Shown here one piece after another: positions 1 through 49,139 of a DNA stretch of 49,139 nucleotides (positions are counted from its first letter, which is position 1; the number at the start of each line of letters is the position of its first letter). The notes under the pieces are model-generated. The model was not told where the DNA came from, searched no databases, and saw nothing but the letters and a program-made list of their open reading frames with translations. Made by a program: the position numbers and the translations under genes. This DNA comes from an uncultured Verrucomicrobia subdivision 3 bacterium. Lineage in GTDB: Bacteria > Verrucomicrobiota > Verrucomicrobiia > Limisphaerales > UBA11358. The stretch covers positions 1 through 49,139 of the forward strand of contig CAJAQO010000227.1 of assembly GCA_903944085.1 (NCBI GenBank), written 5' to 3'.

Positions 1-1809
1 CGGGTCCTGTAATCCGCTGCGTGAACGGCGCACAGCGTTGGACACGGCGGTGATCGCCTGCTTCTGTCCGATGATGCGCAATTGCAATCGGTCTTCCATC
101 TTGAGCAGTTTTTCGCGCTCGCCTTCGAGCATCCGCGAAACGGGAATGTGCGTCCACGCCGCGACGACCTTGGCGATGTCCTCGTCCGTGACTTCCTGAC
201 GCAGCAAAGTCGGACGGGCATTCCCGCCCTTCACCGACGGCGAAGCATCGGCCGCGCTTTCCATCTTCGCCAACTTCTTTTCCAAATCAGGAATCTTGCC
301 GTATTGCACTTCCGCCGATTTTGACAAATCGCCCGCGCGCTGGGCTTTTTCCAGTTCGAGCTTCGCCTGTTCCAACTGCTGCTGAACAATGCTGACCGCG
401 TTAACCGCAGTTTTTTCATTCTGCCACTGGGCGGTGAGCGCCTTGGATTTGTCCTTCAAGTTCGCGACCTGTTTATCAATGATCTTGAGCCGCTCCTTGC
501 TGGCCGCGTCTTTTTCTTTGGCCAGCGACGTGCGCTCGATTTCCAATTGCAAAATCTGCCGGTCAAGCTGGTCGAGCTCCGTCGGCTTGGAATCCAGCTC
601 CATCTTGATGCGCGAGGCCGCTTCGTCCACGAGGTCAATCGCCTTGTCCGGCAGAAACCGGTCGGTGATGTAGCGGTGGGACAGCGTGGCCGCCGCCACC
701 AACGCCGCGTCCTGGATGCGCACGCCGTGATGCACCTCGTATCGCTCCTTCAATCCGCGCAGAATCGCGATGGTCGCCTCAACCGTCGGCTCGTTCACCT
801 GCACCGGCTGGAAGCGGCGTTCGAGCGCCGGATCTTTCTCGATATGCTTGCGATATTCGTCGAGCGTCGTCGCGCCGACGCAGCGCAATTCGCCGCGCGC
901 GAGCTGCGGCTTCATGATGTTCGCCGCGTCCGTCGCGCCCTCCGCCGCGCCCGCGCCGACGATGGTGTGCAGCTCGTCAATGAACAAAATGATTTTCCCC
1001 TCGCTCGCGGTGATTTCCTTGAGAAACGCCTTGAGCCGGTCTTCAAATTCGCCGCGATATTTTGCACCGGCGATCATTGCGCTCAAATCCATCGCGACGA
1101 GCCGCTTGTTTTTCAGCGATTCCGGCACATCGCCGCTGACGATGCGCCGCGCCAAACCTTCCGCGATGGCGGTCTTGCCCACGCCCGGTTCGCCGATGAG
1201 GACCGGGTTATTTTTCGTGCGGCGTGTCAGCACCTGCATCACGCGGCGGATCTCCTCGTCGCGGCCGATGACCGGATCAATCTTCCCCTGCCGCGCAAGC
1301 GCCGTGAGATCGCGGCCGTATTTTTCGAGCGCCTGAAATTTTCCTTCCGGCTGTTGATCGGTTACGCGCTGGTTACCGCGCAATTCCGCAAGCGCTTTGA
1401 GCACCGCGTCGCGCTTGAGATTGTGAGCGGTGAAAATTTTCTTGAGCGACGGGCTGGCCTCGTCGAGCAAACCCAGTAGCAGATGTTCGGTGCTCACGTA
1501 ATCGTCCTTGAGCTTGCCCGCCTCGGACTGCGCGGCGTCGAGCGCCTTTTGCAAATCGCGGCCAGCGTAGGGATCGTTGCCACCTTGAATCTTGTGCCGG
1601 CGCGCGAGTTCCTTTTCCAAATCCGGCTGAAGCTGGGCGGGCGGCACGCCGATGCGCGCCAGCAATTCCGGCACGAGACTCTCGCTCTGGCCGAGCAGTG
1701 CGAGCAACAGATGTTCGCCGTCCATTTCCTGATGCGAATGTTCCCGCGCGAGGCGCTGCGCGTCCGTGAGCGCCTCCTGCGATTTCAAAGTGAGCTTGTC
1801 GAGTTGCAT
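1..1809 (-). CDS. clpB: ATP-dependent disaggregase ClpB (3' end missing at window edge)
   Basis: ClpB is an AAA+ hexameric disaggregase that works with DnaK to resolubilise aggregated proteins in the cytoplasm. The visible 603 codons begin [14 protein letters not shown], the usual ClpB N-terminus. The Clp-N repeats (about 1-145) are followed by NBD1 with Walker A GEPGVGKT (K212) and Walker B FIDELH (E279), which are the same residue numbers as in E. coli ClpB. The coiled-coil middle domain follows (about 400-520). The window ends at residue 603 in RSRSGLQDP, just before the expected Walker A of NBD2, so roughly 250 residues are missing. No internal stop was seen. The start is the ATG at 1809; upstream is a 160-bp gap to the MFS gene on the same strand. 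Identification is near certain. Confidence 0.97.
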
Positions 1810-1969
1810 GACTAATCAATAGAACGAAAGCGCGCCGCGTCAAGTCTGGGATAAATTGGTTGGCCGATATGTTTCCCCGTGCATTCTTCGAAGCCGGACA
1901 AACAAGCACGCGCGCCAGACTGGACGCGCTGAAGGCCAAGGTGCCGGCGCGAGACTGGCGCAAGCGGCA

Positions 1970-3253
1970 TCAATCGGGAGCAGTTGGATTCCGGCGCACG
2001 GCCCGCCAGGTAATCAGCCCGGCGCCGGCGCAGATCACCGCTCCCACGGTGATCGTCCACGGCACACCCATGGCGTGCGACAGGAAACCGGATTCGATTC
2101 CACCCACGGGCATCATGCCGCCGAAGACCAGCGCCCAGATGCCCATTACCCGCCCGCGCATCGCGTCCGACACGCTCGTCTGGATGAGCGTATTGGTCGT
2201 CGAGAAATAGAGCAACATTCCCCAGCCGCCAACTGCCAGACACAACAGCGCCAGCGGATACCACCGCACCACCGCCAGCAGCACCAGCATGGCTGAAAAC
2301 AACCACAGGCCGCCGAGAATCATCAGCCGGGGCCGCACGCGGTTGCCCCACGCGGCCACCGTCAGCGCCCCCAACAGCGCCCCGAAACCGTTGGCACTGA
2401 GCAGCCCGCCATAACCACTTTCGCCGACATGCAGAACGTCCGTCGCATACGCGGGCAGCAACACCGCATACGACCAGCCAAAGACTCCCACCACGCTGAA
2501 CAGCAGCAGCAGAATCCGCACCCGGCGATGGCCGGCCACATAGTGGAAGCCTTCAAGTATATGCCGTCCGGCAGAGTGCGGTTTCGCCGGCGGGACAAAC
2601 TGCGGCAGGCGCATCATCACCAAGCCGGCAATGACCGCGATGAAGCTAATCCCGTTCAGGATGAAGCACCAAGTGATGCCGACATGGGCCATGAGGAAAC
2701 CGGCCACGGCCGGGCCGACCACCCGCGCGCCGTTCACGATGGAACTGTTCAGCGACACCGCGTTCATCAGGTCTTCGCGGCTGGTCATTTCCACCATGAA
2801 CGCCTGGCGTGCGGGCATGTCAAAAGCCATTGCCACTCCGCCCACTGCGGACAGCACGAGAATGTGCCACGGTTGGATGCGCCCGCTTCCCACCAATGCC
2901 GCAAAGACGAAGGCCGTCAGCATCATGCCCGTCTGCGTGTAAAAAACCACGGTGCGTTTGGAATGCCGGTCGGCCACCGAGCCGCCCCAGAGTGAAAATA
3001 CCAGCAGGGGCAGCGAGCCGACAGCGGCCACGGTGCCCAGCAGGATCTTGGAGCCGGTCAGTTGATAGACCAGCCAGCTTTGGGCGGTGGTCTGCATCCA
3101 GGTGCCGGTGAGGGAAACAAGTTGGCCGATGAAGAACAATCGGAAGTTGCGATGCTTGAGTGCGGCAAAGGTATCGCGCCAAGTAACGCCGCCCACGACC
3201 GCTGGCGGCACGCTGGCGACTTGGGCGGATGGTTCAGTTGGTTCAGCAGGCAT
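1970..3253 (-). CDS. MFS transporter, EntS/MFS_3-type exporter
   Basis: This is a predicted 12-TM inner-membrane exporter of about 427 residues. Features include GQLVSLTGTWMQTTAQSWLV in TM1, the MFS loop signature GSVADRHSKR after TM2, and DMPARQAFMVEM in the TM4-5 region. That last motif is typical of the MFS_3 (DUF894/EntS-like) group, which exports siderophores or drugs. The substrate cannot be read from the sequence. I chose the ATG at 3253 over an upstream TTG at 3268 because TTG would add only five residues. The gene lies between clpB and the peptidase on the same strand. The 250 bp upstream (3269-3517) show nothing recognisable. Confidence 0.88.
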   Translation of the reverse strand: MPAEPTEPSAQVASVPPAVVGGVTWRDTFAALKHRNFRLFFIGQLVSLTGTWMQTTAQSWLVYQLTGSKILLGTVAAVGSLPLLVFSLWGGSVADRHSKRTVVFYTQTGMMLTAFVFAALVGSGRIQPWHILVLSAVGGVAMAFDMPARQAFMVEMTSREDLMNAVSLNSSIVNGARVVGPAVAGFLMAHVGITWCFILNGISFIAVIAGLVMMRLPQFVPPAKPHSAGRHILEGFHYVAGHRRVRILLLLFSVVGVFGWSYAVLLPAYATDVLHVGESGYGGLLSANGFGALLGALTVAAWGNRVRPRLMILGGLWLFSAMLVLLAVVRWYPLALLCLAVGGWGMLLYFSTTNTLIQTSVSDAMRGRVMGIWALVFGGMMPVGGIESGFLSHAMGVPWTITVGAVICAGAGLITWRAVRRNPTAPD

Positions 3254-3517
3254 GGCCGTCGGTGGCAACAGGCTACACGGTCACGCTGACTTGATCGAGT
3301 CTCCAGCGTAACCGGAAGCAGTGCGCCGGCTTGAACCGGATAATTTTTTAAGCGCCTTTTCAGTTCGCCCGCCACCGCCGAGGTGATCGGAAGAGTCGCC
3401 CGGCTGGCCATTCACATTGGGCGACTGGATAAAGTTGATTTCCAGCATTTGGATGGTGCGATTGGTCAATCGTCACTGCTTCCAGCCGGCGACGAAAAAC
3501 CAGATGCCGCCACCGCG

Positions 3518-5641
3518 TCAATTCACGCCGATTTTTTTCAGGAACGGCTCCAGCGAGCGCTCGCGACCCAGGAATTTTTCAATCGAGACGTTGATGTCGC
3601 GCGAGTCGCCGACGGAATAAATTTCGTTGCGCATCCGCATCCCCACGGTCTTGTCGAAGTAGCCGTCCGGGGATTTTTCAAACACCGTCGCCATGTCCGC
3701 CGCGATGGCGTCCGCCCACGCGTAGCCGTAATAGCCCGCGCCATAGCCGATGATGTGGCCGAAGTAAGCCACAAACGCCGTGTCCGGCGGCACTGGCAGC
3801 GAGACGTCGCTCAAAATTTTATTGGAGAGCGGCAACACGTCGTCCGCGTTCGTCGCGTGGATTTGCGTGTGCAGCGTCAAATCCATCAAGGCAAACGAAA
3901 GCTGCCGGCGATAAAAAGTTCCTTCCGTCGCGAGCCGCGAAGCCTTGAGCTGGTTCAAAATGTCCTGCGGAATTTTTTTCTTCGGATCGCGATAATCCGC
4001 CGCGAAGCTGTCCAGCACGGTTTTGTCCCATGGCCAGTTTTCCAGCATCTGCGACGGCGCCTCGACGAAATCCTGCGGCACGCTCGTGCCGGAGAAGCGC
4101 GAGTATTTGGCGCGCGTCAGAATCGTGTGCATCGCGTGGCCGAACTCGTGAAAGATCGTCTCCACCTCGTCATGCGACATGAGCGACGGCTTGTCCGGCT
4201 GCGGCGGCGGGAAATTGCAGACGAGCGCGCAGACCGGGCGCTGGTAGCGGCCGTCCGGCAGCAGCTTGCCCTCGATGATGCCGAACTGCGCGAAGTGGTT
4301 GTATTTGCCCTCGCGCGGAAACATATCGAGATAAAACAGGCCGAGCGGCTCGCCGGTTTTTTTGTCGGACACGGTGTAAAGCTGCAAGTCCCCAATCCAT
4401 TTGTAAGGCGCCTCGACGCGCTCAAATTTCAGGCTGAAAATGCGCTGGTAAATCGTGAACAAACCGTCCAGCACGCGGTTCATCGGGAAATAAACGCGCA
4501 ACTGCTCGGCGTCCACGTTGTATTTCGTCTTTTTCAAATCGTTGGCGAAATACCGCCAGTCCCAGACGAAAATTTTCGTGTTCGCATCGCCGGTCTCCTT
4601 GATTTTCAACTGGCGGAATTCCTCCAGCTCCGCGTCAAACTTCGGCTGCAAACCAGTCTTGAGATTCTCCAGAAATGCGATCGCCGTCGCGGCGTTTTTC
4701 ACCATGCGCGTCTCGGTCGCGTAGTCGGCGAAGCTGGCGTAGCCGAGCCGATGCGCGATGTCGTCGCGCAGCACGAGAATTTTTTGCAGCAGCGGAATGT
4801 TTTCTTCGCGCGCCAGATTGCATTGCGCGACGATCATTTTCTGACGCGTCGCTTCCAGCTTCGCGTTGTCCTCGACCATGATGTAATGGAACGTGATGTT
4901 GGCCTTGAGCGTGTATTCGTCGTCGCCGGTCTTGATGCCCTGCTGCGACAGAAAATCTTCCGGCACGCCCTCCAATTCAGCCTTCGTGAACTTCAACGCC
5001 TTCGTCGCCTTGGTAACATTGTTCTCAAAATCCGTTTCCAGCGCGGTCAGTTGCTTGCGCAGTTTCTCCACTTCATCGCGCTGGTCTTTCGGCAAATCCA
5101 AACCGGCGCGGCGATAATCGCGCAGCGTCTCGTCAAAAAGTTTTTTGTCCTCGCCCTCCAGCACCGGCTGCGTGGCCGCGAAGGCTTTCACCGCCGCATA
5201 AACATCCTCGCGGTAATCCGTGCCCACGGACCAGTCGGAAAGTTTTTTGATGGCGTCCGTCGCGGCATCGCGCACGGCGGCGTTGGTGCTGGTCTGCTCG
5301 ATCAGGCCGAGCCGGTCCGAAGCCTGCTGAACCAGGTAGCCGAGGTCGTCGAGCTGGCGGATGGTGTTGACGAAATTTACCTCGCCCGGCTTGAGCTGGC
5401 CGATGCTGTCAAGCATGGCGTTGCCGTCGGCGATGGTTTTGTCCACGGTCGCCCTGACCGCGTCCGGCGTCGTCTCAAACGTCGGCACGGTGACGACGGA
5501 ATGATATTTCGCCGCGCGGGCTTGAAATGCCGCCAGCGGATCGGCGGGAACTTTGGCCGCGCAAGGGCAGAGTTTTTTCAGGATGCTGCAACTGCTCAAA
5601 GCCGCCGCCAGCAGGATAAATGAAACACATCTCCAAATCAT
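3518..5641 (-). CDS. M3-family metallopeptidase (thimet oligopeptidase-like) lipoprotein
   Basis: This is a zinc endopeptidase of the M3 family (oligopeptidase A/Dcp/thimet group) that cleaves short peptides. The zinc site HEFGHAMH has its first His at about residue 498 and Glu 499, followed by the family segment SGTSVPQDFVEAPSQMLENW. At about 707 residues the length is normal for M3. The N-terminus MIWRCVSFILLAAALSSC is a lipoprotein signal with a lipobox ending at Cys18. This predicts a membrane-anchored enzyme outside the cytoplasm, unlike the cytoplasmic E. coli relatives. A TTG 36 nt upstream could extend the frame, but the ATG at 5641 gives the cleaner signal peptide. The gene appears to be transcribed alone. 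Confidence 0.93.
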   Translation of the reverse strand: MIWRCVSFILLAAALSSCSILKKLCPCAAKVPADPLAAFQARAAKYHSVVTVPTFETTPDAVRATVDKTIADGNAMLDSIGQLKPGEVNFVNTIRQLDDLGYLVQQASDRLGLIEQTSTNAAVRDAATDAIKKLSDWSVGTDYREDVYAAVKAFAATQPVLEGEDKKLFDETLRDYRRAGLDLPKDQRDEVEKLRKQLTALETDFENNVTKATKALKFTKAELEGVPEDFLSQQGIKTGDDEYTLKANITFHYIMVEDNAKLEATRQKMIVAQCNLAREENIPLLQKILVLRDDIAHRLGYASFADYATETRMVKNAATAIAFLENLKTGLQPKFDAELEEFRQLKIKETGDANTKIFVWDWRYFANDLKKTKYNVDAEQLRVYFPMNRVLDGLFTIYQRIFSLKFERVEAPYKWIGDLQLYTVSDKKTGEPLGLFYLDMFPREGKYNHFAQFGIIEGKLLPDGRYQRPVCALVCNFPPPQPDKPSLMSHDEVETIFHEFGHAMHTILTRAKYSRFSGTSVPQDFVEAPSQMLENWPWDKTVLDSFAADYRDPKKKIPQDILNQLKASRLATEGTFYRRQLSFALMDLTLHTQIHATNADDVLPLSNKILSDVSLPVPPDTAFVAYFGHIIGYGAGYYGYAWADAIAADMATVFEKSPDGYFDKTVGMRMRNEIYSVGDSRDINVSIEKFLGRERSLEPFLKKIGVN

Positions 5642-5786
5642 ACGCAGCAAGCTAAAGACCCGCCGAAAGGAGCGCAAGCCAGAGTGTGATTGAAGCGTGG
5701 ATTATGTCGTTCACAAACAATGCGGGTAGGGCGCGTCATTCCGTGCGCGCCGCCGATTGCCAACCCACGCGTTCGGCGGGCTGGCG

Positions 5787-5869
5787 CACTCCAAGACGCT
5801 CCGCGCAGTCCGGTGGTCATCGGCCAACGCGCCAGCGTTTTGGAGTGCGGTGGCCCGCCACCGCTTTTT
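5787..5869. repeat. interspersed palindromic element (CGGPPPLF-type)
   Basis: Two arms form a stem of 14 bp: 5787-5800 and 5834-5847 pair at 13 of 14 positions around a 33-nt loop. They are followed immediately by an 8-bp hairpin (5847-5854 with 5857-5864) and a run of five T. Read on the plus strand, the hairpin plus T-run resembles an intrinsic terminator, but no plus-strand gene precedes it. From memory, this sequence type, read as CGGPPPLF in one frame, recurs between genes in Verrucomicrobia, so I call it an interspersed repeat and not a gene. Together with the array at 6050-6259 it accounts for most of the otherwise gene-free stretch 5642-6690. Confidence 0.55.
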
Positions 5870-6049
5870 CATCGCGCACGAAACACACCCGCAATTTCAA
5901 ACACCCTTTGTCCCGTTCGGCCACCCCAAACTGCCTTTGCCTGACGCGACAGGTTATGGCATTGCCTGCCACCGTTTTGCCACTTCGACACAAAATTGGA
6001 CACGCCAAGTGGTTTTTGAGACACATTGGGGCAAAGGTCGCTCATTTCT

Positions 6050-6259
6050 CTTCAAAGGTTTCGTCGTAACCTTCAAAGAGTTTGGCAAAACCTTCAAAGG
6101 GTTCATTGAAACCTTCAAAGGTTTTATCGTAAACTTCAAAGGTCACGGCGGAACCGGCGGAGGTTTAGGCTCGCTCTTCAAAGGTTTCATCGAAACCGGC
6201 CAAGGTTTCGTCACAACCTTCAAAGGTTGCCGGTCAACCTTCAAAGGAAAGGCGCGGGG
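6050..6259. repeat. tandem array, ten 21-bp units (palindromic core)
   Basis: Units begin at 6050, 6071, 6092, 6113, 6134, 6155, 6176, 6197, 6218 and 6239, exactly 21 bp apart. The best units read CTTCAAAGGTTT followed by about nine variable bases. Across unit junctions this creates AACCTTCAAAGGTT, whose arms AACCTT and AAGGTT are perfect inverted repeats. The units at 6155 and 6197 are degenerate. Because 21 is 3x7, any open frame crossing it encodes heptads; on the plus strand these read FKGF(V/I)xT in a frame open from about 5757 to 6281. I cannot tell whether it is translated. It lies between the divergent starts of the M3 peptidase and the plus-strand operon, which suggests repeated protein-binding sites or a repeat peptide. 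Confidence 0.9.
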
Positions 6260-6690
6260 ACAACGCGGCAACGCGCGGTGAATCCCTGGCACCCGGCGGG
6301 GAAATGGCGGCGGGTAATTCGGTCGGCGCGGGGGAATGGTTCGGCGAAGCCGGCCCGGCGTGCCGGGTGCAATCCAGGCCAGAGTGGGCGCGGCGACTTT
6401 CACGAGGCGCAACCATGATCGGCCGCAAGGGAAAGCACATTTTCATTTTTAAAAATCGTGGCATAAATTGGCCGGGCGGTTTTCGCGAGCAAACGCGGGG
6501 TTTCCAAATTTGGCGGGCGATGGAAAAAACCTTTTCACTTTGAAAAAATCGCCTAGGCTTTTTGAAACCATTGCCCCAGACTGGACGTCAACCATTAGGA
6601 TCAAGCCGGGGCCGGCCGCAATGCCGGATGAAATTTAATCGGCCAGCCTGAGCGCTGGTGGCAAACGGTTTTACCGAAATCATCAAACAC

Positions 6691-7239
6691 ATGAACGACT
6701 CGACCGACAAACAAGACAGCGGCTCCTGCGCGAGCCCGTGCAACTGTGATTACTCGCTCGCCTTTCTCGTGCTGCGCGGCTGGCTGGCGGTGCGCGGCAT
6801 CGTGACGGGCATCGAAAAATTCGGCGCCTACAAAACCATTCAGCAACCGCTGCTCGACCCGGCGACCGGCCAGCCGGACGCCAGCGGCGCGCTGGTGGAT
6901 GTGAAAGTGAAATATTATGCGCTGGCGAATTACTCCGGCGTGCCCGCCGGCTTGAAGAGCAAATTTGCGAATGAGGTGCTGCTGCCCAAATTCGCGCTGA
7001 CGGCGTTCGACCATTTGCTGGGCCCGGCGCTGATCGTCACGGGCGTGATGCTGCTGCTCGGCCTCGGCACGCGGGTGTCGTTGTTCGTGCAGGGCTTGAT
7101 TTACATCGCGCTCACGGTGGGATTGATTCTGATCAAACAGGATGACGGCATTTCCTGGCTGGGCATTCACGTGGCGCTGGTCGCCTTTGCGCTGATGCTG
7201 GCCAAACACAACAAACTTACGCTGCTCAAAAAATGGTAA
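6691..7239 (+). CDS. DoxX-like integral membrane protein
   Basis: This is a small membrane protein of about 182 residues with a soluble Cys-containing N-terminus (CASPCNC near residue 17). Four hydrophobic segments follow: about 25-45, 107-130, 135-155 and 160-175. The arrangement and the segment LRGWLAVRGIVTGIEKF resemble the DoxX/DoxD-like family, whose roles are mostly unknown or redox-linked. I chose the ATG at 6691 over an upstream GTG at 6658, since residues before it look non-coding. Its stop overlaps the ATG of the next gene (ATGGTAA at 7233-7239), which implies translational coupling with the oxidoreductase. The family assignment is moderate. Confidence 0.72.
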   Translation: MNDSTDKQDSGSCASPCNCDYSLAFLVLRGWLAVRGIVTGIEKFGAYKTIQQPLLDPATGQPDASGALVDVKVKYYALANYSGVPAGLKSKFANEVLLPKFALTAFDHLLGPALIVTGVMLLLGLGTRVSLFVQGLIYIALTVGLILIKQDDGISWLGIHVALVAFALMLAKHNKLTLLKKW

Positions 7240-8579
7240 ATCAACCCCTCACCCGCCGCGAATTTCTCGGCACCACGGCCGCCGCCGGCGCGGGCTTGCT
7301 GCTGACTTCGTGCAGCCCGGATTCCAATTCCAGTGCGGCCGGCAAAAAAACCTCGGCCTTGAGCAAACTGAACATCGCGCTCATCGGCTGCGGCGCAGAG
7401 GGCCAGGTGCTGCTCGAATCGCTTATGGTCATCGAGGGCATCAACCTCGTCGCCATCGCGGATGTCTGGGATTACAACCGCAATTCGAACGTGCGCCGGC
7501 TCAAAGACCAGGGCTTTGCGGTCAAGGGCTACGAAAATTACGAAGAGCTGCTGGCGAACGAAAAAGACTTGCAGGCGGTCGTCGTGGCCACGCCGGATTT
7601 CTGGCACGCGCCCATCACCAACACCTGTTTGAAAGCCGGGCTGCACGTCTATTGCGAAAAGATGATGAGCAACACCATCGAAGGTGCCCGCTCGATGGTG
7701 CAGACGATGCGCGATACGGGCAAGCTGCTGCAAATCGGCCACCAGCGCCGCAGCAATCCGCGGTATATTTTCGCCCTGAACCGGCTGGTCAACGACGCGA
7801 AGATTTGCGGGCGCTTGACCGCCGCGCAAGCCCAGTGGAACCGTGCCAAGACGGACGATTTTGGCTGGCCCAAACATTCGGAACTCAAGCCGGAACAGCT
7901 CGCCAAGTATGGCTACAAGGACATGCACCAGTTCCGAAACTGGCGCTGGTTCAAAGGCCTGGGCGGCGGTCCGCTCTCCGACCTCGGCGCGCACCAGATT
8001 GACATTTTCAACTGGTGGTTCGGCTCGCCCGCGAAATCCGTCATGGCCAGCGGCGGCGTGGATTATTACACCACGCACGAATGGTATGACAACGCCATGG
8101 TGGTTTACGAATATCAAATCCCGACCGGCGTAGTGCGCGCGTTCTATCAGGTGCAAACGACGACGAGCGCCGGCGGCGGCTATTTTGAAATGTTCATGGG
8201 CGACGAAGGCACGATCAAGATGTCCGAGAATCCCAGCATCACGAAGCTCTACCGCGAAGACCGCGCCAAAGCCTGGGACGATTTGGTCGCTAAAAATTAT
8301 CTGCGCGCGAGCGCCGTTGCCAGCGCCGCCACGGACGCCGACAAGGTGGATGTCCGCGAAACCGCGCCGCTGCTGCAATATGACATCCCGGTGTCGTTCG
8401 CCAAAAAAATCCACCAGCCGCACCTGGAGAATTTTTTCAACGCCGTTCGCGACAAGAATGTAAAACTGAACTGCCCCGCCGACGAGGCGTTCCGCAGCGA
8501 ATACGTCATCCACAAGGCGAACGAAGCCATCGTCGCGCAAAAAACGCTGGCGATCACCGCCGCCGAAACCGAAGCCTGA
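7233..8579 (+). CDS. Gfo/Idh/MocA-family NAD(P)-dependent oxidoreductase, exported (Tat-type signal)
   Basis: The 448-residue protein starts MVNQPLTRREFLGTTAAAGA, a twin-arginine signal (RREFLG), and is followed by a Cys (LLLTSC) that could be a lipobox. The Rossmann fold carries LNIALIGCGAEGQ, and the sugar-dehydrogenase segment YCEKMMSN replaces the common EKP with EKM. The C-terminal half contains GGGPLSDLGAHQIDIFNWW, typical of the Gfo/Idh C-terminal domain that binds the sugar. Exported members of this family are common in Verrucomicrobia and Planctomycetes and are thought to act on sugar or glycan derivatives; the substrate here is unknown. Its ATG lies inside the stop of the upstream DoxX-like gene, and the secreted discoidin-like gene follows 43 bp downstream, so the three probably form one operon. 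Confidence 0.92.
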   Translation: MVNQPLTRREFLGTTAAAGAGLLLTSCSPDSNSSAAGKKTSALSKLNIALIGCGAEGQVLLESLMVIEGINLVAIADVWDYNRNSNVRRLKDQGFAVKGYENYEELLANEKDLQAVVVATPDFWHAPITNTCLKAGLHVYCEKMMSNTIEGARSMVQTMRDTGKLLQIGHQRRSNPRYIFALNRLVNDAKICGRLTAAQAQWNRAKTDDFGWPKHSELKPEQLAKYGYKDMHQFRNWRWFKGLGGGPLSDLGAHQIDIFNWWFGSPAKSVMASGGVDYYTTHEWYDNAMVVYEYQIPTGVVRAFYQVQTTTSAGGGYFEMFMGDEGTIKMSENPSITKLYREDRAKAWDDLVAKNYLRASAVASAATDADKVDVRETAPLLQYDIPVSFAKKIHQPHLENFFNAVRDKNVKLNCPADEAFRSEYVIHKANEAIVAQKTLAITAAETEA

Positions 8580-8622
8580 TTAATTTTTGAACGCCTCCAA
8601 ACCAATTAAGTCTCAATTTCAC

Positions 8623-9285
8623 ATGAATCAACTGATTTCAAAACTCACGATTGCCGTTTTGCTCACCGCCAGCGCCGCGCTGGCCCAGGACAAAATCCAG
8701 CTCACCACGGATTTGCCCAAGCCGCTGTTTGTCGGCACGCCGGTGCCGATCAAGGTGCCAAACCTGGAACCCAAGCTCACGGTCGAACATCCGGATTTTC
8801 AGGTGCCGGTCGGCACGACCAATCTGGCCAAGGGCAAAAAAGTCACCGCCAGCGACAGCGAACCCGTGGTCGGCACGCTGGACCTGATCACCGACGGCGA
8901 CAAGGAAGGCGACGAAGGCTCGTGGGTCGAACTCGGACCCGGCAAGCAATGGGTGCAGATTGACTTGGAAAAAGAGGCGAACATTTACGCGCTCATGGTC
9001 TGGCATTTTCACTCGCAGGAGCGGGTTTATTTTGACATCGTCGCGCAGGTTTCCGACGACCCTAAATTTGAAAAGGACGTGACCACGCTGTTCAACGCCG
9101 ATGCCGCCAACGAGCTGGGTTTGGGCGCGGGTTCGGATCATCCCTACATTGAAAGCTACAAAGGCAAGCTGATTGATGGCAAAGGCGTGAAAGCCCGCTA
9201 CGTCCGGCTTTACAGCAAAGGCAACACGACCAACAAGCTGAACCACTATATCGAGGTCGAAGTGTTTGGCAAACCGGCGGCCTGA
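8623..9285 (+). CDS. secreted discoidin (F5/8 type C)-like protein
   Basis: This is a 220-residue secreted protein with signal peptide MNQLISKLTIAVLLTASAALA, cleaved near AQD. The body from about residue 60 (TNLAKGKKVTASDSEP, then LGPGKQWVQIDLEKEANIYALMV, ending ARYVRLYSKG and IEVEVFG) has the jelly-roll pattern of F5/8 type C carbohydrate-binding domains. The function is probably glycan binding next to the oxidoreductase. I chose the ATG at 8623, not the TTG at 8587, because only it opens directly with the signal peptide. It is the last gene of the plus-strand operon, ahead of a GC-rich hairpin at 9295-9323. Confidence 0.82.
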   Translation: MNQLISKLTIAVLLTASAALAQDKIQLTTDLPKPLFVGTPVPIKVPNLEPKLTVEHPDFQVPVGTTNLAKGKKVTASDSEPVVGTLDLITDGDKEGDEGSWVELGPGKQWVQIDLEKEANIYALMVWHFHSQERVYFDIVAQVSDDPKFEKDVTTLFNADAANELGLGAGSDHPYIESYKGKLIDGKGVKARYVRLYSKGNTTNKLNHYIEVEVFGKPAA

Positions 9286-9294
9286 TTTTTTCCG

Positions 9295-9323
9295 CCCGCG
9301 CCCCGTTGCCAGCGAGGCGCGGG
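9295..9323 (+). terminator. GC-rich hairpin between convergent genes
   Basis: CCCGCGCC at 9295-9302 pairs perfectly with GGCGCGGG at 9316-9323 across a 13-nt loop, 9 bp after the stop of the discoidin-like gene. No T-run follows on either strand, so it is at best a weak or Rho-assisted terminator. Confidence 0.35.
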
Positions 9324-9352
9324 GTGGTCTTGCCTGAACCGCAGTCATTATT

Positions 9353-10609
9353 TTATTTGCCCCGCCGGTAAATAAACCACCAGAACCAGAGCGTTCCCAG
9401 CGCACCGCAAATGGCTGCGCCGAGAAAATTTGCCTGCGGATTCACGCTCCACAGCCAGGCCCCGATGAACGAGCCGGTTGTCACTGTGCAATCGCGGATG
9501 AGATAATACGCGCCGTAAGTCCGCGCACGCAGCTCCGGCTTGGCTTCGCCGATGATGAGCGCCTTGCGCGCCGGCTCACCAAATTCCTTCAGCCCGCGCA
9601 CCACGAACGCCAGCGCCAGCCATTTGAAATTGTGCGCGAACAGCAGCGTCACCGGAAACAGCGTGAAGAAAACAAACGTGATCAGCACGAACGGGCGGCG
9701 GCCATATTTGTCCGCCAGATGCGCGACGGGAATGTAGCAGAACATCGCCGTGACCATTTCAAACGTGACGAGATAACCAAACTGCTGCGCCGTCACGCCG
9801 CCGGCATCCATCGCCCACAAAATGATGAAGGCATACGGGATGCGCTCGCAAAAGCGGATGAGAATGTCGCTGACGAGCAGTTCGCGCAGCGCGGGCGTGA
9901 AGGATTTGACGACGGCGAAAAAAGTCGGCGCGGAAATCATTTCATTTTGTAGCAGCCGACGTGAGGAGGCTCCAATTAATTTCTGATTTTGAGCCTCGTT
10001 ACCTCGGCTGCTACCGGAATCACTTTCAAACATGAACCATTGAAACACCAATGTTATCAGGCTCATGCCGATGCACAGCGCCAGCGCGTAACGCACGCCG
10101 TCGGTCCAGCCGAAGCGCGTGAGCAGCCAGCCGCCGAGCAGCGGGCCGAGCATCATCGGCACGCGGCGGATCATGGATTGCACGCCGACGCCCATCGTAT
10201 GCCGATGACTTTGCAGCGACGTGGCGATGACGGAAAGTGTCGCCGGCAGCGACAGCGCGCTCCACGCGAGAAACAAGAACGAGCCGAACAGCAACGCAAG
10301 CCAGCTTTGCCAGACCAAAACCAAAATGTAGCCGGCGATGGAAATCAAACTGAACAGCAGCAGCGATTTTCTTTGGCCCCAATGGTCGGTCAGCCAGCCG
10401 CCGGGATAGGCGTAAATCGCGCCGAGAAAAGTTTGCAGCGCGTCGAACAGCCCGATGATCAGAACCGTGCCGCCAAGCGTCTCAATGTATTTGGGCGCAA
10501 AGCCGAGCCACAATTTTTCGCCGGTGCCGGCGAGCACGAGCGCCACGAGCAGCAGCGAGGTGTTGCGCCGCAGCGCGAGAAATTCGGAAATTTTTCCCCA
10601 GCGGCTCAC
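9353..10609 (-). CDS. MFS transporter carrying an in-frame palindromic insertion
   Basis: This is a 12-TM major facilitator of about 418 residues. The start is a GTG at 10609 overlapping the stop of the upstream GAF gene (GTGA), so the two are translationally coupled. MFS signatures include GGWLTDHWGQRKSLL after TM2 and AHLADKYGRRPF in the second half. Between TM6 and TM7, in the cytoplasmic loop (about residues 199-221), the reading frame crosses a 66-bp palindrome at 9949-10014 that encodes SGSSRGNEAQNQKLIGASSR. This looks like a repeat element tolerated in a loop. The substrate is unknown. A longer open frame upstream of the GTG is only the shadow of the GAF gene. Confidence 0.88.
   Translation of the reverse strand: MSRWGKISEFLALRRNTSLLLVALVLAGTGEKLWLGFAPKYIETLGGTVLIIGLFDALQTFLGAIYAYPGGWLTDHWGQRKSLLLFSLISIAGYILVLVWQSWLALLFGSFLFLAWSALSLPATLSVIATSLQSHRHTMGVGVQSMIRRVPMMLGPLLGGWLLTRFGWTDGVRYALALCIGMSLITLVFQWFMFESDSGSSRGNEAQNQKLIGASSRRLLQNEMISAPTFFAVVKSFTPALRELLVSDILIRFCERIPYAFIILWAMDAGGVTAQQFGYLVTFEMVTAMFCYIPVAHLADKYGRRPFVLITFVFFTLFPVTLLFAHNFKWLALAFVVRGLKEFGEPARKALIIGEAKPELRARTYGAYYLIRDCTVTTGSFIGAWLWSVNPQANFLGAAICGALGTLWFWWFIYRRGK
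9949..10014. repeat. 66-bp palindromic element inside the MFS coding sequence
   Basis: The left arm 9949-9972 (GTAGCAGCCGACGTGAGGAG and four more bases) and right arm 9991-10014 are inverted copies matching at 21 of 24 positions, with an 18-nt loop. Total length is 66 bp, a multiple of three, and the MFS frame stays open through it. I recall related GTAGCAGCCGAGGTAACGAG palindromes from intergenic sites in other Verrucomicrobia genomes, but I cannot confirm that here. Confidence 0.85.
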
Positions 10610-11064
10610 GCAAGCTGCGGGGCAAGCAAATTTGCGATGTCCTGCAGCGCGTTGATTTCCGCCGCCGAGTATTCGCGTTCGCGCCGGGTGCCGATGCCGA
10701 AAGTGCCGACGATTTTTTCCCCGCTGCGAACCGGCACGCACACCGCGCCGCCCACGCCGGTCTGTTTCGCACCGGGCTTGGCGACGCCGCTGGTGTCGGT
10801 CTGCAAATTGCAAATCGTCACCGGCCGGTTTTTGGCCACGGTTTCGCCGGCGATGCCTTTGCCGACGGGAATGAGCTTGACGACTTCCAGCAGTGGCGGC
10901 GGCAAACCGATTTGCGCGACGAGCTGCAGCAGTTGCGTTGGCGCATCAAGCCGGTGAATCGTGCCGGTTTCGGAGGCAAAAAGTTTCAGCGTTTCCCGCA
11001 GCACCGGTTCCAGGGAATTCGGTTGGGCTGCCAACGCTTCAATGGGCTTTAGAAATTCACTCAT
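10606..11064 (-). CDS. GAF-domain protein
   Basis: This 152-residue protein consists almost entirely of one GAF domain, with GKGIAGETVAKNRPVTICNL, AVCVPVRSGEKIVGTFGIGT and a final helix DIANLLAPQLA. GAF domains bind small ligands such as cyclic nucleotides, or act as redox sensors. There is no output domain, so it may sense a signal for, or modify, the coupled MFS transporter whose GTG start overlaps its stop codon. The ATG at 11064 is the only good start. It lies downstream of the fluoride module on the same strand with a 78-bp gap. Confidence 0.85.
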   Translation of the reverse strand: MSEFLKPIEALAAQPNSLEPVLRETLKLFASETGTIHRLDAPTQLLQLVAQIGLPPPLLEVVKLIPVGKGIAGETVAKNRPVTICNLQTDTSGVAKPGAKQTGVGGAVCVPVRSGEKIVGTFGIGTRREREYSAAEINALQDIANLLAPQLA

Positions 11065-11142
11065 GGCTTTGGGGTCGCGCGAAGGCTGCGAAGGCCGGAT
11101 TTTCCCGTCGCCGACTGCACGTCCTGCGCGCGGCCTCTGGTT

Positions 11143-11490
11143 TTATATGGAAACATCTTCGCCGGAACGGTAATGCAGCACGCGCACTTTTTCCAGCGTC
11201 ACCAGCCCGCCGCCGATCATTTTGTCCAGTGTGGGCAGGAAGGAATTTATTTTTTCCTCGCTGTCCACCATTTCGATGACCAGCGGCAAGTCCACCGACA
11301 GCCGCAGAATTTTCGCCGTGTGCAGCCGGCTGGCCTTGCCGAAACCCATCGGCCCGCGCAAAACCGTCGCGCCGGCCAGGTGCGCCTCGCGCGCGGCCAG
11401 CACGATGGCTTCGTAAAGCGGCCGGTGTTCCCAGCGGTCGCTTTCGCCGATGAAGATGCGGAGCAGGACGGCGTCATTGGGGATTTGCAT
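11143..11490 (-). CDS. DUF190 family PII-like protein (fluoride module)
   Basis: This 115-residue protein has the DUF190 pattern: LLRIFIGESDRW near the N-terminus, then AREAHLAGATVLRGPMGFG and LSVDLPLVIEMVDSEEKI. The fold is PII-like, and family members are very often encoded next to crcB, where they are presumed to modulate fluoride export. Here its ATG is 3 bp after the crcB stop on the same strand, so co-expression is very likely. Confidence 0.93.
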   Translation of the reverse strand: MQIPNDAVLLRIFIGESDRWEHRPLYEAIVLAAREAHLAGATVLRGPMGFGKASRLHTAKILRLSVDLPLVIEMVDSEEKINSFLPTLDKMIGGGLVTLEKVRVLHYRSGEDVSI

Positions 11491-11493
11491 GAG

Positions 11494-11898
11494 CTAATTT
11501 CCTTTCATCGAGGTGAAGGTTGAACCGAGCAGAAAACCGAGCCAGACGGCGACCAAGCAGAGCACGACGGACAGAAGGATGTTGCCGCCGGCGTAGATCC
11601 ATTCGCCATCCTGCAATTTTTTCAGCGTTTCCAGACTGAACGAAGAAAAGGTCGTGTAGCCGCCGCAGATGCCGATCATCAGGAATTGCGTGGTGAACTG
11701 GCGCGATGCCGAATCCATCCGGCCTTCGGGCACCGCCAGCGCGGCCAAAATGCCGATGACAAACGAGCCGGTGATGTTGATGGCGAGGATGCCCCACGGA
11801 AACGTCGAGCCAAGTTTTTCCGAGATAAGGCCGTTGACCCAGTAACGCGCCACGCTGCCAAGCGCGCCGCCGAGGGCGACCCAAAGATACGCGAGCAT
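11494..11898 (-). CDS. crcB: fluoride channel CrcB/Fluc
   Basis: This small dual-topology fluoride channel of 134 residues exports F- across the inner membrane. It has four TM segments, the N-terminal GGALGSVARYWV, the NITGSFVIG segment and the family signature GICGGYTTFSSFSLE. The start is the ATG at 11898 (MLAYLWVALGG). An upstream extension of the frame is the shadow of the neighbouring gene. I looked for a crcB riboswitch in the 56-bp upstream gap and found only a simple hairpin. Confidence 0.95.
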   Translation of the reverse strand: MLAYLWVALGGALGSVARYWVNGLISEKLGSTFPWGILAINITGSFVIGILAALAVPEGRMDSASRQFTTQFLMIGICGGYTTFSSFSLETLKKLQDGEWIYAGGNILLSVVLCLVAVWLGFLLGSTFTSMKGN

Positions 11899-11954
11899 AA
11901 ATTGTGAGCCATTTTGCCTTCGCCGACGGGCGGGCGCAAATGAAATGCGCCGGC

Positions 11955-12500
11955 TCAAATTTTCTGCCGCACGTCCACGCGCATCCGCGCGAGCTTGCGA
12001 TATAGCTGACCGCGCCGGCGCACCGGCCACCAGTCGTAAAGGTAAATTTGCATTGGCCGCCACATCGCCACCCAGCCGGCGATGGTCAGGCTTTCGCGCG
12101 CGATGCTGCGGAACGTGGCCGAGCCGTCGCCGCCGATGGCGCGGCTGGCAATGAGGCATACGGACAAAAACGCCAGCCCGATCAGCAAACTTTTCTGCCC
12201 GTCGCTCAACAGCCGCCGCAATTCCATCCGGTTCAGCCGCGCACGGTAGGCGAAATAATGATGCACGCCCTGTTCGACGACAGCCTGCGGATTTTCCGCC
12301 GGCAGTTCCGCCAAGTGCACCACCAGCGACACCGGCTCGTTCAGCGGAAACTCGCCGACCCAGTTCAAAATAAATTCCTCCGCATCGCTGTCCAGATCCT
12401 TTTCGGGAAACGGCGCCGGGTCCATCGTGTTGAACAACTGCCCGATCTCGCGCAGGTTCAACTCGATTTTATGCGGCGGACTCTTGGCTTTCTCGCGCAT
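11955..12500 (-). CDS. conserved hypothetical membrane protein
   Basis: This protein of 181 residues was not recognised as a named family. The N-terminal half is soluble and acidic (IGQLFNTMDPAPFPEKDLD, then EEFILNWVGEFPLNEPVSLV). A long helix AYRARLNRMELRRLLSDGQK follows, then two hydrophobic segments (about 105-125 and 135-155) and a basic C-terminus rich in Arg. The order suggests a cytoplasmic domain attached to a two-TM hairpin. It lies 56 bp upstream of crcB on the same strand, so it may be co-transcribed with the fluoride genes, but no sequence motif links it to fluoride. Confidence 0.78.
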   Translation of the reverse strand: MREKAKSPPHKIELNLREIGQLFNTMDPAPFPEKDLDSDAEEFILNWVGEFPLNEPVSLVVHLAELPAENPQAVVEQGVHHYFAYRARLNRMELRRLLSDGQKSLLIGLAFLSVCLIASRAIGGDGSATFRSIARESLTIAGWVAMWRPMQIYLYDWWPVRRRGQLYRKLARMRVDVRQKI

Positions 12501-12552
12501 GATCTTTTGGGTTCAACCGGCGGCTCGGCCGGCTATTTTTTGCGCGCTGGTT

Positions 12553-13272
12553 CTATTTAATCCCCGCCAGCCGTTCCTTCCAGATTTTATAAAGCTCCAC
12601 GGTGGCGCGGACGTCGCGCAGGCAGTATTCGGCGATCTCGCGGAATTTGCCCGCCGCCATCAGCGTGCCCACGTCCATGCCCGTCACGCCCGCGCTCTTG
12701 GGCGATTCGATGCCGAAAGCCTTGCAGTAAAAATCCAGATTGAACCGCCGCGCCGCGCCGTCGCGCCCGCTCACGCTGTAAAACGTCAGTTGCTCCGCGA
12801 GGTCGCAGTGCGGCTCCACGGCGTAACGATAGCCGAGCCAGTTTTTCTTGGTGATCGGCACGTTGAGCAGCGCCGAGCGCAGATAAATGAACGGCACATC
12901 GAAGCCGCGCCCGTTGAAGGTCACGACGTTGTCGTAATGCTTGGCCACATCCCAAAACGCGGTGAGCAATTCCGTCTCGTCCGCGCACGGCACAAATTCC
13001 ACCGGCCCGGCATCGCCGGCGTCGTCCTCAAAATCCTCGGCAAGGTAAATGGACTGGCCGCGCAGCGATTCGGCGTTGAGCATGGCGATGCACACGACTT
13101 GCGAGGTGAACGGCCACAGGCTCATGAACCGGGTGATTTCTTCGCGCTTGGCCTGTTTGGCGATGGCGTCGTCAATTTTCTCCGTCTCGCGGAACAGGTA
13201 TTCCTGCTGCGCCTCGTCGAACATCTCGAGCGGTTGCGCGGAGGTTTCAATGTCGAATACAAGGGTGGCCAT
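12553..13272 (-). CDS. PolB-type 3'-5' exonuclease (DEDD superfamily)
   Basis: This 239-residue protein has the RNase H-like exonuclease fold. Exo I is VFDIET (D7 and E9), Exo II is TFNGRGFDVPF, and Exo III lies in the C-terminal YCLRDVRATVELY. These are the acidic residues that bind the two catalytic metals in DnaQ/PolB-type exonucleases. There is no polymerase domain, so it is a stand-alone nuclease of the predicted 3'-5' exonuclease (PolB exonuclease-like) group; the substrate in the cell is unknown. The start is the ATG at 13272. Confidence 0.9.
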   Translation of the reverse strand: MATLVFDIETSAQPLEMFDEAQQEYLFRETEKIDDAIAKQAKREEITRFMSLWPFTSQVVCIAMLNAESLRGQSIYLAEDFEDDAGDAGPVEFVPCADETELLTAFWDVAKHYDNVVTFNGRGFDVPFIYLRSALLNVPITKKNWLGYRYAVEPHCDLAEQLTFYSVSGRDGAARRFNLDFYCKAFGIESPKSAGVTGMDVGTLMAAGKFREIAEYCLRDVRATVELYKIWKERLAGIK

Positions 13273-13293
13273 AAATTGATTTATTTGGTCGGC

Positions 13294-13539
13294 TCAATGC
13301 TTCTGCCAAGGAATAAAACACTGCCGCGACCGTTTTCGCGAATCAAAAAAATGAACGAGCGATCCACAGCGAACCGGTCGGACGAGCTTTTGCTCATCAT
13401 CAAAGCAACGGTTGCCGCGCAATCGGGTGCGCTGCGCCGGCGGAAGAACCGGCCCGGCGGGTTCGGGCTGGGCCGCGCATTTCCTGCAGGAATCAAACTG
13501 ATCCTCAATCGCTTCGCCGCATTTCGGGCAAGTCCACAT
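13294..13539 (-). CDS. small zinc-ribbon protein, possibly a degraded gene
   Basis: This 81-residue frame opens with MWTCPKCGEAIEDQFDSCRK, ending in a second CxxC, which gives the pair CPKC and CRKC expected of a zinc ribbon. From memory, many Verrucomicrobia carry longer proteins that begin this way and continue into a membrane domain. Here the rest (Pro-rich, then Arg/Cys-rich) looks unconserved, so the gene may be truncated or frameshifted after about residue 40. It lies just upstream of the exonuclease gene on the same strand. Confidence that it is expressed is low to moderate. Confidence 0.45.
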   Translation of the reverse strand: MWTCPKCGEAIEDQFDSCRKCAAQPEPAGPVLPPAQRTRLRGNRCFDDEQKLVRPVRCGSLVHFFDSRKRSRQCFIPWQKH

Positions 13540-13631
13540 GGCTGATGCACAAAGTTAGGCCGCGGTGCTTCGGTCGGTTTCGCGAGTGTTCCAAGTTCCA
13601 AGATTTGAGACAATAAAAATTACGCTCCCGT

Positions 13632-16600
13632 TTACACTTCCAGCCGGTCACCCGGCCGCGCGACGAGGGCGTAAAGCGCGGGCATGAGGAAAATGCTGAT
13701 CAGCAGTCTCGTGAACAGGCCGCTGACGATGACCAGCGCAAACGGACGTTGCGTGTCCGTGCCCACGCCGGTGGCCAGCGCCGCCGGCAACAAGCCCAAC
13801 GCCGCCACCAGCGCGGTCATCATGATTGGACGCAACCGCAGAATCGCGCCTTCGCGAATAGCTTCTTTGAGGGTCGTGCCGCCGAGTCGCAGTTCGTTGA
13901 CGTAGGAAATATAGACGACGGCCGTCTGCACCGAGACACCGAACAAGGCGAGGAAGCCGATGCCGGACGAAACCGAGAACGGCGTGCCGGTGAGCCAGAG
14001 CGCCACGAGTCCGCCCACGGGTGCAGACAACACCACGCCGAGCACGGTGATGAACGGGAATTTCAAATTGCTGTAGAGTGCGAACAGCAGGAAGAAAATC
14101 AAACACAGCGTCAGCGGCAAAATCAAACTTAATTGCGCGCGCGACTTGGTGTATTCCGTGTATTCACCGCCCCAATCGGTGCGATAGCCTTCGGGCAGGC
14201 TGACCTGGGTTTTGACTTGCTGGATAGCGTCTTCTACCGCGCCAGCGAGATCGCGTCCGGCCACGGAAAATTGCACGCCGATGTAGCGCGAATTATCCTG
14301 GCGATAAATGAACGACGCGCCGTTCATCACGCGGATGTCCGCGAATTCTTTCAGCGGAATCTGCTGACCGCCGGGCGTGGGCACGAGGATGTTGGCGATC
14401 TCCTCGGGGTTGTCGCGGTATTGGCGTTCGAGGCGGACGACGAGATCAAATTGCTTTTCGCCCTGCTGCACTTGCGTGGCCACGTCGCCGCCGATGGCGG
14501 TGGTGATGAGCGCGTTGACGTCGGCGACATTCACGCCGTAACGAGCGATCATCGCGCGGTTGATTTTGATGTCGAGGCTGGGCTGGCCGAGTTCCTTCAC
14601 CAACGTCACGTCCTTGATGCCGCGCACTTGCTCCAGAATCTTTTTGATGGCCTTGCCCTTTTGCTCGAGCACGTCGAGATCGGAGCCGAAGACTTTGACG
14701 GCCAGCGCGCTCTTCAAACCAGATTCGGCTTCATCCACCGCGTCCTCGGCGGGCTGCGTGTAGTTGAAGATGATTCCGGGAAACTGCTGGAGCTTCGCGT
14801 TGATGGCCTCGATCAATTTGGCTTTGGTGCGATACGAGCCGGTCCAATCTGCGTAAGGTTTCAGGCCGACGTAAAACTCGACGTTGAAAAAGCCGGTGGA
14901 ATCCGTGCCGTCGTCGGGCCGCGCCAGTTCGGAGGCGACGGTGGTGACTTCGGGAAAAGATTTTAACACCGCGCGAATCTGCGGCGTGATCTTCGCCGAT
15001 TCGTCGTAGGAAATGGTGTAAGGCATCGTAGCGCGAACCCACAGCGCGCCTTCATCGAGTTGCGGCATGAACTCTGCGCCGATGCGCGGGATGAGCAGCA
15101 GCGAACCGGCGAGCAGAATCGTCGAGGCCAGCGTCGTGCCCCAGGGATGCGCGAGACAGAAATCCAGGCCTTTGGTGTAAACCGATTTGATGGCTTCAAA
15201 TACAGCGCTGCGGCGCTCGCGCACGCCGTCGCGCATGAACCACGAACACAGCACCGGCAGCAACGTCAGCGTGACGATCAAGGAACCGATTAGTGCGAAC
15301 ACCATCGTGTCGGCCATCGGCTTGAACAGGGTGCCGGACGGTCCAGCGAGAACATAAATCGGCAGGAAGCTGGCCACGATCACCGCGACCGCGTAGAACA
15401 GCGGGCGGTCCACCTCGGCGGCGGCGTCCTTCACAATTTCAAGGACGTTAGCCCGGGTGCCTTTGCGCAAGGCGATCTGGCGGAAGATATTTTCCACCAT
15501 CACCACCGCGCCATCCACGAGGATGCCAAAGTCCACCGCGCCGATGGACAGCAGATTCGCCGAAGCCTTTTGCAGATCGAGGCAGATGAACGCAAACAGC
15601 AGCGCCAGCGGAATGGTGACGGCGACGATCAAACCCGCGCGAAAATCGTAGAGGAAGAAAATGAGGATCACGATGACGAGCAACATGCCGCGCAACAGAT
15701 TTTGCTCCACGACCTGCGTCGTCAGCTTGATTAAATCCGTGCGGTCATAGAACGGAACAATTTTGACATCCTTGGGCAGAACCTGTTCGTTGAGCTGCTT
15801 GGTCTTGGCCTCAACGCGTTTCAGCACGTCCTGCGTCTTGTCACCGGTGCGCAGGAGAATGACACCTTCCACGCAGTCGTCCTGCTTCTCGAAACCGAAT
15901 TCGCCGAGGCGCGGCGCGATGCCGATGACCACGCGGCCAACGTTCTTCAGCAACACCGGCGTGCCATTGTTCACCGCCAACACCACGTTGCCGATGTCTT
16001 CCAAGGTTTCCAATCGGCCGAGTCCGCGCACGTAATAAAACTGTCCGCCTTGCGAATAGAAACCGCCGCCGGCATTGCCGTTGTTGGCCGCGAGCGCGGC
16101 TTCCACTTGCAACACCGACAGGCCGACGCCCGCAATCTTGGCCGGATCGAGCAGCACCTGATATTGCATCGTGCCGCCGCCGAATCCGGAATCGTCCGCC
16201 ACACCCGCGAGCGATTTGTAAGCGGGTTCGATGATCCAGTCCTCGAACGTTTTGAGTTCCATCGGCGAGCGGTCGGAGCTTTGCAGCACGTAACGATAGA
16301 TCAAACCCGACGGCGACGACAGCGGCGACACCGAAGGCGTCACGCCGGTTGGCAGGCTGAGGCTGGAGAGTCGGTTAAAAACTTCCTGCCGAGCGAAGTT
16401 GTTATCAGTGCCATCGTGATAAGTGAGGATGACGTCCGATAAGCCGTAAAGCGTGATGGAGCGCTGCGACGTCATCTTGGGAATGCCGTTCATTCCGATT
16501 TCGACCGGCACCGTGATCAGGCGCTCCACTTCCTCGGCAGCGTGACCCGGCCACTGCGTGATGATCTCGACAATCGGCGGCGACAAATCGGGATAAGCAT

Positions 16601-16757
16601 CCACCGGCAGACGTTCGAGCGAGCGCGTGCCCGCGCCGATGAGCACGAGCGTGAGCAGCACGACGAGAAAACGCTGCCGCAACGACGACGCGACGACGCG
16701 GTTCATCACCGAAGCCGTTCGCGGCGCGGATTCAATGGGTGGCAATGGCTCGCTCAT
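13632..16757 (-). CDS. czcA: heavy-metal RND efflux pump, CzcA/CusA family
   Basis: This 1041-residue inner-membrane RND proton antiporter expels divalent metal ions such as Co, Zn or Cd. It has TM1 near residues 28-48, two large periplasmic loops and 12 TM in total. The HME-type TM4 motif VDFGILVDGAVVMVEN carries the Asp residues used for proton transfer and matches the CzcA subgroup more than CusA. The porter segment QWPGHAAEEVERLITVPVE and the late EYTEYTKSRAQ are also family features. Its ATG overlaps the stop of the adaptor gene (ATGA at 16754-16757). With czcC and czcB it forms a complete tripartite system. The metal cannot be decided from sequence. Confidence 0.95.
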   Translation of the reverse strand: MSEPLPPIESAPRTASVMNRVVASSLRQRFLVVLLTLVLIGAGTRSLERLPVDAYPDLSPPIVEIITQWPGHAAEEVERLITVPVEIGMNGIPKMTSQRSITLYGLSDVILTYHDGTDNNFARQEVFNRLSSLSLPTGVTPSVSPLSSPSGLIYRYVLQSSDRSPMELKTFEDWIIEPAYKSLAGVADDSGFGGGTMQYQVLLDPAKIAGVGLSVLQVEAALAANNGNAGGGFYSQGGQFYYVRGLGRLETLEDIGNVVLAVNNGTPVLLKNVGRVVIGIAPRLGEFGFEKQDDCVEGVILLRTGDKTQDVLKRVEAKTKQLNEQVLPKDVKIVPFYDRTDLIKLTTQVVEQNLLRGMLLVIVILIFFLYDFRAGLIVAVTIPLALLFAFICLDLQKASANLLSIGAVDFGILVDGAVVMVENIFRQIALRKGTRANVLEIVKDAAAEVDRPLFYAVAVIVASFLPIYVLAGPSGTLFKPMADTMVFALIGSLIVTLTLLPVLCSWFMRDGVRERRSAVFEAIKSVYTKGLDFCLAHPWGTTLASTILLAGSLLLIPRIGAEFMPQLDEGALWVRATMPYTISYDESAKITPQIRAVLKSFPEVTTVASELARPDDGTDSTGFFNVEFYVGLKPYADWTGSYRTKAKLIEAINAKLQQFPGIIFNYTQPAEDAVDEAESGLKSALAVKVFGSDLDVLEQKGKAIKKILEQVRGIKDVTLVKELGQPSLDIKINRAMIARYGVNVADVNALITTAIGGDVATQVQQGEKQFDLVVRLERQYRDNPEEIANILVPTPGGQQIPLKEFADIRVMNGASFIYRQDNSRYIGVQFSVAGRDLAGAVEDAIQQVKTQVSLPEGYRTDWGGEYTEYTKSRAQLSLILPLTLCLIFFLLFALYSNLKFPFITVLGVVLSAPVGGLVALWLTGTPFSVSSGIGFLALFGVSVQTAVVYISYVNELRLGGTTLKEAIREGAILRLRPIMMTALVAALGLLPAALATGVGTDTQRPFALVIVSGLFTRLLISIFLMPALYALVARPGDRLEV

Positions 16758-17947
16758 TGGTTTTGCAGGAATTGAACAAAGATCGCGCCATCCACGACAA
16801 TCTGGTCGCCAACTTGCAGGCCGTCGGGAATGTCGTATTGATCGCCTGTGCGATAACCCAGCGTCACGTGCCGCCGCGCAAAACTTCCGTCGGGCTGGAC
16901 GACATAAACGAACGGCAGGTTCACATCGTCGCGCAAAATCGCCGAGACCGGAACCAGCAATCCGGTGCTTTCTTGATGCGCTTGGATCTTCACGCGGACA
17001 TACATCTGCTTCTTCAGAAAGTCGCCGGGGTTTTCGACGACCACGCGCACCATCACCGAACGCGTGTTGGGATCTACCAGCGCCGAGATGTTATCCACCT
17101 TTCCGGAAAAACTATTTGTTGCGATGCCCGTCACAATTTCCGCTGAATCGCCGACGCTGACCGATGCTAGATCAGAACCGAAAATCTGCGTCATCACCCA
17201 GACGCGCGAAAGATCGGCCACGGTGAAACACGGCGTGGTGCCCGCCGTCAACAGTTCTCCGGGTGTGATGAGTTTTTCCACCACGGTGCCCGCGATCGGT
17301 GAGTTGATCCGGCCGCCGGGACGCGAAACTGGCCGGCCCGCTTGAAGATCTTTGATAACTTGCGGATCGAGATTCAGCGAGACGAGCGTTTGCAGCGCGG
17401 CGTCGCGGTCGGCCTCAGCATTGGCGGCATCGGTTTGCGCCTGTTCCTCCTCGCGCTGCGCCACGCCGTTGTGCTGGATCAAATCCCTGTCCATGTCCGC
17501 CACTCGGCGGAGCGTCTGCGCGGTGGCGAGCGCCTTGCGATACGCACTGATGGCTGCCGCGAAGTCCGGTGAATCTACTTCCGCCAACGGATCGCCCGCC
17601 TTGACCTTGTCGCCGGGATTGACGAGCAGCTTGGACACCGGTCCGCCGAACGGGGCGAGCACGCTCGTTGCCTGGTCGTTGTCGAAATCCACCGTGCCAG
17701 TCGTCTCCGTCGTCTGGTGAAACTTGCTGGGCGCGACGGTGTAGGTCTGGATCTTCTGTCGTTGCTCGGCGGTCAAGGTGACATTGCTGGCCGTCACGGA
17801 GGACGTCTCTGCGCCGTTGTCAATTTTGCCGGAACAGCCGCTGAATGCCATGCCTGCCGCCACGGCCACGATGCCAATGGCCAACGCGCGTGATAATTGA
17901 TTTCGCGGTTCCGTTGCCGACGATGCCGCTGATGCTTTATGTCTCAT
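16754..17947 (-). CDS. czcB: RND efflux periplasmic adaptor, CzcB type lipoprotein
   Basis: This 397-residue membrane fusion protein connects the pump to the outer-membrane channel. The N-terminus MRHKASAASS leads to a hydrophobic stretch and lipobox AFSGC, so it is probably lipid-anchored. The biotinyl-lipoyl-like half APFGGPVSKLLVNPGDKV, an alpha-hairpin (about 120-190), the second lipoyl half RINSPIAGTVVEKLITPGEL and beta-barrel segments follow. The start is the ATG at 17947, preceded by GAGGAGAAG, a strong Shine-Dalgarno 8-9 nt upstream and only 1 bp from the czcC stop. A frame that continues 81 nt further upstream lies within czcC and is not used. Confidence 0.94.
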   Translation of the reverse strand: MRHKASAASSATEPRNQLSRALAIGIVAVAAGMAFSGCSGKIDNGAETSSVTASNVTLTAEQRQKIQTYTVAPSKFHQTTETTGTVDFDNDQATSVLAPFGGPVSKLLVNPGDKVKAGDPLAEVDSPDFAAAISAYRKALATAQTLRRVADMDRDLIQHNGVAQREEEQAQTDAANAEADRDAALQTLVSLNLDPQVIKDLQAGRPVSRPGGRINSPIAGTVVEKLITPGELLTAGTTPCFTVADLSRVWVMTQIFGSDLASVSVGDSAEIVTGIATNSFSGKVDNISALVDPNTRSVMVRVVVENPGDFLKKQMYVRVKIQAHQESTGLLVPVSAILRDDVNLPFVYVVQPDGSFARRHVTLGYRTGDQYDIPDGLQVGDQIVVDGAIFVQFLQNQ

Positions 17948-17948
17948 G

Positions 17949-19433
17949 TTAATTCTTCTCCTCGGTAAATTCCTCACGGTGCCACCAGCCGCCGCCCAGC
18001 GCCTGGAACAAGGCCGCCGTATCTGCATAACGGTTCGCCTGCGCCTGCACGAGGCTGATGCGCGCCTGCTGATACGCCTGCTCCGCGCTCAGCAACGCCA
18101 GATAGCTGATGTAGCCGTCCTTCCATTGGCGTTGCGATAAATCCAAAGTTTCTTTGGCATCGTCCGCAGCGGTGGCCGCAGCTTTCAAGCCCTCGGCGTC
18201 CTGTTCGAGCGCGGCCAGCGTGTCGGCCACATTTTGAAACGCGCCCAGAACCGTGCTGCGATACTGTTCCGCCGCCTGCGTGAACGCCGCCTTCGCCGCG
18301 CGTTCCTGATGCAGCAATGTTCCGCCTTGGAAAAGCGGCGCGGCTGCGGCTGCGCCCAATCCCCAAAAGCCCGTGCCGGACGAGAACACTTTGTCGAGCG
18401 ACAACGCCGTGCTGCCGGCATCGGCGGTGAGGGTGATGTTCGGTAAACGATTTGCGATGGCGATACCGATCTGCGCGCTCGCGGCGTGCAGGTTCGCTTC
18501 GGCCTGCAACACGTCCGGCCGCTGCGCCACGAGTTGCGACGGCAGACTCACGGGAATTTCCACCGGCAGTTGCAAGCTCGCCAGCTCGAATTTTTCCGGC
18601 GGAGCTTGATTTGGAAAACGTCCGGCCAGCACCGCCAGCAGATCACGCAGTTGCGCCTGTTGCTTGAGCAGCGGCGGCAGCGTGGCGTTAACCTGCGCGA
18701 GCTGCGATTCCTGCGCGACCACATCCAGCCGGCCGGCGTAGCCTTTCGTATATTGGTAGCGCAGGATTTTCACCATGTTGGAATTGAGGTCCACGAGCTG
18801 GCGCGTCGCGTCAATCTGCGCCTGCACCGCCGCCGACTGGATCGCGGTGACCACCACGTTCGCCGTCAGCGTGGTGTAGGCCGCGATCATTTGGAACCGC
18901 ACGTTCTGCTCCTGCGCCTTCACGGACTCCACCGTGCGACGATTCAGGCCGAAAACATCTGGCGAATACGAAACGCTGACCTGCGGGGTGAACAAATTGT
19001 ATTGAAAGATGCTGGCGGCGGGCGTGGGCGAAATGAGTTCGGATTGCTTCTGCCGGCTCGCCGAAAAGCTGGCCGCGACGCTCGGATAATAGACGCCGCG
19101 TTGCGCCAGCAGATTTTCCCGCGCCACCGTTAACGCCGCCTGCGCCGCCTTGAGATCGGGATTATTGGTGAGCGCGATTTCAATCAAGTCATTCAGCGAC
19201 TGGGAATGAAACAGCGTCCACCAGTCGCCGGCGATGTCGCTGGCCTTGGCAAAACGCTGGGCTTCTCCCCCAGCGACATTGGTGGTGGTGACAGTGCTCG
19301 TGAGCGGATGATCCGTGTAATCGCCAATCGTCGGCGCCGCCGGGCGCTTAAAGTCCGGTCCCACCGCGCAACCAGCCATCAGCAACCATGCTGCGGACGC
19401 GATCAACTGCATTAGGCGGAATTTATAAGTCAT
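17949..19433 (-). CDS. czcC: outer-membrane efflux lipoprotein, NodT/CzcC (TolC-like)
   Basis: This outer-membrane factor of about 494 residues is the exit duct of the efflux pump. The signal peptide ends in the lipobox LLMAGC and is followed by AVGPDFKRPAAP, the classic start of NodT-family mature proteins. Two OEP repeats of long helices follow, including RPDVLQAEANLHAASAQIG. ATG codons occur at 19460, 19439 and 19433. I chose 19433 because AAAGG lies 8 nt upstream of it. The gene order czcC-czcB-czcA with 1-bp and overlapping junctions shows one operon. The 19434-19705 stretch upstream probably holds its promoter, but I could not define one. Confidence 0.93.
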   Translation of the reverse strand: MTYKFRLMQLIASAAWLLMAGCAVGPDFKRPAAPTIGDYTDHPLTSTVTTTNVAGGEAQRFAKASDIAGDWWTLFHSQSLNDLIEIALTNNPDLKAAQAALTVARENLLAQRGVYYPSVAASFSASRQKQSELISPTPAASIFQYNLFTPQVSVSYSPDVFGLNRRTVESVKAQEQNVRFQMIAAYTTLTANVVVTAIQSAAVQAQIDATRQLVDLNSNMVKILRYQYTKGYAGRLDVVAQESQLAQVNATLPPLLKQQAQLRDLLAVLAGRFPNQAPPEKFELASLQLPVEIPVSLPSQLVAQRPDVLQAEANLHAASAQIGIAIANRLPNITLTADAGSTALSLDKVFSSGTGFWGLGAAAAAPLFQGGTLLHQERAAKAAFTQAAEQYRSTVLGAFQNVADTLAALEQDAEGLKAAATAADDAKETLDLSQRQWKDGYISYLALLSAEQAYQQARISLVQAQANRYADTAALFQALGGGWWHREEFTEEKN

Positions 19434-19705
19434 AGTCATAACCTTTGCCGGCTTGTGCATTGCCTTCGCAAGCTATTGTCGGTGCGTTCTCGTAATGAAA
19501 AAGGGCGGGCAACCACAGCGTCATTTGCGATCTGTCCCTGTTGCCAGCGCGCAGAATTCTGGCGTGACAACCTTTGCCGGACTAGGGCACAGCGCGACCT
19601 TAAAAATTTTGCAACATCTCATGATTACTTTATCTCAGCAGCAATCCGCCATAAATCTCCACGCCGACAGCGGCCGGAGAATCTTGAAAAAACAAACGGT
19701 GGAAG

Positions 19706-20038
19706 CTAGAAGCGAGGAGGAGCGCGACTGGGCGCAAATTGATATTCGAAGAGCAACCGTGGGCGAAGGCTGGGCAGCAACGCGGCGCAGATCACGAAAG
19801 CCGCCAACAACATGACGACCGGCACCATCACCGCCTCGCTCAACTGGCCTTTGACAAACGTGGTTATCAGGCAGTCATGGCCGGGCTTGTCGTTGTCATG
19901 ATGCAGCGCCTGATGCAGAACCGGACTGGCGGCAAATACCAGAAGCGCCAGCATCTGCAACACAAGAAAGGCGGACAACACGGTTTTTGCATTGCCGCAA
20001 AAACCAGAACCGGTTCGGCCTTTCGTGTTTAATCGCAT
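19706..20038 (-). CDS. small His-containing membrane protein upstream of czcCBA
   Basis: This protein of about 110 residues, starting MRLNTKGRTGSGFCGNAKTV, has two hydrophobic segments (about 18-35 and 65-85). Between them lies a His/Cys loop, SPVLHQALHHDNDKPGHDC, that could bind metal. The layout resembles the DUF2946-like proteins found beside metal genes. The position, with its stop 272 bp upstream of the efflux operon on the same strand, fits a metal-related accessory, but this is inference. I chose the ATG at 20038 over longer starts, because the region before it looks non-coding. Confidence 0.6.
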   Translation of the reverse strand: MRLNTKGRTGSGFCGNAKTVLSAFLVLQMLALLVFAASPVLHQALHHDNDKPGHDCLITTFVKGQLSEAVMVPVVMLLAAFVICAALLPSLRPRLLFEYQFAPSRAPPRF

Positions 20039-20191
20039 GACGTGCGGCTGAAAGTTGTCACACCTTTGCTGATTGCGCAAGCAGGATGGACGCAAGTTCC
20101 GTTTCAAACTCGCTACCCCGAGCTGCGAGTTACCCGCGATAACTTTTGGGAACCGATGGCACAAGCTTGGAATTTGGAATCCGGTTCCAAT

Positions 20192-21469
20192 TTAGTGCGC
20201 AGAAAACCGGCTCCGGCAAGCCCAAAGGCCAAGCGCCGGATTGGAGATGTAAAAAATCCTTTCGCCGTCGGCGAGCGTGTTCCAGCCGTCCTTTAATTTC
20301 TTGGGATCGTAACGCTGCGTCATGTTCTGCAGGTCGGCGTATTTGAAATTCACGCTTTCGATCTCCTGCTGCGTCAAATGGCCGGGGCAATAGGTGATGC
20401 CGAACCGGCCTTCGCTGGAGCCGTGGATGAGATGCGCCGCCGCGCTTAAATTATTTTGCAGCTCGGTGTTCGCCTTTGTCGCCGCGAGCGTCGCGGGCGT
20501 GCCGCGATAGCCGTATTTGCGGATGAGCCGGTCAATCTCGGGATCTTCGCCAAACTCCTTCAGGCCGGGCGCGAGGATGATGAGTTCGCCGCCGTCGGCC
20601 ATCGCCATGCGCGTGCGATAAACTGCCTTGTTGCCGAGCCAGGTGCTCTTGAATTCCGAACGGTCAAGATGCACGACGACTTTTTTCAACGGCTGCTCGA
20701 GCATCTCAAAATTCGCCTCCAATGAAAGTGCCGCCGCTTTTTCAAATCCGGACGCGTCGTCGCTCACAAACAATCCGCGCACGACCAGCGTGCCGTCGTG
20801 GTCGCGACCGACGACGGTGTGAACGTAAACAATCGGCAGGTGTTTCGTGAAATGTTCCGAGGCGTAGTTCAGAATTTTGCGAACCGGCGTGTCCGCGCGG
20901 CCCATCATGCGCTCCATGCCGAACGCCGCGCCAACAAAGTGGCTCTTGTTAATGCCTTCGACGCCGCCGGTGCCGACGAAAATGTTTTTGTTGTAGTTCG
21001 CCATGCCGATGACTTCGTGCGGCACCACCTGGCCGATGGACAAAATCAAATCGTGTTTGCCGGTCGCGATTAAATTGGCGATTTGCGCCGGCCAGGAAAA
21101 ATCCACCGCGCCTTCGGAAACTTCGCGGACAAACTTCGCCGGCACTTCGCCGACGGTCGTGATGCCGGTGCGCCAGTTGTGAACGCGAAACAGTTTTTCC
21201 GGCACGCCGGGAAACATTTCCGCGATTTGCTCGCGCGTCATCGCGGTGTGCGTGCCGAGCGCGGGCAAAACATCCGTCAGCTTGTCGCCATAAAATTCGT
21301 GCGTCAGCGAAGTCAGCAAGCCGGCCTGCGAATGGAAGCGCGTAAAATCCGGCGGCACCGCCAGCACGCGTTTGCGTGCGCCGAGTTTTTTCAACGCGGC
21401 AAAAAGTCCGGCGCGCAAATCGTCTTTGGACAATTTGTCGGTGATGGAGCCGCGCGCGAAATACAGCAT
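20192..21469 (-). CDS. LarA-like protein (DUF2088, nickel-pincer racemase/epimerase family)
   Basis: This 425-residue homologue belongs to lactate racemase LarA, which uses a nickel-pincer nucleotide to racemise or epimerise 2-hydroxy acids. The N-terminal domain has VLAVPPDFTRFHSQAG and LGTHTAMTREQI. The segment NKNIFVGTGGVEGINKSHF matches the region where LarA carries the Lys that anchors the cofactor. It lies 4 bp downstream of a 2-keto-3-deoxygluconate-type kinase in one operon. The context favours a sugar-acid epimerase (for example on an aldonate such as mannonate) over lactate racemase, though this is inference. No larB, larC or larE is present in the window. Confidence 0.82.
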   Translation of the reverse strand: MLYFARGSITDKLSKDDLRAGLFAALKKLGARKRVLAVPPDFTRFHSQAGLLTSLTHEFYGDKLTDVLPALGTHTAMTREQIAEMFPGVPEKLFRVHNWRTGITTVGEVPAKFVREVSEGAVDFSWPAQIANLIATGKHDLILSIGQVVPHEVIGMANYNKNIFVGTGGVEGINKSHFVGAAFGMERMMGRADTPVRKILNYASEHFTKHLPIVYVHTVVGRDHDGTLVVRGLFVSDDASGFEKAAALSLEANFEMLEQPLKKVVVHLDRSEFKSTWLGNKAVYRTRMAMADGGELIILAPGLKEFGEDPEIDRLIRKYGYRGTPATLAATKANTELQNNLSAAAHLIHGSSEGRFGITYCPGHLTQQEIESVNFKYADLQNMTQRYDPKKLKDGWNTLADGERIFYISNPALGLWACRSRFSAH

Positions 21470-21473
21470 AAAA

Positions 21474-22556
21474 TCAGCGTTGGATGCGGGCCGAACCGCC
21501 TTTGGCGAACGCCTTGACCTGTTCGAGCGTCGCCATGGTGGTATCCCCGGGGAACGTGGTCAACAGCGCGCCGTGCGCCCAGCCGAGATTGACCGCTTCC
21601 TGCTCGCTCGCGCCGGATAGCAAGCCGTAGAAAAATCCCGCCGCGTAGCCGTCGCCGCCACCGACGCGATCAATGACATCCAATTCGCACATCGGCGACT
21701 GGTAGGTTTTGCCGTTGACCCAAGCAACCGCGCCCCAGGTGTGACGGTTCGTCGAATGCACTTCGCGCAGCGTTGTGGCGACGATTTTGACTTTTGGAAA
21801 TTTTTTCACGGCCTTGTCAATAACCGCGTAAAATGCGCTCGGGTCAAGTTTTGATTTGCTCTCCACGTCCTGGCCTTCGATGCCAAGGCCCTTTTGCAAA
21901 TCCTCCTCGTTACCCACGAGCACGTCCACGTTTTGCACGATGCGTGCCAGCACGTCCACGGCCTTCGCCTGACCGCCCCAGATGTCCCAAAGTTTTTGGC
22001 GGTAATTCAAATCAAACGACGTGACCGCACCGGATTTTTTCGCGGCTTTCATCGCCTCGACGATGAGTTCGCCGGTCGTCTCGGACAGCGCCGCGAAAAT
22101 GCCGCCAGAGTGAAACCAACGGACGCCGTGGCCAAAAATTCCCGACCAGTTGAAATCACCGGGCTTGAGCTGGCCGGCCGCTTCGTTGCTGCGGTTGTAA
22201 AAAACGACCGGCGCGCGGACGCCTTGACCGCGATCCGAATACACCGTGGCCATGTTTGGCCCGCGCACGCCGTCGTGCTGGAATTTTTTGTAAAACGGTT
22301 TCACGCCCATCGCGCGCACGCGCTCGGCGATCAAATCGCCTATCGGATAATCCACCATTGCGCTGGCAATGCCGGTGCTCAGTCGGAAGCAGTCGGAAAG
22401 ATTGGCCGAGACATTGAACTCGCCGCCGCTGACGTGGATGTCGCAATGCGTCGCTTTACGGAACGGGATGATGCCGGGGTCGAGCCGGTTCACGAGCGCG
22501 CCGAGCGAGAGAAAATCCAAGGCGCCGTCTTTTTTGAGGTTTATGCCGTAATTCAT
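21474..22556 (-). CDS. PfkB-family sugar kinase, 2-keto-3-deoxygluconate kinase-like
   Basis: This 360-residue ribokinase/PfkB-type kinase would phosphorylate a sugar or sugar acid with ATP. The N-terminal GALVNRLDPG and the substrate-lid segment HVSGGEFNVSANLSDC are followed late by DRVGGGDGYAAGFFYGLLSG. That last segment is the PfkB signature with the catalytic Asp. The SFDLNYRQKLW stretch is typical of 2-keto-3-deoxygluconate kinases. It is the first gene of a two-gene operon with the LarA-like gene, which suggests catabolism of uronic or aldonic acids. The exact substrate is inferred. Confidence 0.88.
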   Translation of the reverse strand: MNYGINLKKDGALDFLSLGALVNRLDPGIIPFRKATHCDIHVSGGEFNVSANLSDCFRLSTGIASAMVDYPIGDLIAERVRAMGVKPFYKKFQHDGVRGPNMATVYSDRGQGVRAPVVFYNRSNEAAGQLKPGDFNWSGIFGHGVRWFHSGGIFAALSETTGELIVEAMKAAKKSGAVTSFDLNYRQKLWDIWGGQAKAVDVLARIVQNVDVLVGNEEDLQKGLGIEGQDVESKSKLDPSAFYAVIDKAVKKFPKVKIVATTLREVHSTNRHTWGAVAWVNGKTYQSPMCELDVIDRVGGGDGYAAGFFYGLLSGASEQEAVNLGWAHGALLTTFPGDTTMATLEQVKAFAKGGSARIQR

Positions 22557-22647
22557 GATGGTTTGATCAGATAAAAATGGTTGCGTGCGTTGGCGGATGT
22601 TTGACCGCCTTAAGTTAAAAAATCAGCGGCGAACCGTCAAAAACAAT

Positions 22648-22671
22648 AACCCCGAACGTTTGTCCGGGGTT
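22648..22671. terminator. bidirectional intrinsic terminator
   Basis: AACCCCG at 22648-22654 pairs with CGGGGTT at 22665-22671 around a 10-nt loop. On the minus strand it is followed by ATTGTTTTTG, 24 bp after the stop of the PilZ-like gene. On the plus strand it is followed by TGCATTTTTG. It most likely ends the coaD-to-PilZ-like run. Confidence 0.7.
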
Positions 22672-22694
22672 TGCATTTTTGTTTGAAAAAACGG

Positions 22695-23033
22695 CTAGCT
22701 GCCCGCGCCAAACTGGGAGCGTGCCATGACGCCGAGCTGCTTTTCCGTCTGCGGCGTCATGCTGGTGAAGACCAGCGAGACGTTGTAGCCCGTGTGCTTG
22801 CTGCCGGCGCAACCAACGATGACGCCGTGGCAGGAAATCCGGCTCCCATCCTTCGGCGACAGCAGCCCGACGGTCATCTCGCTCCAGGCTTTGAACGGGG
22901 CCGGGCTGCGGAATTCAATGCCGTTTTTGTGGATGCAAACCGCGTCGGTGGTCAGCTCCAGCTTGGCATCGCGGGAAGCCACGCTGACTGCCGAATGGAA
23001 AGAATTTACGCCCGTCAATTTTTTCGCGCTCAT
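22695..23033 (-). CDS. PilZ-like small protein
   Basis: This 112-residue protein has a beta-rich pattern: SRDAKLELTTDAVCIHKNG, then EMTVGLLSPKDGSRISCHGV and TGYNVSLVF. The pattern resembles PilZ domains, but the c-di-GMP motif RxxxR is absent, so it may be a non-binding PilZ variant or another small beta barrel. The ATG at 23033 was chosen over a TTG 15 nt upstream. It is the last gene of the minus-strand run and is followed by a clear terminator. Confidence 0.6.
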   Translation of the reverse strand: MSAKKLTGVNSFHSAVSVASRDAKLELTTDAVCIHKNGIEFRSPAPFKAWSEMTVGLLSPKDGSRISCHGVIVGCAGSKHTGYNVSLVFTSMTPQTEKQLGVMARSQFGAGS

Positions 23034-23102
23034 AAAAAGATGATTCAAAATACCACGTCCGCCGCATCCGTCAAATTAGCCATGAAAATAAAAAAAATTA
23101 GT

Positions 23103-24116
23103 TCACCATTCGATGATCGCCGCGCCCCAGGTCAGGCCGGCGCCGAAGGCCACGATCAAAATCAAGTCGCCGCGCTGGACTTTGCCCGAACGCACCGCCT
23201 CGTCCAGCGCGATGGCCACGGACGCGGCGGAGGTGTTGCCGTATTTGTGGAGGTTGATGAAAAGCTGCTCCGGCGTGGCCTTCAGTCGCTCGCCGACCGC
23301 GTCAATGATCCGGCGGTTGGCCTGGTGCGGAATCACGCACTTGATTTTGGTGATGTCAATTTCGCAGCGGCTCAAAACCTCGTTCGCCGCGCTGCACATC
23401 GCCTGCACCGCGTTTTTAAAAGTTTCCTTGCCGTCCATGCGGAGAAAATGCAACCCGTCCGCCACCGTCGCTGGGGAGGCCGGGCACGCGCTGCCGCCGC
23501 CGGGCATGGACAACAGGCCGGCTTTGCTGCCGTCTGCGCCGAGCGCCGTCGTCAGCAAACCATGCGCCGCCGGCCGGTGCTGCAACACCGCCGCGCCCGC
23601 GCCATCGCCGAACAGCACGCAGGTGTTGCGATCCTTCCAGTTCGTGATGGAAGAAAGTTTTTCCGCGCCAATGACCAGCACCGTTTCGCAGGCGCGCGAC
23701 ATGATGAAATTCTGGCCGACTTCCAGCGCGTAAATAAAACCGGAGCAAGCCGCTTCAATGTCAAAGGCCGGCACGCGCCGCGCGCCGATTTTTTGCTGCA
23801 CCAGGCAGGCGGTGTTCGGAAACGGCATGTCGGGCGTGATGCTGGCGACAATAATCAAATCAATCTGGTCGGCGGTGACGCCGGCCATTGCCATCGCTCG
23901 TTCAGCGGCTTTGGTGGCCAAGTCGGAGGTGAATTCGTTGGCGGCGGCGATGCGGCGTTCCTTGATGCCGGTGCGCGTGGTGATCCATTCATCCGAGGTC
24001 TCGACCATTTTTTCCAGGTCCGCGTTGGTCAAAACCCGTTCCGGCACATACGAACCGACGCCGGTGATGGAGCAGGACCGGCCAATAAAATTATGTTTGG
24101 CGCGCGGATTTTTCAT
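23103..24116 (-). CDS. fabH: 3-oxoacyl-ACP synthase III (FabH)
   Basis: This 337-residue enzyme begins type II fatty acid synthesis by condensing acetyl-CoA with malonyl-ACP. The catalytic Cys124 lies in EAACSGF, the His in IPHQANRRIID and the Asn in YGNTSAASV, completing the Cys-His-Asn triad. The length is typical. Its ATG overlaps the plsX stop by 4 bp (ATGA), so it is translationally coupled. The rpmF-plsX-fabH order is widespread in bacteria and links membrane lipid synthesis to ribosome supply. Confidence 0.97.
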   Translation of the reverse strand: MKNPRAKHNFIGRSCSITGVGSYVPERVLTNADLEKMVETSDEWITTRTGIKERRIAAANEFTSDLATKAAERAMAMAGVTADQIDLIIVASITPDMPFPNTACLVQQKIGARRVPAFDIEAACSGFIYALEVGQNFIMSRACETVLVIGAEKLSSITNWKDRNTCVLFGDGAGAAVLQHRPAAHGLLTTALGADGSKAGLLSMPGGGSACPASPATVADGLHFLRMDGKETFKNAVQAMCSAANEVLSRCEIDITKIKCVIPHQANRRIIDAVGERLKATPEQLFINLHKYGNTSAASVAIALDEAVRSGKVQRGDLILIVAFGAGLTWGAAIIEW

Positions 24117-25153
24117 GCGTTCGCAGGAAGGGCGACGTCGGCTGCGGCGAGAATTTTATTCGCCGCCGCGATGTCACGGGCGATGGTCTGGTTGATTTGG
24201 TTTTGCACCGCATTCACGGTGACGCGGATGGCGCTGGCCACGGCGCGTTCGTTGGCGGAAGCGTGGCCTTTGAAAACGAGACCGTTGAAACCGAGCATCG
24301 GCGCGCCGCCGTAAACTTCCGGATCCATCCGCCGGCGAATGGTCTGGAACGCGCCTTTCGCCAGATACGCGCCGAGCTTGCGCTGCGTGCTGTGCATCAG
24401 CTCGCGCTTGAGCATGGAAAACATCGCCACCGCGAGGCTCTCAATGGTTTTCAACACGATGTTGCCGACGAAGCCGTCGCACACGACGACATCCACGTGA
24501 TCCTTGAACAAGTCGTGGCCCTCGACGTTGCCGATGAAATTCAAATCCAGTTTTTTGCAGAGCTTGAAGGCTTCGAGCGTGAGCTCGTTGCCCTTGGAAT
24601 CCTCGGTGCCGATGCTCAGGATGCCGACGCGCGGATTTTTGCGCTTCAAAATTTCGCGGGAATAAACGCTGCCCATCACGGCAAACTGCGCGAGGTGCAG
24701 CGGCTTGCATTCCACGTTCGCGCCGGCGTCGAGCAGGACAAACTCGCTTTCCTGCCGCGGAATCACCGTGGCGATGCAGCCGCGGTCCACGCCGGGAATG
24801 CGACCGACCTTGAACGTTCCCGCCGCGAAAATGCCGCCGGTGTTGCCGAGCGAAATCAACGCGTCCGCCTTGCCTTCGCTGACGAGATCGGCGGCGCGGC
24901 CAATGGAAGAATCTTTTTTCTTGCGGAGCGCAATCGCCGGCTTGTCCACCATTTCCACGACTTCGGAGGCGTGAATGACGCGGACCCGGTGATCGCGAAA
25001 GCCCCGCAACGGCAACGCGGCATGGATTTCCGCCTTGTTGCCGACCAGAAAGATGCCGGTGATTTTTTTGTTTTCCTCCAAGGCGCGCTTCACGCCCGCG
25101 ATGATGACACCGCAGCCGTGGTCGCCGCCCATGACATCCACTGCAATGCGCAT
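24113..25153 (-). CDS. plsX: phosphate acyltransferase PlsX
   Basis: This 346-residue enzyme makes acyl-phosphate from acyl-ACP for phospholipid synthesis. It opens MRIAVDVMGGDHGCGVIIAG, the standard PlsX start, and contains KKDSSIGRAADLVSEGKADA and VVCDGFVGNIVLKTIE, all typical of the family. It lies between rpmF and fabH. The 92 bp between the rpmF stop and this ATG are almost wholly filled by a heptamer-armed palindrome (25157-25245), which may influence expression of plsX relative to rpmF. Confidence 0.97.
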   Translation of the reverse strand: MRIAVDVMGGDHGCGVIIAGVKRALEENKKITGIFLVGNKAEIHAALPLRGFRDHRVRVIHASEVVEMVDKPAIALRKKKDSSIGRAADLVSEGKADALISLGNTGGIFAAGTFKVGRIPGVDRGCIATVIPRQESEFVLLDAGANVECKPLHLAQFAVMGSVYSREILKRKNPRVGILSIGTEDSKGNELTLEAFKLCKKLDLNFIGNVEGHDLFKDHVDVVVCDGFVGNIVLKTIESLAVAMFSMLKRELMHSTQRKLGAYLAKGAFQTIRRRMDPEVYGGAPMLGFNGLVFKGHASANERAVASAIRVTVNAVQNQINQTIARDIAAANKILAAADVALPANA

Positions 25154-25156
25154 GGT

Positions 25157-25245
25157 AGTTTTTAGTTTTTAATTTTTAGTTTTGAGTTGAAGAGCCGGAG
25201 GCCGGTTTGCTTGAACTCAAAATTCAAAACTCAAAAATAAAAACT
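25157..25245. repeat. heptamer-armed palindrome, intergenic copy between rpmF and plsX (89 bp)
   Basis: Five 7-bp units of the form AGTTTTT, ending in AGTTGAA, fill 25157-25191. A 19-nt core containing CCGGAGGCCGG follows. Five inverted units fill 25211-25245. The arms match at about 30 of 36 positions when one flanking base is included. The last unit AGTTGAA is the same heptamer that builds the copies inside recG, which ties this AT-rich copy to them. It fills the gap between rpmF and plsX exactly and should form a long RNA stem. Confidence 0.85.
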
Positions 25246-25247
25246 GA

Positions 25248-25436
25248 TCACGCGCCCGCCGTGACGGTCAGGACCTGGCGGCCCTTGTAAAAACCGCACG
25301 CCGGACAAACGCGGTGCGGCACATACGGCGCGTCGCACTGCGGGCATTTGTTCAATTGCGGCAGTTTCAGCACGCTGTTGTAAGCGCGGCGCTGACGCTG
25401 CCGGCTCGTTGACGGTTTTCTTTTGGGAACGCCCAT
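25248..25436 (-). CDS. rpmF: ribosomal protein bL32
   Basis: This 62-residue large-subunit ribosomal protein begins MGVPKRKPSTSRQRQRRA and carries a zinc ribbon (CPQC and CPAC). It sits 6 bp downstream of the yceD (DUF177) gene, the usual partner of rpmF. The start is the ATG at 25436. Confidence 0.97.
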   Translation of the reverse strand: MGVPKRKPSTSRQRQRRAYNSVLKLPQLNKCPQCDAPYVPHRVCPACGFYKGRQVLTVTAGA

Positions 25437-25442
25437 AAATCG

Positions 25443-25916
25443 TTATTTTAGTTTCAGTTTGTCCAATGTTGCCCACACCGCTGCGACCGGTTTTTCCTCG
25501 GCTACAGCCTTGCGGGCGGCTTTCTTTTTCAATCCCGCGCAATCCGGTTTGCACAACGGATGTTGCGGAAAGTCGAGCAGAATATCTTCCCGCACGAACG
25601 GAGTCAAGTCCACACAATCGTTCTTCACCGGCACCTTGTCCTCGCCTTCCAGCGGCAAATGCGCGGCCCAGCCGGCCAGCTTCAGCTCGGTTTTGAATTT
25701 TTTCAGGCAGCGGGCGCACTCGCACGCCAGCGGCAGCGCCAGCGAACCGGTCACCAGCAGAGCGTCGTGCAACTGCTCGACGTTCAAATCGTAGCGCAGC
25801 GGCTTTTCCGCGTGGACCAGCTCGTCGTTCACGCCCAAAGCCAGCTCGGCCACGGGCAGTTCACCTTGCAGGTGAATGCCGTTTTCCTCCAGATGACGCA
25901 GATTGACCTTGAGCAT
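25443..25916 (-). CDS. yceD: DUF177/YceD-family protein
   Basis: This 157-residue protein of the DUF177 (YceD) family is implicated in 23S rRNA accumulation or processing and is usually encoded just before rpmF. It shows the family cysteines in CARCLKKF and the C-terminal FVREDILLDFPQHPLC followed by KPDCAGL. It lies 3 bp after the coaD stop and 6 bp before rpmF. Confidence 0.92.
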   Translation of the reverse strand: MLKVNLRHLEENGIHLQGELPVAELALGVNDELVHAEKPLRYDLNVEQLHDALLVTGSLALPLACECARCLKKFKTELKLAGWAAHLPLEGEDKVPVKNDCVDLTPFVREDILLDFPQHPLCKPDCAGLKKKAARKAVAEEKPVAAVWATLDKLKLK

Positions 25917-25919
25917 AAA

Positions 25920-26405
25920 TTATTTCTTCGGTTTCAACTTCCGGTTCAACGCGACCTGCACATGCGCCGGGACGAATGAGCGGACATCGCCGCCCAGCCG
26001 CGCGATTTCCTTCACGATGCGCGAACTCAAAAACGTGTAGGTGTCCTTCGGCATCATGAAAATCGTCTCGATGTTTTCGTCCAGCTTGCGGTTCATCAGC
26101 GCGAGCTGGAACTCGAATTCAAAATCCGAAATGGCCCGCAGCCCGCGCACGATGGCCTTGGCCTTGCGCGCGGCGACGTATTCCACCAGCAGGCCGTCGA
26201 AGGAATCCGTCGCGACATTTGGCAGATGCGCCACGGCTTTTTTCACTAGCGCCACGCGCTCGGCCAGCGTGAACAGCGGCTGTTTGCTCTCGTTCACCGC
26301 CACGGCCACGATCACCCGGTCAAACAGCTTCGCGGCGCGCTGGATCACATCCAGATGGCCGTTGGTCAGCGGATCAAAACTGCCGGGATAAATCGCAATG
26401 CGCAT
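25920..26405 (-). CDS. coaD: phosphopantetheine adenylyltransferase
   Basis: This 161-residue enzyme catalyses the penultimate step of coenzyme A synthesis, adenylating 4'-phosphopantetheine with ATP. The nucleotidyltransferase motif YPGSFDPLTNGHLDVI with the T/HxGH-type site is at the N-terminus. FLSSRIVKEIARLGGD near the C-terminus is the ISSR-type ATP motif. It heads the coaD-yceD-rpmF-plsX-fabH run, all related to lipid, CoA and ribosome supply. A heptamer-armed palindrome sits 6 bp upstream of its ATG. Confidence 0.97.
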   Translation of the reverse strand: MRIAIYPGSFDPLTNGHLDVIQRAAKLFDRVIVAVAVNESKQPLFTLAERVALVKKAVAHLPNVATDSFDGLLVEYVAARKAKAIVRGLRAISDFEFEFQLALMNRKLDENIETIFMMPKDTYTFLSSRIVKEIARLGGDVRSFVPAHVQVALNRKLKPKK

Positions 26406-26411
26406 GTTGCA

Positions 26412-26503
26412 GGCTTTTAATTTTTAATTTTCAGTTGTTAGTCACGGCCAAACACCGCGCCGCTACTCCTTAACTTAAAATTAAAAATCAAAAACTCAAA
26501 ACT
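26412..26503. repeat. heptamer-armed palindrome, intergenic copy upstream of coaD (92 bp)
   Basis: Five 7-bp units (such as AATTTTT and AGTTGTT) occupy 26412-26446, a 22-nt core 26447-26468, and five inverted units (such as AAAAACT and CAAAACT) 26469-26503. The 35+22+35 structure is identical in length to the two copies in recG. The right end overlaps the stop codon of the cyclase gene (26502-26504), and the left end lies 6 bp from the coaD ATG, so it fills the intergenic gap. Confidence 0.83.
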
Positions 26504-28739
26504 ATTTGTTCGCCGGCCACGGCACTTCGTAAATCCGGACGGCATTGCGGAAGCCTTTTACTTTTTCAGGCGCCAGTTCCTTGCAGGTGGCCGCCAGCGC
26601 CGGCGCGTGCCGGAGGAGGTGGTTGTAAGTGGTGTCGCTGATGATGATGCGGCCACTGCCGGAAACCCCTTCGAGCCGGCTGGCCAAGTTGACTTCGCGG
26701 CCAAAAACGGTGTAGTTGAAAATGTGCCGGTCCGAACCCATCAAGCCGGCGGTCACCAGGCCGGTGTTGATGCCGGTGCCGAGCTGCAAGGCGACATGCA
26801 ACGGCTTCGGCGGCAGCCCGGCGGCGATGCGGGCGCGGTTCTCAATTTCCCGCGCCGGATTTTGCGCCAGCCGTTTTTCGTTCAGCGCCAGAATCGCGCG
26901 CTGCGCATCAATCGCCGCCGCGACACACGCGAGCGCGTGTTTTTCGTGCGGCGTCGGCGCGTTCCAAAACGCCATCACGCAGTCGCCGATGTATTTGTCC
27001 AGCGTCCCGCCGTGATGTTTGATGACGTCGGCAACCGCCGCGAGATACAAATTCACTGTCTCCAGCGTTTCATGCGCCGACTCCTCAAAATATTTTTCCG
27101 CCGTTGGCAAATCCACGTTGCTGGCGCGGACAAATTCGGCGACCTGCTCCTGCGACTGGTCGGTGAACGCAGTGAAACCGCGCACGTCGGCGAAAAAGAT
27201 CGTGACTTCGCGCCGCGCGCCGCCCAGCGCCAGTTCGTCGGCGGCCAGCAGCTCGTTCACGACGTTCGGCGAAACGAGCTTGGAGAAAACCGATTTGACG
27301 CGGCGCTTTTCATCCTCCTCAAACACGACGCGGTGAACGATCAGGCTCATGTGTTCCATCAGCATCGCGCCCATGACTGGAAACACCAGCGGCAGCCAGA
27401 ACCGGAATTTCACGAACAGCGCAAAGGCGACGAAGGTGTAAATACCCGCGAGCAGAATCGTCCCGCCCGACGCCGCAAACGCCCGGAGCTGCCAGGTGAG
27501 AAACGCCGTCAGGCCGCCCAGAAAAACAATCAGCGCGAGTTCCAGCGGCAGTGGCGCGCGGCGAACAAACTGGCCGGTGATGATGGAGTTGGCGACGTTC
27601 CAGTGCTTGCTGACGAGCAGCGTGTCGTTCTCCAGCGGCGTCGCGCCGTGGTCACTCAAATCATTGCCCTGCGCCGCCGAGCCGATGACGACTAGCCGGC
27701 CGCGAAAATCATCGCGCAACCCGTTCGTCTCGCCGAGCAGCCGCAGCTTGTCCTGCTTCAGCACGGCTTCAATCGGCGCGCGCACAATGCTCGTGTTGGT
27801 CGCCGTCAACTGCCAGTTGATGTAAAAAAAACCCTGGGCATCCACGGGAATTGTGCGGACCACGCCGTTCGCGCCGCGCAAAATAATTTTTCCGTGCGGC
27901 AAATTGATTTCCGCGCGGTCCAAATCCAGTTTTAATTCCTGCGCGGCCATGACGATGCCCAAATCCCAGACACGCGTGAACGGCAGGTCGTGGCGCTTCC
28001 AGCCTTGGGGAATTTCGTCGCCGACAAAATCCGCGAGGTCGAAATTTCCCGCGCGGTCCAGCGCCACGGTGAAGTTCGTGCCGTTCGGCAGCGACAGCAG
28101 AATTTTATCCGGTTCGATGCGGGCCTTCGCCAGATCAATGCCCAGTTGCCGGGAGGCGGATTTGAAAGCCGGATGCCATTTCAAATTGAAGCTTTTGATG
28201 CGGCGCAAAACGCCGTCGGCATCTTTTTCCGTGGAAATGTCGCCGAGGGCGAGAGAGTTGGTGGCGAACAAATCCGGCGGCGTGACTTCGGCCGTGAACG
28301 CGGAGATGACGTTGCTGGCTCGATACATTTGCGCGGCAAAAAAATCGTCGGATTCAATGGTGCCTCCATCGGCCATTTGCACCCGCGCATGATCCGGCCG
28401 CAACTCGCCAAACAACACGTCGAAAGCGATGGCTTTTGCGCCCTGCGCGGACAATTCCTCGACGAGCCGGCCATAAACATGGCGCGGCCAATAAAGCCCG
28501 TAAGGCAATCCCAGCAATCCGTGCCGGATGGCGGCGATGCTGGAATCCTCCATGGAAACGAAGGCGAGGTTGGTGGCGGCGGGCGCGGGAAATTTTTGGG
28601 CGGCGCGGACCCGCGCGTCGTAAGTCATGCGCTCCAGCCGCTCCAAAAAATCGGGATTCACCAGGCGGAGGCCGCAAACGAACGCGAGCACGGCCAAAGC
28701 CAGAGCTGCCGGCGCGCGTTTGGGTCGCTTGAGTTTCAC
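26502..28739 (-). CDS. CHASE2-domain class III adenylate/guanylate cyclase
   Basis: This 745-residue membrane sensor probably makes cAMP. An N-terminal TM (about 10-30) is followed by an extracytoplasmic CHASE2 domain (about 35-375), three TM segments (about 395-470) and a class III catalytic domain (about 510-700). Metal-binding Asp residues are D518 in FFADVRGFTAF and D586 in YIGDCVMAFW. The nucleotide region INTGLVTAGLMGSDRH and EVNLASRLEG are also present. CHASE2 ligands are unknown. The FecR protein lies upstream on the same strand, separated by a terminator, so this gene is probably transcribed alone. Confidence 0.93.
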   Translation of the reverse strand: MKLKRPKRAPAALALAVLAFVCGLRLVNPDFLERLERMTYDARVRAAQKFPAPAATNLAFVSMEDSSIAAIRHGLLGLPYGLYWPRHVYGRLVEELSAQGAKAIAFDVLFGELRPDHARVQMADGGTIESDDFFAAQMYRASNVISAFTAEVTPPDLFATNSLALGDISTEKDADGVLRRIKSFNLKWHPAFKSASRQLGIDLAKARIEPDKILLSLPNGTNFTVALDRAGNFDLADFVGDEIPQGWKRHDLPFTRVWDLGIVMAAQELKLDLDRAEINLPHGKIILRGANGVVRTIPVDAQGFFYINWQLTATNTSIVRAPIEAVLKQDKLRLLGETNGLRDDFRGRLVVIGSAAQGNDLSDHGATPLENDTLLVSKHWNVANSIITGQFVRRAPLPLELALIVFLGGLTAFLTWQLRAFAASGGTILLAGIYTFVAFALFVKFRFWLPLVFPVMGAMLMEHMSLIVHRVVFEEDEKRRVKSVFSKLVSPNVVNELLAADELALGGARREVTIFFADVRGFTAFTDQSQEQVAEFVRASNVDLPTAEKYFEESAHETLETVNLYLAAVADVIKHHGGTLDKYIGDCVMAFWNAPTPHEKHALACVAAAIDAQRAILALNEKRLAQNPAREIENRARIAAGLPPKPLHVALQLGTGINTGLVTAGLMGSDRHIFNYTVFGREVNLASRLEGVSGSGRIIISDTTYNHLLRHAPALAATCKELAPEKVKGFRNAVRIYEVPWPANK

Positions 28740-28751
28740 GCCGTTGGATTA

Positions 28752-28786
28752 AACGAAAAACCAGCGCAACTCAAGGCTGCGCTGGT
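28752..28786 (-). terminator. intrinsic terminator of the FecR gene
   Basis: A perfect 9-bp stem (ACCAGCGCA with TGCGCTGGT, 28760-28768 and 28778-28786) with a 9-nt loop is followed on the minus strand by TTTTTCGTTT. It lies 40 bp after the FecR stop and just upstream of the cyclase start. Confidence 0.8.
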
Positions 28787-28825
28787 CTGACAAAATTTTT
28801 ATTGATTCAAAGAATCTGAACAAAA

Positions 28826-29707
28826 TTACGGCTCGGGAGTCGGACGAGGCGTGGGCGGCGGTGTGCTGCCACCGTGAAAACCATAATCCGAAGACTCGTA
28901 GGTCTGCGTCTGGTCGTAGTTGAAGTTGACCACTTCGACGTAAATGGTTCGCAACGCGGCAAAAACGGCTTGCAGCATCGTTTTCACCGGTGCCGGCAGC
29001 GGCACGGGATTCGGGTTGCCGGGCTGCCAGAGTTGTTCCTGGGTAATCAAAAAGGTTTGCGTAATCCCGGCCGCATCGGTGACGGCCAAGACCAAACCAT
29101 CGTCATCGTGGGTCTTATACACCGAAACGCTCTTGATGGTGCCGTCGTCATTGAGGATGATGGAAAATTCCGTGCCACGCACGCCAGCGATGCCGGTCGG
29201 GGTTTTTACGAGATACTGGGCGGCGGCGGAAAGTTTTTTGACGCTGGCAAACATGCCGCCCTTTTTCAAATCCAGTTCGGTGTCGCTCACGGTGTCGGCA
29301 CCGGTGGAGGTGGTGGTGAGGCGGTCAATCATGAGTTCGCTTTTTTCCATCACGCGCACGGCGTTTTGCTCGGCGGAGGGTTTGTAGGTGACCATGCCAC
29401 GAACGGGCGAGTCAGCGGCCAGCGAAATGCGTTCGGGCGCCCATTTGGCCTGCGGCAGATCCACGGCCTTGCCCAAAATCATGTCCACCACGCCGTCGTC
29501 GCCGGTGCGGATGCTCGCGCCCGGTTCCAAGAATTTTCCGGCAACCAACGGACTCCAATGCGTGCCGTCCAGCGAATAGCTGGCCATGCCTTTGACGCGA
29601 ACCACCGTGGCGTAGCCCGGCTTGGCGGCGTCAGCCATAGCCGTGAGGCTGGCAGTCATCAAGACACCGGTCAGGGCGATTCCCAGCAAGGTCTGAAGTT
29701 TTTTCAT
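28826..29707 (-). CDS. FecR-domain secreted protein
   Basis: This 293-residue exported protein has signal peptide MKKLQTLLGIALTGVLMTAS continuing to about residue 26. The FecR domain spans about 60-215. It includes GKFLEPGASIRTGDDGVVDM and the hallmark TPTGIAGVRGTEFS. The C-terminus is Pro-rich (STPPPTPRPTPEP). Classical FecR relays TonB signals to sigma factors, but secreted FecR domains without a sigma partner are abundant in Verrucomicrobia and their role is unclear. No sigma factor lies nearby. The start is the ATG at 29707. Confidence 0.88.
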   Translation of the reverse strand: MKKLQTLLGIALTGVLMTASLTAMADAAKPGYATVVRVKGMASYSLDGTHWSPLVAGKFLEPGASIRTGDDGVVDMILGKAVDLPQAKWAPERISLAADSPVRGMVTYKPSAEQNAVRVMEKSELMIDRLTTTSTGADTVSDTELDLKKGGMFASVKKLSAAAQYLVKTPTGIAGVRGTEFSIILNDDGTIKSVSVYKTHDDDGLVLAVTDAAGITQTFLITQEQLWQPGNPNPVPLPAPVKTMLQAVFAALRTIYVEVVNFNYDQTQTYESSDYGFHGGSTPPPTPRPTPEP

Positions 29708-29761
29708 AAAAGTTTTTTGGTTATTAACTGGTCAGATAATATCCGCCCGGCTGAGAGGTTG

Positions 29762-31693
29762 TCAATGGTCTTTTGTGTTGTAAAACAGGCGCAGGGGCAA
29801 CTGGCCGGAGGCGCGGGACATCAGCTTGGGTTCGCAGATTTCGTAGAGATAGTTTTTCGCCATGTCGTTGTGCCAGTTGGCCAGCTTGTTGGCCCGCAGG
29901 AACCACTGGCGCGCGGCGGGATAATCGCCAATCTGCACATAATGCCAGCCGATGTCGGCCACCACATAATTGCCGTTGGGATCGCGCGCCTCGGCGGTGG
30001 CGTAGAATTTTTCCGCCTCCGCGTGCCGGCCCAGCCAATCTAGACACATGCCCGTCCGCAGCGGGCTGTAGGCGTCGTGCGGATTGAGCCGGATGCCTTG
30101 CGCATAATAACTCAAGGCCGTCTCCGCGAGCGCGACATAATTGCTGCCGCCATCGAGGCTCTGCGTGCGGAAACATTCGCCGATGTCATAGGCGGTCTGA
30201 AAATTATGCGGTTCGCAGGCGAGGGCTTTTTGCAGCGCCGCCGCCCGTTCGGGGGAAAAATTCGGCAGAGTTTCCGCCCGCGCCGTCCAGAAAGTTTCGC
30301 CGCCGCGCCGCCACGCCTGCGCGCCAAAATAGACGACCACCCCGGCGAGCGCACCCGTCAATGCCCACTGCACCGGTCGCCGCGCCCGCAGCCAGTGCCG
30401 TTTCGTGGCGAAGCGCACATTGCTCGCCACCAGCGCCAGCACCGTGACGCCCGTCAGCGCGTTGGCCGGAATATGCAGGTTGAAATCCACCAGCGAATGC
30501 ACCGCCAGCGCAAACAACCCGCTCACCGCGCCGAGATAAAACGCGTAGCGGCTGCTCATCCCGGTGCCAAACGTGGTTTCCTCGCGCCGCACATGTGGCC
30601 AGGTTTTCACGAGGCCGAAAATGAAAATGCCCAGTCCGCCAAAAACGATCACGCCGCCGACCACGCCCCAATCGGCCAACAATTCAAGGTAATCATTGTG
30701 CGCGTGTTCCGGCCGCTGCTGGATGCCTTCCGGCCGATATTCGCGAAACCGGTAGTCGTAAAGCCCCGGTCCCACGCCAAACCAAAAATTGTCGCGCCAC
30801 ATTTGCACTGCCGGCACCCACATTTCCAGCCGCGCCGCCGTGTCCACTTCGCCCGGCCCTTCGGCGTTCGGCTTGGCCACGCGCCGCATGTAGGCGATGT
30901 TTTTGGACAGGTAATGAACCGAGACAAATCCGCCGCCGATTAGCAGCACCAGCAGCACCAGCAATGCCCGGAGGCGATGATTCTGATGGCGCAGCAAAAA
31001 GCCGAGCAGCAGAAAAATTCCCGCCGTCGCCGCCACCCAGCCGCCGCGCGACAATGTCACCGCCAATCCCGCCAAGATCGTCAGCACCGCGTAGGCCAGC
31101 ACGACGCGCGTGACGACGCTCACCCGGCCCGCGAGCAAAAACGCGAGCGGCAGCGGCAGCACCAATTCGAGAAAACCCGCGAAATGATTGGGGCAAATGT
31201 AGGTTCCCGACGCCCGGCCCGGATACGGTGCAATCAAATTCCAGACCTGGTTCGAGTGATGCAGAAATTGCACCACGGCGTAGGACGAAGCCGCCACGGC
31301 CACGGCCGTCAGCGTGTAACTGATCGTCTCCGCCGCGTCCTGGTTATACAAATGCGAAACCACCGCCAGAAATAAAAACGCATACACCAAAATTCGGATC
31401 AGCTCCAACCGCGCCACATACTCGATGTCCGCCGTGCAATAGCGCGCCACCGCATAGATCACAAACGCCGCCACCGCCCAAGCCAGCGGCGGCCAGAGCA
31501 GTTTCGGTTTATAGCCGCCCCACAGCCGCACCGCCCAGAGCAGCGCCACGCCGATCACCAGGATTTGCACCACGAGGAACGTCCACGGATAAACCGCGCC
31601 GAACGCCAGCGGGGCAAAGATCAGCACCGCCAGCACCAGCGTCAAAATGCCGCGCTCGCACCACCAGTCCAGATTTCTGCGGGTGAACACCAT
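29762..31693 (-). CDS. O-antigen ligase/polymerase-like membrane protein with TPR tail
   Basis: This protein of about 643 residues has roughly 10-12 hydrophobic segments in residues 10-440 with the Wzy/WaaL loop FGVGPGLYDYRFREYRPEG and AHNDYLELLADWG, the O-antigen ligase (Wzy_C) signature. The last 170 residues are soluble helical repeats consistent with TPRs (SYYAQGIRLNPHDAYSPLRT and following). Such proteins polymerise or ligate surface polysaccharide. The ATG at 31693 is preferred to a TTG at 31723. It is divergent from the hybrid kinase, sharing a 114-bp intergenic region. No glycosyltransferase cluster is adjacent. Confidence 0.88.
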   Translation of the reverse strand: MVFTRRNLDWWCERGILTLVLAVLIFAPLAFGAVYPWTFLVVQILVIGVALLWAVRLWGGYKPKLLWPPLAWAVAAFVIYAVARYCTADIEYVARLELIRILVYAFLFLAVVSHLYNQDAAETISYTLTAVAVAASSYAVVQFLHHSNQVWNLIAPYPGRASGTYICPNHFAGFLELVLPLPLAFLLAGRVSVVTRVVLAYAVLTILAGLAVTLSRGGWVAATAGIFLLLGFLLRHQNHRLRALLVLLVLLIGGGFVSVHYLSKNIAYMRRVAKPNAEGPGEVDTAARLEMWVPAVQMWRDNFWFGVGPGLYDYRFREYRPEGIQQRPEHAHNDYLELLADWGVVGGVIVFGGLGIFIFGLVKTWPHVRREETTFGTGMSSRYAFYLGAVSGLFALAVHSLVDFNLHIPANALTGVTVLALVASNVRFATKRHWLRARRPVQWALTGALAGVVVYFGAQAWRRGGETFWTARAETLPNFSPERAAALQKALACEPHNFQTAYDIGECFRTQSLDGGSNYVALAETALSYYAQGIRLNPHDAYSPLRTGMCLDWLGRHAEAEKFYATAEARDPNGNYVVADIGWHYVQIGDYPAARQWFLRANKLANWHNDMAKNYLYEICEPKLMSRASGQLPLRLFYNTKDH

Positions 31694-31807
31694 GTCCGAA
31701 AAATGAACCAGACCCGCCAGCAAGTAAAGCGCTGCGTCGCCGGCGCGCGGCTGAAAAAAAACATAAGTCTAGGCTCGCCCAAAAAAGTATGATAAAAAAC
31801 CGCCCGT

Positions 31808-34800
31808 GTGAGCCTCAAGAAAGACCCGCAAACAACCTTCGCAACCCGCGTGGTGGTGCTCACGGCGCTGTATTTTCTGGGCGGTCTGCTCGGCAAGGAA
31901 ATTTCCTTCCGCGCCCACAGCCAGGCGCTGGTGTGGCCGCCGTCCGGCATTGCGCTGGCGGCGATTCTGCTGTTTGGCTACCGCTTCTGGCCGGGCATCG
32001 CGCTGGGCGCGGTTTTGTTTTCCTTCATTGACGGCATGCCGTTCGGCTTTTTCACTTTCGGAACGGCGGTGGGCAATACCATCGGCGCCATCGTCTGCGT
32101 GTTCCTGCTGAAGCGGTTCGTGAATTTTGACAACGCGATGGAACGCACCCGCGACGGCGCGGGCTATGTGCTGCTGGCCTGCGGCCTGGGCACCACCGTG
32201 AATGCGCTGTTCAACGTGGTCAGCCTGGTCTATGACAAAAAAATTTCCCCGGACGAGATTTTTCCGAACCTCGTGGAATGGTGGGTGCCGAACGCGCTCG
32301 CGGCGCTGGTGGTGACGCCGGCCATCATCACCTGGGCGGCCCCGTCATCGGTGCGGCTGAATTTCTGGCGGGCAAGCGAGGCGGCGTTGTGCGCGGCGGG
32401 CCTGGTGGTCGGCACGCTGATTTCCTTCGACACCTGGTTTGTCTATGGCATCCAGGAATATCCGCTGGCCTATCTGCCGTATCCGTTTCTGGCGTGGAGC
32501 GCGCTGCGGTTCGGCCCGCGCGGCGCGGCCACGGGCACTTTGCTCGTGGCCGCACTGGCGATTTATTCGCTGCTGCAAAAGCGCGGGCCGTTCGTGACCG
32601 GCAGCGAAGCGGACAGTTTGCGGCTCATCGGCAGCTATATTGGCATTGTGGCCGTTTCCAATCTGCTGCTCGCCGCCGCCGCCACGGAACGCCGCCGCGC
32701 GCTGGCCGACGTGGTGGAAAATGAAAAACGCCTGCGCACCGTCATGGCCGACCAGACAGATTTGATCTGCCGGTTCCAAACCGACGGCACGATCACGTTT
32801 GTGAATCCGGCTTACTGTGGGTTTTACGGTCGCACCGAGGCGGAACTGCTCGGCACCAATTTTTACAAGGGACTGGCGAAAGGCGGCAGCCGGCCGGAAA
32901 CCGAAACCGTGCCGCCGTTGCCGGCGGACCAGTCCGTGATGAGTTTCGACCGGCGGGTGGAAGCGGCGGACGGGCATGTGGAATGGCAGCAATGCAATCT
33001 CCGCCGGCTCGATCGCGGCAGCGCGGCGCACGACGAAATCCAGGCAGTGCTGCAGGACATCACGCCCCGCAAACGCGCCGAACTGGTGGCGCAGGAGGCG
33101 AAGGCCACGCTCGAACAAATGAACCGCCAGTTGCAGGCCGCCGCCGCCGAGGCCCGCGCCGCCGCCGAACAGGCCAACCGCGCCAGCAATGCGAAAAGCG
33201 AATTTCTCGCGAACATGAGCCACGAGATCCGCACGCCGTTGAGCGGCATTCTCGGCATGGTCGAACTGCTCGCGCAGACGCGGCTCGATCCGCGCCAGCG
33301 CGAATTCGCCGACGCCGCCGTGGAAAGCGCCAACGCCCTGCTCCATGTCATCAACGACGTGCTCGACTTTTCCAAGATCGAAGCCGGCAAAATGACCGTG
33401 TCGCGCGAGGATTTTTCCGTCCGCGCGGTGGTGGATTCCGTGCTGGAAAATGCCGCCACGCGGGCCACGGCAAAAAAACTCGCGCTGGCCGCCGTGGTCC
33501 ACCGCGAAATTCCCCACCGGCTCACCGGCGACCCCGCCCGGCTGCGCCAGGTGCTGCTCAATCTCGTCGGCAATGGCGTCAAATTCACCGAGCACGGCGA
33601 GGTCGTGGTCCGCGTCCAAACTCATTTTCAAACGCCGGGCAAAATCATTTTGCGCTTTGAAGTCGCCGACACCGGCATCGGGCTGACCACCGAAGAGATC
33701 AAAAAATTATTCCAGCCGTTCGTGCAAGTGGACACGTCGTCGTCGCGGAAATTCGGCGGCACCGGGCTGGGCCTGGCCATCTCGCGGAAAATTGTCGAGC
33801 TGATGGGCGGGCGGATCGGCGTGCTCAGCACGCCCGGCACCGGCTCGACTTTCTGGTTTGAACTGCCGTTCGCGGTGCCGCCGCAGCCCGCGATGGAACG
33901 CAGTTTTCCCGGCCTGGTTTTTTTGCAGACCGTCGTGGCGGTGCCCAATTTGAGCCAGCGCCAGTCGCTCGTCGAGCAGTTGCAAGGCTGGGGGGTGGTG
34001 TGCCGCGCCGTGGCCGATGCGAAAGAACTGGCCCGCTCGCTGCGGCATGATTTCCGCGCCGCCGTGATCCCGCTGGTGATTTGCGATGACGAGATGCTGG
34101 CGCAGGGCGGCGAGGATTTGCGGCGACTGCTGCTGGAAAACAAAGAACGCGTGCAGTGCATTGTGCTGGCGAGCCCGGCCGGCTCGCTGGGCGCGGAAAC
34201 CGCCGGCTTGGAGAGCCTGGCCAACGTGCTGCTCAAGCCGGTCCGCGAACAGCCGTTGTTCGACGCGCTCGTCGCCGTCGTCGCGGGCATCAAGCCGGAA
34301 CTGGACAAACAACTCGCCGCCATGTCCGCCCCGGCGGAAACGGCCGCGCCCGAGCCCGCCGGGCCGAAGCGCACGGCCATTTCCGACGTGCGCATTTTGG
34401 TGGCCGAGGATCATCCCTTCAACCGCAAGCTCTGCCAGTTGATGCTCGATAATTTTGGCGCGCACGCCGAGTGGGCCGTCAACGGCCGCGAAGCCGTCGA
34501 GAAATTTTCGCCCGGCAACTGCGACGCGATTCTCATGGACTGCAACATGCCGGAACTGGACGGCTTTGAAGCCACCGCCGCCATCCGCAAAATCGAGGCG
34601 GAAAAAAAAGTCGCGCGGCCCGTGCGCATCATCGCCCTCACCGCCAACGCCCTCGTGGGCGAACGCGAGCGCTGCCTCGCCGCCGGCATGGACGACTACA
34701 TCGCCAAGCCGTTCACCACGCAGCAGCTTTACAACGCGCTGCTCGCCGCCGTGCCGGCGGCCCCGGGCGACGCGGCGGAAAAATTCGATCCCGCGCGGCT

Positions 34801-35137
34801 CGAACAACTTTGCACCGAGCTTGACCGCAGCGCCGTGGCGGACATGGTCGGCGATTTTCTCAACGAGTTTCCCGACCGGCTGGCGGAAATTCACCGGCTG
34901 GAAGCCGCAGGCCAATGGCCGGAGCTGGAGCGCGCCGCCCATTCGCTCAAAGGCCTGGTCGCGCTGTTCGGCTTTAAGAAATTGTCGGAAAGATTTCTCG
35001 CCATCGAGGATGCCGCCGAAGCCGCCAACGCCGAAAATGTAAAAGCGGCGCTCGCAGTTTTGGACGAACCGGCGGGCATTGCCGCGCAACAACTCCGAGG
35101 CTGGCTGAAAAGCAGCCGCAGCCGGCCCGTGGTTTAG
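31808..35137 (+). CDS. MASE1-PAS hybrid histidine kinase with receiver and HPt domains
   Basis: This 1109-residue membrane sensor kinase carries a phosphorelay in one chain. MASE1, with about eight TM segments (ALVWPPSGIALAAILLFGYR), spans about 10-290. A PAS domain (about 315-425) is followed by a coiled coil (about 430-465), HisKA with H472 in SHEIRTPLSG, and HATPase (about 580-695). A divergent receiver-like region (about 705-830) precedes a canonical receiver with D911 in AILMDCNMPELDGFE. A C-terminal HPt has H1045 in AAHSLKGLVALFG. The start is a GTG at 31808. No response regulator with an output domain lies next to it, so the final target is elsewhere. MASE1 ligands are unknown. Confidence 0.94.
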   Translation: MSLKKDPQTTFATRVVVLTALYFLGGLLGKEISFRAHSQALVWPPSGIALAAILLFGYRFWPGIALGAVLFSFIDGMPFGFFTFGTAVGNTIGAIVCVFLLKRFVNFDNAMERTRDGAGYVLLACGLGTTVNALFNVVSLVYDKKISPDEIFPNLVEWWVPNALAALVVTPAIITWAAPSSVRLNFWRASEAALCAAGLVVGTLISFDTWFVYGIQEYPLAYLPYPFLAWSALRFGPRGAATGTLLVAALAIYSLLQKRGPFVTGSEADSLRLIGSYIGIVAVSNLLLAAAATERRRALADVVENEKRLRTVMADQTDLICRFQTDGTITFVNPAYCGFYGRTEAELLGTNFYKGLAKGGSRPETETVPPLPADQSVMSFDRRVEAADGHVEWQQCNLRRLDRGSAAHDEIQAVLQDITPRKRAELVAQEAKATLEQMNRQLQAAAAEARAAAEQANRASNAKSEFLANMSHEIRTPLSGILGMVELLAQTRLDPRQREFADAAVESANALLHVINDVLDFSKIEAGKMTVSREDFSVRAVVDSVLENAATRATAKKLALAAVVHREIPHRLTGDPARLRQVLLNLVGNGVKFTEHGEVVVRVQTHFQTPGKIILRFEVADTGIGLTTEEIKKLFQPFVQVDTSSSRKFGGTGLGLAISRKIVELMGGRIGVLSTPGTGSTFWFELPFAVPPQPAMERSFPGLVFLQTVVAVPNLSQRQSLVEQLQGWGVVCRAVADAKELARSLRHDFRAAVIPLVICDDEMLAQGGEDLRRLLLENKERVQCIVLASPAGSLGAETAGLESLANVLLKPVREQPLFDALVAVVAGIKPELDKQLAAMSAPAETAAPEPAGPKRTAISDVRILVAEDHPFNRKLCQLMLDNFGAHAEWAVNGREAVEKFSPGNCDAILMDCNMPELDGFEATAAIRKIEAEKKVARPVRIIALTANALVGERERCLAAGMDDYIAKPFTTQQLYNALLAAVPAAPGDAAEKFDPARLEQLCTELDRSAVADMVGDFLNEFPDRLAEIHRLEAAGQWPELERAAHSLKGLVALFGFKKLSERFLAIEDAAEAANAENVKAALAVLDEPAGIAAQQLRGWLKSSRSRPVV

Positions 35138-35159
35138 CGCAACCGAACACGGTCATCAG

Positions 35160-35230
35160 GTAGTGTCGCGGCTGCGCCGCGATTTTCCGGCCTCTGCCCC
35201 TCGCCTTTCCGGCCACAGGCCGGACACTAC
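35160..35230. repeat. REP-like palindrome (GTAGTGTC type)
   Basis: GTAGTGTC at 35160 and GGCCTCTG further in are matched by CACAGGCCGGACACTAC ending at 35230. The left arm is interrupted by about 20 bp, itself a GCGGC/GCCGC hairpin. It lies between the convergent hybrid kinase and ArsR-type genes and could act as a transcription stop. I recall such ends from intergenic repeats in this phylum. Confidence 0.6.
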
Positions 35231-35267
35231 ACTACACCGCGCCGCAAAGTCCGTTCTGCATCGGCCC

Positions 35268-35678
35268 TCAATCCTTCGCCGTGGGCGACACGATTTCCCT
35301 CACCTCGTCGCCAAACCGCAGCAGGCAGACGCCGAAATCCAGCATCAGCCGGCCCTCCGCGTCCGTGCGCCGGAAAGTTTCCGGCACCGCGTGACATTGC
35401 TTGCGCCCGTCGCCGTCCGGCGAGGGCACCGCCTGCACCAACCCCGCCGCCCGCAGCACCGCCAGATGCTTGCCCATCTGATTGGGCGTGCGCCGCGCCT
35501 TGGCCGCCAGCTCCTGCAACGAGAGCGGCTTGCCGTAGGCCAGTTCCCGCAACACCGCCCACCGCGCCGGGTCGCCGGCGGCCTGCAACACCTTGCCGGG
35601 ATTCGCAAAAAAGTCAGTCGCCCCGACCGCCGGCGTAGCGGATGACGCTGCCACCGTGTTGGAAACTTGGAAATTCAT
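35268..35678 (-). CDS. ArsR-type winged-helix transcriptional regulator
   Basis: This 136-residue protein contains a winged helix-turn-helix: LQAAGDPARWAVLRELAYGK, the recognition part ARRTPNQMGKHLAVLRAAG, and a wing at about 85-100. No clear metal-binding Cys set (such as ELCVCDL) is present, so metal sensing cannot be assumed. The start is the ATG at 35678. A 21-bp-period array begins 18 bp upstream and fills the whole 300-bp upstream region, so the array may be its own operator or may affect its expression. Confidence 0.85.
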   Translation of the reverse strand: MNFQVSNTVAASSATPAVGATDFFANPGKVLQAAGDPARWAVLRELAYGKPLSLQELAAKARRTPNQMGKHLAVLRAAGLVQAVPSPDGDGRKQCHAVPETFRRTDAEGRLMLDFGVCLLRFGDEVREIVSPTAKD

Positions 35679-35695
35679 AGGGGAATCCTAGGCCG

Positions 35696-35989
35696 ACGAC
35701 GTCGGACACACAAGTCCAGTCGTCGGCAGGCACGGAAAATGCGTCCGGATGAAAAGTGCAGTCGTCGGCGAGCATTTAAGATAGGTCGGAGACAAAAACG
35801 CAGTCGTAGTTGAGCATGTAAAATACGTCGGAGCTTAAAATACAGTCGTCGGCAGGCGGATTTAATAGGTCGGAGCGTGAAATCCAGTCGTCGGCGGGCA
35901 TATAAACTACGTCGGAGGCACACGGCAACACACCGGAGCCATCAGCGAATACGCCGGAACCGCGAAAACATACGTCGGCAGGGCGGGAC
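35696..35989. repeat. tandem array, fourteen 21-bp half-units in a 42-bp alternation
   Basis: Units fall every 21 bp from 35696 to 35969, with GTCGG (or a close variant such as CCGG) at a fixed place in nearly all of them. Alternate units differ: one type begins CAGTCGTCGGCRGGCAT (35717, 35759, 35801, 35843, 35885), the other reads roughly AATACGTCGGAG (35738, 35780, 35822, 35864, 35906), so the higher-order period is 42 bp. The last three units (35927, 35948, 35969) are more divergent. On the minus strand one frame is open through the array (35675-35923), encoding a very basic 14-residue repeat and ending in ATGA over the regulator's ATG. There are no unique spacers, so it is not CRISPR. Confidence 0.9.
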
Positions 35990-36130
35990 GATGGCAAAGT
36001 GGGGTCAAAGCCGATGCCGGGCACCGGCGGCGACCCGTTCCGAAGCCAATCCAGTGCGGGCGGATGAAGACGCTGGTGTTTTTCTTGGCGGACAACGACC
36101 AAGGCAAAGCCGAGAAATTGAAATGGTTCA

Positions 36131-36285
36131 GCGACCGCCCTCATCCCGGCCTTCTTCCCCAAGGAGAAGGGGAAACGCGCGCCACGTTTTTGGAAAAAGG
36201 AGCGGCAGGATTGGCCGGACGGGTTTCCGGGCCACCGAAATTTTGCGCCGGTTGTCCTCTCCTTGGGGAGAGGAAACAGGTGCGG
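36131..36285. repeat. interspersed palindromic element (CCCCAAGGAGA type)
   Basis: CCCCAAGGAGA at 36157-36167 and TCTCCTTGGGG at 36258-36268 are perfect 11-bp inverted repeats, each within its own short hairpin (for example CCTCTCC with GGAGAGG). This resembles intergenic palindromes beginning CCCTCATCCCGGCC seen in many bacteria. With the neighbouring REP-like copy it explains the gene-free stretch 35990-36538. Confidence 0.55.
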
Positions 36286-36333
36286 GAGGACGTCCAACTA
36301 ATCGGGCAGGTTGCGGCTCGAATGGATGTGCTC

Positions 36334-36438
36334 CTGACAATAGCCCAGCCATTCATGGCTGGGGATTGCGCCGTGCGAAAGGGAAAAGTCCCGCACGGGA
36401 CGGCAGAAAAGTTCTTTCTTCCCGGACGGGACTCTGGC
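36334..36438. repeat. REP-like element, copy 1
   Basis: About 105 bp closely matching 49030-49134. It contains three hairpins: CCCAGCCAT with ATGGCTGGG, GTCCCG with CGGGAC, and a further GTCCCGG-like pair (TCCCGG, then GACGGGAC). Such multi-hairpin repeats are the kind mobilised by REP-associated tyrosine transposases (RAYT, IS200-like), but no transposase is in the window. Confidence 0.82.
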
Positions 36439-36538
36439 GTTGGGTTGGCCGCAGACCCACGACTGAAACTGTGGGGTGCTATTTTCACCGGATAATTTGG
36501 GATGGACACCCGACGGCGGCAGGCACAAGTTTTTCGGT

Positions 36539-36970
36539 GTGCCAAAAAGAAAACTGCTCTGGGCAGCGACCATTTGCTTCGCAGGAGTTTTAATCTGCCT
36601 CGTAGCCGTCAATGTCATGCATGATCCAGAGAAAGAAGCCCCGTTATGGATTACTCACTGGTCTGCTGCACTCCGGCAATGCCATTCATTGGAGGAAATT
36701 CATGCGCTTTCCGTGAAAGCTAATCGTTCAATTTACACAAGAAATCTCCCGGACGGTTCTTGGGTCGCTGCTGTTAATGAATATAATTGCAGCGATGGAG
36801 CAGGTTTTAATACAGCAGTGTTTTGCGACAGCACCGGCAGGATTCAGGTAGATAGATCGCACCACTTTTGTGGTTTTGAAGGCTTGAATGCTGACCTATC
36901 GCGAGTGACAGCAACTTCGCTTCGTGATTTTTATACGGCTCTGCCTTGCCGTCTCACTGAATCACGATGA
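36539..36970 (+). CDS. hypothetical single-TM protein, AT-richer than its surroundings
   Basis: This protein of about 143 residues was not recognised. A GTG at 36539 gives VPKRKLLWAATICFAGVLIC, a basic N-terminus and one TM segment or signal anchor. An extracytoplasmic part follows with four Cys (RQCHSLEEIH, EYNCSDGAGF, AVFCDSTGRI, HHFCGFEG). A longer ATG start at 36476 would run into repeat sequence and is less likely. Codon use is visibly more AT-rich than neighbours, which suggests horizontal acquisition. It lies between REP-like repeats and the hicBA scar. Confidence 0.6.
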   Translation: MPKRKLLWAATICFAGVLICLVAVNVMHDPEKEAPLWITHWSAALRQCHSLEEIHALSVKANRSIYTRNLPDGSWVAAVNEYNCSDGAGFNTAVFCDSTGRIQVDRSHHFCGFEGLNADLSRVTATSLRDFYTALPCRLTESR

Positions 36971-37012
36971 GCCTGCGAAGCTTAAACCCACATATTCTGT
37001 TCGCCGGTGATT

Positions 37013-37036
37013 TATTCCCACTCAATGGTGCCCGGC
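37013..37036 (-). other. guaA 3'-end duplicate (putative attachment-site scar)
   Basis: This 24-bp segment repeats the last 24 bp of guaA (37517-37540) in direct orientation, with 22 of 24 identical. On the minus strand it still reads PGTIEWE and then a stop codon, i.e. the C-terminus of GMP synthase. The repeats are 504 bp apart and enclose exactly the hicBA pair; the last base overlaps the hicA stop codon. The 3' end of guaA is an established integration site for genomic islands. Confidence 0.75.
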
Positions 37037-37251
37037 TAAAGCAGCGCCGCAAATTCTTCCACGGTCATTCCAGCCTGTTCGATCATGCCTTTGAGCGTGC
37101 CGGGCTTGATGGGTTTGTGCTGCGGCACCACCACGGTGCGCTCGCCTTGGCGCATGATGAGATGGGAGCCGGTTTGCCGCAGGGTTTCGTAGCCGGCGCG
37201 CCGCAAAGCACGAACAGCTTCGGAGCCGTTCACGTCGCGAGGAACTTTCAT
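37036..37251 (-). CDS. hicA: HicA-family toxin (mRNA interferase)
   Basis: This 71-residue HicA-type toxin has a dsRBD-like fold and cleaves mRNA in ribosome-independent fashion. Family features are VRALRRAGYETLRQTGSHLI with the catalytic His in GSHLIM, and VVVPQHKPIKPGTLKGMIEQ. Its ATG overlaps the antitoxin stop by 4 bp. It lies downstream of hicB, the reverse of the classical hicA-hicB order but common. Confidence 0.93.
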   Translation of the reverse strand: MKVPRDVNGSEAVRALRRAGYETLRQTGSHLIMRQGERTVVVPQHKPIKPGTLKGMIEQAGMTVEEFAALL

Positions 37252-37469
37252 GCCAGCACCAAAGCCGGGTCTTCCAAGAAATGCAACCGGACGCGCTTGG
37301 GATGCTGGCCCGGTTCAAAATATCCCTTCACCGCGTCGGTCACCATCTGGTTGAGTTCCTCCAAGGTGTCGCCCTGGGTGGTGATGCCGCCGCGGTCGGC
37401 GTCATCCCAACGCGCCACATAGCCGCCGGTCTCGCGGCAGGGCGTCACTTGAAAAGTGATTTCCTTCAT
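37248..37469 (-). CDS. hicB: HicB-family antitoxin
   Basis: This 73-residue protein begins MKEITFQVTPCRETGGYVAR and contains GGITTQGDTLEELNQMVTDA, the partial RNase H-like HicB antitoxin domain (DUF1902-like). No HTH or ribbon-helix-helix domain follows, so DNA binding is uncertain. The start is the ATG at 37469. It is coupled to hicA by a 4-bp overlap. It lies 47 bp downstream of the guaA stop and could be partly read through from guaA. Confidence 0.9.
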   Translation of the reverse strand: MKEITFQVTPCRETGGYVARWDDADRGGITTQGDTLEELNQMVTDAVKGYFEPGQHPKRVRLHFLEDPALVLA

Positions 37470-37515
37470 GGCTTGAATTTGCTTTGTCCGCCGGCTTTGT
37501 GCAACGAGGAAATGT

Positions 37516-39057
37516 CTATTCCCACTCAATCGTTCCCGGCGGCTTGCTGGTGATGTCGAGGACGCAGCGGTTCACGCCTTTCACCTCGTTGATGATGCGG
37601 CTCGCCAGCTTCTCCAGCAGGTCGTAGGGCAGCTTTACCCAGTCGGCGGTCATGCCGTCCTGCGATTCCACGGCGCGGATGGCGATAGTGTATTCGTAGG
37701 TGCGCTCGTCGCCCATCACGCCCACGCTGCGCACGGGCAACAGCACGGCGAAGCTCTGCCAAATCTTGTAGTAAAGCCCGCTCAATTTCATTTCCTCCAC
37801 GACGATGGCGTCGGCGTTGCGCAAAATTTCGCAGCGCGCGGGCGTCACTTCGCCGAGAATGCGCACGGCCAAGCCGGGGCCGGGGAACGGCTGCCGCCAG
37901 ACGATTTCTTTCGGCACGCCCAGTTCTTCGCCAAGCAGACGGACTTCGTCTTTGAACAAACATTTCAGCGGCTCGACGAGTTTAAACTTCATGTTCTTCG
38001 GCAGGCCACCGACATTGTGATGGCTCTTAATGAGCGCGGAAGGATTCCCGCCAATCGGCACGGACTCGATGACGTCGGGATACAGCGTGCCTTGCGCGAG
38101 AAACTTCGCCTGGCCCACGCGCTTGGTGGCTTCCTGAAAAACTTCGATGAACGTCTTGCCGATGACCTTGCGTTTTTTTTCGGGATCGGTCACGCCCTTG
38201 AGCCGGTCGAGGAACAGCTTGGAGGCATCCTCGTATTGCAGCTTGATCTTGAAATTCTTGCCAAACACCTGTTGGACCACGTCGGCCTCGCGCGCGCGCA
38301 GCAGCCCGTTGTTGACGAAAATGCAGGTGAGCTGGCTGCCAATGGCCTTGTGCAGCAGCGCCGCCGCCACGCTGGAATCCACGCCGCCGCTCAAGCCGAG
38401 CACGACGTGTTCCTTGCCGACTTGCGCGCGGATTTCCTCGACCGCCTGCTCGACGTAATTGCGCATCGTCCAATCTTTGCCGCAGCCGCAGACACCGTGA
38501 ACGAAATTGGAAATGATTTCCTTGCCGCGCGGCGTGTGGACCACTTCCGGATGGAATTGCAGGCCGAAAAACTTCTTCTCCCGGTTTTCAATCGCCGCGA
38601 ATTCGGAATTTTCCGTGCCGGCCACGGGCTTGAAGCCGGCGGGAATTTTCGTGAGCTTGTCGCCGTGCGAATTCCAGACCTGCAGCGAGCGCGGCAATTT
38701 GGCAAAGAGCGCGCACGAACCGTCTTTCACCGTCAGCGTGCCTTTGCCGTATTCGCGCTTGAGGCCTTTCTCGACTTTGCCGCCGAGAAATTGCGCGAAG
38801 AGTTGCACGCCAAAGCAAACACCCAGCACCGGCACGCCGAGCGCGAAAATATTTTTGTCCGGCAGCGGCGCGTCCTTCGCGTAAACGCTCGACGGCCCGC
38901 CCGACAAAATAATGCCGCTCGGCTTCATCGCCGCGATTTCCGTCGCGGGCGTGTTGAAATGGATGATGACGGAATAGACGTTGCACTCGCGCACGCGCCG
39001 GGCGATGACCTGCGTGTATTGCGAGCCGAAATCGAGGATGACAATTTTTTCAGACAT
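37516..39057 (-). CDS. guaA: GMP synthase (glutamine-hydrolysing)
   Basis: This 513-residue enzyme converts XMP to GMP using glutamine and ATP. The class I amidotransferase domain (about 1-195) has the nucleophile C81 in VLGVCFGVQ and the His in [10 protein letters not shown]. The ATP pyrophosphatase P-loop [14 protein letters not shown] and the C-terminal dimerisation domain ending PPGTIEWE follow. The start is the ATG at 39057 ([13 protein letters not shown]). A further-upstream in-frame start would add 12 unlikely residues. Its 3' end matches the scar at 37013-37036, consistent with use as an integration site. Confidence 0.98.
37517..37540 (-). other. guaA 3'-end copy of the 24-bp direct repeat
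   Basis: The segment begins TATTCCCACTCAAT and ends CCCGGC on the plus strand, and it encodes the C-terminal PGTIEWE of GuaA. It is the intact-gene partner of the scar at 37013-37036, differing at two positions. Confidence 0.75.
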
Positions 39058-39147
39058 GACGAAAAATTGATTTTTCCCGCTGGCGCGGCGCATGGCGAGC
39101 GAAAAATGTTTTTATCCGTTTCAATCTCGGCTAATAAACGGGGCGTC

Positions 39148-40824
39148 ATGCTGAACCGAATCCGCCGCTGGCTGGCGGCACATCCTTACGCGACGCTCAC
39201 CTTGCTGGTCGTTGCCATGCTCGGCCCGTTTCTCGCCAAGCCGTTCAACATTGACGATCCGCTCTTTCTTTGGGAGGCGCACCAGATTCAGGCCCATCCG
39301 GGCGATCCTTTTGGCTTCGACGTCAACTGGTATTCCTCCATCACGCCGATGACGGTCGCCACAGAAAATCCGCCGGTGGCATCCTATTTCATCGCCGTGG
39401 CCGCGGCGGTTTTGGGCTGGAGTGAACTGGCGTTGCACTTCGCCTTTCTGCTGCCCGCGCTGGCCGTGGTGCTGGGAACCTACCGGCTGGCGCGGCGGTT
39501 TTGCGAATGGCCCCTGCTCGCGGCGGGCGCGACGCTGTGCATGCCGGTCTTTCCGGTGTCAAGTTCCACGGTCATGTGCGACGTGCTCATGCTCGCATTT
39601 TGGGTCTGGGCGGTGGTGTTTTGGGTCGAAGGCATGGAACGCGAAAATTTTCGGCAATTGTCCTTCGCCGGTTTGTTGATCGCGCTGTCCACGCTGACAA
39701 AATATTATGGCGTGTGCCTCTTGCCGCTGCTGGTCGCCTACAGCCTGGCGGACAAACGCCGCTTCGGCCGCTGGATCGCGTGCTTGCTCATTCCGCTCGC
39801 CGCGATATGCGCCTACCAATGGCTCACCCGCGCGCTGTATGGCCGGGCCATGATAACCGAAACCGTCGGCTTCACGTCGTTCGCCAAGGGCATCGTCGGC
39901 GTTTCCTATTTCACCTCCAGCCTGCTGGCGCTCACCTACACCGGCGGCTGCGTGGCGGTCGCCGCATTTTTCACACCGCTGCTGTGGCGGTCGCGCAGCC
40001 TGATGTTTTTTTCGGGCTGCGCGATTTTGGCCGCCGCCGCCATTTGCCTGCAAAACGGCTTGTTGCGGCCCGGCATTCCACTCGTGGGTGCGTCCCGAAT
40101 TTTTGCCGAAACACAAACCGTTTTTTGGGCGGTCGGCGGCGTGGCCGTGCTGGCGCTGGCGGTCGCGGATGTCTGGAAACGGCGCGACGCCAAGTCCGCG
40201 CTGCTATTTTTGTGGGTGTTCGGAACTTTCACGTTCGCCGCCTTTTTCAACTGGACGGTGAACGGCCGCTCCATTTTGCCGCTGGTTCCGGCCGTGGGAA
40301 TTTTACTCGCCCGCCGCCTCGGCGAAAAAGTTCTGGCTGGCCGAACGGCTTGGACGCCAGGCGTGGCCGTTTGCCTGGCGGCCAGCGCGGCGCTGTCGTT
40401 TTTAATCACGCGTTCAGATTATCTCCTCGCCGTGGCGGTGCGCCAAAGCGCCCGCGAAACCTTTGCCAAATACGGCCACGGCCGCGCAGCCTTTTGGTAT
40501 GAAGGCCACTGGGGTTTCCAATATTACATGGATTTGTTCGGCGCCGCGGCGCTGGACATGCAGCATCCCGCGCTCAAGGTCGGCGACCACCTCGCCGTGC
40601 CGCTGCACAACTGTTTTATTTTCGAGCCCAAATCGGAGGCGGCGGAGGTAGCGGAAGTGATCACGGTGCAAGGACCGAAGTGGCTCACCACCTGGAGCGC
40701 GGATGTCGGCGCCGGTTTTTATTCGTTTCCGGGACCGATGCCATTTGCCTTTGGCCATGTCCCGGCGGAAAATGTAGCTGTGTATGTCTGGAAAACCAAC
40801 TCGCCCCCGCCGGCCAAGAATTGA
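39148..40824 (+). CDS. ArnT/PMT-like glycosyltransferase (GT-C fold)
   Basis: This 558-residue integral membrane protein has about 10-12 TM segments. TM1 is followed by the loop FNIDDPLFLWEAHQIQAHPG with DDP acidic residues, like the catalytic DE/DD loop of dolichyl-phosphate mannosyltransferase (GT39/GT83) enzymes. VATENPPVASYFIAV and LSTLTKYYGVCLLPLL are also typical. It would transfer a sugar from a polyprenyl-phosphate carrier to protein or lipid on the outer face of the inner membrane. The start is the ATG at 39148, divergent from guaA with a 90-bp gap. The longer open frame upstream is antisense to guaA and not coding. Confidence 0.88.
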   Translation: MLNRIRRWLAAHPYATLTLLVVAMLGPFLAKPFNIDDPLFLWEAHQIQAHPGDPFGFDVNWYSSITPMTVATENPPVASYFIAVAAAVLGWSELALHFAFLLPALAVVLGTYRLARRFCEWPLLAAGATLCMPVFPVSSSTVMCDVLMLAFWVWAVVFWVEGMERENFRQLSFAGLLIALSTLTKYYGVCLLPLLVAYSLADKRRFGRWIACLLIPLAAICAYQWLTRALYGRAMITETVGFTSFAKGIVGVSYFTSSLLALTYTGGCVAVAAFFTPLLWRSRSLMFFSGCAILAAAAICLQNGLLRPGIPLVGASRIFAETQTVFWAVGGVAVLALAVADVWKRRDAKSALLFLWVFGTFTFAAFFNWTVNGRSILPLVPAVGILLARRLGEKVLAGRTAWTPGVAVCLAASAALSFLITRSDYLLAVAVRQSARETFAKYGHGRAAFWYEGHWGFQYYMDLFGAAALDMQHPALKVGDHLAVPLHNCFIFEPKSEAAEVAEVITVQGPKWLTTWSADVGAGFYSFPGPMPFAFGHVPAENVAVYVWKTNSPPPAKN

Positions 40825-40884
40825 GCGCGCAGCGGCCGGCAACTTCCATTTGCCTTCAATGATTGATTCCGATACAAAGCGCAA

Positions 40885-41496
40885 ATGAAACTTTCCGAAT
40901 GCCAGGCCGCCGCGCCCCGGGGTTTCTCGCTGATTGAAATGATCATCACGCTGGCGCTGATGATCGTCATGACGGTGATGATGTTTGGCTTCGGCTCGGC
41001 CAGCCACCAGCGCTCGCAGAAAAAATTGTGCGCCGACAATCTGCAAAAAATTTATCTCGCGCTGCAAATTTACGCGAACGATTTCAGAGGTGCGCTGCCG
41101 CAAAAAACCAACGCCGTCACGTCTGAAGAAGTTTTGGACGAGCTCGTGCCCAAATACTCGGCGGACACGTCCATCTTCATCTGCCCGGGCGGACGCGATT
41201 CACAGATTCCTTCCGGCGAACTGCTCCGCAATCACAAAATCAGCTACGCCTATTTCATGGGCCGCCGGCTCGACGCGCCGCAAAGTCCGCTGCTGTCCGA
41301 CCGGCAGATTGACACCGAGCCGAAACGCGCGGGGGAATTTGTTTTTTCGCAAAATGGCAATCCGCCCGGCAACAATCATCACAAATACGGCGGCAATTTT
41401 CTGATGGGCGACGGCAGCGTGCAGTTCAGCCCGCCACAACTGACGTTTTCGCTCGCCGCCGTGCCAGGCGTCGTGCTATTGAATCCCAAACCCTAG
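40885..41496 (+). CDS. prepilin-type pseudopilin (GspG/H-like)
   Basis: This 203-residue secreted pseudopilin has leader MKLSECQAAAPRG and class III cleavage site G-FSLIE, followed by the hydrophobic helix MIITLALMIVMTVMMFGFG. The C-terminal domain contains CADNLQKIYLALQIYANDFR and NHHKYGGNFLMGDGSVQFSP, features of the Verrucomicrobia/Planctomycetes prepilin-like (DUF1559/H-X9-DG-related) proteins. A prepilin peptidase is not in the window. It is 60 bp downstream of the glycosyltransferase and 6 bp upstream of the zinc-finger/PQQ gene, so the three are likely co-transcribed. Confidence 0.88.
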   Translation: MKLSECQAAAPRGFSLIEMIITLALMIVMTVMMFGFGSASHQRSQKKLCADNLQKIYLALQIYANDFRGALPQKTNAVTSEEVLDELVPKYSADTSIFICPGGRDSQIPSGELLRNHKISYAYFMGRRLDAPQSPLLSDRQIDTEPKRAGEFVFSQNGNPPGNNHHKYGGNFLMGDGSVQFSPPQLTFSLAAVPGVVLLNPKP

Positions 41497-41502
41497 CGCA
41501 CC

Positions 41503-43800
41503 ATGAAAATCCAATGTTCCTGCGGCGCGAAATACGCGTTTGACGCCACGCCGGAAATGCTCCAAAACCCGGTGAAGTTTGTTTGCCCAAGCTGCGGCTT
41601 GGACTCATCGGAATTTGTCAACCAGCTCATCCGGGAGGAATTTGGCGGCCAAATTCCGCCGCCGCCGCGCGCCGCCGCGCCCGCCGCCCCGCGCCTGAAA
41701 ATTTCCCTCGAAGAAACCCGGCCGGCCCCACCGGCGGCGGCCCCGGCGACTTCCAAATTTTGCGCCAAGCATCCGCGCGAACGCGTCACGGAAAAATGCG
41801 CTGTCTGCGGAAAACCAATTTGCCTGAAATGCCTGGAGCTGTTCGGCTATTTTTGCTCGCCGCTGTGCAAGGGCAAGGCCGATGCGCAAAATCTGGACGT
41901 GCCGATATACGAAGGCCGCAAAGATGTGGTCGAGGCGAAATTCTGGCGCAAAACCGGGCGGATCATCGGCGCGCTCGGCACCGTCGTGGCGTTGGCGCTG
42001 GGCGCGTGGACATGGTATGCGTGGTTTGGCTCCGTGCCGCATCCGTATTTTTCCGTGCGCTTTGACGACACCGACCGCGCCTACTCTGGCCGCTCGCAGC
42101 TGGTCGGCAACGAGCAGTTGGTTTTTTTGCACGGCGGCACGCTGGCGCGTTGCGATCTGAAAGCAAAAAAGCAAATTTGGTCGCAGGAATTGATCACGAA
42201 GCAACAGCTCGCCGACGCGATCAAGGCGGCGAACGAGGAAGATGCCCGCGCGAATGAAGGCACCGGTTTCAAGACGCATCGGAGCCAAAGCGATATTGAA
42301 ACTTCGGCGAAACAGATGTTGCAGGCCGAGTTGTCGCTGCGCGTGGCCGGCCAGAATATTTGGGTGGGCAAAGGCGACAAGCTGACGCGTTATGACTGGG
42401 ACACCGGCAAAATTGCGCGCGAAATTTCGCTACCCGAACGCGGCGGCGAACTGGTGGAGAACGGTGACGAACTGCTGATGCTGGGCGCGCAGTCGGTCAC
42501 GCACATCAACCTGGCGAGCGGTGATTCGCGCGTCGAACAATTTGGTCCGCCGGGCGCAGCGGGATTGGCGTCCGCGCAAAATTCAACCACCGGCAGCGGC
42601 ATGCCGGGCACGAGCGTGGACACCGGCAAGCCGCTTGATCCGCAGAAAGTCGAGGCGCAAGCGCAAAACTTAAATCTGCCCGGACGGATCGCGCTGCCCG
42701 CGTTGCTCGCCAACGCCAGTCATGAGCGGCAACTGGAAGCCGCGCTCAAGGATGACATGACGCATCCGCACCCAAAAAATTTAAAAACGCCGGCGGCGGA
42801 AATGGAAAATTTCCAGCTCGTCCCCGGCAAAACCGGTTTTGTGCAATTTTCCACACGGCTGCTGGAAGAACATTTGGTCACCCGTTCGGCGATGAAGGCG
42901 CCGCCGGGAAAATCCGCGCTCAACGGCGATTTGAACGGCACTAAGACGACCGAAGCCGCCAACGAAATCTTGAATGAAATGCAGCGCAACGCCGGTGGCG
43001 ACGTGGTGACGGAGGACGAAAGCCGCTACCAAGTCACGGTGCATTTGCCGGACACCACGAGCGCGTCCGACTGGACCGGTGAAGTGGTCGGCCCGCCGCA
43101 ATTGCTCGTGCTGAAAACGGTCAACGTGGTCGCAGCGGGCAAGTCGGTCGTCGTGCTCGACAAGGCGAATAAAAAACTCTGGCAGGCCGCGCTCACTTAC
43201 CCGATTGGCGCCGGCGGCGGTGGATTTTTCCGCGAAGAGTCGCAGTTCGGCGAAGGCCCGTGCGCGGAGCGCGGCGACACGCTTTACGTTTTTGACCAGG
43301 CGGTGCTGACGGCGTTTGAATTGAACTCCGGCAACGCGCGCTGGCGGCTGCCGTCCGTCGGCGTGGTCGGTTTATTTTTTGATGACCAGGACAATGTTTA
43401 CGTCAACACCACCAGCGGCAATCCGGACGACATCAAGTATTCACGGCAGATTGACGTCTCCCGCAAAACGGACGCGGTGCTGTTCAAGCTGGAGCCGAAG
43501 ACTGGCAAGACGTTGTGGAGCATCAAACCCGGCGGCTACATTTCCTATCTGTCGGGCAAATTCATTTACACCATCCAGTCATATGATCCGAACCCAAGCG
43601 ACGCCGATGTGATCAACGACATGACCGCCTCGCTGCAAAAACCGCCTTACCTGCGCATCGCGCGCATCCGACCATCCGACGGGCGCATCCTATGGGAACA
43701 TGTGCAGGAACGTGCGCCGATTGACGCGCGCTTCCATGACAATTACATCGAACTGATTTTCAAGCGCGAAGTGCAGTTGCTGCGCTATCTGACGTTTTGA
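41503..43800 (+). CDS. zinc-finger, single-TM, PQQ-like beta-propeller protein
   Basis: This 765-residue protein has two N-terminal zinc-binding parts (CSCGAKYAF and CPSCG at 5-33; CAKHPRERVTEKCAVCGKP then CLKC and CSPLC at about 87-125). A TM segment follows (about 152-172). The large remaining domain has repeats such as GGTLARCDLKAKKQIWSQEL, KSVVVLDKANKKLWQAAL and LTAFELNSGNARWRLP, i.e. PQQ-like propeller blades. The topology would place zinc fingers inside and the propeller outside. The function is unknown; propellers often bind proteins or ligands. It directly follows the pseudopilin gene. Confidence 0.85.
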   Translation: MKIQCSCGAKYAFDATPEMLQNPVKFVCPSCGLDSSEFVNQLIREEFGGQIPPPPRAAAPAAPRLKISLEETRPAPPAAAPATSKFCAKHPRERVTEKCAVCGKPICLKCLELFGYFCSPLCKGKADAQNLDVPIYEGRKDVVEAKFWRKTGRIIGALGTVVALALGAWTWYAWFGSVPHPYFSVRFDDTDRAYSGRSQLVGNEQLVFLHGGTLARCDLKAKKQIWSQELITKQQLADAIKAANEEDARANEGTGFKTHRSQSDIETSAKQMLQAELSLRVAGQNIWVGKGDKLTRYDWDTGKIAREISLPERGGELVENGDELLMLGAQSVTHINLASGDSRVEQFGPPGAAGLASAQNSTTGSGMPGTSVDTGKPLDPQKVEAQAQNLNLPGRIALPALLANASHERQLEAALKDDMTHPHPKNLKTPAAEMENFQLVPGKTGFVQFSTRLLEEHLVTRSAMKAPPGKSALNGDLNGTKTTEAANEILNEMQRNAGGDVVTEDESRYQVTVHLPDTTSASDWTGEVVGPPQLLVLKTVNVVAAGKSVVVLDKANKKLWQAALTYPIGAGGGGFFREESQFGEGPCAERGDTLYVFDQAVLTAFELNSGNARWRLPSVGVVGLFFDDQDNVYVNTTSGNPDDIKYSRQIDVSRKTDAVLFKLEPKTGKTLWSIKPGGYISYLSGKFIYTIQSYDPNPSDADVINDMTASLQKPPYLRIARIRPSDGRILWEHVQERAPIDARFHDNYIELIFKREVQLLRYLTF

Positions 43801-43812
43801 AATCGGAAGCTG

Positions 43813-44166
43813 TTATTGCGCCACCAGCTTCACCTCGCCCTTGACCGCGTCGTAATCGAGTTTGTAGCCGAGGGGCAAATCTGGAATTTTGGCGACGTAT
43901 TTGGGCGTCAATTCGTCCAGGCTCTTGGGATAACGTCCTTCTTGGACATTGAACAACTGCAGCGCCTGATTGAGATACGACACGTCAATCGTCTTGTCCG
44001 CCGTCCGTTTCGCCTGCACCAGTCCGCCCAGATAATCCGCCGCGTTGTTGCTGGCGGATGCCGCCGCCGAATTGGTGCCGGGAGTTGGCGAACTGGAACC
44101 GCTGCCGCAGCCGGCGAGCAAAATGACGGCGAGAGCCGAACTGAAAACGGAGATAAAAAGTTTCAT
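43813..44166 (-). CDS. small lipoprotein with GspG-like C-terminal motif (paralogue A)
   Basis: This 117-residue protein has lipoprotein signal MKLFISVFSSALAVILLAGC with lipobox LAGC. After a Ser/Ala-rich linker, the C-terminal 60 residues read ALQLFNVQEGRYPKSLDELT, then KIPDLPLGYKLDYDAVKGEV. This is the pattern seen at the C-terminus of major pseudopilins (GspG), here without the prepilin helix. It is paralogous to the next gene. The two lie convergent to the PQQ gene. Confidence 0.82.
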   Translation of the reverse strand: MKLFISVFSSALAVILLAGCGSGSSSPTPGTNSAAASASNNAADYLGGLVQAKRTADKTIDVSYLNQALQLFNVQEGRYPKSLDELTPKYVAKIPDLPLGYKLDYDAVKGEVKLVAQ

Positions 44167-44253
44167 GCCCGCAAACTATGCCCGATCACTGGAAAATCAA
44201 AATCCAATTTTTGCGTGGCCCGAAAAGCGCCCGCCGCCCGCTGGCGGGACTTA

Positions 44254-44523
44254 CTACCGGCGCAGGGTGACTTCGCCCTTGGCGGGATCGTATGCATATT
44301 TGTAGCCGCCGGGCGCATCAGGAATTTTGTCCAGGTAGGTAGGCGTCAATTCATCCAGCGTCTTGGGAAAGTGGCCTTCCTTGGTGTTGAACGCCTGCAC
44401 CGCCTGTTTCACCGCCGCCACGCCGGTCGGCTTGGTATCCGCCGCAGACTTGGCATGATTGCCGCAACCCGCCAGCAACGCGGCGGCCAGGAGCGCAAGG
44501 CAGAAGGAATAAAATGCTTTCAT
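44254..44523 (-). CDS. small lipoprotein with GspG-like C-terminal motif (paralogue B)
   Basis: This 89-residue protein has signal MKAFYSFCLALLAAALLAGC and lipobox LAGC. The C-terminal part AVQAFNTKEGHFPKTLDELT and KIPDAPGGYKYAYDPAKGEV aligns with paralogue A almost residue for residue. It lies 87 bp upstream of A on the same strand, consistent with tandem duplication, with a shorter linker. The role is unknown. Confidence 0.82.
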   Translation of the reverse strand: MKAFYSFCLALLAAALLAGCGNHAKSAADTKPTGVAAVKQAVQAFNTKEGHFPKTLDELTPTYLDKIPDAPGGYKYAYDPAKGEVTLRR

Positions 44524-44574
44524 GCCTTCAAAGCTACGCGGAAGTTTCGAAAAATCAAAACTGTTTTTTTGCGG

Positions 44575-46671
44575 CTAAAAACTTTTGGCCACCAACTCGC
44601 GCGCCTGCCGGATCAAAGGCAGATCTTCCGCCAGATTGCCGAAGCGCAGGTTCATCGCGCCGCTCTGCTGCTGGCCGAGCAACTCGCCGGGACCGCGCAG
44701 TTTCAAGTCCGCTTCCGCGATTTTGAAGCCGTCGTTCGTCGCCTCCAGAATTTTCAGCCGCGCCTGCGCGGCCTCGTGTTGCGCGTCGGAAATCAAAATG
44801 CAAAAACTCTCGTGCGCGCCGCGCCCGATGCGCCCGCGCAACTGGTGCAACTGCGCCAACCCGAAATGTTCCGCGTTTTCGATCAGCATCACGCTCGCGT
44901 TGGCGACGTCCACGCCGACCTCGATCAGCGAGGTGGCGACGAGCGCCTGAATTTTGTTCGCGCGAAACTCCGCCATGACCGCTTCTTTTTCCACCGGCTT
45001 GATGCGGCCGTGCAACAAGCCGACCTTAAACGGCGTCAGCGCGCGCTGCACATTTTCAAATTCTTTCGTCACCGCCTTGATGTCCTTGTCCGTGTCCGCG
45101 ACCTCGACGCGCGGATAAACGATGTAAGCCTGCCGCCCGCCGGAAATTTTTTCGCGGATAAACTCAAAAACTTTCGGCAGCTTGTCCGTCATCCGCACGA
45201 AGGTTTTGATCTGGCCGCGCCCGCCGGGCATTTCATCAATCACGGAAACATCGAGGTCGCCGTAAAGCGTCAGGCCGAGCGAGCGTGGAATCGGCGTGGC
45301 CGTCATCACCAGCAAATGCGGATAATTCCCTTTGCGCACCAGCGTCTCGCGCTGCGCCACGCCAAACTTGTGCTGCTCGTCAATGATCACCAAACCAAGC
45401 TTCGGCAAATCAAATCCGCCGGTCAGCAATGCGTGCGTGCCGATGGTCAGGGTTGAAGGTTGAAGGTTGAAGGTTGAAGGTTCTTTGCGCGCGGACACCG
45501 CGGTTTTTTCAACCTTCAACTTGCAACTTTCAACTTGCAACGAAGCCTCCTTGCGACTGCCCGTTTGCAACCGGACTTTAACCTCCAAAGGTTCAAACCA
45601 CTTCACAAAATTACGATAGTGCTGTTCGGCCAGAATTTCCGTCGGCGCCATCAGCGCCACGTTGAAGCCGCTTTCCAACGCCATGAGCGCCGAGCACGCG
45701 GCCACCGCAGTCTTGCCCGATCCGACATCGCCTTGCAGCAATCGCCGCATCGGATGCGCGCCGCTTAAATCCGCGCGAATCTCGCGCAACACATTCGTCT
45801 GCGCGGCCGTAAGCTTAAAGCCGAGCGCCGCCAGAAACGGTTTCATCAAACGATTGTCGCCGCCGCACGGCAAAGCTTTTGACAGCGCCTCAAATTTTTT
45901 CCGGCGCGACTGGATTTGGAATTGCAGCGCCACAAATTCATCCAGCGCCAGCCGCTGCCGCGCGATTTCCACATCCGTCAATTCTTCTGGAAAATGAATC
46001 ATCCGAACCGCGTTTGCCCGCGCGGGCAAAGTTGCCGGTTGAAAGTTGAAAGTTGAAAGTTCCTTGCGCGCGGCGGTCACGGGGTTTTCAACCTGCAACC
46101 TGCAACCTGCAACCTGCAACTCGGTTTCATATTTCTCCAGCGCGCGCCAGACCAGCGTGCGCATCACGCGCGCCGTCAGCCCTTCCGTCAGCGGATGCAC
46201 CGGCACGATGCGGTTGACGTGGATGAATTCATCCTCGCCCGGCTCGACCAGTTCGGTTTCCGGATGGTCAAGGTTGCGCGGCTTCAGCGAATCCGGTTTG
46301 CCGAACACCAAAAACTCGCGGCCGACAGTGAACCAGTCTTCCATCCACGGCTGCGCCTGCCACCAGCGGCAATGCAGCCGCGCCGTGCCGTCGTCAAACA
46401 CGCACTCGAACATCGCGCGCGTGCCTTTTTTGAAACGCTTGATGCCGGCGGCGACAATTTTGCCGCGCACCGTCGCCGGCTCGTTCAACTTCAATTCGCG
46501 AATGGCAAGAAACTTTCTCCGGTCCTCGTAGCGGCGCGGCTTGTGCAGCAGCAAATCCTCAACCGTGAAAATCTCCAATCGCGCCAGCAGTTTCGCGCGC
46601 TCCTCGCCCACGCCCCAGACGGCAGTGACCGGCGCGGCGAGCGGCGAAACTGGTTTTTCCGGCAACGACAT
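44575..46671 (-). CDS. recG: ATP-dependent DNA helicase RecG with two repeat-derived insertions
   Basis: This 698-residue helicase regresses stalled replication forks. It has an N-terminal wedge domain, Walker A GDVGSGKTAV, Walker B IIDEQHKFGV, MTATPIPRSL, the SF2 motif VYPRVEVADTDKD and QLRGRIGRGAHESFCIL. Two stretches are foreign to RecG: about residues 184-214 (LQVAGCRLQVENPVTAARKE and following) and 377-407 (LQVESCKLKVEKTAVSARKE and following). Both are encoded by 92-bp heptamer-armed palindromes. The first lies in the linker before RMIHFPEELTD. The second lies between the TGS motif and IGTHALL, where relatives carry a helix. The frame is intact. The start is the ATG at 46671 (MSLPEKP). 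Confidence 0.95.
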   Translation of the reverse strand: MSLPEKPVSPLAAPVTAVWGVGEERAKLLARLEIFTVEDLLLHKPRRYEDRRKFLAIRELKLNEPATVRGKIVAAGIKRFKKGTRAMFECVFDDGTARLHCRWWQAQPWMEDWFTVGREFLVFGKPDSLKPRNLDHPETELVEPGEDEFIHVNRIVPVHPLTEGLTARVMRTLVWRALEKYETELQVAGCRLQVENPVTAARKELSTFNFQPATLPARANAVRMIHFPEELTDVEIARQRLALDEFVALQFQIQSRRKKFEALSKALPCGGDNRLMKPFLAALGFKLTAAQTNVLREIRADLSGAHPMRRLLQGDVGSGKTAVAACSALMALESGFNVALMAPTEILAEQHYRNFVKWFEPLEVKVRLQTGSRKEASLQVESCKLKVEKTAVSARKEPSTFNLQPSTLTIGTHALLTGGFDLPKLGLVIIDEQHKFGVAQRETLVRKGNYPHLLVMTATPIPRSLGLTLYGDLDVSVIDEMPGGRGQIKTFVRMTDKLPKVFEFIREKISGGRQAYIVYPRVEVADTDKDIKAVTKEFENVQRALTPFKVGLLHGRIKPVEKEAVMAEFRANKIQALVATSLIEVGVDVANASVMLIENAEHFGLAQLHQLRGRIGRGAHESFCILISDAQHEAAQARLKILEATNDGFKIAEADLKLRGPGELLGQQQSGAMNLRFGNLAEDLPLIRQARELVAKSF
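45451..45542. repeat. heptamer-armed palindrome inside recG, copy A (92 bp)
   Basis: Four GGTTGAA units and GGTTCTT fill 45451-45485. A 22-nt core starting TGCGCGCGGACACCGCGG follows at 45486-45507, and five inverted units (TTCAACC, TTCAACT, TGCAACT and similar) fill 45508-45542. The element is translated on the minus strand as part of RecG. Confidence 0.92.
46030..46121. repeat. heptamer-armed palindrome inside recG, copy B (92 bp)
   Basis: Heptamers AGTTGCC, GGTTGAA, AGTTGAA, AGTTGAA and AGTTCCT cover 46030-46064. The 22-nt core at 46065-46086 starts TGCGCGCGGCGGTCACGGGG and shares its first nine bases with copy A. Five inverted units (TTCAACC, TGCAACC three times, TGCAACT) cover 46087-46121. 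The 35+22+35 layout is identical to copy A. Confidence 0.92.
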
Positions 46672-46718
46672 TGCCTGCACGATACAAACGGTGGAATCAA
46701 ATCTCAATCACCGTGATT

Positions 46719-46821
46719 AACCACGAAATACACAAAACACACGAAAGTTTGGAAATGTCGGCGGGACGAGTTCCACGAGTCCCCAACTTCCCATTTCGTG
46801 TGTTTGGTGTATTTCGTGGTT
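46719..46821. repeat. long inverted repeat (AACCACGAAATACAC type)
   Basis: Arms 46719-46746 and 46794-46821 match at 27 of 28 positions as inverted repeats; the inner 47 nt contain a GGGAC/GTCCC hairpin. It fills most of the gap between the recG start (46671) and the protease stop (46829). This AACCACGAAAT family resembles non-autonomous palindromic elements found between genes in several phyla, from memory. Confidence 0.8.
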
Positions 46822-46828
46822 GAAAAAA

Positions 46829-48291
46829 TCAGTAAACCAAAACCAGCACCGCCGCCTCCTGCGCCGACTTGACCACCTCCTCAAACGATTCATCTTTCGT
46901 GTTCGCGTCTTTCAGTTTGGCATCCACTTCCGGAACCGATTCGAGGAAGCTCAAGAGCAAACTGCTCTTCACCGCATAATTCACATTCTCCGGGAGCGAG
47001 CCGGTGGCTGCCAGCGCCGCCGACGCACACGGTGGCCGTGCGCCAGCACCTTGGCCGCCACGATGCCCACCACGTTCCCGCGCGCATCTACCAATGCCCC
47101 GCCCGAATTGCCCGGCTGCACCGGCAGGCTGACCTGGAAATAGCGCGGGTCATCCGCCGCGCCCGCCAGCGACGCGATTTCCCCCTTGGCCAGCTTGGGC
47201 GCAAACCCCTGCAACCCGATGTCCGGGAAACCCACCGTGGCCACCGTCCCGCCCAGTTTCACCGTGCGACTGGCGGCAATAGGCAGCGGTGCAAACCGCC
47301 CAACGGCTTTCAACAAAGCCAGATCATTCGCCGCATCCACCTTCACCACCGTTGCGTCAAGCAAGCCTGCGCCCGTGAGCAAACGCACTTTGGCCGCACC
47401 CTTGACGACGTGATAATTTGAAATCAGATAACCATCGTCCGTGATGAAAAACCCCGTGCCCGTGAATGAGGGATTGTTTGATGTCGTATCTTGAGTTTGC
47501 TGCCGTAATTCAGAATAAACCTGCTTTAAGGAGCCATCAAATCCACCCAATTGATTGCCAGATTTATCTGCTTTTGAGAAAAGCCAATTTCCATCCGGCC
47601 AAAGTGTCAAATTACCATCGCCATTGTTCACAACAATTACCCCATTTCCATTGGCAAGTGTTGAACGGTAAAAACGCGCTTTTTTTTCATTTAATAAACA
47701 CCCTTTGTCCACAACTCGGACTGAAGCTGCAAACTCGTATTCAATGTCCAAGGGTGTTCCATCTGTGTATTTTGTTGATGCTATTAGGCCGTGATAATTT
47801 TCTGGAAATTTAAGTTGATCGAGATTTGAGAAAAATTCGCTATAAGAACCATGTGGAGTCTGACAAATTTGGATAAATGTTTGTCCATGCGCTGGGCCAC
47901 CAAAAATCAGCCCAACGGCATTATTCCGATCTGGTGATTGACCAGTTATGTAAATGAGCTGCCTTCCATCAAAAAATATCTTTTGCCCCTGTGTTGGCTC
48001 TCTGAGAGTTACAAGTTGCAGAGGGATCGGGCCCCATAGAAACTGATTGTTTTCGAGGTCAATGCTTATGTTTCCAGCAACTGTATGTTGCACTTCTGTA
48101 AACGTGTTGCCTAATTTCAAGTAATGAAACCTAACTTGATAGGTTTTGATTTTTTTGCCGGTTTCAGACCTGCTCACTTCGTGAGCCGGCGTTTGATTTA
48201 TGCTTTGGTTGGCACAGCCGCATGCCAAGATTAAAGCCACCGCTATAACTGATTCACGAATGAGGCTGCTCATCACCAAATTCAATTTCAT
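46829..48291 (-). pseudogene. S1C (DegP-like) serine protease lipoprotein, frameshifted near the C-terminus
   Basis: The first frame (48291 to 46981, 436 residues) has lipoprotein signal MKLNLVMSSLIRESVIAVAL ending ACGC. An unrecognised domain of about 230 residues follows, then a trypsin-like domain: H294 in ISNYHVVKG, D323 in ANDLALLKA and S396 in QPGNSGGALVD, a complete triad. After NVVGIVAAK the frame runs into unrelated VLAHGHRVRRRRW and stops. The expected continuation (AALAATGSLPENVNYAVKSS, ending AAVLVLVY) is intact in another frame down to the stop at 46829-46831. This indicates a single frameshift near 47030-47080, either mutation or sequencing error. The 5' part (roughly 47480-48291) is clearly AT-richer than the protease part, suggesting a fusion. 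Confidence 0.82.
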
Positions 48292-48415
48292 GTCGGAAGT
48301 TTAGTTGATTGGTGTCGGCTGGCAAGTGCTCCAGATTTTAATTCCAGAAGCTGCTGAATGATCGCAGAATGAAACCCGCACAGGCCACAGGCAGCTTTTG
48401 GAACGGTCGTTAAAG

Positions 48416-48877
48416 TTATGCGTTTTCAACGGAGACAAGTAATTCGCTGAGTCGCTTCTTGAGAATTTGTTGCGCTCTCTGAAGGTCTTCTAGTGATCCA
48501 CAATCGCCAAAATCACCAGATGGAGTATTTGCATAAAGCTCCGCATTCTTGATTTGCTCGAATCTTTCCCATGATTTACACAAGGCTGCTTTTCGCCTTC
48601 CGGTTAAATGCATTTTGAATTTCAGGATTCTCTTTTCGAGTTCATTCTTGCTATCATGCCAAACTGAAATCGGGGCAAAACTGGATTCAGCTTCTTTGAT
48701 GAAGCCATGAAGAAGGGGCACAAGTTGGAGCTGATCATCCCTGAGATCGTTCTGCCGCTTGGAAGTTCTGCCAACTCTGAATCCCAACCAAGTGGCGAGG
48801 AAAATGCCAAAAACAGGAAGGGATAATTGTCGGATAGTTTCACAGACGCCTTCACTGAACCACAAATCTGTTTTCAT
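48416..48877 (-). CDS. hypothetical single-TM protein, AT-rich
   Basis: This 153-residue protein was not recognised. One hydrophobic segment lies near the N-terminus (LSLPVFGIFLATWLGFRVGR), followed by a mostly helical, charged cytoplasmic part (KNELEKRILKFKMHLTGRRK, and a final coiled-coil-like LEDLQRAQQILKKRLSELLV). Codon use is AT-richer than the core genes, as in the adjacent 5' half of the protease gene, so the two may have arrived together. Confidence 0.65.
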   Translation of the reverse strand: MKTDLWFSEGVCETIRQLSLPVFGIFLATWLGFRVGRTSKRQNDLRDDQLQLVPLLHGFIKEAESSFAPISVWHDSKNELEKRILKFKMHLTGRRKAALCKSWERFEQIKNAELYANTPSGDFGDCGSLEDLQRAQQILKKRLSELLVSVENA

Positions 48878-49029
48878 AGCTCTCAGGAAAATAGCTGTTT
48901 CCCCACGGCAAACAAGGGATTTTGCAGACGATAATCACCAATCCCAAACTGCCCTTGGCCGCACGGCTGGGACATTGCTGGGGAGCGCGCCCGTCCCGGT
49001 GGCCGTTTTCGGCATCGCGCCGCTGCCCC

Positions 49030-49134
49030 TGAAAATAGCCCAGCCATTTATGGCTGGGTATTACGTCACCAAAGATAAAAGTCCCGTGAGGGACGGCAGA
49101 ACGGTTCTTTCGTCCCGGGACGGGACTTTGGAAA
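49030..49134. repeat. REP-like element, copy 2
   Basis: This is a second copy of the 105-bp element at 36334-36438, in the same orientation, with the same three hairpins (CCCAGCCAT/ATGGCTGGG, GTCCCGTGAGGGAC, and a TCCCGGGACGGGAC palindrome). It occupies the right edge of the window; 48878-49029 holds nothing else recognisable. Confidence 0.82.
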
Positions 49135-49139
49135 ATTGC

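Follow-up and report, generated by a model that had tools for sequence, protein, structure and literature searches.

How did two 92-bp palindromes come to be translated as part of a conserved helicase, and are they peculiar to that gene? The window, which is the whole stretch of DNA that was analysed (49,139 nucleotides from an uncultured Verrucomicrobia subdivision 3 bacterium), carries on its minus strand a recG gene whose frame runs uninterrupted across both palindromes. The genome under study is coded G000; other G numbers denote genomes of relatives and L numbers denote loci. The features below are given with residue numbers counted from the ATG at 46671.

44575-46707, minus strand: recG, 710 residues from a TTG, with a likely start at the ATG at 46671 (open reading frame, Pfam and PDB matches)
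45451-45542, no strand: heptamer palindrome A, at site 2, residues 377-407, between TGS and IGTHAL
45451-45485, plus strand: left arm of A, four GGTTGAA units and one degenerate unit
45486-45507, no strand: core of A, 22 bp
45508-45542, minus strand: right arm of A, five inverted units
46030-46121, no strand: heptamer palindrome B, at site 1, residues 184-214, after LEKYE and before NAVRMIHF
46030-46064, plus strand: left arm of B, GTTGAAA-type units, with the outer and inner units degenerate
46065-46086, no strand: core of B, 22 bp
46087-46121, minus strand: right arm of B, five inverted units
25153-25243, no strand: further heptamer palindrome of another, A/T-rich class, with core aagagccggaggccggtttgctt, the only one in the window besides the recG copies

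On re-reading, the coordinates and the 35+22+35 plan given in the initial annotation proved exact for both copies, each of which consists of five heptamers, a 22-bp core beginning TGCGCGCGG and five inverted heptamers over 92 bp. A and B share 78% identity across 97 bp. Degenerate units stand at the inner end of both left arms (GGTTCTT in A and AGTTCCT in B) and at the outer end of the left arm of B (AGTTGCC). The arms of B pair less well than those of A; RNA folds of the two strands gave z values of -3.5 and -1.5 for B, with the plus strand matched by 14 of 200 shuffles, and -5.1 and -7.4 for A. The ends of A and B, read directly, lack the CGTC tetranucleotide, and an Rfam search over 45000-46600 gave no family match on either palindrome. 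The only match in that stretch, to Ysr141, adjoins A on the plus strand, opposite recG (45544-45780), at 31.9 bits, well short of the family's gathering score of 196. A separate inverted repeat lies directly upstream of recG at about 46718-46822 (aaccacgaaatacac... / ...gtatttcgtggtt), and tandem repeats are present in the window at 6050-6247 (period 21, 9.4 copies) and 35753-35917 (period 42, 3.9 copies).

The proposed translation of both copies within recG, at residues 184-214 and 377-407, was borne out by the open frame and the matching positions. However, the expectation that each would add about 31 residues was too high. Between its anchors, site 1 has 42 residues here compared to 24 in the shortest congeners, and site 2 has 38 compared to 15 in G012 and G032, which amounts to net additions of only 18 and 23 residues. 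These net gains of 54 and 69 nucleotides for 92-nucleotide elements mean that host bases are missing where the palindromes stand, with the frame kept, and this missing sequence is the compensating change predicted from the fact that 92 is not a multiple of three. Judging from its sequence, RecG most likely remains functional; nothing points to an impaired helicase, as the frame is open, all four domains are recognised by Pfam (RecG_wedge, DEAD, Helicase_C and RecG_dom3_C) and these loops hold other inserts in many congeners. Among RecG chains of solved structure, the nearest, PDB 1gm5 and 9wm0, both lack the inserts, and in these two distant proteins the residues are thus not shared.

Aligned with close relatives, the RecG insertions are lineage-specific. 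RecG matches were found in 58 of 59 genomes, some being only fragments or Mfd-like proteins; among 50 RecG loci, site 1 could be excised in 24 and site 2 in 41, and more site 1 states came from other comparisons of relatives. Site 1 is occupied by a short native segment of the EPAIALDLK type (14 of the 31 labelled taxa), by a GTTG palindrome or by other heptamer classes (G006 and G015). Non-heptamer palindromes also stand there, of the GTAGGGCGCG type in G009 and G002, the GGGGCGCG type in G020 and, as a small one, in G005, and the GGAGTTCCGCC type in G010. At site 2, where the unit is GTTGAAR here, relatives have units of GATGGAG, GTGACAT, GCAGATG, GCAGAGG, AAAGTCC, GAGTCGA and other types, while G012 and G032 have 15 residues only. 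In G035 the left arm at site 2 is of the GGTTCAG type and the right arm is still of the GTTG type.

A RecG tree of 49 taxa was built without the two sites, and the site classes, assigned by eye, were mapped on this single-gene tree for 41 taxa at site 2 and 31 at site 1. The minimum for site 2 was 19 changes across 13 states (counting none and empty as states) in the 41 taxa, with G035 labelled as GTTG despite its left arm of another class, compared to a mean of 26.6 and a minimum of 22 for shuffled labels. At site 1, at least 15 changes among 8 states were required in the 31 taxa, and shuffled labels gave a mean of 15.2 and a minimum of 11, so that this site has no more phylogenetic signal than the shuffled labels, from which site 2 alone differs. 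The occupants of the RecG loops thus turn over quickly, and some of the class changes at a site may stem from recG having moved between lineages.

The loop after YWM in LeuRS repeats and confirms the RecG pattern, apparently as one and the same loop with different occupants. LeuRS was matched in 40 of 40 genomes, 30 loci were compared and the loop from YWM to GVDLYVGG was readable in 29. GTTG palindromes fill five of these loops, in G000, G016 and G018 and, from other families, in G041 and G045. By classes assigned by eye, there are also seven other heptamer classes, one octamer array and two GTAG-type palindromes, and the remaining 14 loops are short without repeats, eight reading YWM-ASNGK(A/S)A and six having other short forms. 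The LeuRS element of G000 is 79 nucleotides long with a net gain of 72 nucleotides relative to the ASNGKAA form, or 66 relative to the nine-residue form of G036, which implies that about 7-13 host bases are missing. No target-site duplication was seen at the one LeuRS site compared by eye. The LeuRS of G000 (L010) has a further long stretch at residues of about 107-216 that is absent from the LeuRS matches of relatives and resembles other places in some of the genomes searched.

The two palindromes are not confined to recG. A loose two-arm pattern with GTTGNAN arms gave 42 overlapping matches at 12 places in G000, both recG copies included, whereas the backward-read version gave none. In 392 kb of G000, comprising the window and 20 further stretches, 15 of them from contigs picked for carrying a GTTG copy, we found 48 tandem arrays of period 7 compared to three after triplet shuffling; the same sequence held no array of period 5, 22 of period 6, three of period 8 and one of period 9. 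Chance is excluded by the 48 arrays against three in the shuffle and by the 42 pattern matches against none backward. Most period-7 arrays (40 of 48) lie outside the GTTG class. An inverted partner within 75 bp (score of at least 12 of 16) accompanies 26 of the 48, compared to 10 of 272 for random heptamers, while the other 22 have no detected partner. Of 41 adjacent array pairs, only five combine a single class with direct orientation, and a two-arm finder returned 21 rows in many classes, with two pairs of rows overlapping. Further copies of the plan were thus found in G000 as well as in relatives of the clade. The recG-centred reading of the initial annotation therefore stands as to the reality of the two copies, but not as to any peculiarity of recG, since they are two of many in many heptamer classes. 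Tandem 7-nt units that are dispersed and fall into several classes per genome are a feature that these arrays share with heptanucleotide tandem repeats of the SSR/STRR kind. STRR heptamers are known from cyanobacteria; the background literature includes Mrazek 2007, Costa 2002, Elhai 2008 and Vioque 1997.

We inspected 11 loci of G000 outside the window for gene context. Six lie inside long frames, encoding MnmE, a DinG-like helicase, LeuRS, UbiD, an M16 peptidase and a TPR protein, with one arm in the MnmE and M16 peptidase cases. The other five are at gene starts or junctions, namely ribD/ribE, a pilin-like leader, before nuoI, before nadD and ubiX/ubiA. Domain matches confirmed the families of the long-frame hosts and of ribD/ribE, while DinG-like, pilin-like leader, nuoI, nadD, ubiX and ubiA are names assigned by reading translations. 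Partnerless arrays of CGGAAAG, CATCCGC and TCCGCTT units are present in G000 at L241:13136-13171, L241:13339-13369 and L242:2242-2279, in RibD (twice) and LeuRS.

The excess of period-7 arrays is lineage-specific, with 13 in 140 kb of the congener G001, two in 100 kb of G046 and none in 80 kb each of G057 and G048. Beyond the order, a scan of species genomes with a strict two-unit pattern matched at least 115 stretches, and those listed include Bacteroidetes, Chloroflexi, Verrucomicrobia, Kiritimatiellae, Candidatus Peribacteria, Pirellulales, Cyanobacteria, Desulfotomaculum and Alphaproteobacteria (about nine groups), many of the carrier records being MAGs that could include foreign contigs. 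The 20 carrier genomes that were searched again nevertheless had between 2 and 106 overlapping matches apiece. In 698 kb from 13 genomes chosen as carriers, with some stretches near known copies and three of twelve sets without a period-7 array, we counted 69 arrays of period 7 and 3, 17, 5 and 4 of periods 5, 6, 8 and 9, respectively; palindromic elements numbered 19 of period 7 and seven of period 8. Spread by phages is unsupported, as the strict GTTGMAR pattern (one class, exact matches only) had no match in IMG/VR. GTTGAAA palindromes with similar cores on gctgcgct and tgca occur in L120, L148 and L177 (Bacteroides) and in L191 and L196, and look like a dispersed family. G050, from another family of the order, has at its loci L081 and L107 a dispersed repeat in which GTTGAAA/GTTGAACG ends enclose a conserved middle part of about 40 bp.

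The arms also share a polarity. The left-arm units of 69 palindromes outside the GTTG class were scored for base content; some of these palindromes are orthologous copies and not all are independent, and 42 come from loci chosen because of a GTTG copy. G exceeds C in 53 of the units, C exceeds G in five and the two are equal in 11, so that the strand richer in G mostly points 5' to 3' towards the core, and 57 of the 69 units are purine-rich. Small extra samples gave counts in the same order of 2, 1 and 2 in G001 and 4, 1 and 4 for non-GTTG units in the 698-kb carrier sample. For the GTTG class, the 20 genomes chosen as carriers had 488 overlapping matches compared to 20 backward, which all come from a single genome; a set of 97 genomes from the order had 290, including 50 that belong to the different dispersed repeat in G050, compared to 52 backward in 16 genomes; and Lewinella stretches had 5 compared to 2. 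Because backward matches exist, the polarity is a strong bias rather than a law. It cannot be caused by gene direction, because the polarity of a palindrome is identical on both strands. This orientation is the one expected of two telomere-like ends fused head to head.

Parts of this picture are known from other systems. The comparison that the initial annotation drew to the palindromic elements of Rickettsia is apt, since here too palindromes lie in frame in conserved protein genes. In the passages of the sources, the Rickettsia and Wolbachia elements are about 100 bp long and in frame in conserved proteins, with WPE-like elements in the DNA repair proteins addA, addB and priA; the likeness is one of description, as those passages mention no heptamer arms and give CGTC ends for some RPE (PMC2229807, PMC3733652, PMC4224334). 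The REPs tagged with GTAG or CGTC are likewise intragenic palindromes with repair genes and tRNA synthetases among their targets, including different REPs at about the same recB site in two Xanthomonas, and intragenic GTAG repeats are most numerous in the verrucomicrobium Opitutus terrae; however, these are short, end in GTAG or CGTC, are RAYT-associated in the GTAG case and are described there without 7-nt periodic arms (PMC3733652).

Heptamer arms have precedents as well, as convergent heptamer arrays and heptamer hairpin stems are in print according to the passages of two sources (PMC4692102, PMC4476775). Xanthomonas GGGAATC heptamers form genome-dispersed arrays that face each other at close range, once on each strand, with 70 and 75 such convergent pairs in two genomes (Rehm et al. 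2015, PMC4692102). Unlike the elements here, they form one heptamer class, are 89-93% intergenic with 7-11% overlapping an ORF at least partly, and were picked as G-quadruplex-prone units, and the passages of that source do not describe class replacement at one site (PMC4692102). Such replacement is described for the P6b stem-loop of the Nostoc trnL intron, whose stem is built on one 7-nt motif and whose motif class was repeatedly replaced at the same site, albeit with two classes and in a cyanobacterial intron RNA rather than in proteins (PMC4476775, as far as its passages go). TAACTGA repeats of Beggiatoaceae, Cyanobacteria and Bacteroidetes similarly show one heptamer common to distant groups but are, in the passages of the source, direct and mostly just upstream of start codons in the main genome (PMC4679880). 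Heptameric repeats were said in 2015 to be over-represented in many bacteria, yet without detailed literature focused on them (PMC4692102, in passages), and the literature passages offer no explanation for a unit length of seven. Among the literature matches listed, no paper concerned in-frame heptamer palindromes by title or abstract, which is weak evidence of absence. Going by the passages of these sources, three parts of the picture are separately known: palindromes in frame from RPE, WPE and GTAG REPs, convergent arrays of heptamers from Xanthomonas, and heptamer stems that switch class from the trnL intron of Nostoc. What appears to be new, among the literature matches listed, is the occurrence of multi-class heptamer palindromes in conserved proteins together with their repeated replacement at homologous loops and a polarity bias common to classes and phyla. 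As the homologous RecG and LeuRS loops are alignable sites of palindrome gain, loss and class change, the origin of the elements becomes testable. The comparison suggests that short DNA elements can remodel one loop of a conserved enzyme time and again, and such remodelling would extend beyond the reduced intracellular bacteria in which protein-coding palindromes were first described.

On the basis of these results, A and B belong to a dispersed, multi-class group of convergent heptamer palindromes that are probably tolerated in permissive protein loops. The plan of such an element is a G- or purine-rich 7-nt unit, usually repeated three to six times, a short core and the unit inverted. New copies would arise by copying of whole palindromes, and the 7-nt units would grow and be exchanged within and between arms by slippage and by snap-back templating at the hairpin. 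Within genes, a copy would survive only where an extra loop is tolerated and the net change in length is divisible by three. Both RecG sites and the LeuRS loop after YWM may be permissive loops of this kind, in which different classes would come, go and be replaced. The peptide that a copy encodes is most likely ballast, either neutral or at a slight cost.

Whole-element copying is suggested by L229:8309-8384 and L237:10304-10372, two GAATGAA-type palindromes with nearly identical cores that have a 36-bp shared stretch with three mismatches and arms of one class in unrelated flanks, and hence some copies spread as units. Core pairs scoring at least 10 numbered nine, part of them consisting of arm bases at the core edge, compared to one or two for random segments; as most cores differ, only part of the copies can be put down to whole-element copying. 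Across 48 strict GTTG elements, the likeness of units was 0.68 between arms, 0.72 within arms and 0.49 across elements, and the nearness of the first two values indicates that arms were born or kept together and that units were exchanged. Homogenisation of each arm separately by slippage is unsupported by the same comparison (Wilcoxon p 0.65). Units at mirror positions (0.649) were no more alike than those at non-mirror positions (0.673) in these 48 elements, so that no trace is left of a single fold-back copy, and a preserved copy of this kind was rejected. No enzyme or mobilising gene was identified for the heptamer palindromes. We therefore favour hairpin-based growth with occasional whole-element copying, landing where proteins tolerate it, although this leaves the presence of one heptamer class in many phyla unaccounted for. 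Nor are palindromes of period 8 missing from other phyla, where seven were counted against 19 of period 7.

The bolder alternative is a 7-nt writing step. It is unlikely, but conceivable, that elements arise by telomere-like end healing, in which the 3' end at a break or stalled fork would be extended with G-rich 7-nt units by a templated or slipping polymerase, and two ends joined head to head, or one end snapping back, would give (G-rich)n-core-(C-rich)n. The polarity bias across classes (53 against 5 of 69) and in the GTTG class of the carrier genomes (488 against 20) speaks for this route, and the 22 partnerless arrays and the missing host bases fit end processing. However, whole-element copies exist, no polymerase candidate is at hand and the polarity is not absolute, as the backward matches in the 97 genomes and in Lewinella attest. 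Ku is absent from 35 of 36 genus genomes examined, G000 among them, and the Ku-bearing G057 lacks period-7 arrays in 80 kb, which argues against Ku-dependent end joining as the route. We find it similarly doubtful that a single process across many phyla writes G-rich 7-nt units on DNA 3' ends, with palindromes as its scars. If true, there would be a 7-nt ruler with a variable template, and the permissive RecG and LeuRS loops would be a fossil record of the changing template.

Ordinary replication slippage acting on host seeds, with the inverted partners due to chance, agrees with the differing number of units between arms and between copies. It is nevertheless quite improbable as the source of the elements, as it leaves the period-7 excess, the inverted partners of 26 of the 48 arrays and the polarity bias unexplained and would be expected to yield periods 5, 8 and 9 in equal abundance, which is absent in G000.

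Movement as REP-type mobile palindromes by RAYT (Y1_Tnp) transposases appears very unlikely. Y1_Tnp genes are present in 52 of 59 genomes, with six matches in G000, and in other relatives the LeuRS and RecG loops in question do hold GTAG-type palindromes, but no period-7 array lies in the 1.8-3.3 kb examined at any of the six loci of G000, the draft genome G007 has heptamer palindromes and no Y1_Tnp match, and G048 has 30 such matches and no array in 80 kb. The heptamer elements read have no GTAG tetranucleotide at their ends. Mobilisation by RAYT is thus unsupported, Y1_Tnp being neither near heptamer arrays in G000 nor tracking them across genomes. Finally, it is hardly credible that the extra loops tune the activity of RecG and LeuRS and have been retained for this effect, since, for all the inserts that many congeners have at RecG site 2, peptides of unrelated sequence fill the same loop and insert-free relatives are common (in LeuRS eight of 29 with ASNGK(A/S)A and six other short forms, at RecG site 1 14 of 31, and at site 2 the 15 residues of G012 and G032).
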